A stretch of 54,336 nucleotides of DNA from Prolixibacteraceae bacterium. GTDB lineage: Bacteria > Bacteroidota > Bacteroidia > Bacteroidales > Prolixibacteraceae. The stretch covers positions 1 through 54,336 of the forward strand of contig JABGRN010000030.1 in assembly GCA_018648265.1 (NCBI GenBank). Direction: 5' to 3'. Positions 1 through 54,336 of this stretch are shown here, in pieces (the first letter of the stretch is position 1; each line of letters opens with the position of its first letter). Made by a program: the position numbers and the translations under genes. Under the pieces are notes generated by a model. That model was not told the origin of the DNA. It did no database searches and saw only the letters and a list, made by a program, of their open reading frames with translations.

Positions 1-100
1 GAAATAGCCTTAGCTATTTTGAGAAGCGAGAATCGAGCATTCTCTTTATTCAAAACAGTTTGATTTCGGAATAGATAAATTTATGAATAGTTCAGGCTAT

Positions 101-138
101 AAAAACAAAAATGGGCTTACAAAACTGCAAACCCATTT
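101..138 (-). terminator. Rho-independent terminator after the Spy-like gene
   Basis: A 7-bp stem (AAATGGG at 109-115 with CCCATTT at 132-138) is followed on the minus strand by a T-rich run at 110-101. It lies about 35 bases past the stop codon of the 174-563 gene, so it most likely ends that transcript. Confidence 0.6.
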
Positions 139-173
139 AAACCTATATAAACTATTAAAAACCTAAAAATATT

Positions 174-563
174 TTAACGGTTACCTCTTCCCTGTCCTCT
201 GTTCGATCGGTTTTCTTCCTGGTACTTTTCATATTTTGGCCACTGAGCCTTTGTTAAAATTTCTTTCATCTTTTTGTTTTGATCTTCACGGAGTTTTGTG
301 AATTTTTCGCGCATTCCTTCAAATCCACCACCACTGGCTTGCATATCTTCGCGCATTGCACTCATTTTTTTGTTACTCTCCAGATTTAATTCATACACCT
401 TTTTCTCTTGATCCTTATCTAATCCAAGTGCTTCTTTAAGATCTGCAGTTTGAGTTTTTGCCCTTTCTACCGGGTCAAAACTTCTTTGTCCATCACGATT
501 TTGAGCGATACTAACAGTTGTTCCGAGAACAATAGCAATCAATAAAATTCCAATTTTTTTCAT
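174..563 (-). CDS. Small periplasmic Spy/LTXXQ-like protein
   Basis: A 129-residue protein with a signal peptide (MKKIGILLIAIVLG, cleavage expected after the SIAQ region), followed by a charged, helical body rich in Lys, Glu, Met and Gln and a Gly/Arg/Asn tail. The helical pattern with an LTKAQWPKYEKY segment resembles the small Bacteroidota relatives of Spy/CpxP (LTXXQ-type) envelope proteins. The role is inferred from this resemblance. The start is the ATG at 563: a longer frame exists to 608, but the signal peptide begins at 563. It is monocistronic, with hairpins on both sides (101-138 and 661-682). Confidence 0.7.
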   Translation of the reverse strand: MKKIGILLIAIVLGTTVSIAQNRDGQRSFDPVERAKTQTADLKEALGLDKDQEKKVYELNLESNKKMSAMREDMQASGGGFEGMREKFTKLREDQNKKMKEILTKAQWPKYEKYQEENRSNRGQGRGNR

Positions 564-660
564 TATTATAAATTTAATGTTTAAAATATTTTTTTCCGAA
601 TAACACATACATTGACCTATATAATATAAAAAGGTTTAAACGGAATGAAAAGAAAAAAAA

Positions 661-682
661 GGGCAACTATTTCTAGTTACCC
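661..682 (-). terminator. Rho-independent terminator after yidC
   Basis: The arms 661-669 and 674-682 form a 9-bp stem with one mismatch and a 4-base loop. On the minus strand it is followed by a run of T (A-tract at 652-660). It sits 25 bases past the yidC stop codon. Confidence 0.75.
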
Positions 683-706
683 TTTTTTCTACATAGTAAT
701 TTCTTT

Positions 707-2632
707 TTATCTTTTTGGAGTTTTAATCCCCTTCTGTTTTGCCATATCTTCTAAACGCTTCTGGAAATTCGATCTTTTAACAGGCTTCTTTTTATTAACC
801 TGCAATTGGGCCCTGATTTTATCTTCATCAACAAACGACCGGATTAAATATGTTTGGCCAATGGTAATTACGTTTGCAAGGAAATAATAATAACTCAACC
901 CTGAAGAATAATTATTCAGAATAAACAAGAACATTACAGGCATCATATACATCATTGTTTTCATACCCGGCATTCCCTGGCTTGTAGCTGCCTGTTGATT
1001 TAAACTGGTAGAAATAACAGTAGTAATTGTCATTAATAAACAGAAAAGACTAACATGACTTCCATAAAATGGAATATCAAAAGGTAAATTCAGGATTGAA
1101 TCGTAAGTTGATAAATCGTGTGCCCACAAAAAACTTTGCTGCCGCAACTCAATTGATGTCGGAAAGAAAAAGAACATGGCAATTAAAATCGGGAATTGTA
1201 AAAGCATGGGCAAACAACCTCCCATTGGGTTTACCCCCGCCTTTTTATACAAGGCCATGGTTGCCTGCTGTTTATCCATTGCTTTATCGCTACCAAATTT
1301 TTTACCAAGTTCGTCTATTTCAGGTTTTAAGGCCCTCATTTTTGCCTGCGACATGTACGACTTGTACGTAAATGGAAATAATATTGACTTTATAAAAATG
1401 GTTAGCAATAATATAATTATCCCAAAATTTGCAATGTATTTCCGCAAAAAATTAAAAAGTGGTATTATTAAATATTTATTTACCGGACGAACAATTGCAT
1501 ATCCCAGATAAACCTGACGCTCTAAATCAACATCGTATTGATTAAGTGTTTGGTAATGGTTAGGGCCAAAAAAGAACTGCATCCCAACTGTTTCATTTGT
1601 GTTTCCCTGGTATGGAAAAGCAATATCGGCATAAAAATTTGCCAGATAATCTTCATTTTCTTCAAATTTATTCTGACGAATTTGTGCATTTGGAAAAGAT
1701 TCATCTGCAATAATTGTTGAACTAAAAAACAACTGTTTAAAACCAATCCATTTTACACGGGTATTTAAATTTTCCTCGTCTGTTTTGTTTTGAGCCAGGT
1801 TATCAACATCGTCTTCGAAAAATTTGTAGGTAATGTTGGTATAACGGTCTTCACCAAACTTTGATGTTCTTTCCTGACGCGGCACATCAAACGACCAGCT
1901 AAAATTAAGATACGATTGATTTGATGCAATGTACTGGTTCATTCCCTGTAGATTCAAATCAAAATCTACCATAAACGAATTATATTCCAGGGTATAAACA
2001 TATTCCATATATTGCCCCGGGGCAACTTCCAGCCTGAATGCAACAGATTCTTTTCCACCTGGATTTTCCTCGTTAAATTTGATTTTACCTTCGTTACCTT
2101 TTTTTATTTCCGGTCCGGTGACGACAGTTTCCTTTCTGCTAACATTTGGTTTAAAATAAAGCTGGTCGGTTTGAATGCTCCTGTTTTGTGCAAAAAAGTT
2201 AAGACCAAAAAGAGTTTCAGGACCATCAAAAAGCATAAGTGGCAACGTTTCGTGAGTCAGATAATCTTTCAATTCAACCGAATAAATCCTACCACCTTTG
2301 TTTGAAAAAGTAATTTTCATCAAATTATTTTCCAAAGTACTAAAACTCTCCTCTCCAACTGCCGCTGCTCCGAAAACGCCAAATTGATCAACCTTTTCCT
2401 GCATATTTTCTTCAGGATTCACAACATCAGGCGTGGCAACTTCATTTCCACTTTCAATAGTTTGTTCTGCCCGTTGTTGTTGAACTAATGCATTTGCTGC
2501 TTCAACTGTTGCTATTGAGTCTCTTTTAATTCTTGCTGCATCAATTTCTTCCTCCGATGGCTGGTTTATTAGCGAAAACACCACCAAAATCGCAAAAATT
2601 ATGACTATTCCGATTATTGATTTTTTATCCAT
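707..2632 (-). CDS. yidC: Membrane protein insertase YidC
   Basis: A 641-residue YidC/Oxa1-family insertase that helps place inner-membrane proteins with or after SecYEG. Visible parts are an N-terminal membrane anchor (residues 5-22, GIVIIFAILVVFSLI), a long periplasmic beta-rich domain (about 60-370), then the conserved five-helix insertase core (about 385-610) with the NPMGGCLPMLLQFPI motif. A basic C-terminal tail of the KKKPVKRS type follows. Length is usual for Gram-negative YidC. The ATG at 2632 lies only 7 bases past the pyrG stop, so the two genes are very likely cotranscribed. A terminator hairpin follows at 661-682. Confidence 0.97.
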   Translation of the reverse strand: MDKKSIIGIVIIFAILVVFSLINQPSEEEIDAARIKRDSIATVEAANALVQQQRAEQTIESGNEVATPDVVNPEENMQEKVDQFGVFGAAAVGEESFSTLENNLMKITFSNKGGRIYSVELKDYLTHETLPLMLFDGPETLFGLNFFAQNRSIQTDQLYFKPNVSRKETVVTGPEIKKGNEGKIKFNEENPGGKESVAFRLEVAPGQYMEYVYTLEYNSFMVDFDLNLQGMNQYIASNQSYLNFSWSFDVPRQERTSKFGEDRYTNITYKFFEDDVDNLAQNKTDEENLNTRVKWIGFKQLFFSSTIIADESFPNAQIRQNKFEENEDYLANFYADIAFPYQGNTNETVGMQFFFGPNHYQTLNQYDVDLERQVYLGYAIVRPVNKYLIIPLFNFLRKYIANFGIIILLLTIFIKSILFPFTYKSYMSQAKMRALKPEIDELGKKFGSDKAMDKQQATMALYKKAGVNPMGGCLPMLLQFPILIAMFFFFPTSIELRQQSFLWAHDLSTYDSILNLPFDIPFYGSHVSLFCLLMTITTVISTSLNQQAATSQGMPGMKTMMYMMPVMFLFILNNYSSGLSYYYFLANVITIGQTYLIRSFVDEDKIRAQLQVNKKKPVKRSNFQKRLEDMAKQKGIKTPKR

Positions 2633-2639
2633 TTTTTAC

Positions 2640-4815
<2,176 letters not shown>

Positions 4816-5307
4816 TTATTGCGGACCTAATGGGATTGTGTACGAATAACTTTTTTTAGGTTTTTGCTCATTTTCCTTTACCGTTTCTTTGGTAAGCTTA
4901 TAACTAATTTTCTTTTCAGGTGGAAGTTTAAACTCAATCCTGAATTTTTTCCGGGTTTTTACCCTTAACCCCCTATTTTTAACGCTGCCAAATTGAACAT
5001 TTTTTATCAAACGAATAGCTTCTTCGTTACAACCACCAGCTAATCCTTTTTCAATTATTGCATCGAGAACATCACCGTTGTCGTTAATCTCGGCTCTTAA
5101 ATGTACAACTCCCTGAATTCGTTGTTCCAAAGCCTTTTTGGGGTAAATTAAATTCGATCTTATGTATTTTTTAAAAGCTTCTTTACCACCTGGAAATTCA
5201 GGAAGTTTTAGGAATTTTTTCTTTGGATTTTTCACTTTTGGATTATGTTTTATCAAATGTAACAAAAAGTTTAAAGAAAAGGTTGTTATCAAATTAACTG
5301 ATAACAA
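4816..5307 (-). CDS. TonB C-terminal-domain protein
   Basis: A 163-residue protein with a single TonB_C-like domain (about residues 36-135). The family signature is visible as LPEFPGGKEAFKKYIRSN, then YPKKALEQRIQGVVHL, NDNGDVLDAII and CNEEAIRLI. The usual W-x-PG-K-x-xG segment of the last strands is replaced by a divergent basic sequence (KNRGLRVKTRKKF). No ATG exists in the open frame before the domain: TTG at 5307 is the best start, and a GTG downstream is possible. The frame opens just inside the flavodoxin stop region. A hydrophobic N-terminal stretch may act as a membrane anchor. It is last in the E2-E1-flavodoxin operon (23-base gap). Its partner receptor is unknown. Confidence 0.7.
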   Translation of the reverse strand: MLSVNLITTFSLNFLLHLIKHNPKVKNPKKKFLKLPEFPGGKEAFKKYIRSNLIYPKKALEQRIQGVVHLRAEINDNGDVLDAIIEKGLAGGCNEEAIRLIKNVQFGSVKNRGLRVKTRKKFRIEFKLPPEKKISYKLTKETVKENEQKPKKSYSYTIPLGPQ

Positions 5308-5330
5308 GCGTAAAACCCAAAATAATTTTA

Positions 5331-5837
5331 TTACTTCATTTCAATTTTTAATTGTTCAACCCAATTGTCAACTCTTTCATTGCTCAACCTGGCCTGATTT
5401 TCCTGATCAAGCGCCAAACCCACAAATTTATCTCCCTTTTGTGCCCTCGACGATTCGTGTGAATATCCTTCAACTGAAGTACTTCCGACGACTTTTGCAC
5501 CACATTCTTCCAAAATTTCAACTAAAATTCCAATGGCATCGCAAAAATTTTCCGGATATCCTTTTTGATCACCCAATCCAAAAACGGCAAATGTCTTATT
5601 TTTTAAGTCCATTTCTTCAAGATCGGGAATAAACTCATCCCAATAATTAGGCAACTCACCATCGAACCAGGTTGGCGCACTCAATATAAATTTATCGTAC
5701 TTTTTAAAAACTTCGATTGTCAATTCTTCTGCATTAACGGCTTCAACCTTATCATCGGCATATTTTTCAATTATTTTTTCGGCTATTTTTTTTGATTTCC
5801 GTGTATTGAAACTATATATTATTGCTGTCTTTTTCAT
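5331..5837 (-). CDS. fldA: Flavodoxin (long chain)
   Basis: A 168-residue FMN-binding electron carrier of the cytoplasm. The FMN phosphate loop is SFNTRKSKKIA at residues 9-19. The flanking aromatic loops are APTWFDGELPNYW and FGLGDQKGYPENFCDA, as in long-chain flavodoxins. Length fits the family. It follows the fused E1 gene by 12 bases and precedes the TonB_C gene by 23, so it is probably cotranscribed with a 2-oxoacid dehydrogenase. That placement suggests a link to carbon flux, but no direct electron transfer between them is shown by the sequence. Confidence 0.93.
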   Translation of the reverse strand: MKKTAIIYSFNTRKSKKIAEKIIEKYADDKVEAVNAEELTIEVFKKYDKFILSAPTWFDGELPNYWDEFIPDLEEMDLKNKTFAVFGLGDQKGYPENFCDAIGILVEILEECGAKVVGSTSVEGYSHESSRAQKGDKFVGLALDQENQARLSNERVDNWVEQLKIEMK

Positions 5838-5849
5838 TTTATTTCAATT

Positions 5850-7898
5850 TTAATACTCAATTAATTCTTTGGCAGCATTGTAAATGCGCTCTGCGTTTGG
5901 CAATATTGCCTTCTCTAAAATGCGGTTAAATCCAACAGGCGTAAAAGTGGATCCCACTCTTTTAACTGGTGCATCAAGGTATTCAAATGCTTTTTCAGTA
6001 ATTATAGCACTTAACTCACCCCCAAACCCGCCATGAATTTTATCTTCGTGAACCACAAGCACTTTGTTGGTTTTTTTCACTGATTCAATAATAGTCTCTT
6101 CATCAAGAGGAACGAGACTTCTTAAATCAATAAGCTCGATACTAACACCTTCATCCTGCAACTTTTTTGCGGCTTCGAGACTCAAATGAGTTGTATTTCC
6201 ATAAGTTAATAATGTAATATCAGTTCCTTCTTTCCTGATTCTTGCCTTTCCAAAAGGAACTTCGAAATCGTCGGGAATTGATGTTGCAGCTTTCGGATCG
6301 TTGTATAATGCTTTTGGTTCCATAAACATGGTCATTCCCTTCGAACGCATTGCAGTACGTAATAAACCCGCTGCATCGTCGGCAAACGACGGGTAAACAA
6401 TCCGGACACCTGGAATAGAAACCAGTGAACCTTCGATATTTTGTGAATGGTACATGCCTCCGCCAATATATCCACCCGAAGCAAGGCGGACGGTTACATT
6501 TGGTGAAAACTTTCCGTTCGATCGCCAAAAATCGTGACTGGAATCAACATACTGTTCCATTGCCGGCCAAAAATAATCGGCAAATTCAGCGCCTTCAATA
6601 ACAATCCTGATTTTCTCGTTGTACCGCGACATTCCGTTTGCAGTGCCCATAATAAAATCTTCAGCAATTGGCGCATTAAAAACACGTTTTTCACCAAATT
6701 CCTGCTGCATACCTTTCGAAACATTAAAAATCCCACCTTTGTCTTTATTTGCCATATCCTGGCCCCAGATAAAAGTATCGGGATTGTACTTAAATTCAGC
6801 TTTTAAAGTTTCATTTAATGCGGTAATCAGCTTTTTATTTTCACCATCCTGGTTATGTAATCCTTCCGAATATTTTTTAGATTTGTGCGGTTCTGGAATT
6901 ACAAAATCATATATAGATTCAGGAGTTGGATCCGGTGCTTTCAAAGCTGCTTTATGAGCCGCCTTAAGTTCTGTTTTTGCACTTTCTTCCAATGCAACTA
7001 TTTCTTCCTCAGTAAACCTTTTATACCTGATTAAAAGTCTTCTGAACTTTGCCAGGGGATCGTACTCTTCTACATAATTTCTTTCAGCCTGGCTACGATA
7101 CAAAAGATGATCATCGGAATTTGAATGAGATCCCATCCTCACACAGTTTGCCTGTAAAATAACTGGTTTTGACTCCTCGATCGCATATCTTTTTGCTTCG
7201 GCCATTGCATTCATCGAGTCGAAAACATCTTTTCCGTTACAATGAATTATTCGCGTATTTTTAAAACCTGTAAAATTATTAGCCACCTTTCGATTTGCCG
7301 TTTGGTCTTTTTTAGGAACCGAAATGCCATAACCGTTGTCTTGAATAACAAAAATAACAGGAAGTTTTTCTTTGTCAGCACCACTAATCGCCTCATAAAC
7401 ATAACCTTCACTTACCGAAGATTCACCTTGCCCACTGATTGCTACAGATTTTTCGCCATAATATTTTATTGCCCTTGCAACTCCAACTGCGTGTAAAGTA
7501 TGATTTCCTGTTGACGACGAGACACTGTGAATATTCCATTCGGGTTTGGCAAAATGGTTCGACATGTGCCTTCCGCCACTGGATGGATCGTTTGCTTTTG
7601 AGATCCCGTTAAGGATTATTTCTTCGGGAGTGATACCGCATGACAACGCCGTCAGCATTTCGCGATAATATAAAAAGATATGATCAATATTTTTTTCAAA
7701 ATGTTGCCCAACGGCAAGTTGAATTCCATCGTGACCAGCGTAAGGTGCGTGGTACGACCAGCCAATGGCCTGCTTCAAATAATTGGGTGCTTTTTCATCA
7801 ATTGCGCGACCAATGGTCATTAAACCAAACCACTTTTCCAATAATTCTTTGGGCGTTTTTTTTATTGAATATATTTTTGGCACTTCTAAATTCTTCAT
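5850..7898 (-). CDS. 2-oxoacid dehydrogenase E1, fused alpha and beta subunits
   Basis: A 682-residue thiamine-diphosphate enzyme that decarboxylates a 2-oxoacid (branched-chain 2-oxoacids or pyruvate) and passes the acyl group to E2. Residues 1-330 form the alpha part, with the ThDP/Mg motif GQGESSVSEG ending at QDNGYGIS (a GQG variant of GDG). Residues 345-682 form the beta part (GQDMANKDKGGIFNVSKG, then IAEDFIMGTANGMS and a transketolase C-terminal domain). Such fusions are common in Bacteroidota. It lies 9 bases after the E2 gene. The substrate cannot be decided from sequence alone, but the fused form is usually annotated as branched-chain type. No E3 gene is present in the window. Confidence 0.92.
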   Translation of the reverse strand: MKNLEVPKIYSIKKTPKELLEKWFGLMTIGRAIDEKAPNYLKQAIGWSYHAPYAGHDGIQLAVGQHFEKNIDHIFLYYREMLTALSCGITPEEIILNGISKANDPSSGGRHMSNHFAKPEWNIHSVSSSTGNHTLHAVGVARAIKYYGEKSVAISGQGESSVSEGYVYEAISGADKEKLPVIFVIQDNGYGISVPKKDQTANRKVANNFTGFKNTRIIHCNGKDVFDSMNAMAEAKRYAIEESKPVILQANCVRMGSHSNSDDHLLYRSQAERNYVEEYDPLAKFRRLLIRYKRFTEEEIVALEESAKTELKAAHKAALKAPDPTPESIYDFVIPEPHKSKKYSEGLHNQDGENKKLITALNETLKAEFKYNPDTFIWGQDMANKDKGGIFNVSKGMQQEFGEKRVFNAPIAEDFIMGTANGMSRYNEKIRIVIEGAEFADYFWPAMEQYVDSSHDFWRSNGKFSPNVTVRLASGGYIGGGMYHSQNIEGSLVSIPGVRIVYPSFADDAAGLLRTAMRSKGMTMFMEPKALYNDPKAATSIPDDFEVPFGKARIRKEGTDITLLTYGNTTHLSLEAAKKLQDEGVSIELIDLRSLVPLDEETIIESVKKTNKVLVVHEDKIHGGFGGELSAIITEKAFEYLDAPVKRVGSTFTPVGFNRILEKAILPNAERIYNAAKELIEY

Positions 7899-7907
7899 AT
7901 CTATTTT

Positions 7908-9200
7908 TTATATTGAACGGTTTAAATCAAATTGTTCCAGGTTATCAGCAATTTTCCGAAGGAATGCACCACCAAGGGCACCATCAACAATTCTATGATC
8001 GTACGATAACGACAAGAACATTTTATGCCTGATTGCAATTACATCTCCGGTCGGGGTTTCCATTACTGCTGGTTTTTTTTCGATACTGCCCGTTGCCAGA
8101 ATAGCAACTTGTGGTTGATTAATAATTGGCGTTCCTATTAAATTTCTGAAAGTACCAAAGTTGGTTATTGTAAACGTTCCACCCTGGATTTCTTCGATTG
8201 CAAGTTTGTTGTTTCTGGCGGAATCGGCAAGCCGGTTTAGCTCTTTAGACAATCCCACAAGATTTTTTTGTTCAGCATTTTTTATCACCGGGACTATTAA
8301 ATTTCCGTCGGGTTTAGCAACTGCAATACCTATATTAATATCTTTTTTGAGGATAATATTATCACCGTCAACCGAAGAATTTACCAAAGGAAATTCTGAT
8401 AATGCAGAAGCCACAGCCTCAGTAAAAATAGGCATGAACGTAATTTTCTCTCCATATTTTGTTTGAAAATCATCTTTATTTTTGTTCCTCCAAAATACCA
8501 ATTCTGTTACATCGGCTTCAACAACCGAAGTTACGTGGGGCGAAACCTGTTTCGACATTACCATGTGGTCCGCTATTAATTTTCTCACCCGGCCCATTTC
8601 AATAATTTGATCCCCGGCGCCTTTTGAAACTGGTATCGGGGATTTTCTCTCAATTGACTGATTAGCAGGTTTTTGAGATATCACAATTTTGCTTGCTCTT
8701 TGCGCAATATAATCCAAGATATCCTTTTTTTGAACCCTTCCGTTAGCTCCTGATCCTTTTATTTTTTCCAACTCCTCAAACGGAATATTTTCTTGTTTTG
8801 CAATGGTCTTCACCAAAGGCGAATAAAACCGATTTGATAACGCCCTAATATTTTCCACAGTTTTGTCAAGGGTTTCATCTATTTCAGTTTTATTATCTGG
8901 TGCTGGTTTTGCTTTTTCAGAAACACCGGCCCCGGCCAAAGTAGATTCTTCTTCTTCACCATCCATTTTTACAATGGCAAGTACTTTTCCCACCGGAACC
9001 AGGCTATCTTCGGGATAATTGATTTTAACTACAACGCCATCTACCGGCGAAGGAATTTCGGAATCGACTTTGTCAGTTGCAACCTCAAACAAAACATCAT
9101 CCTCTTCAATCGTATCTCCTTCTTTTACAAACCATTTAGTAATTGTACCTTCCTGAATACTCTCACCCAGTTTCGGCATTATAATTTCAAAGTTCGACAT
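7908..9200 (-). CDS. 2-oxoacid dehydrogenase E2 (dihydrolipoamide acyltransferase)
   Basis: A 430-residue core subunit of the 2-oxoacid dehydrogenase complex. A lipoyl domain (1-77) carries the expected lipoylated Lys44 in ATDKVDSE. A peripheral-subunit-binding domain follows (about 122-165, with GSGANGRVQKKDI). The catalytic domain (about 195-430) ends with the active-site segment SYDHRIVDG. It has one lipoyl domain, as is common for this group. It is the first gene of an operon with fused E1, flavodoxin and a TonB_C protein. The 246 bases upstream are AT-rich and hold no clear consensus promoter on the minus strand. Confidence 0.95.
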   Translation of the reverse strand: MSNFEIIMPKLGESIQEGTITKWFVKEGDTIEEDDVLFEVATDKVDSEIPSPVDGVVVKINYPEDSLVPVGKVLAIVKMDGEEEESTLAGAGVSEKAKPAPDNKTEIDETLDKTVENIRALSNRFYSPLVKTIAKQENIPFEELEKIKGSGANGRVQKKDILDYIAQRASKIVISQKPANQSIERKSPIPVSKGAGDQIIEMGRVRKLIADHMVMSKQVSPHVTSVVEADVTELVFWRNKNKDDFQTKYGEKITFMPIFTEAVASALSEFPLVNSSVDGDNIILKKDINIGIAVAKPDGNLIVPVIKNAEQKNLVGLSKELNRLADSARNNKLAIEEIQGGTFTITNFGTFRNLIGTPIINQPQVAILATGSIEKKPAVMETPTGDVIAIRHKMFLSLSYDHRIVDGALGGAFLRKIADNLEQFDLNRSI

Positions 9201-9445
9201 AACTTTATTGATGTTATAACATTAATTGTAATTTTCAGATTATATAACATTGCAAAAATTGAAATGTTCACATTGCACTTTTGCTTTAACGATTACTTAA
9301 AGTTAATTTTACTTTAGGCGATAATTTACAAATAAAATTACAAAATATAAGCAGGAAAAAATTAGTAGATATTGGATAAAAAACTAAAAAAAATTAATAA
9401 ACCTGTTTCATCAAAATAAAAAGCAGATTTATTTAAATTACCTCT

Positions 9446-9459
9446 TTTACATTTGTAAA
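9446..9459. promoter_or_regulatory. Palindrome TTTACATTTGTAAA at the 3' end of pyrD
   Basis: An exact copy of the 6-2-6 palindrome seen at 4674 and 12101. It overlaps the last four codons and stop of pyrD and lies about 245 bases upstream of the E2 start on the same strand. It could therefore be a distal site for the E2 operon, or a coincidence of coding sequence. Confidence 0.35.
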
Positions 9460-10358
9460 CTACCTGTTAAATCATTTACTGACTGTATTTTATGTCTAAC
9501 AAGATAATTTTCGATACCGTCAATAATATTTAAAGGAATAAACGGATCCTTAAAAATGGCAGTGCCAACCTGAATAGCAGAAGCTCCGGCCAGCATAAAT
9601 TCAATGGCATCAGCAGCATTCATAATGCCGCCTATTCCAATAACAGGGATTTTTACAGCTTTATATACCTGCCAAACCATACGTAATGCAATAGGTTTAA
9701 TTGCAGGGCCGGATAATCCACCGGTAATTGTAGAAAGTAATGGGATACGTTTTTCAGAATCAATGGCCATACCGAGAAAAGTATTTACCAGGGATACACT
9801 ATCTGCACCCTGTCCTTCAACGGCTTTTGCAATCTCAGAAATATCAGTAACATTTGGCGAAAGCTTAACAATCATTGTCTTTTTGTATGCCCTTCGCACC
9901 TCCCGGGTAACGGCTTCAGCACTTGGGCAACTAATTCCAAAAGCCATTCCCCCTTCTTTCACATTTGGGCACGAAATATTGAGTTCAATTGCTGGTATTT
10001 TGTCCAATTCGTTTACCTTTTCGGTAACTTCAATGTATTCCTCAACGGTTGAACCATTGACATTTACAATTAGTGGAGTTTCGTAATCTTTAATTCGTGG
10101 ATATATATTTTCAATGAAATAGTCGATTCCTTTATTTTGTAATCCAACCGCATTTAACATTCCTGAAGCAGTTTCAGCCATTCTTGGATAGGCATTTCCA
10201 TCCCTGTTTTTTAACGTAGTTCCTTTCAATAAAACTGCACCAAGCTTGGAAACATCATAAAAATCAGTTAATTCTTCGGCAAAACCAGAAGTCCCGGAGG
10301 CAGTCATTACCGGGTTTTTAAGCTGTAATTCGTGGATTTTTACACTTAAGTTTACCAT
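9447..10358 (-). CDS. pyrD: Dihydroorotate dehydrogenase B, catalytic subunit
   Basis: A 303-residue FMN enzyme that oxidises dihydroorotate to orotate in pyrimidine synthesis. It has the class 1B features: [18 protein letters not shown] at the start, the active-site Cys in [11 protein letters not shown], the FMN-phosphate loop [14 protein letters not shown] and [11 protein letters not shown] near the end. Class 1B enzymes need PyrK to pass electrons to NAD+, and pyrK lies directly upstream with a 7-base overlap (ATGGTAA). The start is ATG at 10358. It belongs to the same pathway as pyrG at 2640-4244, but is not in that operon. Confidence 0.95.
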
Positions 10359-11128
10359 TTTAATTCGTTAATGTTAAAAACAGGTCCATCGGTACAAACA
10401 CATAAATTCCCCTTTACAGTAGGTTCAATACAACAAAGGCACACTCCAAAACCACAAGCCATTAAGTTTTCCAACGACACTTCGCAAAACACTCCGGCCA
10501 CTTTTGCCTCTTTTGCAATTGCTTTCATCATAGCTTCCGGGCCACAAGCATAAACTTTATCGAAATATTTTAGATTAGTCTTTAATACCGGATGATGGGT
10601 TACAAAACCTTTGGTTCCCAACGATCCATCTTCAGTCGTGAAATGTAAACTGCCATATTTATTATATTCGTCTACATTAATATGGTCTTTAGAAGTTCTG
10701 GCTCCAATCAAAATATCAACATTTTCAGGTTGCAACCCGCACTCTTTAGCCAAGAACAACATTGGAGCAATCCCACTTCCCCCACCAATTAACAATATTT
10801 TTTCTTTGCTTTCAGGATAAGTAAAACTTTTTCCCAAAGGAAAAATCAAATTTAGCGTCTCTCCAACTTTTATTTCGCTAAGCTTTTTAGAACCCCTCCC
10901 TAAAATTTTAACAATTAAAGAGAGGGTGTTTTCTAAATAATCAACCTCGAAAATCGAAAATGGCCTGCGTAAAAAAATTTCATCAGTATTTTTAATCTCA
11001 ACATTTACAAACTGCCCTGGTTTCATACGAGGCAACGGTTTTGAGGCTTTTAATTTAATAAAATAAGTTGATGCGTTTAACGTAGTATTCTCAATAACAA
11101 CAAAGTCAGCGACAGTTTTTTTACTCAT
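10352..11128 (-). CDS. pyrK: Dihydroorotate dehydrogenase B, electron-transfer subunit
   Basis: A 258-residue FAD and 2Fe-2S protein that carries electrons from PyrD to NAD+. The ferredoxin-reductase-like FAD domain has [10 protein letters not shown], the NAD domain has [11 protein letters not shown], and the C-terminal cluster ligands are in [10 protein letters not shown] and the following CVCTDGPVF. The start is ATG at 11128 (MSKKTVADF): the frame runs two codons further to a TTG, which is less likely. It overlaps pyrD by 7 bases, which suggests translational coupling. Confidence 0.94.
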
Positions 11129-11246
11129 CGGCAATAATTTTGAACAAAGATAATCAAATGAATTTCTATTCGAAATATGATATTTAGTAAAATTGGAAAA
11201 AATAAACTCAATCAGAACCGGGTATTAATAAAAGCATGTCATTATT

Positions 11247-11675
11247 TTATTCACGTTGATAATCGCGAAAAGTCCTATCCTTATAAAAAATAACAATTTT
11301 ATCAATTACTTTATCATTAGCCTTTAAGATAGGTTCGTTTTTTAATTCAATATCATGAATCTCATTTACTTTATCTTTAATTAAAGCTCCAGCAGGTTCT
11401 TTGCCAACATTATTTTCCAATACAAAATCCTCTTTATCAAATAATTCCTTGACCTTATCTTTTTTTGAGGTGACCATTTCACCACTACCGATTAATAACC
11501 AACGGGCATTTAAATCAGGAAATTCGGTCAATAATTTTTCTATAAAAGATGCTCCAGGTTTATTTCGGCCATTTAGTACATGTGAAATATTAGAACGTTG
11601 AACATCTAATTTTAAAGCTAATTCACCAGGAGTTACACCTTTGTAATCAATAAATTTTCTAATCCGATCCTTCAT
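11247..11675 (-). CDS. Cro/CI (XRE)-type transcriptional regulator
   Basis: A 142-residue DNA-binding protein. An N-terminal helix-turn-helix (about 5-62) reads GVTPGELALKLDVQRSNISH then VLNGRNKPG, and ends in PDLNARWLLIGSGEM, a typical Bacteroidota XRE segment. The C-terminal half is charged and shows no peptidase or ligand domain I recognise. The start is ATG at 11675. Its upstream region holds several ACAAATGTA half-sites (11697, 11731 reversed, 11754) and the palindrome at 12101. Autoregulation through these is a reasonable but untested idea. There is no phage gene nearby. Confidence 0.85.
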   Translation of the reverse strand: MKDRIRKFIDYKGVTPGELALKLDVQRSNISHVLNGRNKPGASFIEKLLTEFPDLNARWLLIGSGEMVTSKKDKVKELFDKEDFVLENNVGKEPAGALIKDKVNEIHDIELKNEPILKANDKVIDKIVIFYKDRTFRDYQRE

Positions 11676-12509
11676 ATCATTACATTTTAAACTTTAACAA
11701 ATGTAAAACATATATTTTAGATATATATCCACATTTGTACTAATTGTGATCGTTACAAATGTATCGTGCATTTTTTGCCAAAAATTCAATAAATATGTAA
11801 ACTATTTAAACAGAATACTTTAAGACTATTAGCATAGATTTAATTAAACTTTAATTGAATCGTATAAAATATTGATATATAGTAGTTAATATCTGATATA
11901 TTGATATATATCCAGATTAATTAACATTGTTAAATCTTATATTAATATATAACTTTAAATAATATACATAATACTCTGAAATAGTGAACTTTAAATACAT
12001 TTGATTCGTGCAACAAAATATTTCAGTTTTGTAATATTTATATTTTATCATCAACAATTATTCAGTAATACTTTTGTAAAATTTATTATAATTGATGTAC
12101 TTTACATTTGTAAATATTTTATATTTTCTTCTTTTTGATATACTTTGCAAGAAGGTTTGCCAAAAAATTTGAAGTGTTGTATGACTTTATTGAAATAATG
12201 ATAATTAAATGCCTGGACAAAATTTTTTAAACAAGTAACAAGAATTTTACAGAAAAGAAATTGATACTTCATTTAAAGAAATTAAAAATTTATCACCTCA
12301 CCCATTTCGGAAGTCATTTAATCCAGAATTTTATAGTTTTTACTTCACTATTTCAGTACATATATCTTTCTTTGTGCGAATATTCGATTCTAATTAGGTG
12401 AAAATTGATTGATTTATGATTTAAATAGCTGGATGAATGATATTTAAAAGCTAATTATATATTTTTATTTTTAGATTGAAAAAGTTGTGAAATCAAAAAA
12501 CAAATACAA
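11676..12509. other. 834-base AT-rich intergenic region
   Basis: No gene is seen. This is a divergent promoter region between the XRE regulator (minus) and the metallophosphoesterase (plus). It holds the one-mismatch palindrome at 11694-11707, half-sites at 11731-11739 and 11754-11763, two GATATATATCC-like repeats near 11720 and 11903, and the exact palindrome at 12101-12114. Confidence 0.6.
12101..12114. promoter_or_regulatory. Palindrome TTTACATTTGTAAA (operator-like)
   Basis: The third exact copy of the 6-2-6 palindrome, about 425 bases upstream of the XRE start and 396 bases upstream of the metallophosphoesterase start. It includes TACATTTG on the plus strand, a possible -7 box, but the nearest TTTG (12073-12076) is 26 bases away, too far for the usual spacing. 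Confidence 0.45.
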
Positions 12510-13712
12510 ATGCGTTCGTTCCAAATAATTTCTCTTTTAATATTTATCATTTTTTATGGCTTGATAACAATCGGGGCATTTCAAAATATTAAAACAACTG
12601 TAAATGGAAAATATCGCCAAAAAGTGGTCTGGTTTTTTTGGGTTTATACAGTTCTATTAATATTTAGTTTTATCTATCTTTATATTTACCCTAACGAACC
12701 TAAAGGAGCAACAAACTATGTTTTATATTTTTTTTACAATACGATTCTTTTTATTGATGTTGTTGTTAAAATCCCCCTCTCAATTACATTTTTATTCTAC
12801 TTATTTTTTTCAAGAAAGAACAAATCAAAAACTATCCTGTTTTCAGGATTAATACTCTCCTTTTGCCTGGCAACGCTTATTATTTATGGCACAATTTTGG
12901 GAAACCAAAATATTAAAGTAAATCAAGTTGAATTAAATTTTTCCAATCTTCCCCCAAATTTTAGCCAATATAAAATTGTACAAATCTCTGATATTCACTT
13001 AGGTAGTTTATTAGAATTTAGCAATTTGTTAGAAAAAACAGCAATAAATATAAATAAGATCAATCCTGACTTAATTTTATTTTCTGGTGATTTAGTAAAT
13101 AATTTTTCGAATGAAACAATTAGGTGGGAGAATACATTTAATGATATAAATGCCAAAGGAAATAGTTTTTCGATTCTTGGGAATCACGATTATGGAAATT
13201 ATTCCCGCTGGCCTGATGAGGAAAGTAAACAAAACAATTTTGAAGGAATTATTAAATCTCATAAGAAATTGGGATTTACTTTGTTAAGAAACGAGAATGT
13301 TGTTATTAAAATGGGAAACGACTCAATTTTTCTGATTGGAGTTGAAAACTGGGGACACCCTCCTTTTCCACAGTATGCAAACCTTGATTCGGCAATGTTT
13401 AACATTCCTGAAAATGCTTTCAAAATTTTGATGACACATGATCCTGCACACTGGGAAGCACAAATTGCAGGTAAAAAGAAAATAGAATTAACAGTTTCAG
13501 GTCATACACACGGTTTACAATTAGGTATAAAACCTGCCGGAATCCCTTTTAGTTTGGCTTATCTAACACGGAAAAACTGGAGCGGATTATATCAATCTGA
13601 CAATTCGTATTTGTATGTTAACACTGGTTTAGGAACGGTTGGGATTCCCTGGCGAATTGATATGCCACCCGAAATAACAGTGTTTACTTTAAAGGGAATC
13701 GAAATCGATTGA
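12510..13712 (+). CDS. Membrane-anchored metallophosphoesterase (YaeI-like)
   Basis: A 400-residue protein. The first 135 residues hold about four membrane helices. The rest is a calcineurin-like phosphoesterase with all usual metal motifs: SDIHLG, SGDLVNN, GNHDYG, MTHDPAHW and GHTHGLQLG. Relatives with this layout act on phospholipid or cell-wall intermediates at the membrane (YaeI and LpxH-like enzymes), but the substrate here is unknown. The start is ATG at 12510 after a long AT-rich region. The 3' end overlaps the convergent peptidase gene by 24 bases. Confidence 0.88.
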   Translation: MRSFQIISLLIFIIFYGLITIGAFQNIKTTVNGKYRQKVVWFFWVYTVLLIFSFIYLYIYPNEPKGATNYVLYFFYNTILFIDVVVKIPLSITFLFYLFFSRKNKSKTILFSGLILSFCLATLIIYGTILGNQNIKVNQVELNFSNLPPNFSQYKIVQISDIHLGSLLEFSNLLEKTAININKINPDLILFSGDLVNNFSNETIRWENTFNDINAKGNSFSILGNHDYGNYSRWPDEESKQNNFEGIIKSHKKLGFTLLRNENVVIKMGNDSIFLIGVENWGHPPFPQYANLDSAMFNIPENAFKILMTHDPAHWEAQIAGKKKIELTVSGHTHGLQLGIKPAGIPFSLAYLTRKNWSGLYQSDNSYLYVNTGLGTVGIPWRIDMPPEITVFTLKGIEID

Positions 13713-16580
13713 AAACAAAAAATCAAAATAAACATTCCCTAGTTCTGGTATGTAAGAAGCCCTGAATCCTATTTCGGTAGGTGCATAAAATCGCATAAAA
13801 TTTACATCTCCGCTTAGCTCAATTCCCAAAGATGATATGTTTTTGTTATAAGTTCCTGTAATTTCTCCGTCGTGGTAAACATATCCATTTAAAGACGCGT
13901 AATCGCCAAATAATGACGCTTTTACACGCTGGATATATATTATCCCTCCCACACTCCATTCGGGGTAAAAAAGTGGTAATTTATAATCAAGGGCTAAGCT
14001 TTTCATGCGCGTTGTATTCCTTTTCCCCCACCCACGTGGGTAGCGAATTGCCTCGGAAAAACTAAAAGTATCCGAAATTTTTTTGTCTTGGATTCCGGAA
14101 TAAATTTTCACACCATGATTTGCAAGAAATCCCGGAAGATATAAAATAGATTGGCCCGCTAAAACACTTCCCAAGTCGTTTTTTCCAGTGGGTGAATGCC
14201 TATAACTTCCATCGATAATTAACCCAAAATTTGGAAAAACATCCTGGGAACTTTGCTTTAACAGCTGATGAAAATACAAACGATAGGAAAGTGATTGGAA
14301 ATTCCCTTTGAAAAAATGTTCTGGTGTTGACGAATCATGGTCATAAAAAGAGTAATCGTACTGAACTTCCGGTTGCAAAAGACGGCCAAAAACACCCTTT
14401 GTTAAATTTAATGGTACTTTGATACCAAATTCAGCAGTAGTATGTTTCCAGGTATATCGCTGCAACGATGTATCTTGTTGAACAACATCGCCATTTTGAT
14501 TTTTAGTTTGCTCAATTAATAAATATTCCGAAGCACTTTTGCCAGAATTTATTTCGATGTCAAAAACTGGGTACCAGCCTTTAAAAGTGTAGCCGGCAAA
14601 AAATTTCCCTGTTTTCTCCGCAACATCCCATTTGTAGCCCAAAATTGTTTCGGCAGTGCCCAATTTGTTTTGCGACATTAAACTTGCCCCCGGAACAATT
14701 TCATACGTATTTACATTTACAAACGCCGGTGCCCAACTATGAAAATTTATCAAATTGCTAACTTTGCTATATTTTTTTGACGCAAAATTCAAAGTATCAG
14801 GATAACTAAAATCAGGTATTCCCATTTCCTGACCTGCAAGTTCGTCGGCTAATAAATAACTTGCCTTATTAACTGACTCAAAGCGAGTTGCATTTTCTTT
14901 AATGTTGGACAATTCAATTATCTGAAATCCATCTGAAGTATAATTACTTAGCGCTATTTTACTATTTAACCCTGAAATTGCCGGTGACTCTGCACCAAAA
15001 CGGGGTTCATATAAAAATTGTATTTCTTTTGAAAGCTGATTGTATTTATATAGACCATTTTTACCTGAATAACTACTTATAAAATAAATATTGTTTTCAG
15101 AATATTTTAAATGTTTTATTTCCCCTAAATCCTGTTCTACAAGCACTTCTACTTCCTCTGTTTCAATATTAATTTTTGCCAGCCGTTTTCCCTTTGCAGT
15201 AAGCAAAACCACAGCAATTTCGATATCGTTTAACCATTCGGGCGAAAATAAATAATTGTTGTTTTTGGTTTGAATACGTTTTATAAGTTTACCGCTTGTA
15301 ACCGAATAAATTGTTAGATAATTATTGCTCCCAAAATCGGTTTCAACAACAGCAACACTTTTTTTATCGTGCGAAAGTGAGGGGCTAAAACATTTAAATT
15401 CAGGTTGTAATTCAATAATTTCACGAGTATTAATATTAAAAATCCGAATTAATGATTTACCGCTGTGCGACCATCGCAAATCAGGAATTTGTTCCGACCA
15501 AACAATTAATTCATCGCGGTAATTTACCGATTCATTAAAAATTACTCCCGGATAGAATATATTTTTTTCCTCTCTGGTTTTACTTAGTACAACAAACGAA
15601 GGAATTTTATTCAACGATGTTTTATAAGAAACCAGCGTAGTATCGTTCAACCAATGATTGTATTTATAATTTGTATATGTTTTGTTTTTAGGCGATTTGA
15701 CATCAAACTTTATAGAAACGAAATTTTCATCTGCCTTTATCCATTGGTTTCTAAGGTTTTCGAAAACAGAGTTATACAATTCAACTTTATTTAAACCGGT
15801 ACTTTGTTTTAAAGTTTTGTTAAAAGGGTTCAACGAAAATGGCTTCTTTCCTACCCGATTTAAAACAGAATCCCAAACCTCAGATCCAAATTGTTTTCGG
15901 GTTTCGCCAACCATGTAATATCCCAATTTATAATGATCAGCTACAAAATCTTTGTAAGATCCATTGTAAGCCTTATCATATTTATAATTCCCTTTTTCAA
16001 CTACCTGTGCTTTGTGTTCCATTAAAAACGAAGGAAAGCGGCCACGGCCATAATTACTCAATGCTGTTTCTGTTACAACTGCATCGCCTTCGATAAACCA
16101 CCATGGTAAATATGCCCCAAAAACCAAAGCAGTTCCCGATTCTCCCAAAAGCAGTTTTATTATTCCGGGTAATCGTTCATTTAATTTGTCGATTTGTACA
16201 ACATGCCTGAACTCGTGCAATGCAAGTTGTTCTAACCAATCTTGCGGGTAAATTCCCTGGTGTGGTGTGGTATAAAACTCCGAACGTTTTGGCGCCCAGG
16301 CAACCAACCCATTCGACTTAACGGTTTGAGTATGAAGAATCACCGATATCTTTTTAGGTTTGTGGTTTAAGGAATAACTCCCGTAATTATAAACTTTCTC
16401 CAGGACAAAAGCCAGTTTCTGCGATTGCAATTCGTAATAATCGGGATAAATAAGTTGGAAATTTTCGGTATTAATTTGTCGCCATTTTATTGAAGCCGGA
16501 TCTTGCCCGGTTTGAAAAAATTGAGCATTGGATATATTCAACAAAAAAATCAGATAAAAGAATAATAAAAGTCTCTTCAT
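13689..16580 (-). CDS. Secreted metallopeptidase-like protein with beta-propeller and outer-membrane barrel
   Basis: A 963-residue exported protein. After a signal peptide (1-19, ending ISNAQ) comes a gluzincin-type zinc peptidase domain (about 25-280) with HEFRH at 122-126 and the likely third ligand Glu164 in WFIEGD. Residues about 300-600 are repeated TolB/PD40-like propeller blades (for example FSPSLSHDKKSVAVVETDFG). The C-terminal 350 residues are beta-rich, with alternating aromatic residues and a terminal Phe-rich strand, like an outer-membrane barrel. The zinc motif is complete, so activity is plausible. Substrate unknown. It overlaps the metallophosphoesterase 3' end by 24 bases on the opposite strand. 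Confidence 0.8.
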   Translation of the reverse strand: MKRLLLFFYLIFLLNISNAQFFQTGQDPASIKWRQINTENFQLIYPDYYELQSQKLAFVLEKVYNYGSYSLNHKPKKISVILHTQTVKSNGLVAWAPKRSEFYTTPHQGIYPQDWLEQLALHEFRHVVQIDKLNERLPGIIKLLLGESGTALVFGAYLPWWFIEGDAVVTETALSNYGRGRFPSFLMEHKAQVVEKGNYKYDKAYNGSYKDFVADHYKLGYYMVGETRKQFGSEVWDSVLNRVGKKPFSLNPFNKTLKQSTGLNKVELYNSVFENLRNQWIKADENFVSIKFDVKSPKNKTYTNYKYNHWLNDTTLVSYKTSLNKIPSFVVLSKTREEKNIFYPGVIFNESVNYRDELIVWSEQIPDLRWSHSGKSLIRIFNINTREIIELQPEFKCFSPSLSHDKKSVAVVETDFGSNNYLTIYSVTSGKLIKRIQTKNNNYLFSPEWLNDIEIAVVLLTAKGKRLAKINIETEEVEVLVEQDLGEIKHLKYSENNIYFISSYSGKNGLYKYNQLSKEIQFLYEPRFGAESPAISGLNSKIALSNYTSDGFQIIELSNIKENATRFESVNKASYLLADELAGQEMGIPDFSYPDTLNFASKKYSKVSNLINFHSWAPAFVNVNTYEIVPGASLMSQNKLGTAETILGYKWDVAEKTGKFFAGYTFKGWYPVFDIEINSGKSASEYLLIEQTKNQNGDVVQQDTSLQRYTWKHTTAEFGIKVPLNLTKGVFGRLLQPEVQYDYSFYDHDSSTPEHFFKGNFQSLSYRLYFHQLLKQSSQDVFPNFGLIIDGSYRHSPTGKNDLGSVLAGQSILYLPGFLANHGVKIYSGIQDKKISDTFSFSEAIRYPRGWGKRNTTRMKSLALDYKLPLFYPEWSVGGIIYIQRVKASLFGDYASLNGYVYHDGEITGTYNKNISSLGIELSGDVNFMRFYAPTEIGFRASYIPELGNVYFDFLFSIDFDSL

Positions 16581-16634
16581 TCATAAAAATTTAAGTTTTC
16601 CAAAATACACAAAGAAGTTCAATAAAAACAAAAA

Positions 16635-16654
16635 GCCCGAAAAAATTTCCGGGC
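16635..16654 (-). terminator. Rho-independent terminator after the 16680-17387 gene
   Basis: The GC-rich arms GCCCG and CGGGC enclose an A/T loop. On the minus strand the hairpin is followed by TTTTTGTTTTTATT. It lies about 25 bases past the stop codon of the membrane-protein gene. Confidence 0.8.
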
Positions 16655-16679
16655 CAATCGTTTTGCTTGAATATTGTTT

Positions 16680-17387
16680 TTAAGCTTCGTTCACGCCTAA
16701 AATAGGGATTGGGTTATTATCGTCATCCTCGTTTAAAACAGCCTGGTATAAACTTGCAAAAGCGGCATGAATCCACGTAATTGAAATTAATATGCCAACG
16801 AAAAACACGATTAATCCGGCAATTGCAATAAAAAATGAAAGAATAGCCATAAAAAAAACTGTCCAACCATGGCCTTTAGTCATTTGCCAGCTTTTTTCAA
16901 CGGCTTTCATAGGTTCCAAATCCTTGTCCATTACAAGAAATGGTACAAATACCAGCCGGCATAAAATAATAATTCCCGGGATAATCAACATTACAAACCC
17001 GATTATTGCCAGTGCAGTAACAATTAAATGTGCTAAAACAATGTTTAAATACTTTGTTTTAAAACCTTCAAAAAGGGTTTTTAAATCAGCTTCTTCGTCT
17101 CTCATGGCTTTGAGGAACAGATAATTTTCGCCGTATTTAATTATTGGTAAAAACATAAAAGAGTAGGCTAATCCAAAAATTACCACAGGTAAAAGCAATA
17201 ACATCGGGAAATCAAAACCATCGCCGTCCATTTTCCAATTTGCCCCGGCCGACGGGCCACTTAAAATACCAACAATAATAACCGCCAAAAGCAGTGGTAA
17301 AAACGATTTTTCAAACATTTTTCTCCATGCAAATCCAAAACTTCCCCCTATCGAGGGTGTCAGGTTGAAATACTTGTTACTTTCCAT
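16680..17387 (-). CDS. Polytopic inner-membrane protein, function unknown
   Basis: A 235-residue protein with about five hydrophobic helices (for example LPLLLAVIIVGILSG, LPVVIFGLAYSFMFLPI, LAIIGFVMLIIPGIIILC and FFMAILSFFIAIAGLIVFF). The KSWQMTKGHGWTVF segment after a cytoplasmic loop is typical of small DUF975/YciC-like membrane proteins, but I cannot name the family with certainty. The start is ATG at 17387: a longer frame reaches a TTG at 17432. A TACTTTTG -7-like box lies at 17430-17437 on the minus strand. A strong terminator follows at 16635-16654. Confidence 0.75.
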   Translation of the reverse strand: MESNKYFNLTPSIGGSFGFAWRKMFEKSFLPLLLAVIIVGILSGPSAGANWKMDGDGFDFPMLLLLPVVIFGLAYSFMFLPIIKYGENYLFLKAMRDEEADLKTLFEGFKTKYLNIVLAHLIVTALAIIGFVMLIIPGIIILCRLVFVPFLVMDKDLEPMKAVEKSWQMTKGHGWTVFFMAILSFFIAIAGLIVFFVGILISITWIHAAFASLYQAVLNEDDDNNPIPILGVNEA

Positions 17388-17486
17388 TTTATTAATTTTA
17401 AAGTTTCTATTTTTTGAACATTGACAATTCAAAAGTATGCCTTAATTAAAAAATATCCTTCATACTAAAGTTGGATTTTGTATATT

Positions 17487-17554
17487 CACTACTTTAGTTT
17501 GTAGTAGCAACCATCGCTAGTTTGTATAATTGCAATGCACTACTAAAGTTTGTA
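17487..17554 (+). promoter_or_regulatory. Repeated AGTTTGTA sites upstream of the LuxR-type gene
   Basis: AGTTTGTA occurs at 17496-17503, 17519-17526 and 17547-17554. The first copy lies inside an inverted repeat, ACTAC-N8-GTAGT (17489-17506). The last copy ends 5 bases before the ATG at 17560. This looks like an operator cluster, possibly autoregulatory. Confidence 0.4.
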
Positions 17555-17559
17555 AAAAA

Positions 17560-18528
17560 ATGTGGATTGAATATTTTTCATATATCGTAACTTTTATCCT
17601 TTCGGCGGGGATGTCGGTAATTGGTATATTAATTTCGTACCAATTGTACCAGTCGTATAAAACGCCGGTTTTTGCTATTTTACTTTATCAGCAAATATTT
17701 CTATTCTCGTTTTTTATTTACGGGATTTGGGGAAATATGGCATTGCGCGAAATTATTTCGGATCTGAATTTAAGTGCCGAGCTGGCTGGTAAACTGGCCA
17801 TTTTTATTCCTGTAATCGGTATTCCATTTATGGTTGTAAGTTGGTTTATGTTACTGAAATTTAGCTTCAATCTAAATGGTTACAAATTTTCGAAAGTATT
17901 TGTTTACAGCTATTTCCCGACTTTTATAGTATTGATTTTTGTACTAACATTGTTGGTTCAGAAAGAAATTTTACAAATACCTGAAAAACCAAATGTTTTT
18001 ATTGTCAGGATAATATTGCTGTTAAATATGGGTGCTCATTTGGTTTTTCTTCTTCCATTTTTAAAACCTAAACAAAGTGCGCCCCTTTTAAAAGAAACAG
18101 GTTTCGATAAAAAGTTGGCATTTGTTTATTTAACAGGAATACTTTTCTATTCTGCTTCAATGTGGTTTTTTAATTTATTTGGTTTTATTTCAACCTGCTT
18201 TTCAATTGTTCTTCTATTTGCGATTAGTGTTTTTATTCCAGTAAAAATCAGGTTGAATTCAATGACCAAAGAAATTCCGGAGGTGGGTAAAAACATGGAT
18301 TTTGGAACATTTTGCGAATTTTACGAAATTACGAAGAGAGAAGCCGAAATTGTTTTGGAGATTTGTTCAGGAAAAACCAATAAAGCCATTTCCGAAAAAC
18401 TTTTTATAACCTTGCAAACAGTAAAAGATCACACACACCATATTTATACTAAAACTGGTTTGAATTCGCGGGTTCAGCTTTCGAATCTGGTTAGGGAAAA
18501 AACCGGGGAGTTAAATATCGAAGGTTAG
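17560..18528 (+). CDS. Membrane-anchored LuxR-type transcriptional regulator
   Basis: A 322-residue protein. The first 230 residues form about seven hydrophobic segments (beginning MWIEYFSYIVTFILSAGM). The C-terminal 65 residues are a LuxR/GerE helix-turn-helix: TKREAEIVLEICSGKTNKAI then LFITLQTVKDHTHHIYTKTG. The signal it senses is unknown. No kinase or receiver domain is present, so it is a one-component membrane regulator. The start is taken as ATG at 17560: a TTG-started frame begins at 17530 but would place promoter-like repeats inside the gene. It is divergent from the membrane protein at 16680-17387, which could be a target. Confidence 0.82.
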   Translation: MWIEYFSYIVTFILSAGMSVIGILISYQLYQSYKTPVFAILLYQQIFLFSFFIYGIWGNMALREIISDLNLSAELAGKLAIFIPVIGIPFMVVSWFMLLKFSFNLNGYKFSKVFVYSYFPTFIVLIFVLTLLVQKEILQIPEKPNVFIVRIILLLNMGAHLVFLLPFLKPKQSAPLLKETGFDKKLAFVYLTGILFYSASMWFFNLFGFISTCFSIVLLFAISVFIPVKIRLNSMTKEIPEVGKNMDFGTFCEFYEITKREAEIVLEICSGKTNKAISEKLFITLQTVKDHTHHIYTKTGLNSRVQLSNLVREKTGELNIEG

Positions 18529-18550
18529 AAGACTGAAGTAGAGAATAGGA

Positions 18551-18590
18551 AGTAGGAAAGTAGGAAAGTAGGAAAGTGAGAAAGTGGGAA
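18551..18590. repeat. Tandem repeat, five copies of an 8-mer (AGTAGGAA)
   Basis: Three exact copies of AGTAGGAA (18551-18574) are followed by two variant copies (18575-18590). It lies just past the LuxR-type stop codon, in the convergent gap with the TPR gene. ATGAC-containing short repeats follow at about 18605-18625. Confidence 0.85.
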
Positions 18591-18692
18591 AATAACGGAA
18601 GATAAATGACGGATGACAAATGACTAACAATTAATGACAAAACTTTAAAGTTGAATTGAGATTTGAAATTTGGGTTTTGGAATTTTAGAATA

Positions 18693-19943
18693 TTATTCTT
18701 CAAAAAACAAATCTTCTTTTATTTTGGTAATCCGATCGAGGGCATAATTTGTGTTTTTACCACTCTCACCAGCTTCTTTTAAATAAATTAGATAATAATT
18801 TAGTGCCAGCGTTTTATTCGAATTATATTCTTCGTAAGTTGTTGCTATTTCAAATAAAACTTCGTGGTTTGTAGGATTCAGTTCATTCGATTTTACCAAT
18901 GCTGCAATCGATTCAACAAACTCTCGCTGCTGACCATGAATTTGTCCAAGGTGATGATACATTTCGGATAAATATTCCGGAATCGACATATCAATGGCCC
19001 CTTCCATAAAACTCTCTGCCAACTCATAATTGACCATTTTTTTGTTGCATAAACTCATATAAAACAAAACGAACGGATCGTTTGGAGATAAATGGTACAG
19101 CGAACTTAAAACTTTTAAAGCTTTGGTTTCGTCTTTTGCAAAATAGCAGCTAATTGCATAATTCAAATTTGTTTTAAACAAGGAATCGCCACCAGCCGAA
19201 AAGTAGTTTTCAAATTCCGGCATTGCCAAATCGTATTGTTTCGAGCCAAAATAATAATTGGCAAATTCGAGATAAAAACCAGCGTCTCCGGGAAATTCAT
19301 TTAATCCATTCTCCAACAAATTCACAATTTTTTCTGGTTCTTTTTTTCTGCTGTACAATCGCGAAAGATTAAAATAAGTTGAGTAATCGCGGGGATTTTG
19401 TTCTAAAACTTTTTCATATAGATGGATAGCCTGAACCTTTTTTGCAGTTCGGAATGAACAAAAAGCAAGTTGTTTATTCCAATAAAGATTTGTTGAATCT
19501 TTTTTGTAAATAGCGGAAAAAACATCGAAAGCACTTTTGTATTGTTTTAAATTAATTAAGCTCCTGCCAAGTTTTGCTGCCAACGATAAATTAGAAGGTT
19601 CGAGTTGAACCGCTTGTTGAAAATAATTAACCGCATCGTGATAATTACCAATTGCTGAGAGGCTTTCAGCCATTTCATTTAAAATCTCAACATTTTTTGG
19701 ATCATATTGTTGTGCTTTTGAAAAAGCAAAAATGGCTTCCTGATAATTTTGAAGGCTCTGATTTACTATCCCTTTTTTGAAATACAGTTTAGCAGAAGGA
19801 TTTATTTCTATTTGAGAATTAATTTGCAAAAGTGCCTCTTCGTAGTTTTTGTTCAGGATTAATAAATCGATTTTATCCTGCGAAAAAGAATTTAGTGAAA
19901 AACAAAGCGTGAAGATAAATAACAAGTGTTTTCTAGTTTTCAT
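18693..19943 (-). CDS. Exported TPR-repeat protein
   Basis: A 416-residue protein with a signal peptide (MKTRKHLLFIFTLCFSLNSF, cleaved near SQ) and about ten tetratricopeptide repeats to the C-terminus, for example YQEAIFAFSKAQQYDPKN and YHDAVNYFQQAVQLEPSN. Such proteins act as periplasmic scaffolds. No enzymatic motif is seen. The start is ATG at 19943: the frame is open to 19970, but the signal peptide starts at 19943. It lies downstream of the M56/TonB_C gene with a strong hairpin between them (19961-20015), so it may be a separate unit or receive read-through. Confidence 0.85.
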   Translation of the reverse strand: MKTRKHLLFIFTLCFSLNSFSQDKIDLLILNKNYEEALLQINSQIEINPSAKLYFKKGIVNQSLQNYQEAIFAFSKAQQYDPKNVEILNEMAESLSAIGNYHDAVNYFQQAVQLEPSNLSLAAKLGRSLINLKQYKSAFDVFSAIYKKDSTNLYWNKQLAFCSFRTAKKVQAIHLYEKVLEQNPRDYSTYFNLSRLYSRKKEPEKIVNLLENGLNEFPGDAGFYLEFANYYFGSKQYDLAMPEFENYFSAGGDSLFKTNLNYAISCYFAKDETKALKVLSSLYHLSPNDPFVLFYMSLCNKKMVNYELAESFMEGAIDMSIPEYLSEMYHHLGQIHGQQREFVESIAALVKSNELNPTNHEVLFEIATTYEEYNSNKTLALNYYLIYLKEAGESGKNTNYALDRITKIKEDLFFEE

Positions 19944-19960
19944 GGATTTTATATTATACC

Positions 19961-20015
19961 ATTTCCACATAAGTGGGAATCTTTAATTTGAAACAGATTC
20001 CCACTTTGTGGAAAT
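19961..20015 (-). terminator. Long near-perfect hairpin between the M56/TonB_C and TPR genes
   Basis: A 22-base left arm (19961-19982) pairs with a 21-base right arm (19995-20015) with one bulged base. It lies 50 bases past the stop of the M56/TonB_C gene. The T-run on the minus strand is weak, so it could also be a processing or attenuation element. Confidence 0.55.
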
Positions 20016-20038
20016 GAAATTATTATTGATAATTTCAT
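20014..20038. repeat. Second hairpin, 10-bp perfect arms
   Basis: ATGAAATTAT at 20014-20023 pairs perfectly with ATAATTTCAT at 20029-20038 across a 5-base loop. It touches the longer hairpin at 19961-20015, so the spacer holds two adjacent stem-loops. Confidence 0.7.
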
Positions 20039-20065
20039 ATTAAAAACTTATCCAACAATGAATTA

Positions 20066-21484
20066 TTACTGAAGTACAAAATTTATAGGAACTGTGTAAC
20101 TAACATTTACCGCTTGACCTCTCTGTTTGCCGGGTTTCCATTTTGGAAGGCCATTCACCACCCGCAATGCTTCTTTATCGAGAGACGGATTAACACCACG
20201 AGCTATTTTGCAGTTTGCAACTGTACCATCTTTTGAAACAACAAATGTAACGTAAACCTTTCCCTGCACACCATTTTCCTGAGCAACTTTCGGATACTTA
20301 ATTGCGCTAGCGATGTATTTTCTTAATGCCAATTCACCACCTGGAAATTCTGGCATATCTTCAACAATAAAGAAAATTGGATCCTCACTGTCTAATTTTT
20401 TAATTGTAACAATCTCTTTCTTAACTAACAGTACATTTCCAAAACTATCATTTACAATCTCGAAATCTGAACCTCCAGAAAAAATACTTTTTAACTTTTC
20501 CAATCCTTCTGAAGTTGCTTCTATTTTTATCTTTTCATCTAGCAAAGTAAGTTTCATTTCCATTGATTGCTCTTCCACTGTTTGTTCAACTTCTATCGAC
20601 TCCTTTTGCTCGCAGGCAAAAGCAATTACAAGTGCAGCAGCTATTAAAATTCCAAACACTACTTTTGTGATTGCCAATTTTGATGATTTTATTTTTGATA
20701 TCATTTTAATTCTACTTTTAATTAATGAATAATTGAAATTGTTGGCGATAACCAATTGTCCACCAACAAATTGATTTAGTAATAATTGTTTGTATTGTGC
20801 GGGACTGACACCCGAATTTAGTACGGCCTGGTCGGCCAGGAATTCGTGATTCTCGCGGATCACCCTTTTTAAAATCCACATAAACGGGTTGAACCATTGA
20901 AAAAAAGTCATTATTTCCAATATTATTACATCGAAAGTGTGGCTTTGTTTTATGTGCTCCATTTCGTGAGCAAGCATTTTTTCATACCCTTTTTCTCCCC
21001 TTTTTTCAGGATTTATAAAAACGTAACTTAAAAAAGAAAACGGACTGAAATATTTATCAATCGAAACAAATTTCACCAATCCAATTTTTTCTACCTGATT
21101 TTTTCGGATTAAAATTAAAATCTGAATCAAGCGGAAAACAAACCGCCCAAGAAAAAATAACAAGCCTGCCAAATAAACCAGAATTATTATTTTACTTGAA
21201 CTAATAGATTGTTCAACAGTCCCGGAAAATCCACGGCCATAAATTGTAACGGCCTCCATTAAATTTCGATAAGGAGTTACTGTTATTTCCGCTAACAACA
21301 CAGGTTGCGGGTTGTAAACACGAAATTTGAGAAAAGGTAACAAAATGGAGAACGTAACCGAAATCAAAAGAAATATCCGGTTTAGCCTGAAAAAAGTTTC
21401 TTTTCGTAAAAACAGGATGTAAATTAACGATAGCAAAGCCAAACTTACCCCCGACTCTATCAAAAAATTTACTGCGCTATTCAT
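20066..21484 (-). CDS. M56 (BlaR1-like) membrane peptidase with C-terminal TonB_C domain
   Basis: A 472-residue protein. Membrane helices at about 5-25, 36-53 and 97-126 precede an M56 zinc peptidase domain with HEMEH at 173-177 and a downstream ENHEFLADQAVL segment. Another membrane helix follows at about 272-290. The outside part ends in a TonB_C domain (about 385-472) with MPEFPGGELALRKYI and LPKWKPGKQRG. In BlaR1/MecR1 the equivalent outer part is a beta-lactam sensor. Here it is TonB_C, so a different ligand is expected. The gene overlaps the BlaI-type repressor by 8 bases (ATGAATAG), the usual repressor-peptidase pair in which the peptidase inactivates the repressor. Confidence 0.9.
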   Translation of the reverse strand: MNSAVNFLIESGVSLALLSLIYILFLRKETFFRLNRIFLLISVTFSILLPFLKFRVYNPQPVLLAEITVTPYRNLMEAVTIYGRGFSGTVEQSISSSKIIILVYLAGLLFFLGRFVFRLIQILILIRKNQVEKIGLVKFVSIDKYFSPFSFLSYVFINPEKRGEKGYEKMLAHEMEHIKQSHTFDVIILEIMTFFQWFNPFMWILKRVIRENHEFLADQAVLNSGVSPAQYKQLLLNQFVGGQLVIANNFNYSLIKSRIKMISKIKSSKLAITKVVFGILIAAALVIAFACEQKESIEVEQTVEEQSMEMKLTLLDEKIKIEATSEGLEKLKSIFSGGSDFEIVNDSFGNVLLVKKEIVTIKKLDSEDPIFFIVEDMPEFPGGELALRKYIASAIKYPKVAQENGVQGKVYVTFVVSKDGTVANCKIARGVNPSLDKEALRVVNGLPKWKPGKQRGQAVNVSYTVPINFVLQ

Positions 21485-21863
21485 TTTCTTTCGGATTTTC
21501 GTTTTCTATGTCGCGTTTCACATCTTTTACCAATTCGTCCAAATCAGATAAACTCATGTTATCTTCTTTGGCGAAAAAAGAAACCATCTCCTGAAAAGAG
21601 CCGCTAAAATAATTGCGCATAAAGTTTTTCATAAATAAACGGGTGTAATCTTTTCTTGAAATAAGAGGAAAATACTCATGTGTTTTTCCGTAAGCATTGT
21701 GCCCGATAAAACCTTTTTTTTCTAAAATCCGAATGATAGTTGAAACCGTATTGTAAGCCGGTTTTGGGATCGGCATTTTCTCAATAATATCTTTTACAAA
21801 TGCTTTTTCCAACTTCCATAATAATTGCATAATCTGCTCTTCTGCTTTTGTTAATTCTTTCAT
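21477..21863 (-). CDS. BlaI/MecI-family repressor
   Basis: A 128-residue winged-helix repressor. The N-terminal half matches the family: LTKAEEQIMQLLWKLEKAFV, then YNTVSTIIRILEKKGFIGH with GKTHEYFPLI in the wing. The C-terminal half is the dimerisation region. It overlaps the M56 peptidase gene by 8 bases. A 16-bp palindrome of the BlaI-operator type lies 60 bases upstream (21923-21938) and three more lie upstream of the next gene. I infer that it controls both itself and the double TonB_C gene. No beta-lactamase gene is nearby. Confidence 0.93.
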   Translation of the reverse strand: MKELTKAEEQIMQLLWKLEKAFVKDIIEKMPIPKPAYNTVSTIIRILEKKGFIGHNAYGKTHEYFPLISRKDYTRLFMKNFMRNYFSGSFQEMVSFFAKEDNMSLSDLDELVKDVKRDIENENPKENE

Positions 21864-21922
21864 TTATTTAGAATTTATAGATTATAAAACACAAGATTTT
21901 ATATAACAAAAATTATACCTAA

Positions 21923-21938
21923 AACTAAATAATTAGTT
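21923..21938. promoter_or_regulatory. BlaI-type operator, copy 1
   Basis: AACTAA-ATAA-TTAGTT, a perfect 6-4-6 inverted repeat. It lies 60 bases upstream of the repressor ATG and just past the stop of the double TonB_C gene. The same palindrome occurs three times upstream of that gene. Confidence 0.75.
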
Positions 21939-21944
21939 AATAAA

Positions 21945-22739
21945 CTACTGCTTTAGTTCTTTGTTTGGATTATCACCGTTAGACAATGCAAAATTTATTG
22001 GAACTGTAAAACGAACATTTACTAATTTTCCTCTCTGTTTTCCTGGTTTCCAGGTTGGCAAACTGTTTATAACCCTCAAAGCTTCTTTATCGAGAGTTGG
22101 ATGAATACTCCGCTCAATTTTTGATTGCTTAACATTTCCATCTTTCGCAACAACGAACGAAACGAAAACTTTGCCCTGGATTCTTTCTTTTCTTGCCTCT
22201 TCCGGATATTTTACACTTTTCGAAATATAAGTTCCAAGTGCTTCTTTCCCACCCGGAAATACGGGCATTTCTTCAACAATTAAGAATACTGGTTCTTCAT
22301 CATCTGTTGCTACAGTTGTTTCATTTTTTGAACCACCATCTAATGCAAAATTAATTGGTACGGTAAATGAAACTTTAACGGTCTCTCCTCTTTGCTTTCC
22401 GGGTTTCCATGTTTTCAATAAATTCATTACCCGTAAAGCTTCTTTATCCAGCAGCGGATCCACTCCCCTGGCTATTTGTGGCCTTTCAATACCACCCAAT
22501 TCGTTCACAATAAATGTAATATAAACTTTACCAGAAACTCCTTTTTTTCGAGCTTCTGCAGGGTACTTAATTAGTTCTGCGATATCTTTACGAATCGCTT
22601 CTTCCCCACCCGGATATTCCGGCATTTCATCGACTATATAAAAAATATCACTATTTTTTTTCTTCTCCTGTGCATTGGTTTGAATTGAAATTAATGCAAA
22701 CATAAATACTGTTGAAAAGATCAACTTTATTGTTTTCAT
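21945..22739 (-). CDS. Secreted protein with two TonB_C domains
   Basis: A 264-residue protein with a signal peptide (1-23, ending QTNAQ) and no later membrane segment. Two tandem TonB_C domains follow. The first (about 30-131) has MPEYPGGEEAIRKDI and LKTWKPGKQRGETVKV. The second (about 150-253) has MPVFPGGKEALGTYI and LPTWKPGKQRGKLVNV. Both match the TonB_C domain of the M56 protein at 20066-21484 closely. With no N-terminal anchor it cannot work as an ordinary TonB. A role as soluble binding partner or signal in the BlaI circuit is an inference. It sits upstream of the repressor gene, under a promoter covered by two operators. Confidence 0.88.
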   Translation of the reverse strand: MKTIKLIFSTVFMFALISIQTNAQEKKKNSDIFYIVDEMPEYPGGEEAIRKDIAELIKYPAEARKKGVSGKVYITFIVNELGGIERPQIARGVDPLLDKEALRVMNLLKTWKPGKQRGETVKVSFTVPINFALDGGSKNETTVATDDEEPVFLIVEEMPVFPGGKEALGTYISKSVKYPEEARKERIQGKVFVSFVVAKDGNVKQSKIERSIHPTLDKEALRVINSLPTWKPGKQRGKLVNVRFTVPINFALSNGDNPNKELKQ

Positions 22740-22760
22740 GACTCTAATTTTTAAATATTA

Positions 22761-22788
22761 AACTTTAAACTCTGAACTCTGAACTCTT
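22761..22788. repeat. Heptanucleotide repeat in the leader of the double TonB_C gene
   Basis: Four heptamers, AACTTTA, AACTCTG, AACTCTG and AACTCTT. Read on the minus strand they are AGTTCAG-type units, and 27 of 28 bases match the repeat inside the sorting-domain coding sequence at 44299-44326. Confidence 0.8.
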
Positions 22789-22802
22789 TTGGATATCCTG
22801 TT

Positions 22803-22833
22803 CAAATATATAACTAAATTATTAGTTTTCAAA
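22803..22833 (-). promoter_or_regulatory. Bacteroidota-type promoter of the double TonB_C gene
   Basis: On the minus strand, TTTG (22833-22830), a 19-base spacer and TATATTTG (22810-22803) match the TTTG-N19-TAnnTTTG pattern of the group. The ATG is 63 bases downstream of the -7 box. Operator copy 2 fills the spacer and copy 3 overlaps the -33 element, an arrangement expected for repression. Confidence 0.7.
22812..22827. promoter_or_regulatory. BlaI-type operator, copy 2
   Basis: AACTAA-ATTA-TTAGTT. It lies wholly between the -33 and -7 elements of the promoter at 22803-22833. Confidence 0.8.
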
Positions 22834-22847
22834 CTAATTTCTTAGTT
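22832..22847. promoter_or_regulatory. BlaI-type operator, copy 3
   Basis: AACTAA-TTTC-TTAGTT. It starts exactly 20 bases after copy 2, so two dimers could bind on the same face of the helix. It overlaps the -33 element. Confidence 0.8.
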
Positions 22848-22893
22848 AATTGCAACATTCATCCATAATTCACTGATTACAAATTTGTTATAC

Positions 22894-22909
22894 AACTAAG
22901 AGCTTAGTT
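22894..22909. promoter_or_regulatory. BlaI-type operator, copy 4
   Basis: AACTAA-GAGC-TTAGTT. It lies 47 bases beyond copy 3, upstream of the promoter. It could be an auxiliary site for looping or cooperative binding. Confidence 0.7.
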
Positions 22910-22936
22910 GTTATTTCTATGAATCATTATATTAAG

Positions 22937-23002
22937 CGTCATTCCAACTTTTTTCGGAATCTTATAATTAGAAATAGATGCTGAAATGAATTCAGCATGA
23001 CG
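22937..23002. repeat. REP-like element, copy 1
   Basis: A 66-base element bounded by CGTCAT and ATGACG. Inside are two imperfect hairpins, one around ATTCC...GGAAT and one around GCTGAA...TTCAGC. It matches the element at 49293-49355. It lies just past the omega-amidase stop codon and may end that transcript. Confidence 0.8.
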
Positions 23003-23016
23003 ATGTATCCGAGTAC

Positions 23017-23787
23017 TTACTTTTCAATTTGAAACTCATCCCTATCTTCGAGAAGAGGAAAGCTTTTTCTGAAATTGTGTAGTTCTGAATAAGAAGTCTC
23101 AAAAGTTCTAACGCTTTCATTTTCGCCCATAAAATCGGCCTTACCTTTTGGAGAAACCAGAGCAGAGTCTCCTAAATATTTTAATCCGGTTCCATCGGTT
23201 CTGGTGCGGTTTACACCAAAACAATACGATTGATTTTCAACAGCCCTTGCAACCAGTAGATTTTTCCAAACATGGTGTCGCGGTGAGGGCCAGTTTGCCA
23301 TATAAATTAGTACATCGTAGTTTTCCTGATTACGGCTCCACACCGGAAAACGCAAATCGTAACAAATAAGCGGGCAAAATTTCCAGCCACGAAATTCAAC
23401 AATTAGTTTATCTTTTCCGGGTGAATAATGTAAGTGCTCCTGCCCCATTGTATATAAATGTCGTTTATCGTATTTCTCCATTTTGCCATTTGGAAAAACC
23501 CAAAGTGCCCGATTAAAAATCTGTTTGTTCTCTTCAATAATCAAACTTCCAACAACCGAAGCATTTTTATTCGCAGCTACTTTTTTCATCCAATTAACCG
23601 AAATCCCATCCATCGATTCCTTCAAATTTTCAGGATGCATTGAAAAACCGGTTGTAAACATTTCAGGAAGAATAATTACATCAGTGTTTTCAATATTATC
23701 AATCAGTTGAGAATACTTCTCCAGATTACCTTTTGGATTTTCCCAAATAATATCGGGTTGGATGATTGTTATTTTTAGGTTTTGCAT
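23017..23787 (-). CDS. Carbon-nitrogen hydrolase, omega-amidase type
   Basis: A 256-residue nitrilase-superfamily enzyme. The catalytic triad is visible as Glu42 (LPEMFTTGFSM), Lys108 (DKRHLYTMG) and Cys142 (ICYDLRFPVW). The MFTTGFSM and VNRTRTDG segments are typical of YafV/Nit2 omega-amidases, which clear 2-oxoglutaramate and 2-oxosuccinamate. The exact substrate is inferred from family. The start is ATG at 23787 (MQNLKITIIQ): the open frame extends to 23817 without a better start. The gene is bracketed by REP-like elements at 22937-23002 and 23812-23873. Confidence 0.9.
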   Translation of the reverse strand: MQNLKITIIQPDIIWENPKGNLEKYSQLIDNIENTDVIILPEMFTTGFSMHPENLKESMDGISVNWMKKVAANKNASVVGSLIIEENKQIFNRALWVFPNGKMEKYDKRHLYTMGQEHLHYSPGKDKLIVEFRGWKFCPLICYDLRFPVWSRNQENYDVLIYMANWPSPRHHVWKNLLVARAVENQSYCFGVNRTRTDGTGLKYLGDSALVSPKGKADFMGENESVRTFETSYSELHNFRKSFPLLEDRDEFQIEK

Positions 23788-23811
23788 TAAATAGAAATAT
23801 TTTATTTTATT

Positions 23812-23873
23812 CGTCAACTTGAACTTGTTTCAGGGTTCAATTTTAAAAGATTCTGAATCGAGTTACAAATGAC
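23812..23873. repeat. REP-like element, degenerate copy
   Basis: Begins CGTCAACTTGAACTTGTTTC and ends in ATGAC with the same layout as copies 1 and 2, but with several substitutions. It lies directly upstream of the omega-amidase start. Confidence 0.5.
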
Positions 23874-23915
23874 AGATTTACGTAAAAAATTGTTTTATAA
23901 AGAATTACCAAATAT

Positions 23916-24031
23916 CAAAATTCAAATTTCAAATAAATCTCAAAAAATCAAATTTTCAAAACAAATCCGTTTCTAAGAATATAGAATTTTGGATTTTATT
24001 TAATTGGGATTTATTTGAAATTTGAATTTTG
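23916..24031. repeat. Long inverted repeat, 24-bp perfect arms
   Basis: Arms at 23916-23939 and 24008-24031 are perfectly complementary over 24 bases, with a 68-base spacer that itself pairs imperfectly. The arms are made of AAATTTGAAATTT-like sequence, a type also seen near 18655-18690. It sits in the 324-base gap between the omega-amidase and the alcohol dehydrogenase, which otherwise shows no gene. Confidence 0.75.
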
Positions 24032-24111
24032 TATTTTGGGATTTCTGTCATTATCTTATTATTCATAATACAATTAAATGATCTCAAAAAATCTTTCAAT
24101 ATACAGTCTAT

Positions 24112-25152
24112 TTAAAATTTATTAATTACTGTCACCCCCAAATTTTCAAACTTATTCATGTTAACCAAAGCTTGCGGAGCTTCTTCCAGCGAAATGGTTT
24201 TCCCCAACATTAAATCCGGTTGAACTTTTCCGGTTTTTATCATTTCAAAAACTGCTTCGTATCGAAAAGCCTGCATCCCGTGACTACCCAAAATCTCTAA
24301 TTCATGCGCAACTACTTTATCCATTGGCACTTTCGGATGTTTGTGGTCGCCGGTTGTTAAACCAACTTGAATATGTTTTCCTCGCTTCCGTAAACACGAA
24401 ACTGAATTAAAACTGGTTTCCTGACTGCCAAGTGCATCTATCGAAACATGCGCACCACGACCAGTTACTTTTATAATTTCTGCTGAAATATTTTCAACTT
24501 TACGTGCATTTATAATAATTTTTGCACCCAGTTTTTTTGCCAGTTCCAGTTTTTTATCATCAATATCAACGGCCACAACATTTGCACCGGCACCGGTAGC
24601 AATATTAATTGCAGAAAGTCCCACTCCACCGCAGCCGTGAACTGCAACCCATTCGCCAGCATAAACTTTTCCCTGATCAATAACCGCACGAAAAGAAGTT
24701 ATAAACCGGCAACCTAAACTTGCTGCTGTTACAAAATCGATTTCGTTAGGAAGGTGAACCAAATTAATATCGGCATATTTTATTTCAACAAATTCGGCAA
24801 ACGAACCCCAGGCTGTAAAACCAGGTTGAAACTGATTATCGCAAACCTGATGATTTCCGGTATTACATTCCGGGCAGGTTCCGCAACCACCCACAAATGG
24901 AACCGTAACACGGTCGCCTACATTAAAATTCTTTATTTCTAATCCTGTTTCAACAATTATTCCGGCCAATTCGTGGCCTGGAACGTGTGGCAAAACAATG
25001 TCTGGATCGTGTCCCATCCAACCGTGCCAGTCGCTGCGACAAAGTCCGGTGGCACCAACTTTTACTATTACACTACCTTTTGAAACTATGGGATCTTGCA
25101 CCTCCCGAACGTCAACTGGACCCTGAAATTTTTCGTAATAAACAGCTTTCAT
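24112..25152 (-). CDS. Zinc-dependent alcohol dehydrogenase family protein
   Basis: A 346-residue medium-chain dehydrogenase. Catalytic zinc ligands are in [10 protein letters not shown] (Cys38) and PGHELAG (His, Glu). The structural zinc site has the four Cys of [15 protein letters not shown]. The Rossmann glycine motif is [11 protein letters not shown], and the acidic residue in VAVDIDDKK suggests NAD preference. The substrate cannot be read from the sequence. The start is ATG at 25152. It has no close operon partner; the 3' side is the long inverted repeat at 23916-24031. Confidence 0.9.
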
Positions 25153-25286
25153 CTCATTCTAATTTTGGTTTTTAAAGGTATTCGATGGAACTCACTTTAT
25201 AATGATTCTCCTGTGTTCTGAGTACCCGGCATGCTCGTTTCATTTTTTTACACTTTACAAGAAACTCAAATGTAATTAGAAATGAA

Positions 25287-25502
25287 TTAAACGGAAAGCT
25301 TTTCCCACAATTCAAAACATTCTTTCAACGTTTGTTGGTTCTTTTCAAAATCAAGTTCGACAAAAAAGTTCGACAAATCAAGTTTTGGATACAATTCGGC
25401 TCATTCTAATTTGGTTTTAGACACTTGTTTTACAACTCCCAAACGAGTAACAGTAATAATGTACAATCGGTTTTTGAGCCAAGAATATTTACCTTCCCTT
25501 CG
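25287..25502 (-). pseudogene. Unidentified gene remnant with an internal stop
   Basis: A 72-codon reading frame on the minus strand with coding-like composition (for example YSWLKNRLYIITVTRLGVVK and ELYPKLDLSNFFVELDF) interrupted by one TGA and ending at TAA. I do not recognise the family. It lies in the 870-base gap between the alcohol dehydrogenase and the sugar transferase, next to an IS110 remnant. The remaining parts of the gap (25153-25286 and 25667-26022) show nothing else. Confidence 0.35.
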
Positions 25503-25531
25503 CTAATTCGATTACGGGTTAAGCATATTTA

Positions 25532-25666
25532 TCATTTGAAGATCCCAGACTTAAACGTAATTTTGCATTGGATGTTTGCTACAATCAAATCTTTGTGGAC
25601 ATCCATACTACAGCCGCATTCAAAGACCTGATCAAATTCAATAAAATCTTTTTTTTCATAGTTCTT
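25532..25666 (-). pseudogene. N-terminal remnant of an IS110-family transposase
   Basis: About 44 codons reading FDQVFECGCSMDVHKDLIVA, which carries the CG-x-DVHK-x-x-IVA signature of the DEDD catalytic domain at the start of IS110/IS1111 transposases. The frame stops soon after, and nothing matching the remaining 300 or so residues follows. The element is dead and truncated, and its ends cannot be placed. Confidence 0.6.
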
Positions 25667-26022
25667 AGTAATTTTATATCGCAACTCTATGCTAAAAGCT
25701 TTTTTGCTGGCAACCCAATAATTAAATGGCCTTTTGCAACTACTCATTTAAATCTATTTTCTCAGCGATCTTGGTTTCATGTGTTTATAATTGTTTGTTT
25801 ATAGTGGTTCTCTGTCAGCTGAAGAAGAACTCGCTTTTTAATCAATCTTGTGTGTCTGGCAATCGACAAATGCTCGATTCATTGTATAATAAAAGACAAT
25901 GAATGAATATTTCATAAAATATTATTAACATATTTTCACTTTAATAAATTTTTTTACTTATCTTTTGAGAAATTTATCAATAGTTATTTTAAAATTAATC
26001 CAAAAACCCACAAGGCAAACGC

Positions 26023-27213
26023 ATGGAAATAATATTAATCCCAATATCAGCCACACTTGGATTTTTCCTGATTGTAGCAATCAAAAAAAATAATTTGAGA
26101 AGTGCTTTGGATGAATCAGTTTCAATTGGTTTTGACAAAAACATTAAAACTCAATTTCATAAGGGTATCTCAATCGATTCCGAAAATCCGCTTATTAACG
26201 AGATGGGGATTAAAAGTTTTGATTTTATTAACAAATACGCCCCCATTGAAAACAAAAAAACTTTTGTTATTTCCACAACAACGAGGATTAACATAGGCAA
26301 ACAGCCCGATAATACATTTACGAATATCGTTAACTTGCATAAAGTTAACGATATTCGCTTTTTAAATAAATTCTTTGAAGCGGTAAATCATAAAATTCCA
26401 AAGGGGGGCATTTTTATTGGGATTGCGGAAACAAAAAATATTCGGAAACAAAGAATAATGAAACGTTATTGGCAATGCCTTAATGTTTGTATTTATTCTT
26501 TAGATTTTATTGTTATGCGTTTATTCTCAAAAATTTCAATAACAAAAAAAATCTATTTTTTTCTTACAAAAGGCATCAACAGGGTTTTGACCAAAACAGA
26601 AATCATGGGCCGCTTGTATTCATGCGGATTTGAACCTGTTGACACAGCAATTATTGACAATAAATTTATTTTTGTTTTTAAAAAAATAAAAGAACCTGAA
26701 TTCCCCAAAAATGCCTCTTATGGCCTTTTTATTAGCTTAAAAAGGGTCGGTAAAAACAAGAAATTTTTTAATGCTTTCAAACTAAGGACTATGCATCCAT
26801 ATTCTGAATTTTTACAAAAATATATTCACGAAAAAAACAATCTTCAGGAAGGGGGGAAATTCGAAGATGATTTCAGGATTTGTACATTGGGTAAGCTAAT
26901 GCGAAAGTTCTGGATAGATGAACTCCCGATGATATTTAATCTTATGCGTGGTGATATAAAACTTGTAGGGTGCCGCCCCATTAGCCAACATTATTTTAAT
27001 TTATACCCTGTTGAATTGCAGGAAAAAAGAACAAAATATAAACCCGGTTTATTTCCACCGTATTTTGCTGATTTACCCAATAGTTTCAATGAAATAATTG
27101 AATCGGAAATGAAGTTTTTAGATGCCTACGAAAAACAGCCTTTTTTAACCAATTGGAAATATTTTTGGAAAATTATTTCCAACATAATTATACATGGTAA
27201 AAGAAGCAAATAA
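26023..27213 (+). CDS. Sugar transferase (undecaprenyl-phosphate glycosyl-1-phosphate transferase type)
   Basis: A 396-residue protein. One membrane helix lies at the N-terminus (about 2-20). The middle (about 80-230) resembles the methyltransferase-like domain found in Bacteroidota versions of this family (VNLHKVNDIRFLNKFFEAV, GGIFIGIAETK). The C-terminal bacterial sugar transferase domain (about 235-390) has FKLRTMHPYSEF, GKLMRKFWIDELPM and MRGDIKLVGCRPIS. Such enzymes start polysaccharide repeat units on the lipid carrier. No glycosyltransferase or export genes are nearby, so it is an orphan, flanked by a decayed transposase and empty sequence. A perfect 16-bp inverted repeat lies within the gene at 26321-26357. 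Confidence 0.88.
   Translation: MEIILIPISATLGFFLIVAIKKNNLRSALDESVSIGFDKNIKTQFHKGISIDSENPLINEMGIKSFDFINKYAPIENKKTFVISTTTRINIGKQPDNTFTNIVNLHKVNDIRFLNKFFEAVNHKIPKGGIFIGIAETKNIRKQRIMKRYWQCLNVCIYSLDFIVMRLFSKISITKKIYFFLTKGINRVLTKTEIMGRLYSCGFEPVDTAIIDNKFIFVFKKIKEPEFPKNASYGLFISLKRVGKNKKFFNAFKLRTMHPYSEFLQKYIHEKNNLQEGGKFEDDFRICTLGKLMRKFWIDELPMIFNLMRGDIKLVGCRPISQHYFNLYPVELQEKRTKYKPGLFPPYFADLPNSFNEIIESEMKFLDAYEKQPFLTNWKYFWKIISNIIIHGKRSK
26321..26357. repeat. Perfect 16-bp inverted repeat inside the sugar transferase gene
   Basis: Arms at 26321-26336 and 26342-26357 (outer end CGAATATCG, inner end GTTAACTT) flank a 5-base loop. The region codes for the VNLHKVNDI segment of the protein. Confidence 0.9.
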
Positions 27214-27738
27214 AGATAATTCTTAAAGTTGACTATCCCTGTGGCAGAATCAAGAGGTATTTCGCCAACTTTATTTTCAGGAAACAAGCTAAAAAAACGA
27301 ATTTTCATTATTTCCACCCCACTGTCATCCGGCAGTTGCATAATAACCTCTCCCCTGAATTTCAGGGCAGAAAATAAGGAACTTCAAGGCAAAGCCTCGA
27401 CGAAATTCTTTTGATTAAAATATTATTGATTGATTTGGCTACCTTTCAGTACCTAAAGTCAAGTTTGGCATGTTCTTGCAGCATACTCTTTATCTTTTTG
27501 TTTTTTATATAATATAACTGTAGTCGTTAATGGCTTTTAAATATAAAATGTGTACAGCTTATTATATTCCATCTTCACAATAAATAAGGTTTGGTGTTAT
27601 TCAAAATGCCGCATAACAAATTTTGAGTTTACTATAGAATGTTAAAAATTATTCTTTCATTTAATTATACGTCTTTTTCATATATACTGCGTTGAATTTG
27701 CATTTATTAGCACTTCCCGGTTAAAGTGAATGACCAAT
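27214..27738. other. Intergenic region without a clear gene
   Basis: A minus-strand frame from about 27388 down to 27214 reads coding-like (EVIMQLPDDSGVEIMKI, GEIPLDSATGIVNF) but has no proper start or end and runs antisense into the sugar transferase. It may be a relic. A CCCTGAA-T-TTCAGGG palindrome lies at 27353-27367. The rest (27420-27738) is AT-rich with nothing I can name. Confidence 0.4.
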
Positions 27739-27775
27739 AAAGAAGCCATCGGAGAAAATTTCCGATGGCTTCTTT
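27739..27775 (-). terminator. Strong hairpin terminator after the Gfo/Idh oxidoreductase gene
   Basis: A perfect 15-bp stem (27739-27753 with 27761-27775) and a 7-base loop, ending in CTTCTTT on either strand. It lies 38 bases past the stop of the 27813-29165 gene and could act in both directions. Confidence 0.8.
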
Positions 27776-27812
27776 AAATACTTTGGCGATGAAGTTTAGG
27801 TTAAAATATTTC

Positions 27813-29165
27813 CTACCACACTTCTTCCCCGTATTCCCATCCTTTGCGAACAGGTTCTTTTACATATTTGTCCATTTCAGGGTGGTTTGTAACTTTCATA
27901 TTTTTATCGTCATATTCTATTCGTGCATTAAAACGTTGAGACAAAACACCGACAGTAGCCATTTCGGTTAAACGTGTGGCATAATCGAAATTGGAGCCAG
28001 GTAATGGGCCATCACCTTTTATTGCATTTAAAAATTCTCTTTGTGGTCCACCATCAACACGTGGAATGCTTGCTTCGGGCATTTCGTTGGCTTTCCAGTT
28101 TTCCCATTCATCGTCGGGCATCATTAGTTTGGCGTCATTTGGCCTGCCACCTGTAATAATATTCTGTTTTTCGCCAATCATCATCATTCCTGAACCTGTT
28201 AATTCTTCCAGCTTCCATTCGGGCCTGATTTTAGGTTTTATGCCACCCTCGTACCAGGTTAAGGTCGCCGGTGGTTTACTTCCACGAGTAGGGAATTCAA
28301 ATCTTATAATCGATTGGTCGGGTAAGAATCCGGCAGGAGCGCCGGTTGTAAATTCAGTTTCAACAACATTAGGCATTCCCAAATCGAGTGCCCAGAAAGG
28401 TGCATCTAAAGTGTGACAAGCCCAGTCGCCCAATTCGCCCATACCAAAATCGTAAAATCCACGCCATGTTTTCGGGGCATAATAATGGCTGTACTCACGA
28501 TTTGCCGCTGGCCCTAACCATAAATCCCAATCAAATCCAGCAGGAATTGGTTCTTTCGCAGGTGGAAATTGTTCAGGTTTGTTAAAATATTTGTCGGGGC
28601 CGAAAGAAGGGCCGTTAAACCAGGCAAGTATTTCTTTTACATCCCCTAAAACACCTGCTTCATACCATTCCTTAACACGGCGGATTCCATCGGTAGCATG
28701 ACCCTGGTTTCCCATTTGTGAAATAACTTTGTAATGGTGGGCTGCTTTTTTTAAAGTCCGAAGTTGCCAAATGTTATGTGCCAGTGGCTTTTCAACAAAA
28801 ATATGCTTACCTAATTGCATGGCTGCCATGGCTGCCGGAAAATGTGTATGGTCGGGTGTCGATACCATAACTGCATCAATTTCACCAGCCATTTCGTCGA
28901 ACATTTTTCTGAAATCTTTGTAGCGTTTTGCCTTTGGAAATGCATTAAACCCTTCTGAAGCTCTGTTTTCATCAACGTCGCACATCGCCACAATGTTGTC
29001 TTCATTGCACGAACTCCATTGGGCCTTTCCGCGGCCCCCCACACCAATTATTGCTACATTAATTTTTTTTGATGGTGAAGCACTTAAAAGATTAGGAATA
29101 ATAACTGCCCCGGCGGTAATTGCTGACGCTGACCTTAAGAAACTTCTTCTTGAAACATCTTTCAT
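27813..29165 (-). CDS. Tat-exported Gfo/Idh/MocA-family oxidoreductase
   Basis: A 450-residue protein. The N-terminus has a twin-arginine signal (SRRSFLRSA followed by a hydrophobic stretch to about residue 28). The NAD(P)-binding domain follows with NVAIIGVGGRGKAQ, and then EKPLAHN, the family's catalytic-lysine motif. The C-terminal part has the GFYDFGMGELGDWACHTLD segment seen in periplasmic sugar-modifying members. Sugar substrate unknown. The start is ATG at 29165. It is monocistronic, with a strong terminator at 27739-27775. Confidence 0.92.
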   Translation of the reverse strand: MKDVSRRSFLRSASAITAGAVIIPNLLSASPSKKINVAIIGVGGRGKAQWSSCNEDNIVAMCDVDENRASEGFNAFPKAKRYKDFRKMFDEMAGEIDAVMVSTPDHTHFPAAMAAMQLGKHIFVEKPLAHNIWQLRTLKKAAHHYKVISQMGNQGHATDGIRRVKEWYEAGVLGDVKEILAWFNGPSFGPDKYFNKPEQFPPAKEPIPAGFDWDLWLGPAANREYSHYYAPKTWRGFYDFGMGELGDWACHTLDAPFWALDLGMPNVVETEFTTGAPAGFLPDQSIIRFEFPTRGSKPPATLTWYEGGIKPKIRPEWKLEELTGSGMMMIGEKQNIITGGRPNDAKLMMPDDEWENWKANEMPEASIPRVDGGPQREFLNAIKGDGPLPGSNFDYATRLTEMATVGVLSQRFNARIEYDDKNMKVTNHPEMDKYVKEPVRKGWEYGEEVW

Positions 29166-29585
29166 TTGACTATAGTTATATGTTATTAATTATAATTGAA
29201 GTTACACGCTTAATAAAAAACCACCTTATTTTCAAAATGTAATGTTGTTAATTTTAAATTTGATCCGGTTAGTGGTTTTGATTAAATTGACTAAGTTAAA
29301 AGTATTTTCTTTCAATTATAACCGATTCATTAAATTCTTTATCTTAAAGTCGTCTATTGTACATTAAAATATGGTCTTTTAAATCGTTAGTCATTGGAAA
29401 ATTCATTTCGCATTGTTTTCAATCTTATTTAATATTGCAGGAAATTTATATCCAATAATTTTACAGCGGCATCACCGATTCCGAAGTAAAAAATAGTAAA
29501 TTGTTTTTTCATTTCTAAACGTCCTTTTGGAATGTAAAATAGCTAACTTTCTGTAAAATTTAAATCCTAAAAAACTTTTAATTTT
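29166..29585. other. 420-base divergent intergenic region
   Basis: AT-rich promoter region between the Gfo/Idh gene (minus) and the PhyH gene (plus). I found no consensus promoter pair, hairpin or repeat. A short minus-strand stretch near 29440-29500 reads coding-like but ends after about 20 codons. Confidence 0.5.
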
Positions 29586-30416
29586 ATGAAAAATTCAAGT
29601 CTCAGATACAACCAAAATCTATTTCCTGATTCTGAAATAAAAAAGCTAATTCATCAATTTAAACAAAAAGGATTTGTAATTTTACCCAATGTTTTTGAAA
29701 GGGAATCGGTTAAAAAATTCAAAACCGAACTGGAAGAAATAATGTTTCACAATGGTATTTCGTACACTATTCCGGATAATTCTCCTCATTATATGGCGGG
29801 AGCCCTCGCTCCTCGGGGCAGACAAATATTACCACACTCTTTGTCTGATTCGATAGCGAAACCAATGCCTTCAATCCACACAACAATTATAGTTATTGAA
29901 ACAGATAAAACAAATGGATACGCCCCAGATTGGCATAAGGACCGTCAACCTGATGGGATGCCTGGGAAAGAGTACCATTTTTCTTCTGATGTTTTTTTGG
30001 CTTTTTATTTTGAAGATATTACAGAAGAGCATGGTCCGACTCAAATCATTCCCGGTTCGCATCAGGACAATACACTTAATCCATATAATGATTCAAAAGT
30101 TGAATCAATTTTGTTGAATATGGAAGATGCACTTTTGATTGACCAAAGGGCCTGGCACCGAGGTATTTCCAGAAAAGCTCCAGGAACCCGATTTGTTATT
30201 GTTTACGGAATGTATGCGCTTCCCCAACATTACGGTACTACCTTTCAAATGCCACACGCACAAATTCATCATTGGATGAATGCTGATAATTTGAATGACA
30301 GAGTTTACTTCGGTGGACCATTTGCACCTCCCACAAAAGAAACAATTGAAATTTTTACGAAAGAATTGAATAATAGTGAATTCCTGATAAATTTCACATT
30401 CCCAAAGATGTCTTAA
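29586..30416 (+). CDS. Phytanoyl-CoA dioxygenase (PhyH)-family protein
   Basis: A 276-residue Fe(II)/2-oxoglutarate-dependent oxygenase. The metal triad is visible as His117 and Asp119 (DWHKDRQ) and His191 (AWHRGIS). Arg202 (GTRFVIV) is placed to bind 2-oxoglutarate. The GPTQIIPGSHQDN loop is also typical. Substrate unknown; relatives hydroxylate lipids, amino acids or small metabolites. The start is ATG at 29586. It is convergent with the broken M20 gene 7 bases downstream. Confidence 0.88.
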   Translation: MKNSSLRYNQNLFPDSEIKKLIHQFKQKGFVILPNVFERESVKKFKTELEEIMFHNGISYTIPDNSPHYMAGALAPRGRQILPHSLSDSIAKPMPSIHTTIIVIETDKTNGYAPDWHKDRQPDGMPGKEYHFSSDVFLAFYFEDITEEHGPTQIIPGSHQDNTLNPYNDSKVESILLNMEDALLIDQRAWHRGISRKAPGTRFVIVYGMYALPQHYGTTFQMPHAQIHHWMNADNLNDRVYFGGPFAPPTKETIEIFTKELNNSEFLINFTFPKMS

Positions 30417-30423
30417 CAATTAA

Positions 30424-30911
30424 TTATTTACTCATCAAACCAATCACATTTCCAGCCATTACTTTTAGACCAGTTTCAATTGTTTTTTCGTAATCAGGAT
30501 TTAAATGCGGTGAATGCTTTGGAAATGGTTTTTTACTTTCATAATTTAACTGTTTCATTAAATCAGAATTAGTACTTCCCGACCACATTAAACAAATAGG
30601 AATATTTTCTGGAGTTCGCCCGTATTTACCAAAAGCTTCTCAACCATTGCCGACGATGTTTCAACTATATTTTCTGCTCCAATTATTTCTGAAGCAAATT
30701 GGTTAATCTTTTTACTCAACTCCTGATTATTTAAAACCGGCGGTGTTTCAACGGGTGGCACAAAAACATTTGGTAGCTTATCATCAGGTATCCCGGCCAT
30801 TTGAGCAGCCGATTTACTAACTCGTTAAATGGCTGTAATTGTTTATTCGATGGCTGCATCGGAGTAATATCGTAAAGTCAATTCCATTCTTATTTTATCG
30901 GGAATAACGCC
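30424..30911 (-). pseudogene. Broken C-terminal copy of the M20 amidohydrolase
   Basis: About 490 bases that match the 3' part of the intact gene at 33568-34902 closely, down to shared segments such as DDKLPNVFV and ENIVETS. It has a one-base deletion near 30645, a nonsense codon at 30825-30827 (TAA on the minus strand), and no 5' half. Sequence similarity ends near 30911, just before the 30936 gene. It is a decayed partial duplication. Confidence 0.85.
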
Positions 30912-30935
30912 ACAACCGAATCATAATTGAAAAAA

Positions 30936-32003
30936 TTATTCTTTAACAATTGTGTACACTTCTCCTGTTGGGCTAACAGCAATTCGCTCTGCTTTTCCGT
31001 ATTCCGTATGATTCGCCCATTTCCCATTTTCATATTTGCAAACCACATCATCTCCCCGGCTGATTCCCCAGGCAATTCCCTTTTGACTCATTGCAATATC
31101 ATTCAGAAATTTTTGCTTGTTAATTGGGGTCCAGGGGCCACCATTTTGTTTTAGGTGAGCGAACTGGTACACATCCCATGAACCAACATGGATCATATTA
31201 TCCTTATCGATTACTTCCATGGCCCTGCCATCCATTTTTACAACTGCTTTCCATTCTTGTGTACTTCCATCGAAGTATTTTACCCACCAACCATAATCGA
31301 TGGTCCATGCAACATTATTTTTATCAATACATATTGTTTTACATTGGCTGGAATTGGTTTTAATCCATGTATTTCCGTCGTGATAATATACAATTTGATC
31401 ACTCGACACTATCCAGGGCCTGTTGTTTTGGTCAACTGCAATATGCTTTGCCATAACTGTGTTATCGAATGTTACAGGTTGTCTGGTGCTCAATGGAATT
31501 CTGTATATACCATATTCACCATGACCAATCCAAATATCAGTATTGCTAATTGCCAAATCCACAGCACCGGGTATTTTCAATGCATTTGGTGAACTTGTTA
31601 AGGTTGGAGGATCCGGGGGATTTATCGGAGGATCATCGGGACCTTGTGTCGTATTATTTCCGGTTCTAGTCCATACTGTAGCTCCATAATTACCTTCGGA
31701 ACCTAATTTTACCATTCGGTTCTGATTTTCAACCTTCAAAGCCAGAGTGCCACTTCCATTTAAGCGGCCATCGGGCACATCGGCCCATCTGCCGGTAATT
31801 ACATCGCCGGCAATTACACCATAAAAAACATTAAGAACCCTAGGTCTGGCATCCATTGACCAGAATATTTGATTTTCAATTTGACGAATCCTGTAAGTCG
31901 CACCACCATTATCAGTCCAAATACCCGTCAATTGCGATACACTCATAAATGGACAACAAATTGAAATAACTATAAAAATACTGAATCTTAAAATATTTTT
32001 CAT
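30936..32003 (-). CDS. Secreted protein: shared LTGIW domain plus tectonin-like propeller
   Basis: A 355-residue exported protein. After a signal peptide (1-24) comes a domain of about 90 residues (25-113) starting LTGIWTDNGGATYRIRQI and ending NYGATVWTR. The gene at 32030 has the same domain. A Pro-rich linker (about 120-135) leads to repeats of about 35 residues (IWIGHGEYGIYRI, PWIVSSDQIVYYHDGNTW, AWTIDYGWWVKYFDGSTQEW) that resemble tectonin-type beta-propeller blades. It ends at residue 355 without a T9SS sorting domain. Function unknown. It lies 26 bases downstream of its paralogue and is probably cotranscribed. Confidence 0.75.
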   Translation of the reverse strand: MKNILRFSIFIVISICCPFMSVSQLTGIWTDNGGATYRIRQIENQIFWSMDARPRVLNVFYGVIAGDVITGRWADVPDGRLNGSGTLALKVENQNRMVKLGSEGNYGATVWTRTGNNTTQGPDDPPINPPDPPTLTSSPNALKIPGAVDLAISNTDIWIGHGEYGIYRIPLSTRQPVTFDNTVMAKHIAVDQNNRPWIVSSDQIVYYHDGNTWIKTNSSQCKTICIDKNNVAWTIDYGWWVKYFDGSTQEWKAVVKMDGRAMEVIDKDNMIHVGSWDVYQFAHLKQNGGPWTPINKQKFLNDIAMSQKGIAWGISRGDDVVCKYENGKWANHTEYGKAERIAVSPTGEVYTIVKE

Positions 32004-32029
32004 TTTATATTATTTTGAAATTGACATTA

Positions 32030-33451
32030 CTAAAATCTTTGTTTGCTGGTTGTTTTATGAATAAAATTATTACGATAATCAATATCCATTCCGCCAATTC
32101 CAAGCGGACATGTCCAGCTGACATGAATCCAACATTCATCCCAGTTTGGGTCACCAATTATCACACATTCAACACCTTCTTCATTAAAATTACCCCTCGT
32201 CTCCCCGGCTTGCAAAGCAGGAATTTTGATAACCCATTTGGGGGCTATTTCATTTTCTTCTGATTTTTTCTGTTTAAAATTTAATTCTACCGTAATTTCG
32301 CCCGTAGTAGCCTTATCACCCATGTTAGTTACCTGTACCTTTAGCTTTCCTGTACCTACAACTTTTCCGTTATCAAAACCCTCTTTAAAAATAACTCTGG
32401 TTTGCCCCTTATCATAGCTGATATCTGGTCCGGATCTTTTGAATTCCTTAAACAACCCATCAGAAACCCGTTCTTTAGGATTATTTTGATTTTGAGTATA
32501 ATCCCATTCTATCAACTCAGCTCCTATGTCAAATTTTGGAATTAATGGATTAATTGATGCTGAAAAAGTTGTTTCCTCATAGGGCTCCAAAGATGGAATG
32601 CTATGATTTTCCATAACAAATCGTATTTCTTCTTCAATAAACTCCCATGTACAATTATCATAATCTATCGAAACATTGTTCATTCTTGCTTTTAAAATAT
32701 ATTCTTTTGTCTTTTTTTCGGTTGTAGCCGACATATTTCCCAATAGCGTTACGGATTGATTTGACACATATTTTTTGTTACTTCTGTTTATCACAGTTAT
32801 AATTACAGCCGGACTAGAACTACACATGTATTTCGGATCTTCATTTTCGTCTCTCCATTTTATTTCTATACTTTTAATTCTGATTAAAGGTTCACCTGAA
32901 TCAGCATAATAATCCTGATTATTTCCATTATCAGCCAAAATAGTTGGTTTGAGAGGTGGGGGATCGGGCAATGGTGAAGAAAATCCTGGAATATTATATA
33001 TCAGCTCCTTTTCATTTGCTGTGCGTTGCGAAGTTGTTTGGTTAGACTGAGTCTGAGTAGTTTGAGTTTGAGTATTTTGAGTAGTAGGTCCGGCAGGTTC
33101 AACAAAAACAGGAATACGAACCCATTGCGATGCCCCATAATTATCATTTTTGCTAATGCGAACCATCCGGTCCCGGGTTTCCAATTTAAGGGCAATCGTA
33201 CCAGTACCCAATTTATTTCCGCCTGGTAAATCTGCCCATTCACCCGTTATCGTATTTCCTGCTATGGTTCCTGAAAAAACATTTATTACATGGGGAAGGC
33301 CGTCCATACGCCAAAATATTTCGTTTCCTATTTGACGAATTGAATAACGAGTCCCATTATCATCTTGCCAGATTCCGGTAAGTTGCGCATTGCAATTTAA
33401 AGAAACAAAAAGAAATATAATGCTAAAAATCCATCTGACATTTGTTTTCAT
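32030..33451 (-). CDS. Secreted protein: shared LTGIW domain plus CARDB-like C-terminal part
   Basis: A 473-residue exported protein with a signal peptide (1-23, ending NCNAQ). The same unnamed domain (24-112: LTGIWQDDNGTRYSIRQI to NYGASQWVR) is followed by a Thr/Gln-rich low-complexity linker (about 120-145). The remaining 300 residues are beta-rich (for example GKLKVQVTNMGDKATTGEIT), suggesting immunoglobulin-like or CARDB-type folds. No T9SS sorting domain is seen. It lies upstream of the paralogue at 30936-32003. I do not recognise the N-terminal family; its size and GxW motifs suggest a small beta-barrel. Confidence 0.72.
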   Translation of the reverse strand: MKTNVRWIFSIIFLFVSLNCNAQLTGIWQDDNGTRYSIRQIGNEIFWRMDGLPHVINVFSGTIAGNTITGEWADLPGGNKLGTGTIALKLETRDRMVRISKNDNYGASQWVRIPVFVEPAGPTTQNTQTQTTQTQSNQTTSQRTANEKELIYNIPGFSSPLPDPPPLKPTILADNGNNQDYYADSGEPLIRIKSIEIKWRDENEDPKYMCSSSPAVIITVINRSNKKYVSNQSVTLLGNMSATTEKKTKEYILKARMNNVSIDYDNCTWEFIEEEIRFVMENHSIPSLEPYEETTFSASINPLIPKFDIGAELIEWDYTQNQNNPKERVSDGLFKEFKRSGPDISYDKGQTRVIFKEGFDNGKVVGTGKLKVQVTNMGDKATTGEITVELNFKQKKSEENEIAPKWVIKIPALQAGETRGNFNEEGVECVIIGDPNWDECWIHVSWTCPLGIGGMDIDYRNNFIHKTTSKQRF

Positions 33452-33567
33452 TGAATTATAGGTTGATTAATATGAAAGCAGCTCAACTAAAGCACTTACA
33501 ATTTACCAATTAATTCACTAAAATCCAATGTCTATTACATTAAATTTATTTCCTGAGGATAATACTA

Positions 33568-34902
33568 TCACTCTGACAACAAGCCAATCACGTTTCCTGT
33601 CATTACTTTTATTCCTGTTTCTATGGTTTTTTCATAATCAGGATTTAATTTCGGCGAATGCAATGGAAACGTTTTTTTGCCTTCTGCATTTAGCTGTTTC
33701 ATTAAATCAGAATTAGTACTTCCCAACCACATTAAACAAATAGGAATATTTTCAGGAGTTCGCCCGTATTTACCAAAATCTTCGCCAACCATTGCCGGCG
33801 ATGTTTCAACTATATTTTCTGCTCCAATTATTTCTGAAGCAAATTGGTCAATCTTTTTACTCAATTCTGCGTTGTTCAAAACAGGCGGTGTTTCAACGGG
33901 CGACACAAAAACATTTGGTAGCTTATCATCAGGCATCCCGGCCATTTGGGCAGCAGATTTACTAACACGTTTAATGGCTGAAATGGTTTTTTCAATGGCA
34001 GCATCGGAGTAATAACGCAAGGTAAGTTCCATTTTTACTTCATCGGGAATAATATTTGGGCGCGTACCTCCGTGAATAGATCCTACCGTAACAACAATCG
34101 GTTCCAGCGGACTTATTTCACGACTAACAATGGTTTGTAAATTGATAACAATTCGTGATGCAATTACAATCGGGTCGATGCATTTTTCGGGATAAGCACC
34201 GTGCCCACCTTTTCCATAAACCGTAATCTCGGCTGTTTTAACCCCGGCAAAAACCGGTCCTCCAACCAATCCAATTTTCCCTGCTTCCAGTTCCGGATTT
34301 ATGTGATAAGCCAAAGCATAATCAGGAGTTGGAAATTTTGTAAATAAACCAGCTTCAATTGCTTCTCCCGCCCCACCACTAAATTCTTCTGCTTGTTGAG
34401 CAATTACAAGCAAAGTTCCCCGCCATTCATTTTTTAAAGCAACCAAAGTTCGAACAGTCCCTGTCCAGGTTGACATATGAATATCGTGACCGCAAGCATG
34501 CATAACAGCAACTTCATCGCCATCTAAGGTTTCTGCGATTTTGATACTTGCAAATTCAAAATCGGTTTTCTCTTCAATTGGTAGCGCATCCATATCTGTT
34601 CTCAACATTATCACAGGTCCTTCGCCATTCTTAAAAACTCCAACAACACTATTTCCACCAAAATTTGAGGTTACTTCGAAACCAGCATTTTTCAATTCTG
34701 TTGCCATTCGTTTTGCGGTTTCAAATTCCTGAAATGATAGTTCCGGATTTTGATGTAGATGTTTACACAGTTTTATAGAATAAGCAGTTTGTTTTTGGGC
34801 TTCTTTATTTATTTTTTCTGCTATTTGTGCAAATGCACTAATTTGGATTGACATTGCAACGAGTATTAAAAAAAGTTTTGAAGTCATTTGAAGTATTTTC
34901 AT
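33568..34902 (-). CDS. Exported M20-family amidohydrolase
   Basis: A 444-residue metalloenzyme of the M20/HipO-type amidohydrolase family, with a signal peptide (1-25, ending SAFAQ). Metal ligands are in MHACGHDIHMS, QQAEEFSGGAGE and FPLHSPK, and the family opening HLHQNPELSFQEFET is present. These enzymes remove acyl groups from amino acids or peptides; the substrate here is unknown. The signal peptide indicates action in the periplasm or outside. A broken second copy of its 3' end lies at 30424-30911. Confidence 0.92.
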   Translation of the reverse strand: MKILQMTSKLFLILVAMSIQISAFAQIAEKINKEAQKQTAYSIKLCKHLHQNPELSFQEFETAKRMATELKNAGFEVTSNFGGNSVVGVFKNGEGPVIMLRTDMDALPIEEKTDFEFASIKIAETLDGDEVAVMHACGHDIHMSTWTGTVRTLVALKNEWRGTLLVIAQQAEEFSGGAGEAIEAGLFTKFPTPDYALAYHINPELEAGKIGLVGGPVFAGVKTAEITVYGKGGHGAYPEKCIDPIVIASRIVINLQTIVSREISPLEPIVVTVGSIHGGTRPNIIPDEVKMELTLRYYSDAAIEKTISAIKRVSKSAAQMAGMPDDKLPNVFVSPVETPPVLNNAELSKKIDQFASEIIGAENIVETSPAMVGEDFGKYGRTPENIPICLMWLGSTNSDLMKQLNAEGKKTFPLHSPKLNPDYEKTIETGIKVMTGNVIGLLSE

Positions 34903-34941
34903 TTAAGAACAATTCGAAAATAAGGAAAGTTTTGAATTAAA

Positions 34942-34977
34942 AAAGGATTCCATCTCTTAAAAAAGATGGAATCCTTT
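34942..34977 (-). terminator. Rho-independent terminator after the DUF1080 gene
   Basis: A 14-bp perfect stem (34942-34955 with 34964-34977) with an 8-base loop, followed on the minus strand by a T-run (34941-34936). It is 78 bases past the stop of the gene at 35055. Confidence 0.8.
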
Positions 34978-35001
34978 ACTACTACTAATTTTTGGGTAAT
35001 A

Positions 35002-35046
35002 CGATTTCCAAATCGCATCTTAATTTATGGCGAATCGGAATTCGCC
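35002..35046. repeat. Pair of short perfect hairpins
   Basis: CGATTT-CC-AAATCG at 35002-35015 and GGCGAAT-CGGA-ATTCGCC at 35029-35046. Both lie between the DUF1080 stop codon and the terminator hairpin, so the 3' untranslated region would carry three stem-loops. Confidence 0.75.
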
Positions 35047-35054
35047 ACACCTGG

Positions 35055-36050
35055 TTACTTAATAATTGGTGTAAGTACAATATTTCGGTACGAAACTTTT
35101 CCATGATCTCCCTGTAAATAAATGGGACCTGGTTTAAATACATCAGCAATCATTGCACCACCAGTTGGTCCGTAGGCTGGCTGGTTATCAATAATCAGTT
35201 TACCATTTAAAATTACGGTTACATGTCTTTGGCATAATGTAATATCCATGGTTTGCCATTCGCCACCTTGCTTTTCTGCTGCTTGAGTTGGAGATACCCG
35301 GCTATATAATCCGCCCATATTATGCGAATCCAGTTCATTTCCGTACGAATCTACAACCTGAATTTCGTACATTCCACGCAAATAAACACCACTGTTACTG
35401 TGTGCAGGAACATTAACATCCAATTTTATATTGAAATCCCCGAAATCTTTTTCAGTACGTAAATTACCAAAACGTACACGTTCACCGGTTTCATTCACCG
35501 GATCGTTAATTAGAACACCGTCAAGCACTTTAAAACCATTGGCTTGTTTTGGGTTTATTAGTTTCCAGCCTGTTAAATCTTTTCCATTAAAAAGTTCGAT
35601 TGGTTCTCCGTATTTTACCTTTGATAAATCAGGAGCCGGCCCAACATCGGGTAATTTCCAACCTTTAAATTTTGTTTTATTTGCACCCATTCCATCTCTG
35701 GAAGGTTCAACGAGAACTCCCTCCAGTTTATCGCCTTTTCTTTTAAAATTGAAAGTTTGAGTAACCACGTGTTTTCGGTCATCGGATTTTACCCTTTCGC
35801 CGGTGCGGGTAACAACCAGATTATTATCGTCAACAAAATAAACATGCGCAACCGGAACTACGCTGCCACCGCGCCAAAGCAATTCGGCATCGAGGAAACC
35901 ACTGTCTTCGTGAACATTAAGCCAGCCAACCGAGCCACCTTCAATATCGATTGTCCACATTCCGTAAAAATCTTTTTTCGAATTTTGCGCAGTTGCTAAA
36001 AGAGTTGCAACAACAAATACTGCAATAAGAATCGTTTTGATATTTTTCAT
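35055..36050 (-). CDS. Secreted DUF1080-type (3-keto-disaccharide hydrolase fold) protein
   Basis: A 331-residue protein with a signal peptide (MKNIKTILIAVFVVATLLAT). The C-terminal half (about 145-331) is a DUF1080 domain: ELFNGKDLTGWKLI, NSGVYLRGMYEIQV, and HVTVILNGKLIIDN near the end. This lectin-like fold is found in carbohydrate-acting proteins of Bacteroidota. The N-terminal part (about 25-140) is a separate beta-rich domain. The start is ATG at 36050: the frame is open to 36131, but the signal peptide fixes the start. It is divergent from the sensor kinase gene and ends at the terminator at 34942-34977. Confidence 0.88.
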   Translation of the reverse strand: MKNIKTILIAVFVVATLLATAQNSKKDFYGMWTIDIEGGSVGWLNVHEDSGFLDAELLWRGGSVVPVAHVYFVDDNNLVVTRTGERVKSDDRKHVVTQTFNFKRKGDKLEGVLVEPSRDGMGANKTKFKGWKLPDVGPAPDLSKVKYGEPIELFNGKDLTGWKLINPKQANGFKVLDGVLINDPVNETGERVRFGNLRTEKDFGDFNIKLDVNVPAHSNSGVYLRGMYEIQVVDSYGNELDSHNMGGLYSRVSPTQAAEKQGGEWQTMDITLCQRHVTVILNGKLIIDNQPAYGPTGGAMIADVFKPGPIYLQGDHGKVSYRNIVLTPIIK

Positions 36051-36143
36051 TTTATAAGGTTTATTGATGTGAATTATTTTGAAGGTAAACTTACTAAAAA
36101 ACCAACAACCTTGAATTATGCTCAGCGGCAAAAATTATTATCT

Positions 36144-36175
36144 TCTGTATTTTTCACGCCTAATTCATATATTTG
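36144..36175 (+). promoter_or_regulatory. Possible promoter of the sensor kinase gene
   Basis: TATATTTG at 36168-36175 is a perfect match to the -7 pattern TAnnTTTG. TCTG at 36144-36147 is a partial -33 element with a 20-base spacer. The proposed ATG is 17 bases downstream, so the leader would be very short. Confidence 0.4.
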
Positions 36176-36191
36176 TGTAAAGCATACAAAA

Positions 36192-38309
36192 ATGCAATCG
36201 TTTTCAAAATCAGTTATTCTTTCTTTTTTATTAATGTGTTTTACATTTAATACATTGAATGTAAAAGCCGAAAACGAAATTCAAAAACAGAATCAAAGAA
36301 AGTCAAGGTTAGAAAATCCTGCGAGTGATACAATAAAAGTGAATGAATTGTTTGAATTGGGTTATCAGTTTATTAATGGTCCGTCAGATTCACTTTTGTT
36401 TTATTTCGAGAAAGCTTTAAAAATTATTCAAAATAATCTTGTTGAAATTGAAGAAAATGAAGGTTCAAACAGAGAACTAATTACTACTTATAGAAATTTT
36501 GAAATTCGCGCTTTAATTGAATTTGGAATAGAATATTTCTACAAAAATGAATATTCAAAAGCAATCGGGTATTTTAATAATGCACTGGAAGTTGCAAAGG
36601 TTGTAGGTAACTCGGTGTTGATTTCGGAATGCATGAGTGAGATTGGAATTGTGTATAAAAATCAGGGAGATTACAACCAGGCACTAAACTATTACAATCA
36701 AGCACTTAAATTGGCAAAACAATCGACCGACACAAGTTGGATAGCAAGCTGCCAAATAAATATCGGGAATGTTTATAAAGAAAAAGGGTTTTTAAATATT
36801 GCTCAGAAACATTATTTAGAAGCTCTGAAAATTATGGAAACCCTGGGAGAAAATCGCAGAATAGCAGCGTGTTATCAAAACATTGGAGATATTTACAACA
36901 AACAACTTGACTATGATAAAGCACTGGAATATTTCAACAAATCGCTCGAATTGGCAAGTGAAGAAAACGATAAGGTCAGGCAAATTTCCATTTATTTGAA
37001 TACCGGGGATGTACATATAAAAACTGGACAATATAAAACTGCCCGTAGTTTTTTACAGAAAGCCATTTTATTGTACGATGAAACCGGATATCAACACGAA
37101 CGCGACTTCTGTAATATTCTGATGGGAAATAGCTGGTTAAATGAAGGCGACCATTACAAAGCAATTGAATATTATGAAAAAGCTTTGGAAATTTCGCAGC
37201 TCAAAAACGACAAAACGAGTATTGCTGAAATTGAAGGTAATTTAGGACAAACCTATTTCTATTTACAAGATTACCAGAAAGCCCTCGAACTTTTTACAAG
37301 TAGTTTAGAAACGGCAGAAGGAAATGGGTCGTTGGAGTTAATGATTAAAGCCAAATCTAATATTTCTAACATTTACAAAATTCTTAATCAACCTCACTTA
37401 GCTCTTCAATATTTCAGGGAGTATTCTCTTTTAAAAGACAGTCTTTTTAATGCCGAAAAATACAAAGCCATAAAAGAAATGGAGGTAAAGTACGAATCGG
37501 AAAAAAATGAACAACAACTGGATTTTTTAACCGAAAAAAATGAAATACAGGATTTAAAACTTAGCCGACGAAACAGAATGTTATTTGCGCTAATTGCAAT
37601 TATAGCATTGTTAATATTGGTTGGATTTTTATTACGAAAGCAAAATCTGCTTAAATCGAAACACAATGCAATTGAGCTGGAACAAAGGTTATTACGTTCG
37701 CAAATGAATCCTCATTTTATTTTCAATTCGTTAATTGCCATTCAAAGTTACATTTATAAAAAAGAACCTGTTGCTGCCGGTGATTATCTGGCAAAATTTG
37801 CAGAGTTGGTAAGATTAATTTTAGAGAATTCAAGGGTTGAATATGTTTCATTAAAAAAGGAAATAGAAACCTTAGAGAATTATCTTGAACTTCAGAGTTT
37901 ACGTTTTGAAAAGAAATTTGATTTTTCTGTAGAATTGTTGAATAATATTGAACCTGAAAATACGATGCTACCACCAATGTTTGCCCAACCATTTATTGAA
38001 AATGCCATTGAACACGGACTACGGCACAAACCCGGAAAGGGAAATTTAAAATTAGTTTATTCTGTTATAAAAAACTGTTGTATTAAAATTACAATTGAAG
38101 ATGATGGAATTGGCAGGGAAAAAGCAGGAGAAATAAAAAAAAGAGAACAACACCGTTCGTTAGCACTTGATATTACAAAAGAGAGGTTAACTATTTTGAG
38201 TAAAAAACACAAATATAAATTCTTGTTAAAAATTATTGACTTAAAAGATGAAAGTGGTCAACCATCCGGAACAAAAGTAGAAATTATGTTGCCCTATAAA
38301 TTGATTTAA
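36192..38309 (+). CDS. TPR sensor histidine kinase (LytS/HisKA_7TM-like, His_kinase type)
   Basis: A 705-residue kinase. After a signal peptide (MQSFSKSVILSFLLMCFTF) come about eight TPR repeats in the periplasm (about 60-430), for example YNQALNYYNQALKLAKQS and YDKALEYFNKSLELASEE. A membrane helix follows (about 465-485), then a His_kinase domain with the phospho-His in QMNPHFIFNSL (His508). The ATPase domain has QPFIENAIEHGLRH and EDDGIGREKAG. The start is ATG at 36192: the frame is open from 36069, but residue 42 begins the signal peptide. The LytTR response regulator follows after 34 bases, so they form one operon. Confidence 0.92.
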   Translation: MQSFSKSVILSFLLMCFTFNTLNVKAENEIQKQNQRKSRLENPASDTIKVNELFELGYQFINGPSDSLLFYFEKALKIIQNNLVEIEENEGSNRELITTYRNFEIRALIEFGIEYFYKNEYSKAIGYFNNALEVAKVVGNSVLISECMSEIGIVYKNQGDYNQALNYYNQALKLAKQSTDTSWIASCQINIGNVYKEKGFLNIAQKHYLEALKIMETLGENRRIAACYQNIGDIYNKQLDYDKALEYFNKSLELASEENDKVRQISIYLNTGDVHIKTGQYKTARSFLQKAILLYDETGYQHERDFCNILMGNSWLNEGDHYKAIEYYEKALEISQLKNDKTSIAEIEGNLGQTYFYLQDYQKALELFTSSLETAEGNGSLELMIKAKSNISNIYKILNQPHLALQYFREYSLLKDSLFNAEKYKAIKEMEVKYESEKNEQQLDFLTEKNEIQDLKLSRRNRMLFALIAIIALLILVGFLLRKQNLLKSKHNAIELEQRLLRSQMNPHFIFNSLIAIQSYIYKKEPVAAGDYLAKFAELVRLILENSRVEYVSLKKEIETLENYLELQSLRFEKKFDFSVELLNNIEPENTMLPPMFAQPFIENAIEHGLRHKPGKGNLKLVYSVIKNCCIKITIEDDGIGREKAGEIKKREQHRSLALDITKERLTILSKKHKYKFLLKIIDLKDESGQPSGTKVEIMLPYKLI

Positions 38310-38343
38310 AACCCTTACCTTTATTACACATTAATTCCTGACA

Positions 38344-39081
38344 ATGATTTCAATAGCAATTATCGACGACGAACCAAAAGCACGGGACACGATTATTAAC
38401 ATTCTCGGAATGAGTGCGATTGAATTAAACATTGTAGGAGAAGCAAGTGATGTAAAATCGGGATATGAATTGATAATATCAAAATCGCCAGATCTGGTTT
38501 TATTGGATATAAACATGCCGGATGGAAGCGGTTTTGATTTACTTAAACAGTTTGAAAAAATAAACTTTAAAGTAATTTTTATAACTGCCCACGAAGAATA
38601 TGCTGTAAAAGCTTTCAAGTACAGTGCAATTGATTATATATTAAAACCGATTCGTGCAGCCGAATTATTACAAGCCGTAGAAAAAGCAAACGATAGTTTC
38701 AACAAAGAAGAGACGGTATTAAAAATTAGCACCCTGCTTTCGAACCTCGAAAAACTTAAAAAGATAGTGCTGAAAACTGCCGAAAGCATTCACATTATTA
38801 ATGTTAAACAAATCATTCGCTGCCAGGCCGATGTAAATTATACAACTTTTTTTCTTGAAGGAGGTGAAAACCTACTTGTTTCGAAACCCTTAAAAGAATA
38901 CGATGAATTGCTCGGACAAACCGGATTTTTCCGAACCCACCAATCTCACCTCGTTAACCTCGACCATATTTTACGGTACGACAAAACAGACGGTGGTTAT
39001 CTTGTAATGAATAACAAATCTATGGTTCCGGTTTCAACTCGAAATAAAGAGGAATTGTTTCGTTTGTTTGACACCATGTAG
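38344..39081 (+). CDS. LytTR-family response regulator
   Basis: A 245-residue regulator. The receiver domain (1-120) has the acidic pocket IIDDEPKARD, the phosphorylated Asp55 in DLVLLDINMPDGSG, and Lys in DYILKPIRA. The LytTR DNA-binding domain (about 140-245) has IIRCQADVNYTTFFL and FFRTHQSHLVNLDHI. It is the expected partner of the TPR kinase 34 bases upstream. Its targets are not known; the surface-protein cluster downstream is a candidate. Confidence 0.94.
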   Translation: MISIAIIDDEPKARDTIINILGMSAIELNIVGEASDVKSGYELIISKSPDLVLLDINMPDGSGFDLLKQFEKINFKVIFITAHEEYAVKAFKYSAIDYILKPIRAAELLQAVEKANDSFNKEETVLKISTLLSNLEKLKKIVLKTAESIHIINVKQIIRCQADVNYTTFFLEGGENLLVSKPLKEYDELLGQTGFFRTHQSHLVNLDHILRYDKTDGGYLVMNNKSMVPVSTRNKEELFRLFDTM

Positions 39082-39117
39082 TCTTTGTCTTTAAAGTCCG
39101 ACTTCTGCGTTACGCTT

Positions 39118-39164
39118 GTCAGAAAAACAGTCATTTACAAAAGTAAACTCATTTATTTTCTGAC
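39118..39164. repeat. Inverted repeat after the response regulator gene
   Basis: Nine-base perfect arms GTCAGAAAA (39118-39126) and TTTTCTGAC (39156-39164) with weaker pairing outside. The loop contains a one-mismatch copy of the TTTACAWWTGTAAA palindrome at 39134-39147. It may end the kinase-regulator transcript. Confidence 0.5.
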
Positions 39165-39343
39165 TTCGCAAGCCTTAAATTCGAACTTTATAGCTCAAAC
39201 ACTTACTTTATAGACAGACTCAATGTAATTTATTTTTTGTTCCCACCCTTCAACGAATAATAATCCAAGCCCCGCAAATAATAAATGGCCCTAATTTTTC
39301 AATAGAACCTGTTGTAACTTGATTATGAATTATTCTGATAACC

Positions 39344-39673
39344 ATGATCAAAATTGTTTTAAAAGGGCAGATGCTGTTTTATAAAGACAACGAAATTATT
39401 CGTTTCGAAGCAAAAAATAAAAAAACGGCAATCCATTTTATTGATAACACCTTATCGGAAATTGCCGAACCAATCGGAAGTATCGAGTCACAATTAAAAA
39501 ACCACGGTTTTATAAGAATCCACTCGAATCATTTGGTGAATGTAAATCACATCACTGGAATTCCAAATCAAAGTCCAGGTTTTATCGAACTTAACAAATC
39601 CCAATTACTTCCAATATCTACTGAACAACATAAAATAATTATACAACTTATTTCAACTCATTTAAAAATGTAA
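39344..39673 (+). CDS. Stand-alone LytTR DNA-binding protein
   Basis: A 109-residue protein that is almost entirely a LytTR domain: FYKDNEIIRFEAKNKKTAIH, LKNHGFIRIHSNHLVNVNHI and LPISTEQHKIIIQL. No receiver domain is present, so it is not controlled by phosphorylation in the usual way. It may be a constitutive or competing regulator for the same sites as the response regulator 263 bases upstream. The start is ATG at 39344. It lies 98 bases before the first T9SS surface-protein gene. Confidence 0.85.
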   Translation: MIKIVLKGQMLFYKDNEIIRFEAKNKKTAIHFIDNTLSEIAEPIGSIESQLKNHGFIRIHSNHLVNVNHITGIPNQSPGFIELNKSQLLPISTEQHKIIIQLISTHLKM

Positions 39674-39771
39674 AGTGGATTAATTAAACGGATTCTACCT
39701 TTAAATTTTACAATTCAACTAGATGGAATCCACAAATAAACACAATAAACAAAATTTTAAAAAATACCATC

Positions 39772-41133
39772 ATGAAACATTATTTTACTCGAATTATTAC
39801 AATTGCATTTATTGCTTTGGCATTTCAATTTACATGCAGTGCACAAAAAACTTATGTGCCGGATGATAATTTCGAAAACGAACTAATAAAACTCGGGCTC
39901 GATTCGGGTTCACCCGACGATTCTGTGTTTACAGCAAATATAGACACACTAACTTCTCTTTATGTGTGGGAAAAGGAAATATCGGACCTGACAGGTATAG
40001 AAGACTTTGTGGCCTTAAAAAAGCTGCATTGTTACGACAATTTCCTAACAACGCTTGATGTTAGTAATTGTAAGGAATTGGAAAATCTCGATTGCTACAG
40101 AAACGAGCTAACTTCAATTAACCTGAGTAATTGCTCATCCCTTGTGTATTTGCGTTGTTATGATAATTTTCTTACCTCTTTAAATGTGGATGACTGTACC
40201 TCGCTGGAGTTTATAAACTGCAAAAAAAACTCGCTTACTTCTATTGATGTGAGTAATTGTACTGTACTGGAGGAACTGCTTTGTATTGAGAATTCGCTCA
40301 CTTCGATAAATACCAATGGCCTTGCAGCATTGAAATACCTGCATTGTTACGAGAATGCAATTATTTCGCTAGACCTTAGTACCAACAGTGCCTTGTATAA
40401 TTTAGATTGTCACAATAATGCACTGACTACACTAAATGTAAATGGATGCGCTGATCTGGAATGGTTATTTTGTTCTGAAAATGTGCTTACCTCAATTAAC
40501 ATAAGTGGCTGCATTTCCCTTGATTGGTTGGTATGTAATAATAACTCACTTACTACTATTGACCTGAGCGACAATATCGCAATACGATCCATTATTTGCA
40601 ACAACAATTTATTGACATCCCTCGATGTGAGTTTAGACACAGCCTTGATGCAATTGATTTGCCACAATAACGCACTTACATCGCTCAACCTGAAAAATGG
40701 AAATAATGCAGACATGCAAGGTGACGAAAATTATGCTGGCTTGGATGCAAGAGTTAATCCGAACCTTTTGTGTATTCAGGTAGATGATGCAGTAGCTTCA
40801 TCGGGATATCAATTCTGGTATAAAGATGCTATGGCGAGTTATTCCGAAAACTGTAATTCCAGTGCTTTGGAAGATCGTTTATCTGAAACAGAAATCAAGA
40901 TTTTTCCAAATCCGGCGCAAAACAAGTTCAGTGTTCAAAGTTCAAAGTTTAGAGTTGGAGATGCTACAATCGAACTTTTCGATTTGAATGGCATAAAACA
41001 CCTCGAAAAACAAATTTCTTTAGACAGTATAAATCTTGAGGTAGATGTAAGCCAAATAATCAACGGGATTTATTTCTGCAAAATACGATTTGATAATAAG
41101 TACGTAACCAGAAAAATTATTGTTTGGAGATAG
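39772..41133 (+). CDS. T9SS-secreted leucine-rich-repeat protein
   Basis: A 453-residue exported protein. A signal peptide (1-24, ending CSAQ) is followed by a short cap with YVPDDNFENELIKLGLDSG. About eleven repeats of 21 residues follow with the pattern L-x-x-L-x-C-x-x-N-x-L-T-S-L-D-V (for example LDCHNNALTTLNV). A T9SS type A sorting domain ends the protein (about 370-453: IKIFPNPAQNKF, DLNGIKHLEKQI, NGIYFCKI). Repeated Cys at a fixed position gives a ladder along the solenoid. It is probably anchored on the cell surface. Its sorting domain is nearly identical in DNA to the next gene's. Confidence 0.92.
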   Translation: MKHYFTRIITIAFIALAFQFTCSAQKTYVPDDNFENELIKLGLDSGSPDDSVFTANIDTLTSLYVWEKEISDLTGIEDFVALKKLHCYDNFLTTLDVSNCKELENLDCYRNELTSINLSNCSSLVYLRCYDNFLTSLNVDDCTSLEFINCKKNSLTSIDVSNCTVLEELLCIENSLTSINTNGLAALKYLHCYENAIISLDLSTNSALYNLDCHNNALTTLNVNGCADLEWLFCSENVLTSINISGCISLDWLVCNNNSLTTIDLSDNIAIRSIICNNNLLTSLDVSLDTALMQLICHNNALTSLNLKNGNNADMQGDENYAGLDARVNPNLLCIQVDDAVASSGYQFWYKDAMASYSENCNSSALEDRLSETEIKIFPNPAQNKFSVQSSKFRVGDATIELFDLNGIKHLEKQISLDSINLEVDVSQIINGIYFCKIRFDNKYVTRKIIVWR

Positions 41134-41251
41134 CTTCGCTCCCCGGCGATTACATCGCAAGGTGATTAGCAGGAACGCGATACAAGCGCCGAGGCATTGG
41201 CTTTTCACTCAATTTAAACTATGAATCATGAATACTTCAAATAACAATACA

Positions 41252-44200
41252 ATGAAAACTGCAAGGTTTACTTTTTACATTTTCTTATCTCTGATTTTTG
41301 TTAGTTCAGCACTTACTGCACAAATCGAACTTGAGTCGCATTGGGGAGGGGGGAAATGCCGGGCCGTTGCCATGACAAATACTCATGTTTTTGCAGGCTT
41401 TGGTACATTTCTATACTCCATCCATCTCGAAAGTTCCCGGATAACCGGCGTTAAAAATTTACCCAATACTATTAGCGATATTGCTATTATGGGTAACACC
41501 GCCTATGTAGGAAGCTTTGATGCAGGCATTTGTGTTGTTGATATTTCCGATCCTGAAAATATGGATCTTGTAAATCAACTGGAATGCATTAACAGAAAGC
41601 TACGTATTTCTGACAATTGTTTATATGTAGCACGATTTAATAATGGTTTGGCAGTATATGATATTTCAACACCGACACAACCTATTTTACTTGATGAGTT
41701 GGATATATCGGGAACTGTTTACGATGTTATACCCAACGGGAATTATATTTATTGTTCGTGTCGTTCTGCCGGATTAATAGTAATAGATCAAACCGACCTA
41801 CAAGCACTAGAAATTAATAGTACAGTAACAACCACTCATGATATTTACAGATTAACACAGCACAACAACTACCTGTATGCCAGCTACCTAATAGAAAAGG
41901 GAATGGATATTCTTGATGTTTCGGTTTCGCAAACGCCAACACTTAAAAATAGCATTACAGATGAAGACCGTATTAACGATATGCAAGTACAAGGTAACAC
42001 CTTGTTTGTTGGTTCGGATTTGGGTATCCGCTTGTTCGACATTAGTGATCCTTTAAACCCTTCCAAAACACTTACAAAAGATGTGGGTTCATTTAGCTGC
42101 TTTGCCTTGGGTGATTCATCTATTTGTATTGCTGAGGATAATGAAGGACTGGGTATATTTTCGATAGAAGAAAATAGTATTAACAAAAAATCAGCTCATT
42201 ATGAACTTGATTTTTCACCAATGAAAATGTATGCAGTTGATTCAACAACTTTATATATTCCGGAGTATTTGTCGCAACATTCTGTTAAGCTAAAAATTTT
42301 AGATGTAAGCAATCCAACAGAGCCGGTTGATCATGGTTATTGTAATGTTTCAGCAACCGACATTGCTATTAAAGATACAATAGCTTACATGATTCAGGAT
42401 TACAAAATTTACCTTGTTAATATCTCAAATCCAAACCAACCTGTTGAACTCGGATCGATTACATTACCCGCAAAACAAAAATCTTTAGCCATTTACAAAA
42501 ATTATCTTTTTGCTTATGCCGATGGATTATGGGATGGAAAAGGGATAAATATTGTGGATATAACAAATCCTTTAGAGCCGATCGTTGGGGTGCATCTTAA
42601 ACATGAATCTATTATTGAGCAAATAGGGGCAACTGACTCGGCTTTGTTTGTTCAGGATAGCAACAATCAAATATTTCGTGTTGATTTTACTAATCCTGAC
42701 AATCCCAAAATAGATGCTGAACCACTACTTACCGATTCCATTGTAGGGTGCTGGGTAAAAGACAATATTGGATATTTTACCGATGTAGAAGATAAGCTTC
42801 GTACTTACGACTTGTCCGATCCATTTCAACCTGAGATAAAAACTACTTTAAATATAAGCCAACTTAAAAAGAAACCCCTATTTAATGAAAATTTGGCATA
42901 CATAGTTGGTCAGAATGGAATAGAAGTTTTCGATTTTGAAAATCCATTTTCTCCAATCCGTGTTGGTTTTACCAATATCCCGGGTCACTTTACTTCGCCT
43001 TCAATTATTGGCAACAACCTTGTGGTTTTGAAAGTAATTTATGAAAACAAACTTTCCTTTTTTAGCTTAAGTACTCCAACATCTCCAACTTTAATAGACA
43101 AAATAGCTCCCTTGGGTCTAAACAATGCATTTGCAGTTAAAGATAATATCACTTTTGTTGCAAACGATTTGGGTGGTTTACGTGTACTAAACATGAAAAA
43201 CAATTCTGCTGAAGAACTTGGTGTCCTTCATACAAGAGGTAAAGTTCAGGATGTAGTTTTGCAAGGTAATTACGCATACCTGGCAACAGAAATGGAAGGG
43301 ATGAGCATTGTTGATATTTCCGATTTTCGTCACCCTCATACCGTAGGACGGTATTATCCGGCTAATAATGGATCAGTTAAGGATGTTTTGGTTGATGGAG
43401 ATTATGCCTATTTAATGGGTGGGGCCTATGGCATAAAAGTTATTGATATAAAGCAAAAAGAAAATCCCAGGGAAGTGGCATCCCGGCCTGTTAACTGGAA
43501 TTTACTTTCAGGAACGATTTATAATGAACTATTGTATTGTTGCAATTCAAACGAAGGCATTGAAGTACTGGATATAAGCAATCCATTAAATCCTACACCT
43601 GTCGGGGAATACAACACCCCGGGTGCCGCAATAAATATGTGCATAAAAAACGACACCGCTTATTTGGCCGATGGGATGAATTCTTTACGAATTCTGAATG
43701 TCTCCAATCCCTCTCAGATATCGGAAATTGCAGCCTATAATTTATCACCTGGGATTGTTAATGATGTAGAAGTTGTAGGTAATTATGCTTTTGTAACAGC
43801 AGGATTTATGGGATTGTTTGTACTTGATGTGAAAGATCCAAAAAATATTATCCAGGTTGGCAGATTTTTTATTGGCGGCTGCGAATTTAATGAGGTAGAA
43901 GTGGAAAACGACACTATATTTGTTTGCAGCCAAAACAATGGCGTTTACAAACTTTCTTCCTCGTTACTAAGCTCTCTGGCAGATGTTACACTAAGTGATT
44001 TGAAAGTTGATGGCACAACAGTTCCCGGTTTTAGCCCTACTACGCTCAGTTACGATATTGAAATTTCTTCAACAACAACCGTGATTCCAACAGTTTCGGC
44101 TACACCAAACGATATAAATGCCAGCGTTGCAATAACACAGGCAGATAATGTGCGGGGCAATTCAACAATTCTGGTAACTGCCGAAGATGGTGTAACGCAA

Positions 44201-44506
44201 CAAACATATTCAATTAAATTCTCGAATGTTACAAGCATTTCTGAAATGGATGAAAAAACTGAGTTTAATCTTTTTCCAAATCCGGCTCAGGAAAAGTTCA
44301 GAGTTCAGAGTTCAGAGTTTAAAGTTGAAGATGCTACAATCGAACTTTATGATTTGAATGGCAGAAAACACCTCGAAAAACAAATCACTGTAGGAACGAA
44401 CAGTGTTCAAATTGAAGTTAGCAATTTAAAAAACGGAATTTATTTCTGTAGAATTTTAATGAATAAAAATTGTTTCACTCAAAAAATAATCATTCAAAGA
44501 AACTAA
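41252..44506 (+). CDS. T9SS-secreted LVIVD-repeat protein
   Basis: A 1084-residue exported protein. The signal peptide is MKTARFTFYIFLSLIFVSSA. About 20 LVIVD-type repeats cover residues 50-900 (for example GICVVDISDPENMDLVNQ, GLAVYDISTPTQPILLDE). A cadherin-like beta-sandwich domain follows (about 915-995: LSDLKVDGTTVPGFSPTTLS). A T9SS type A sorting domain ends it (FNLFPNPAQEKF to FTQKIIIQRN). The start is uncertain: an ATG at 41228 adds eight residues, but the ATG at 41252 begins a standard signal peptide. Function unknown; the repeats form propellers likely to bind other surface molecules. Confidence 0.88.
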   Translation: MKTARFTFYIFLSLIFVSSALTAQIELESHWGGGKCRAVAMTNTHVFAGFGTFLYSIHLESSRITGVKNLPNTISDIAIMGNTAYVGSFDAGICVVDISDPENMDLVNQLECINRKLRISDNCLYVARFNNGLAVYDISTPTQPILLDELDISGTVYDVIPNGNYIYCSCRSAGLIVIDQTDLQALEINSTVTTTHDIYRLTQHNNYLYASYLIEKGMDILDVSVSQTPTLKNSITDEDRINDMQVQGNTLFVGSDLGIRLFDISDPLNPSKTLTKDVGSFSCFALGDSSICIAEDNEGLGIFSIEENSINKKSAHYELDFSPMKMYAVDSTTLYIPEYLSQHSVKLKILDVSNPTEPVDHGYCNVSATDIAIKDTIAYMIQDYKIYLVNISNPNQPVELGSITLPAKQKSLAIYKNYLFAYADGLWDGKGINIVDITNPLEPIVGVHLKHESIIEQIGATDSALFVQDSNNQIFRVDFTNPDNPKIDAEPLLTDSIVGCWVKDNIGYFTDVEDKLRTYDLSDPFQPEIKTTLNISQLKKKPLFNENLAYIVGQNGIEVFDFENPFSPIRVGFTNIPGHFTSPSIIGNNLVVLKVIYENKLSFFSLSTPTSPTLIDKIAPLGLNNAFAVKDNITFVANDLGGLRVLNMKNNSAEELGVLHTRGKVQDVVLQGNYAYLATEMEGMSIVDISDFRHPHTVGRYYPANNGSVKDVLVDGDYAYLMGGAYGIKVIDIKQKENPREVASRPVNWNLLSGTIYNELLYCCNSNEGIEVLDISNPLNPTPVGEYNTPGAAINMCIKNDTAYLADGMNSLRILNVSNPSQISEIAAYNLSPGIVNDVEVVGNYAFVTAGFMGLFVLDVKDPKNIIQVGRFFIGGCEFNEVEVENDTIFVCSQNNGVYKLSSSLLSSLADVTLSDLKVDGTTVPGFSPTTLSYDIEISSTTTVIPTVSATPNDINASVAITQADNVRGNSTILVTAEDGVTQQTYSIKFSNVTSISEMDEKTEFNLFPNPAQEKFRVQSSEFKVEDATIELYDLNGRKHLEKQITVGTNSVQIEVSNLKNGIYFCRILMNKNCFTQKIIIQRN
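44295..44329. repeat. Heptanucleotide repeat in the sorting-domain coding sequence
   Basis: Five phased heptamers: AGTTCAG three times, then AGTTTAA and AGTTGAA. Equivalent five-unit runs lie at 40925-40959 and 46948-46982, in the same place in the other two sorting domains. The non-coding run at 22761-22788 has the same units. Confidence 0.85.
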
Positions 44507-44564
44507 CATTAAAGGTCCTGTAAAACAATCTTCGAAAATTAATCAAATTAGTAAAACCAACACT

Positions 44565-47159
44565 ATGAGAAAATTTACATTATTAATTACCTTATTCACA
44601 TTCATTTTTTTTGCCAGCTCCTTTTCCCAGGAATTTGCAGATTTCGAATTCACCGGCACAAATCAGGGAACAGGAACATTTACAAATGGCTGTATTCCAA
44701 ATTTTACGTGGGATGCCGTTGGTACAATAAATGGAGATATTCAAATTCTAAATGATGAAGAATTTGTGGATGGTAATGAATTTGAGATTAGGTTTGGTCA
44801 GGCAAATAATGCCGAGAATTTGCGTACTCAAATTTATCCCAACGGTTCGGGAACCAATGGCACTCCTATTCTTTCAAAATCCAGATTGACTATTAATTTT
44901 GACAAAACCACACCTGCTGAAGCCTGGGGTTTTTGTGTGGTTGACATTGATGTTGAACATTGTTTGATCTCCGCAACTGATGAATCCGGCAATCAAGTGG
45001 ATAATCAGATAATCGATACCTGGCTTGTTCAGCTCTTTGATACAGATCCGGTTGATGATGGCCAGAATATTCCTAAATGGGATTCAACAAACGCAACTTT
45101 GCTGGGAGCCGATACAGATGAAGACTATGTAGTTTATAATAATCTTGTAATTAGTGGTTTGCCCTCAAGCGAGGCGGCATCAGCATTTTTTATGCCTAAT
45201 ATCCCATTAAATTCATTAATTATTGATTTTGAAAATCTGCAGGAAACACATTTTACATCCTTTCATTTTTACATTGCTGCAGATGATGATAAAACCTTTG
45301 TGCCTGATGATAACTTCGAACAGGCACTCATCGATTTGGGTTACGACAGTGGTCCACTGAACGATTTGGTTCCAACAGCGAATATTAATACGGTTACGAC
45401 TTTAAATGTTGGAAATAAAAACATTAGCGACTTGACAGGAATTGGCGGATTTACTTTGCTTGAAAGTTTGCAGTGCGAATTCAATAAAATAACAAGTTTA
45501 GATTTAAGCAAGAATACTAAGATTGAAGTTCTGAAGTGTTGGAATAATGAATTAAACACTCTTGATATCTCAAAAAACAGCAATCTATTATATTTATATT
45601 GTACAGGAAATCAGCTAACATCAATCGATGTAACTAAAAATACCCAATTGATAAATTTAAAATTAACCAACAATAACCTTTCGGGAATTGACCTCAGTAA
45701 AAATCTCCGATTGGAGAACTTGTATTGTGAGGAAAACGAAATATCCAGTCTCAATTTAGTTAATAATATGGAATTAACTTATTTAGATTGTTCCGGGAAC
45801 CAGCTAAACACCCTTAATGTGACAAATAATACCAAACTGATTTCTTTATATTATAGCAAGAACAACATCAGTGGAATAGACCTAAGCAAGAATATAGCAT
45901 TAAACGTTTTAAATGCTGACGAAAATGGGATTTCAAACATCGATATTACCAAAAATGTAAATTTGACCAGTTTGTTCCTTACTAATAATCAAATCCAGTC
46001 ATTAAATCTTAGCCAAAATAAAATACTTGGATTCCTCAATTGCACAAATAACAAAATTGCTTCTTTGGATTTATCAAATAATTCAAATCTGGTATCTTTA
46101 AGTTGCAACGAAAATTTGCTTACATCGCTCGATTTTTCAAAAACACCAAAACTTATGCGAGTTCTTTGCAGCGATAATCAAATTACTTCGCTCGATTTTT
46201 CGATTAACCCAATTCTTTTGGAACTAATTTGTAATCGAAATAAAATTTCCACACTCAACTTTGGCAATAATCCAGATTTAACAATTTTAGAATGTCAAAA
46301 CAATAATCTAACAACATTAAACCTGGGTTCCTGCCAAAAAATAAGCTCGGTAAATTGTTCCTCAAATCAGATTTCATCAATTCAATGGGCAGAAACCAAA
46401 TCGGGTAACAAACCCTCTTCCGGTAAAGAAAACAGCACAGAGGATTCGCTTCTGGAGTATTTGAATTGTTCTCACAACCAACTAGACACTGTTGATTTGC
46501 AGGGAAATAATGCAATAAAATTCCTTGATTGCTCCAATAACCTTCTTCCTGAATTAGACGTTTCCCAACTTACTTCACTAAATGCCTTGTTTTGCGACAG
46601 CAACCAAATTGTTTCGCTATGTTTAAATAAAAACGACACGCTATTCGCTCTTTCTTGCCGGGCCAACCAGTTAAGCAATCTTGAACTGAAAAACGGGAAC
46701 AATCTTTTACTAACTGGCACAGAGTATCCTTTTTTATCCATTTTCTTTTATTTGCAGCCTTTGTTAGATGCAAGCGAAAATCCAAATCTTTTTTGCATTG
46801 AAGTTGACGATGCCAATGCTGCTAGTACTTATCCCAATTGGTTAAAAGATGCCATCGCAAGTTACTCCGAGAACTGTACTGCCAGTGCTTTGGAAGATCG
46901 TTTGTCTGAAACAGAAATAAATATTTTTCCAAATCCGGCAGATGAAAAGTTTAAAGTTCGGAATTCAGAGTTCAAAGTTGGGGATGCTATCGTCGAAATC
47001 TACGATTTGAATGGCATAAAACTTCTTGAAAAAAATATCCCGGCTGGAAATGAAACAACTGAAATTGATGTAGGTTCTTTACAAAATGGAGTCTATTTCT
47101 GCAGAGTTGTAATGAATGAAAGAAGCTTTACTAAAAAAATAATAATTCAAAAACCTTAG
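44565..47159 (+). CDS. T9SS-secreted leucine-rich-repeat protein with extra N-terminal domain
   Basis: An 864-residue exported protein. After a signal peptide (1-21, ending SFSQ) is a domain of about 225 residues that I do not recognise (beginning EFADFEFTGTNQGTGTF). Then comes the FVPDDNFEQALIDLGYDSG cap shared with the 39772 gene and about 20 LRR repeats of 21 residues (LYCTGNQLTSIDVTKNTQL type) broken by a charged insert near residues 610-630. A T9SS type A sorting domain ends it (INIFPNPADEKF to FTKKIIIQKP). The SALEDRLSETEI stretch before the sorting domain is shared with the 39772 gene, pointing to common origin. The next gene starts 5 bases later. Confidence 0.9.
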   Translation: MRKFTLLITLFTFIFFASSFSQEFADFEFTGTNQGTGTFTNGCIPNFTWDAVGTINGDIQILNDEEFVDGNEFEIRFGQANNAENLRTQIYPNGSGTNGTPILSKSRLTINFDKTTPAEAWGFCVVDIDVEHCLISATDESGNQVDNQIIDTWLVQLFDTDPVDDGQNIPKWDSTNATLLGADTDEDYVVYNNLVISGLPSSEAASAFFMPNIPLNSLIIDFENLQETHFTSFHFYIAADDDKTFVPDDNFEQALIDLGYDSGPLNDLVPTANINTVTTLNVGNKNISDLTGIGGFTLLESLQCEFNKITSLDLSKNTKIEVLKCWNNELNTLDISKNSNLLYLYCTGNQLTSIDVTKNTQLINLKLTNNNLSGIDLSKNLRLENLYCEENEISSLNLVNNMELTYLDCSGNQLNTLNVTNNTKLISLYYSKNNISGIDLSKNIALNVLNADENGISNIDITKNVNLTSLFLTNNQIQSLNLSQNKILGFLNCTNNKIASLDLSNNSNLVSLSCNENLLTSLDFSKTPKLMRVLCSDNQITSLDFSINPILLELICNRNKISTLNFGNNPDLTILECQNNNLTTLNLGSCQKISSVNCSSNQISSIQWAETKSGNKPSSGKENSTEDSLLEYLNCSHNQLDTVDLQGNNAIKFLDCSNNLLPELDVSQLTSLNALFCDSNQIVSLCLNKNDTLFALSCRANQLSNLELKNGNNLLLTGTEYPFLSIFFYLQPLLDASENPNLFCIEVDDANAASTYPNWLKDAIASYSENCTASALEDRLSETEINIFPNPADEKFKVRNSEFKVGDAIVEIYDLNGIKLLEKNIPAGNETTEIDVGSLQNGVYFCRVVMNERSFTKKIIIQKP

Positions 47160-47163
47160 TCAT

Positions 47164-48561
47164 ATGAAAACAAATTTTATTACAACATTCTGGTTAATCG
47201 TAATAATACTGGTTACCACAGCGCAATTAGATGCTCAACCTTTTGAACTTACTTTTAGTATGAAAGACAAAAACGGCGCTCCCGACAGTGTGTATGTAGA
47301 AAACCTGATGAAAGGTACCAACCTGATGTTAATGGGTGCAGACACATTGCGATTAAATGTTCCCACGGCATTAAATGACCTAATTGCTCAAAACTTAAAC
47401 CTTAAAGCATTTACAAATCCGGTAACTAAAAATGCGACAATTAAGTTTTACAATCATCAAAAAGGCAATGTAACGGTAACAATATTTGATATGGCAGGCA
47501 GGCAACTTGTTTCAGAATCCACTAACCTACCACCCGGCCATGTTCGTTACATGCTTTCAGGACTGCAGCAAGGTAGCTATATTCTTAAAGTATTAACTGC
47601 CAAAGGACTTAGCTCCCAGGTACTTTTGTCTTCAAACAGAAGTGCTGATAAATTTCCAAATTTAAGTTTACTTGGAATTAACTACAGCAACAACATAAAA
47701 AACACAAATAAATCAGAATTAAAATCTATCAATACAACTTCTGATGTTAAAGTTATGGATTTTTCAAAGGATGACGAATTAGTCTTTAAAGCATATTTTA
47801 CTGGCGCAGAAGCTGTGGATACAGTGGTTCCAACAAACGATCTGAATCTGGAATTTGAAAATTTTTATTACACCTTAACCGACTATGAACTCAATACTTA
47901 TTTAGCAGTTGAAATTGGCAATCAGGTATGGATGGCTGAAAATTTAAAAACAACACATTATCCTGAAGGTAATTCAATCCCCAAAGTTACAGACGATGAA
48001 GCCTGGAAGCATGTTAGGGATAAAAGTGCAGAAGAGGCATACTGCTTTTATGGTAATGATAAAGATTCAACATTCGGTGTACTTTATTCATGGCCGGCAG
48101 CTTTGGGAGGCAAAGGCGTTTACAGCAATTCTAACCCAAGCGGTGTACAAGGTGTATGCCCTGCCGATTGGCACTTACCAAGCATGGAAGAATGGAAAGA
48201 ACTAGGAGAATTTATTTCTCAGGACGGGCATTTCCTAAAAATAGGCGTGGCCCTCAAATCAATTTCGGGTTGGACAAGTGAAGGCGATGGCACTGATGAT
48301 TATAAGTTTCGTGCCCTTCCCGGAGGACAGCGTGGATATGTGGATTGGTCAACAGGGCAAGTTCTTTATCATGGCTCTTTTATCGGGAAAGATAATAATG
48401 GCTGCTGGTGGACAAGCACTTTTATGGCTGTCGATGCAGCCGCCTTTATCATGCTGAGTTACAATTCAAACAATATGAAGATGGCATCGGCTATGAGTTC
48501 TAACGGCTACGCGATACGTTGTGTTAGGGATTTACCTGCAGGCACCCTGGAGGGCAATTAA
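47164..48561 (+). CDS. Secreted FISUMP-domain protein with an internal sorting-domain-like module
   Basis: A 465-residue exported protein with a signal peptide (1-25, ending LDAQ). Residues about 78-155 resemble a T9SS type A sorting domain (AFTNPVTKNATIKF, VTIFDMAGRQLV, LQQGSYILKV) but lie in the interior. The C-terminal 230 residues are a FISUMP (Fibrobacter succinogenes major paralogous) domain: EIGNQVWMAENLKTTHYPEG, CPADWHLPSMEEWKEL and the ending SNGYAIRCVRD. No sorting domain is at the C-terminus, so export beyond the periplasm is uncertain. It lies 5 bases after the LRR gene and is surely in the same operon. Confidence 0.85.
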   Translation: MKTNFITTFWLIVIILVTTAQLDAQPFELTFSMKDKNGAPDSVYVENLMKGTNLMLMGADTLRLNVPTALNDLIAQNLNLKAFTNPVTKNATIKFYNHQKGNVTVTIFDMAGRQLVSESTNLPPGHVRYMLSGLQQGSYILKVLTAKGLSSQVLLSSNRSADKFPNLSLLGINYSNNIKNTNKSELKSINTTSDVKVMDFSKDDELVFKAYFTGAEAVDTVVPTNDLNLEFENFYYTLTDYELNTYLAVEIGNQVWMAENLKTTHYPEGNSIPKVTDDEAWKHVRDKSAEEAYCFYGNDKDSTFGVLYSWPAALGGKGVYSNSNPSGVQGVCPADWHLPSMEEWKELGEFISQDGHFLKIGVALKSISGWTSEGDGTDDYKFRALPGGQRGYVDWSTGQVLYHGSFIGKDNNGCWWTSTFMAVDAAAFIMLSYNSNNMKMASAMSSNGYAIRCVRDLPAGTLEGN

Positions 48562-48591
48562 AATACAATGCAATAATAGCCTGGCAATAAA

Positions 48592-49176
48592 TTACCAAAC
48601 TAAATCGCAGGCTTCCGTTGGCATCCAGTGTTTATGTTTGCCATCCCATTTTATGTTGCAACCAATTGGGTTAGTAACCGGAATTGAAATTTCGTTGCCC
48701 GAAATTAATTCGTTTAAAACGCGTTCTAAATCGTTGACTGAAATTTTAGAAGGCTCGCGTGGATGATCAACAGCCCGCCCGGTATAAACTAATCTTCTTT
48801 CTTCGTTAAAAACATAAAAATGAGGAGTTCGTAATGCACCATATTTTAACGCAATTTCCTGAGTATTGTCGTGTAAATATTTCCATGGGAATTTATTTTC
48901 TTCCATTCGTAAAACCATGTGTTCGAAATCGTCTGATTCGTAAGTATTTGAACTGTTCGAATTTATTCCTACAAATTCAACTCCTTTTGGGTTGAAATGC
49001 TCAACTGTTTTACGTGTTACTTCGTCACTGTTAATTACATACGGACAATGATTGCAGGTAAAAAAAACAACCAAAAATTTTGAATCAACAAAATCCGAGA
49101 GAGAATATTTTTTACCGTCGGTTCCCTGAAGATTAAAGTCGATTGCTTTTGAACCTATTTCTAAGGTGAATGCCAT
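48592..49176 (-). CDS. Thioredoxin-fold protein (peroxiredoxin-like)
   Basis: A 194-residue protein of the AhpC/TSA-like thioredoxin-fold group. It has [12 protein letters not shown]-like opening residues and a redox CxxC (Cys41 and Cys44) in [13 protein letters not shown]. The cis-Pro lies in [12 protein letters not shown]. The C-terminal [14 protein letters not shown] segment is typical of a Bacteroidota subgroup and adds Cys residues. No signal peptide is seen, so it is cytoplasmic. Probably a thiol oxidoreductase; the partner is unknown. It is convergent with the FISUMP gene. Confidence 0.88.
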
Positions 49177-49292
49177 AATTTTTTGTTTTGTTTAAAAGTA
49201 AAAGATATTTCAATAGTAAATTGTTTAAACCAAAACAAAATCTTCCGTATTTTTAAGCTTTAAATTTTTTAAAGGAATATCGATGAACTGTA

Positions 49293-52690
<3,398 letters not shown>

Positions 52691-52712
52691 TTCAATTACA
52701 TTTGTCGTATAA

Positions 52713-53231
52713 ATGAGAATATTAGAAAAATACGCAAAACGAAAGCTCCTGAGAAAAGCTAAATTATTAAAAAGAATCCCGGAGTTGCCTAATTTTAAAA
52801 CGTTTAAAAAAGTTGGTGTAATTTGGCAACCCGATCAAAAAAATGCTTTTCTTTTTCTTCAGGATTATTTCAGCAAAAAAAAGATTATTTTTCGTAGTTT
52901 GTGCGTTTTTGAAGAAAATAGCGAAATTGTTGTCGATGCAAATTCATTAACACCCAAAGACTTAAACTGGATGAGGTTTCCAAAACCAGGAAAAATTAAT
53001 GGTTTTACCGAAATGGATTTTGACCTTTTATTAAACCTTGCCCTTGTACAGAATATTACCCTCGATTATATTACACTAATTACCCGTGCTAAATTCAAAA
53101 CAGGTTGGTCGCCTGACGAAAATAATTTCTTTGACCTGAATATTAATATTAGCCAAAATCGGGATTCTTTGTACCTTGCCAAACAACAAATTTTTTATCT
53201 TCGGCAGCTTAATAAAACAAATAATAAATGA
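52713..53231 (+). CDS. Conserved hypothetical protein next to dapA
   Basis: A 172-residue soluble protein with a very basic N-terminus (MRILEKYAKRKLLRKAKLLK) and no signal peptide or membrane segment. It has a mixed alpha/beta composition with FKKVGVIWQPDQKNAFLFL and LALVQNITLDYITLITRAKF segments. It resembles a small Bacteroidota family found beside dapA (possibly DUF6913), but I do not know its function. The stop overlaps the dapA start (ATGA). It begins 22 bases after the exonuclease stop. Confidence 0.8.
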   Translation: MRILEKYAKRKLLRKAKLLKRIPELPNFKTFKKVGVIWQPDQKNAFLFLQDYFSKKKIIFRSLCVFEENSEIVVDANSLTPKDLNWMRFPKPGKINGFTEMDFDLLLNLALVQNITLDYITLITRAKFKTGWSPDENNFFDLNINISQNRDSLYLAKQQIFYLRQLNKTNNK

Positions 53232-54106
53232 GTCAATTTTTAACAGGGGCAGGGGTGGCTTTAATTACACCGTTTTTAAAAAATAATGAAGTCGATTTTA
53301 AAGCCCTGGAAAATATCGTTGAAAACCAGGTAAAAGGCGATATCGACTATTTGGTAGCTTTGGGTACAACTGCTGAAACACCTACATTAACTTCTCAGGA
53401 AAAACTGGATGTGGTTAGCCTGATTAAAGAAAAATCAGCCGGATTGCCAGTGGTTGTTGGAATGGGAGGAAACGATACCCGTACAATTATTAACCAAATA
53501 AATCAATTCAATTTTGAAGGCGTTAGTAGTCTGCTAATTGTAACACCCTACTACAATAAACCTTCGCAAGAGGGAATGTTTAATCATTATGTTGAAATTG
53601 CAAAAGCATGCCCGGTTCCAATAATATTATACAATGTACCGTCGCGTACTGGAGTAAACCTTGAAGCTGAAACTGTTGTTAGACTGGCCGAAACATCCGA
53701 TAAATTTGTTGCTGTAAAAGAAGCTTCAGGCATAATGTCTCAAATCACAAAGATTGCAAAATATACTCCCGATAATTTCTCTGTAATTTCAGGCGACGAT
53801 GTATTAGCGCTGCCAATTATTTCAATCGGTGGAAGTGGTGTTATTTCGGTGGCTGCGAATGCATTGCCTGGCAAACTAAGCAGTATGATCCACCTGGTAT
53901 TGGATGGAAAATATAACGAAGCACGCAAATTGCATTTTGAAATGATCGACATGTTCCAGCTTTTATTTAAAGAAGGAAATCCGGGAGGAGTTAAAGCATT
54001 GATGAACATTCAGGGAACCATTGAAAATGAATTGCGTTCACCGCTTTATAAAATTAGCGAGAAAACCTATAACGAAATAAGAGAGTCTTTCCGTAAGCTG
54101 AAATAA
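53228..54106 (+). CDS. dapA: 4-hydroxy-tetrahydrodipicolinate synthase
   Basis: A 292-residue aldolase that condenses pyruvate with aspartate semialdehyde in the lysine/diaminopimelate pathway. The Schiff-base lysine is Lys164 (VAVKEASG), and Tyr135 in YNVPSRTG takes part in proton relay. The ALGTTAETPTL loop is also typical. Full family length. The start overlaps the upstream stop by 4 bases (ATGA). The 230 bases downstream to the window end show no gene. Confidence 0.97.
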   Translation: MSQFLTGAGVALITPFLKNNEVDFKALENIVENQVKGDIDYLVALGTTAETPTLTSQEKLDVVSLIKEKSAGLPVVVGMGGNDTRTIINQINQFNFEGVSSLLIVTPYYNKPSQEGMFNHYVEIAKACPVPIILYNVPSRTGVNLEAETVVRLAETSDKFVAVKEASGIMSQITKIAKYTPDNFSVISGDDVLALPIISIGGSGVISVAANALPGKLSSMIHLVLDGKYNEARKLHFEMIDMFQLLFKEGNPGGVKALMNIQGTIENELRSPLYKISEKTYNEIRESFRKLK

Positions 54107-54336
54107 CCGGAAATTAAAATAATTGATTAAAATCGAAGCATTTGTTTTGTTTGGTTGTTTTGAGAAATAAACCTTCGAGGTTCAATTAAGATCTGCTGAT
54201 TTACTGATTACCTAAATTCAAAGTCCGTTATATCAATAAGATACGTTAGTTAATCAAATAACATGTATCAAAATGCAATGGATTGAGTAATACCGATTTA
54301 ACAACCAAATGTCGCATACTTTCGTTTTACTCAGCA

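Follow-up and report, generated by a model that had tools for sequence, protein, structure and literature searches.

The closest described relatives of the locus reported here are the BlaI-BlaR1 and MecI-MecR1 penicillin-resistance switches of Staphylococcus and Bacillus licheniformis. In these systems a repressor of family PF03965 is encoded beside an M56 membrane protease with an HExxH motif, and dyads lie in the promoter regions, with three operators described for B. licheniformis (PMC3305447). In Clostridium thermocellum, BlaI_0696 and BlaI_1845 are described as governing small autoregulated regulons, and the authors regard two inverted-repeat pairs, for four protomers, as a strict requirement (PMC8457756). 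CopR-CopY copper repressors use two operators in 21-base repeats, for which two layers of repression were proposed, by blocking of the -35 element and of RNA polymerase (PMC7253601). TonB, the other protein that matters here, is described as the motor arm of transporters that import glycans, vitamin B12 and iron in Bacteroidota (PMC12578637).

We analyzed a 54,336-base stretch of Prolixibacteraceae DNA (the window) that encodes a BlaI repressor, an M56 protease and TonB-like proteins among a set of operator-like dyads. The best reading of this sequence is an autoregulated BlaI/M56 switch that appears to have been retuned to the Ton system or the envelope.

Genes of the locus

Four genes lie in the same direction on the minus strand. 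The repressor gene blaI (21477..21863) encodes 128 aa, of which residues 4-114 match PF03965 (Penicillinase_R; 2.4e-32, 112.1 bits versus a cut-off of 22.6). Its nearest solved structure is MecI (1okr; phmmer 3.1e-13), and the M56 frame adjoins it with an overlap of 8 bases. Phe97 of BlaI aligns with Phe102 of MecI, the residue after the predicted cut. Across 180 rows this column holds F in 121, L in 38, A in 12, M in 8 and T in 1; the residue preceding the predicted cleavage site is Phe in BlaI and Asn in MecI.

The sensor protease (472 aa; 20066..21484) matches M56 (PF05569, 1.8e-10; 40.9 bits versus a cut-off of 31) and TonB_C (PF03544, 7.5e-23). Hydropathy identified membrane segments at 8-26, 34-52, 99-117 and 270-288, and HEMEH at 173 lies between segments 3 and 4, the four-segment and HExxH arrangement of BlaR1/MecR1. 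The putative catalytic site is placed here from the motif and its conservation. The C-terminal TonB domain is predicted to be periplasmic, and 86 of its 109 residues are identical to the C-terminal region of the separate TonB of the genome. No penicillin-binding (class-D-like) sensor domain was matched in this protein, for which Pfam yields only M56 and TonB_C; the NCBIfam model blaR1_generic reaches 36.1 bits versus 400 and covers only 164-288. Profile searches matched BlaR1 (8exp) over 8-288 and TonB over 385-469. A fold search with the structure model ranked BlaR1 first and TonB domains next; the model was used for domain identity only because its quality is middling (mean pLDDT 70.9, pTM 0.45).

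The output gene upstream of blaI (264 aa; 21945..22739) has a signal-peptide-like start and two TonB_C stretches (PF03544, 3e-40), and shares this C-terminal domain family with the sensor protease. Its only hydrophobic segment found is 1-19. No proline-rich arm was seen by eye, and the protein lacks the anchor-plus-arm plan of TonB in this respect. Downstream of the protease is a TPR protein (425 aa; 18693..19970; PF07719, 6e-27); tblastn found its relatives in the corresponding position at many of the named loci of related genomes. No beta-lactamase was matched among the six proteins scanned here.

The BlaI family is named for penicillin resistance, yet 64 of the 73 M56-like frames at the 80 named loci nearest to this one carry TonB_C. 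Of the nine frames without it, some are cut by contig ends and at least three (L055, L056 and L059) are not short. Copying of the sensor domain from TonB within each genome (gene conversion) is unsupported by a tree of 83 domains, because most sensors group among themselves. They form their own groups near separate TonBs with weak support (a 54-row group at 84/77) and need four changes; some of the labelling in this tree is crude, with SEC assigned to a few genes next to the separate TonB.

Probable operators and promoters

The preliminary description listed four exact copies of AACTAA-N4-TTAGTT and, in a non-exhaustive search, noticed no others. All four are where it placed them, and exact copies number four in the window versus none in all 100 dinucleotide-preserving shuffles. 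It missed a fifth dyad with one mismatch. With up to two mismatches allowed the window count is ordinary (11 dyads versus 8.08), so only near-perfect dyads are informative.

The dyads, which have no strand, form two tandem pairs and one outlying dyad. Dyad 1 (AACTAAATAATTAGTT; 21923..21938) is exact and lies upstream of blaI, as previously described. The missed dyad, 1b (AACTACTGCTTTAGTT; 21943..21958), is the other half of this pair, 20 bp away. It has one mismatch to the 12 fixed bases and is the sole degenerate dyad of the five; its ACTA-N6-TAGT core is exact, and it overlaps the stop codon of the TonB_C gene. With this fifth dyad, blaI and the TonB_C gene each have a 20-base tandem pair, and blaI has in its own upstream DNA the tandem dyads of about 16 bp known from BlaI/MecI systems.

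Dyads 2 (22812..22827) and 3 (22832..22847) are both exact and lie exactly 20 bases apart at promoter P1 (TTTG-N19-TATATTTG; 22803..22833, minus strand), which we take to be a Bacteroidota-type promoter. Their placement on the promoter, claimed earlier, holds: dyad 2 is wholly within the spacer and dyad 3 overlaps the leading TT of the -33 TTTG. Dyad 4 (22894..22909), also exact, is 62 bp upstream of the P1 pair. No other full TTTG-N19-TANNTTTG match lies near P1 in this region; the window holds two such matches versus 0.98 expected, so by itself the P1 match is weak evidence. Beneath the blaI pair is a weak sigma-70-like match, P2 (TTAACT-N17-TATAAT; 21912..21940, minus strand), of a kind not commoner than chance (13 versus 11.2 in shuffles). 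No TANNTTTG (-7 element) was found at the usual offset from the blaI pair. TACA-N2-TGTA, the operator core quoted for Gram-positive members (PMC5341023, PMC7253601), is absent from all five window dyads; the C. thermocellum motifs also differ (PMC8457756).

Distribution across the genome and its relatives

Scanning of the whole genome (5,583,361 bases in 164 contigs) identified five exact copies of the dyad, four of them in the window. With one mismatch allowed there are 54 places versus 123 for the reversed control pattern. The genome thus holds no excess of the scattered copies against which the preliminary description had warned, and a large scattered regulon is rejected on these counts. 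Perfect tandem pairs occur only upstream of blaI and upstream of the TonB_C gene, and tandems with one or two mismatches only at another BlaI locus. When up to three mismatches are allowed, tandems number 15 versus 45 for the control, so places with three mismatches carry no weight. The other BlaI paralogues of the genome have related but different dyads, with arms AACTGA (C89), TACTAT (C42), CTCTA (C37) and AACTA with a 7-base spacer (C143).

The fifth exact copy (L005, on C109) is solitary and precedes a reading frame that by eye resembles an oxidoreductase.

Upstream of blaI in 80 named relatives we counted 189 exact ACTA-N6-TAGT dyads, versus 7 in downstream DNA of comparable length and 4.0 in mononucleotide shuffles. 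These shuffles, like those for the palindrome and arm-group spacing analyses, preserve base composition only, not dinucleotides. Among spacings of 15 to 25 bp, exact pairs occur only at 20 bp, in 57 of the 80; at 13 loci, allowing one mismatch per dyad still yields no 20-bp pair. TANNTTTG follows shortly after 48 of 78 exact pairs, at the same offset in 45 of these. Among 98 BlaI upstream regions scanned for any perfect 5+5 palindrome, a spacer of 6 is commonest (82 of 98, versus 37.5 in the mononucleotide shuffles), and in both data sets the CTA/TAG arms are the conserved part.

Within the family, 80 of 120 genomes contain the tandem motif and 40 lack a perfect one; the reversed control gave 0 in all 120. 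Among the 29 tandem-motif loci listed, BlaI is within ~1.5 kb in 24; four others are beside TonB_C genes and one is beside the TPR gene. Many relatives retain the blaI-proximal pair at 20 bp, near relatives repeat the outlying dyad 61-64 bp upstream of the pair, and many family loci have two pairs ~142 to 171 bp apart with no intervening gene. BlaI groups with other arms often show spacings of 21 to 31, so 20 bp is no rule for the BlaI family as a whole, genes of which were found in 55 of 99 genomes sampled across Bacteroidota. Given this conservation, the dyads are almost certainly BlaI operators.

The relatives also bring in TonB itself. Of the 14 nearest named relatives, 8 have a full-length tonB ahead of blaI, and in seven of these it directly follows the three dyads and the promoter. 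These upstream TonBs have a membrane anchor at 8/8 loci and a PPPP run at 7/8 (at L032 in one of two copies, at L034 in none). Unlike the TonB_C gene of the window, the gene behind this promoter in relatives is thus often a complete tonB. In the genome under study full-length tonB is encoded away from this locus (C5). Neither a perfect nor a near tandem pair accompanies it, and inspection by eye revealed no dyad in its upstream DNA; the TonB link therefore draws on the relatives and on the sensor domain.

Arm type is associated with the BlaI recognition helix. Among called cases, 102 of 103 BlaI proteins with Thr42 have arms that end in TA, and 13 of 13 with Ser or Lys42 have other endings; these are related sequences, the caller accepted only arms with C in position 3 and either A or T in position 2, and 89 of 205 BlaI rows received no call. 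With an earlier, looser caller, 75 of 179 rows had no call, and TGTAA, GCGGT, ACCTA and TTCGT appeared as misfits, one each. A tree was built without the helix columns from 92 of the 116 called rows, the 24 omitted being AACTA rows of close relatives; on it, residue 42 changes five times and the arm ending six times. Well-supported branches offer only two independent pairs. Both are concordant, but the sign test gives p 0.5, so an operator code linking residue 42 and arm ending is suggestive, not proven. If true, it could make BlaI regulons readable from sequence.

A putative switch and its alternatives

The sequence itself shows the dyads with their conservation, the gene order and the domains; from these features we infer BlaI binding, polymerase occlusion, operon transcription, BlaI cleavage and the nature of the signal. 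The repressor encoded between the dyads would bind them, and at P1 two dimers would sit adjacent, 20 bp or about two helical turns apart. The -33 TTTG falls in the linker between the dimers, and the -33/-7 spacer is occupied by one dyad, an arrangement from which occlusion of RNA polymerase is predicted. Looping or cooperative repression may be added by a third dimer at the dyad 62 bp upstream, a distance of about six turns. The pair before blaI could let the repressor control its own gene (autoregulation), either by shutting off a weak promoter inside the operon or by acting as a roadblock to transcription that reads through from P1. The predicted operon comprises the double TonB_C gene, blaI, the M56-TonB_C protease and the TPR gene. 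Its sensor follows the BlaR1 membrane-protease plan with a TonB C-terminal domain apparently in place of the penicillin sensor. When this periplasmic domain meets its ligand, the cytoplasmic protease would cut BlaI before Phe97 and the operon would be derepressed.

Most probably the switch responds to the state of the Ton system, or to that of the envelope contacted by TonB, since the sensor domain is a near-copy of the TonB of the genome and the repressed genes are TonB-like (often tonB in relatives). As sensor end and controlled gene are both TonB-like, the switch probably watches uptake or the envelope, not penicillin. The earlier prediction that the signal is not a beta-lactam would fit the missing penicillin-binding match and the TonB replacement. 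Overall, we are quite confident that BlaI operators, repression of the operon, derepression through the M56-TonB protein and a Ton or envelope signal together form the best explanation. The preliminary proposal of a local BlaI-type regulon with TonB_C outputs is supported by the blaI-linked conservation, the 20-base tandems in promoter register, the near-absence of the tandem motif off the module and the arm variants that track the recognition helix.

A more specific and tentative idea is that the sensor mimics TonB, its domain vying with real TonB for outer-membrane transporters or sensing their pull. When transporters outnumber available TonB, BlaI would be cut and a reserve of TonB and TonB-like proteins released. 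If true, this would be a feedback circuit for TonB supply that acts across the envelope via regulated repressor proteolysis.

TonB-type domains can bind peptidoglycan. The locus might accordingly be a switch for cell-wall damage, possibly by beta-lactams, in which the TonB-like domain binds peptidoglycan or a muropeptide releases BlaI, with the TonB_C and TPR proteins serving in envelope repair. In one study a peptidoglycan dipeptide is described as displacing Gram-positive BlaI/MecI (PMC3305447), and BlaI systems elsewhere are interpreted as beta-lactam responses (PMC8457756). This account is unlikely given the M56 protein without a penicillin-binding match, the scanned proteins without a beta-lactamase and, in many relatives, tonB behind the same promoter. 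Less probable again is that just the P1 pair works as an operator, with the pair next to blaI and the outlying dyad left over from an older promoter arrangement. The degenerate dyad, the missing -7 element and the gene-free paired loci, which might suggest that the window locus gained a gene between its pairs, would suit it; retention of the 20-bp blaI pair in many relatives and of the outlying dyad distance in near ones speaks against it. Binding of the dyads by BlaI is itself a sequence prediction, and an unrelated regulator could use them with blaI nearby by coincidence. We consider this very improbable, as the dyads track blaI in relatives, the paralogues have related but different dyads and arm type follows the recognition helix.

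Comparison with known systems

We found no BlaI/M56 switch with a TonB sensor among the literature matches listed (titles and abstract openings). The literal mec-operator string gave no literature match, and a force-transducer paper (PMC12204202) does not mention M56 or BlaR. The locus links a BlaI switch to TonB and specifies its operator, its register with the promoter and its outputs.

Like BlaI-BlaR1 and MecI-MecR1, the putative switch pairs its repressor with an adjacent HExxH protease and has promoter-region dyads, with MecI as nearest structure, BlaR1 as top fold match and the Phe after the cut retained. The outer arms of the window dyads agree with the mec/bla consensus (PMC5341023) in its right half. 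The putative switch is unlike these systems in its TonB domain, its TonB-like outputs and its operator core. A likeness to C. thermocellum BlaI_0696 and BlaI_1845 lies in their small autoregulated regulons, whose targets have two inverted-repeat pairs with CTAT cores; in contrast, their reported GTCTAT half-sites are five bases apart and their regulons are interpreted as beta-lactam responses (PMC8457756). CopR-CopY repressors have a similar operator repeat, but are metal-released rather than protease-controlled and use an operator based on TACANNTGTA. Finally, the sensor domain resembles TonB energy transducers in sequence and in the structure matches of its model; unlike them, it is joined to a membrane protease, not to a single anchor and proline-rich arm.

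Results

Operators, promoter and gene order

The gene set lies on the minus strand and opens with a distal dyad at 22894. The nearer dyad of an exact tandem pair (22832 and 22812) starts 62 bases on, and this pair covers P1, the promoter of the double-TonB_C gene (TTTG-N19-TATATTTG, 22833-22803, minus strand). As the preliminary description proposed, one dyad occupies the P1 spacer and the other extends over the beginning of TTTG. The double-TonB_C gene (22739-21945) is followed by a second tandem pair (21923 and 21943), blaI (21863-21477), the M56-TonB_C gene (21484-20066, sharing 8 bases with blaI) and, last, a TPR gene (19970-18693), all on the minus strand. The four exact AACTAA-N4-TTAGTT dyads described earlier (21923, 22812, 22832 and 22894) are all present, versus none in each of 100 window shuffles, but that set was incomplete: a fifth dyad, with one mismatch, occurs at 21943, exactly 20 bases from the dyad at 21923. 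Elsewhere in the window, at 4816-5307, lies another TonB_C-containing reading frame (163 aa), only remotely similar to the sensor type (29% identity).

A scan of the whole genome (5,583,361 bases), also proposed earlier, revealed only five exact copies, four of them local, and no hundreds of scattered copies. The sole copy outside the window is a single dyad (G000:C109:14559-14574) approximately 120 bases ahead of what, by eye, looks like an oxidoreductase reading frame. The tandem form ACTA-N6-TAGT-N6-ACTA-N6-TAGT has just two mismatch-free occurrences in the genome, both in the window; allowing one or two mismatches adds a single further BlaI locus, on contig C42. With three mismatches it occurs at 15 places, below the 45 of the control; two of these are at a third BlaI locus, on contig C89.

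The genome encodes five BlaI proteins, each gene followed by an M56-like frame recognized by family scan (window, C89, C143), tblastn (C42) or eye (C37). Related dyads lie upstream of each of the other four: AACTG arms, three times at 20-base spacing (C89), TACTA arms (C42), AACTA arms with a 7-base spacer (C143; L249, upstream of 1147) and, least clear, CTCTA arms (C37). The 7-base spacer resembles that reported between half-sites of C. thermocellum BlaI_0696. Next to its BlaI, the C89 locus (L248, 2190-6263) encodes a 1357-aa M56 protein that contains a TonB_C domain, two stretches resembling carboxypeptidase-regulatory domains and three resembling Plug domains; it may be a second, more elaborate uptake-like sensor.

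Conservation of the tandem pair

Among 80 loci of relatives (BlaI 56 to 90% identical), the DNA up to 1.3 kb ahead of blaI (101,069 bases in all) contains 189 exact ACTA-N6-TAGT dyads; mononucleotide shuffles gave 4.0, and 98,913 bases of downstream DNA contain 7. At least one exact dyad precedes blaI at 73 of the 80 loci. An exact pair at 20 bases occurs at 57, or 67 if up to one mismatch per dyad is allowed, and no other pair spacing from 15 to 24 bases was seen at these loci. The element TANNTTTG follows 48 of 78 exact pairs, in 45 cases two bases past the second dyad; many of the 30 pairs without it are blaI-proximal. The blaI-proximal pair, in the window (21900-21970) and at L036, L039-L041, L045, L049 and L053, is often without a -7 element at the canonical offset; it may act as a roadblock or serve another promoter type. 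One group of blaI-proximal pairs shares the linker TTGACGAA (7 of 78 pairs).

The perfect tandem motif is present in 80 of 120 family genomes and the reversed pattern in none; these genomes and the 80 loci overlap and are not independent sets. At least 29 perfect-tandem loci lie outside the window's genome; among the matches listed, 24 have BlaI, four are in front of TonB_C genes and one is beside a TPR gene. Four further stretches were chosen for particular tandem sites. In L254, from another genus of the family, a TPR-like gene is preceded by a second pair. L255, also from another genus, has a pair before a gene for a TonB-dependent-receptor-like outer-membrane protein, with no BlaI in the extracted stretch. 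In L256 the pair precedes tonB, with three dyads and no promoter match. In L257 (G038:C316:17883-17916) a perfect tandem lies close to ABC-permease-like genes, and no BlaI was seen over 5.5 kb; it is possibly a distant regulon member, or chance. Three contigs titled Candidatus Aminicenantes (L055, L056, L059) carry an AACTA-type BlaI and a 20-bp pair, perhaps through transfer or mis-binning of the contigs, and their M56 reading frames have no TonB domain match.

More broadly, perfect 5+5 palindromes of every sequence were sought in the 300-base upstream regions of 98 BlaI genes, drawn from a phylum sample and from the paralogues in this genome. Spacer 6 was found in 82 regions, versus 37.5 in mononucleotide shuffles; the runner-up, spacer 4 (76 regions), partly reflects the same dyads. 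Arms most often read AACTA, TACTA, TACGA or TTCTA. Tandem spacing is typically 20 bases for AACTA and TTCTA arms and 21 to 31 for TACGA and TACTA arms. With a few misfits, the recognition helix tracks arm type: YNT-V/L-ST with AACTA, TT-V/I-AT-LLKRM with TTCTA or CTCTA, AYTTVMT with TACTA, and GYTTTLK with TACGA. Over 116 callable rows of 205, after loci were added, Thr42 of BlaI accompanies arms ending in TA (102/103) and Ser or Lys at that residue other endings (13/13); on the tree there are too few independent changes for significance.

Output genes

The first gene behind P1 encodes a secreted-looking double TonB_C protein. Eight of the 14 nearest relatives (L021-L025, L027, L032, L034) instead encode a full-length, membrane-anchored TonB ahead of blaI, and two (L030, L031) only a secreted-looking TonB_C. 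No TonB or TonB_C was identified upstream of blaI within the sequence covered in L026 (548 bases upstream only), L028, L029 and L033. Three dyads and a promoter directly precede TonB in L021-L025, L027 and L034; in L032 the first TonB has neither and the second has a pair and promoter. In five family genomes (G026, the source of L256, and G010, G030, G042 and G038, which may duplicate organisms in the 80-relative set), the distance from a perfect pair to the TonB gene behind it is 101 to 458 bases.

BlaI and the sensor

BlaI is a clear PF03965 member whose nearest PDB entry is MecI. Four hydrophobic segments and HEMEH are present in the M56 protein; its residues 8-288 match BlaR1 and residues 385-469 match TonB, and its structure model likewise matches BlaR1 first and TonB domains next. 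No penicillin-sensor match was found in it. An alignment of 32 M56-TonB_C relatives shows no variation at H173, E174, H177 or E214. Cysteine 291 (FACEQKES), just past the last membrane segment, is nearly invariant (90% or more of the 32) and could be where the sensor domain is lipidated or shed. Passages of one BlaR1 study describe signal peptidase cutting at the sensor boundary (PMC9834060).

The last 109 residues of the M56 protein are identical at 86 positions to a TonB encoded outside this operon, on contig C5. Since this TonB is strongly conserved in the family (match at 1e-15 in 58 of 60 genomes, not all full-length), we infer that it is the housekeeping TonB. It has no perfect or near tandem pair, and no dyad was seen in the DNA upstream. 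Sensor domains of relatives are about equally close to it and to the window's sensor. M56-like frames occur at 73 of the 80 relatives' loci, 64 of them with TonB_C; several of the other nine end at contig ends.

Discussion

We propose that BlaI dimers on the operator pair would occlude the promoter, and that the distal dyad may assist through cooperativity or looping. The TonB-like domain would switch the M56 protease, which would cut BlaI. A TonB domain close to the real TonB, placed in control of TonB genes, suggests the Ton system as the signal. Peptidoglycan as the signal is the main rival to a Ton-system signal.

BlaI operators, their pairing and autoregulation are already known. Passages in PMC7253601, PMC9834060 and PMC8457756 provide a family precedent for two operators layered over a promoter and for release by an M56 partner, and part of PMC10470040 places a BlaI-family gene adjoining an M56 gene among haemin-responsive expression changes in Porphyromonas gingivalis. 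Among the titles, abstract openings and passages listed by the searches, which include few subscription papers, we found no description of a TonB-sensor/TonB-output arrangement. Compared with known BlaI-family switches, the system in the window differs in both its sensor and its output.
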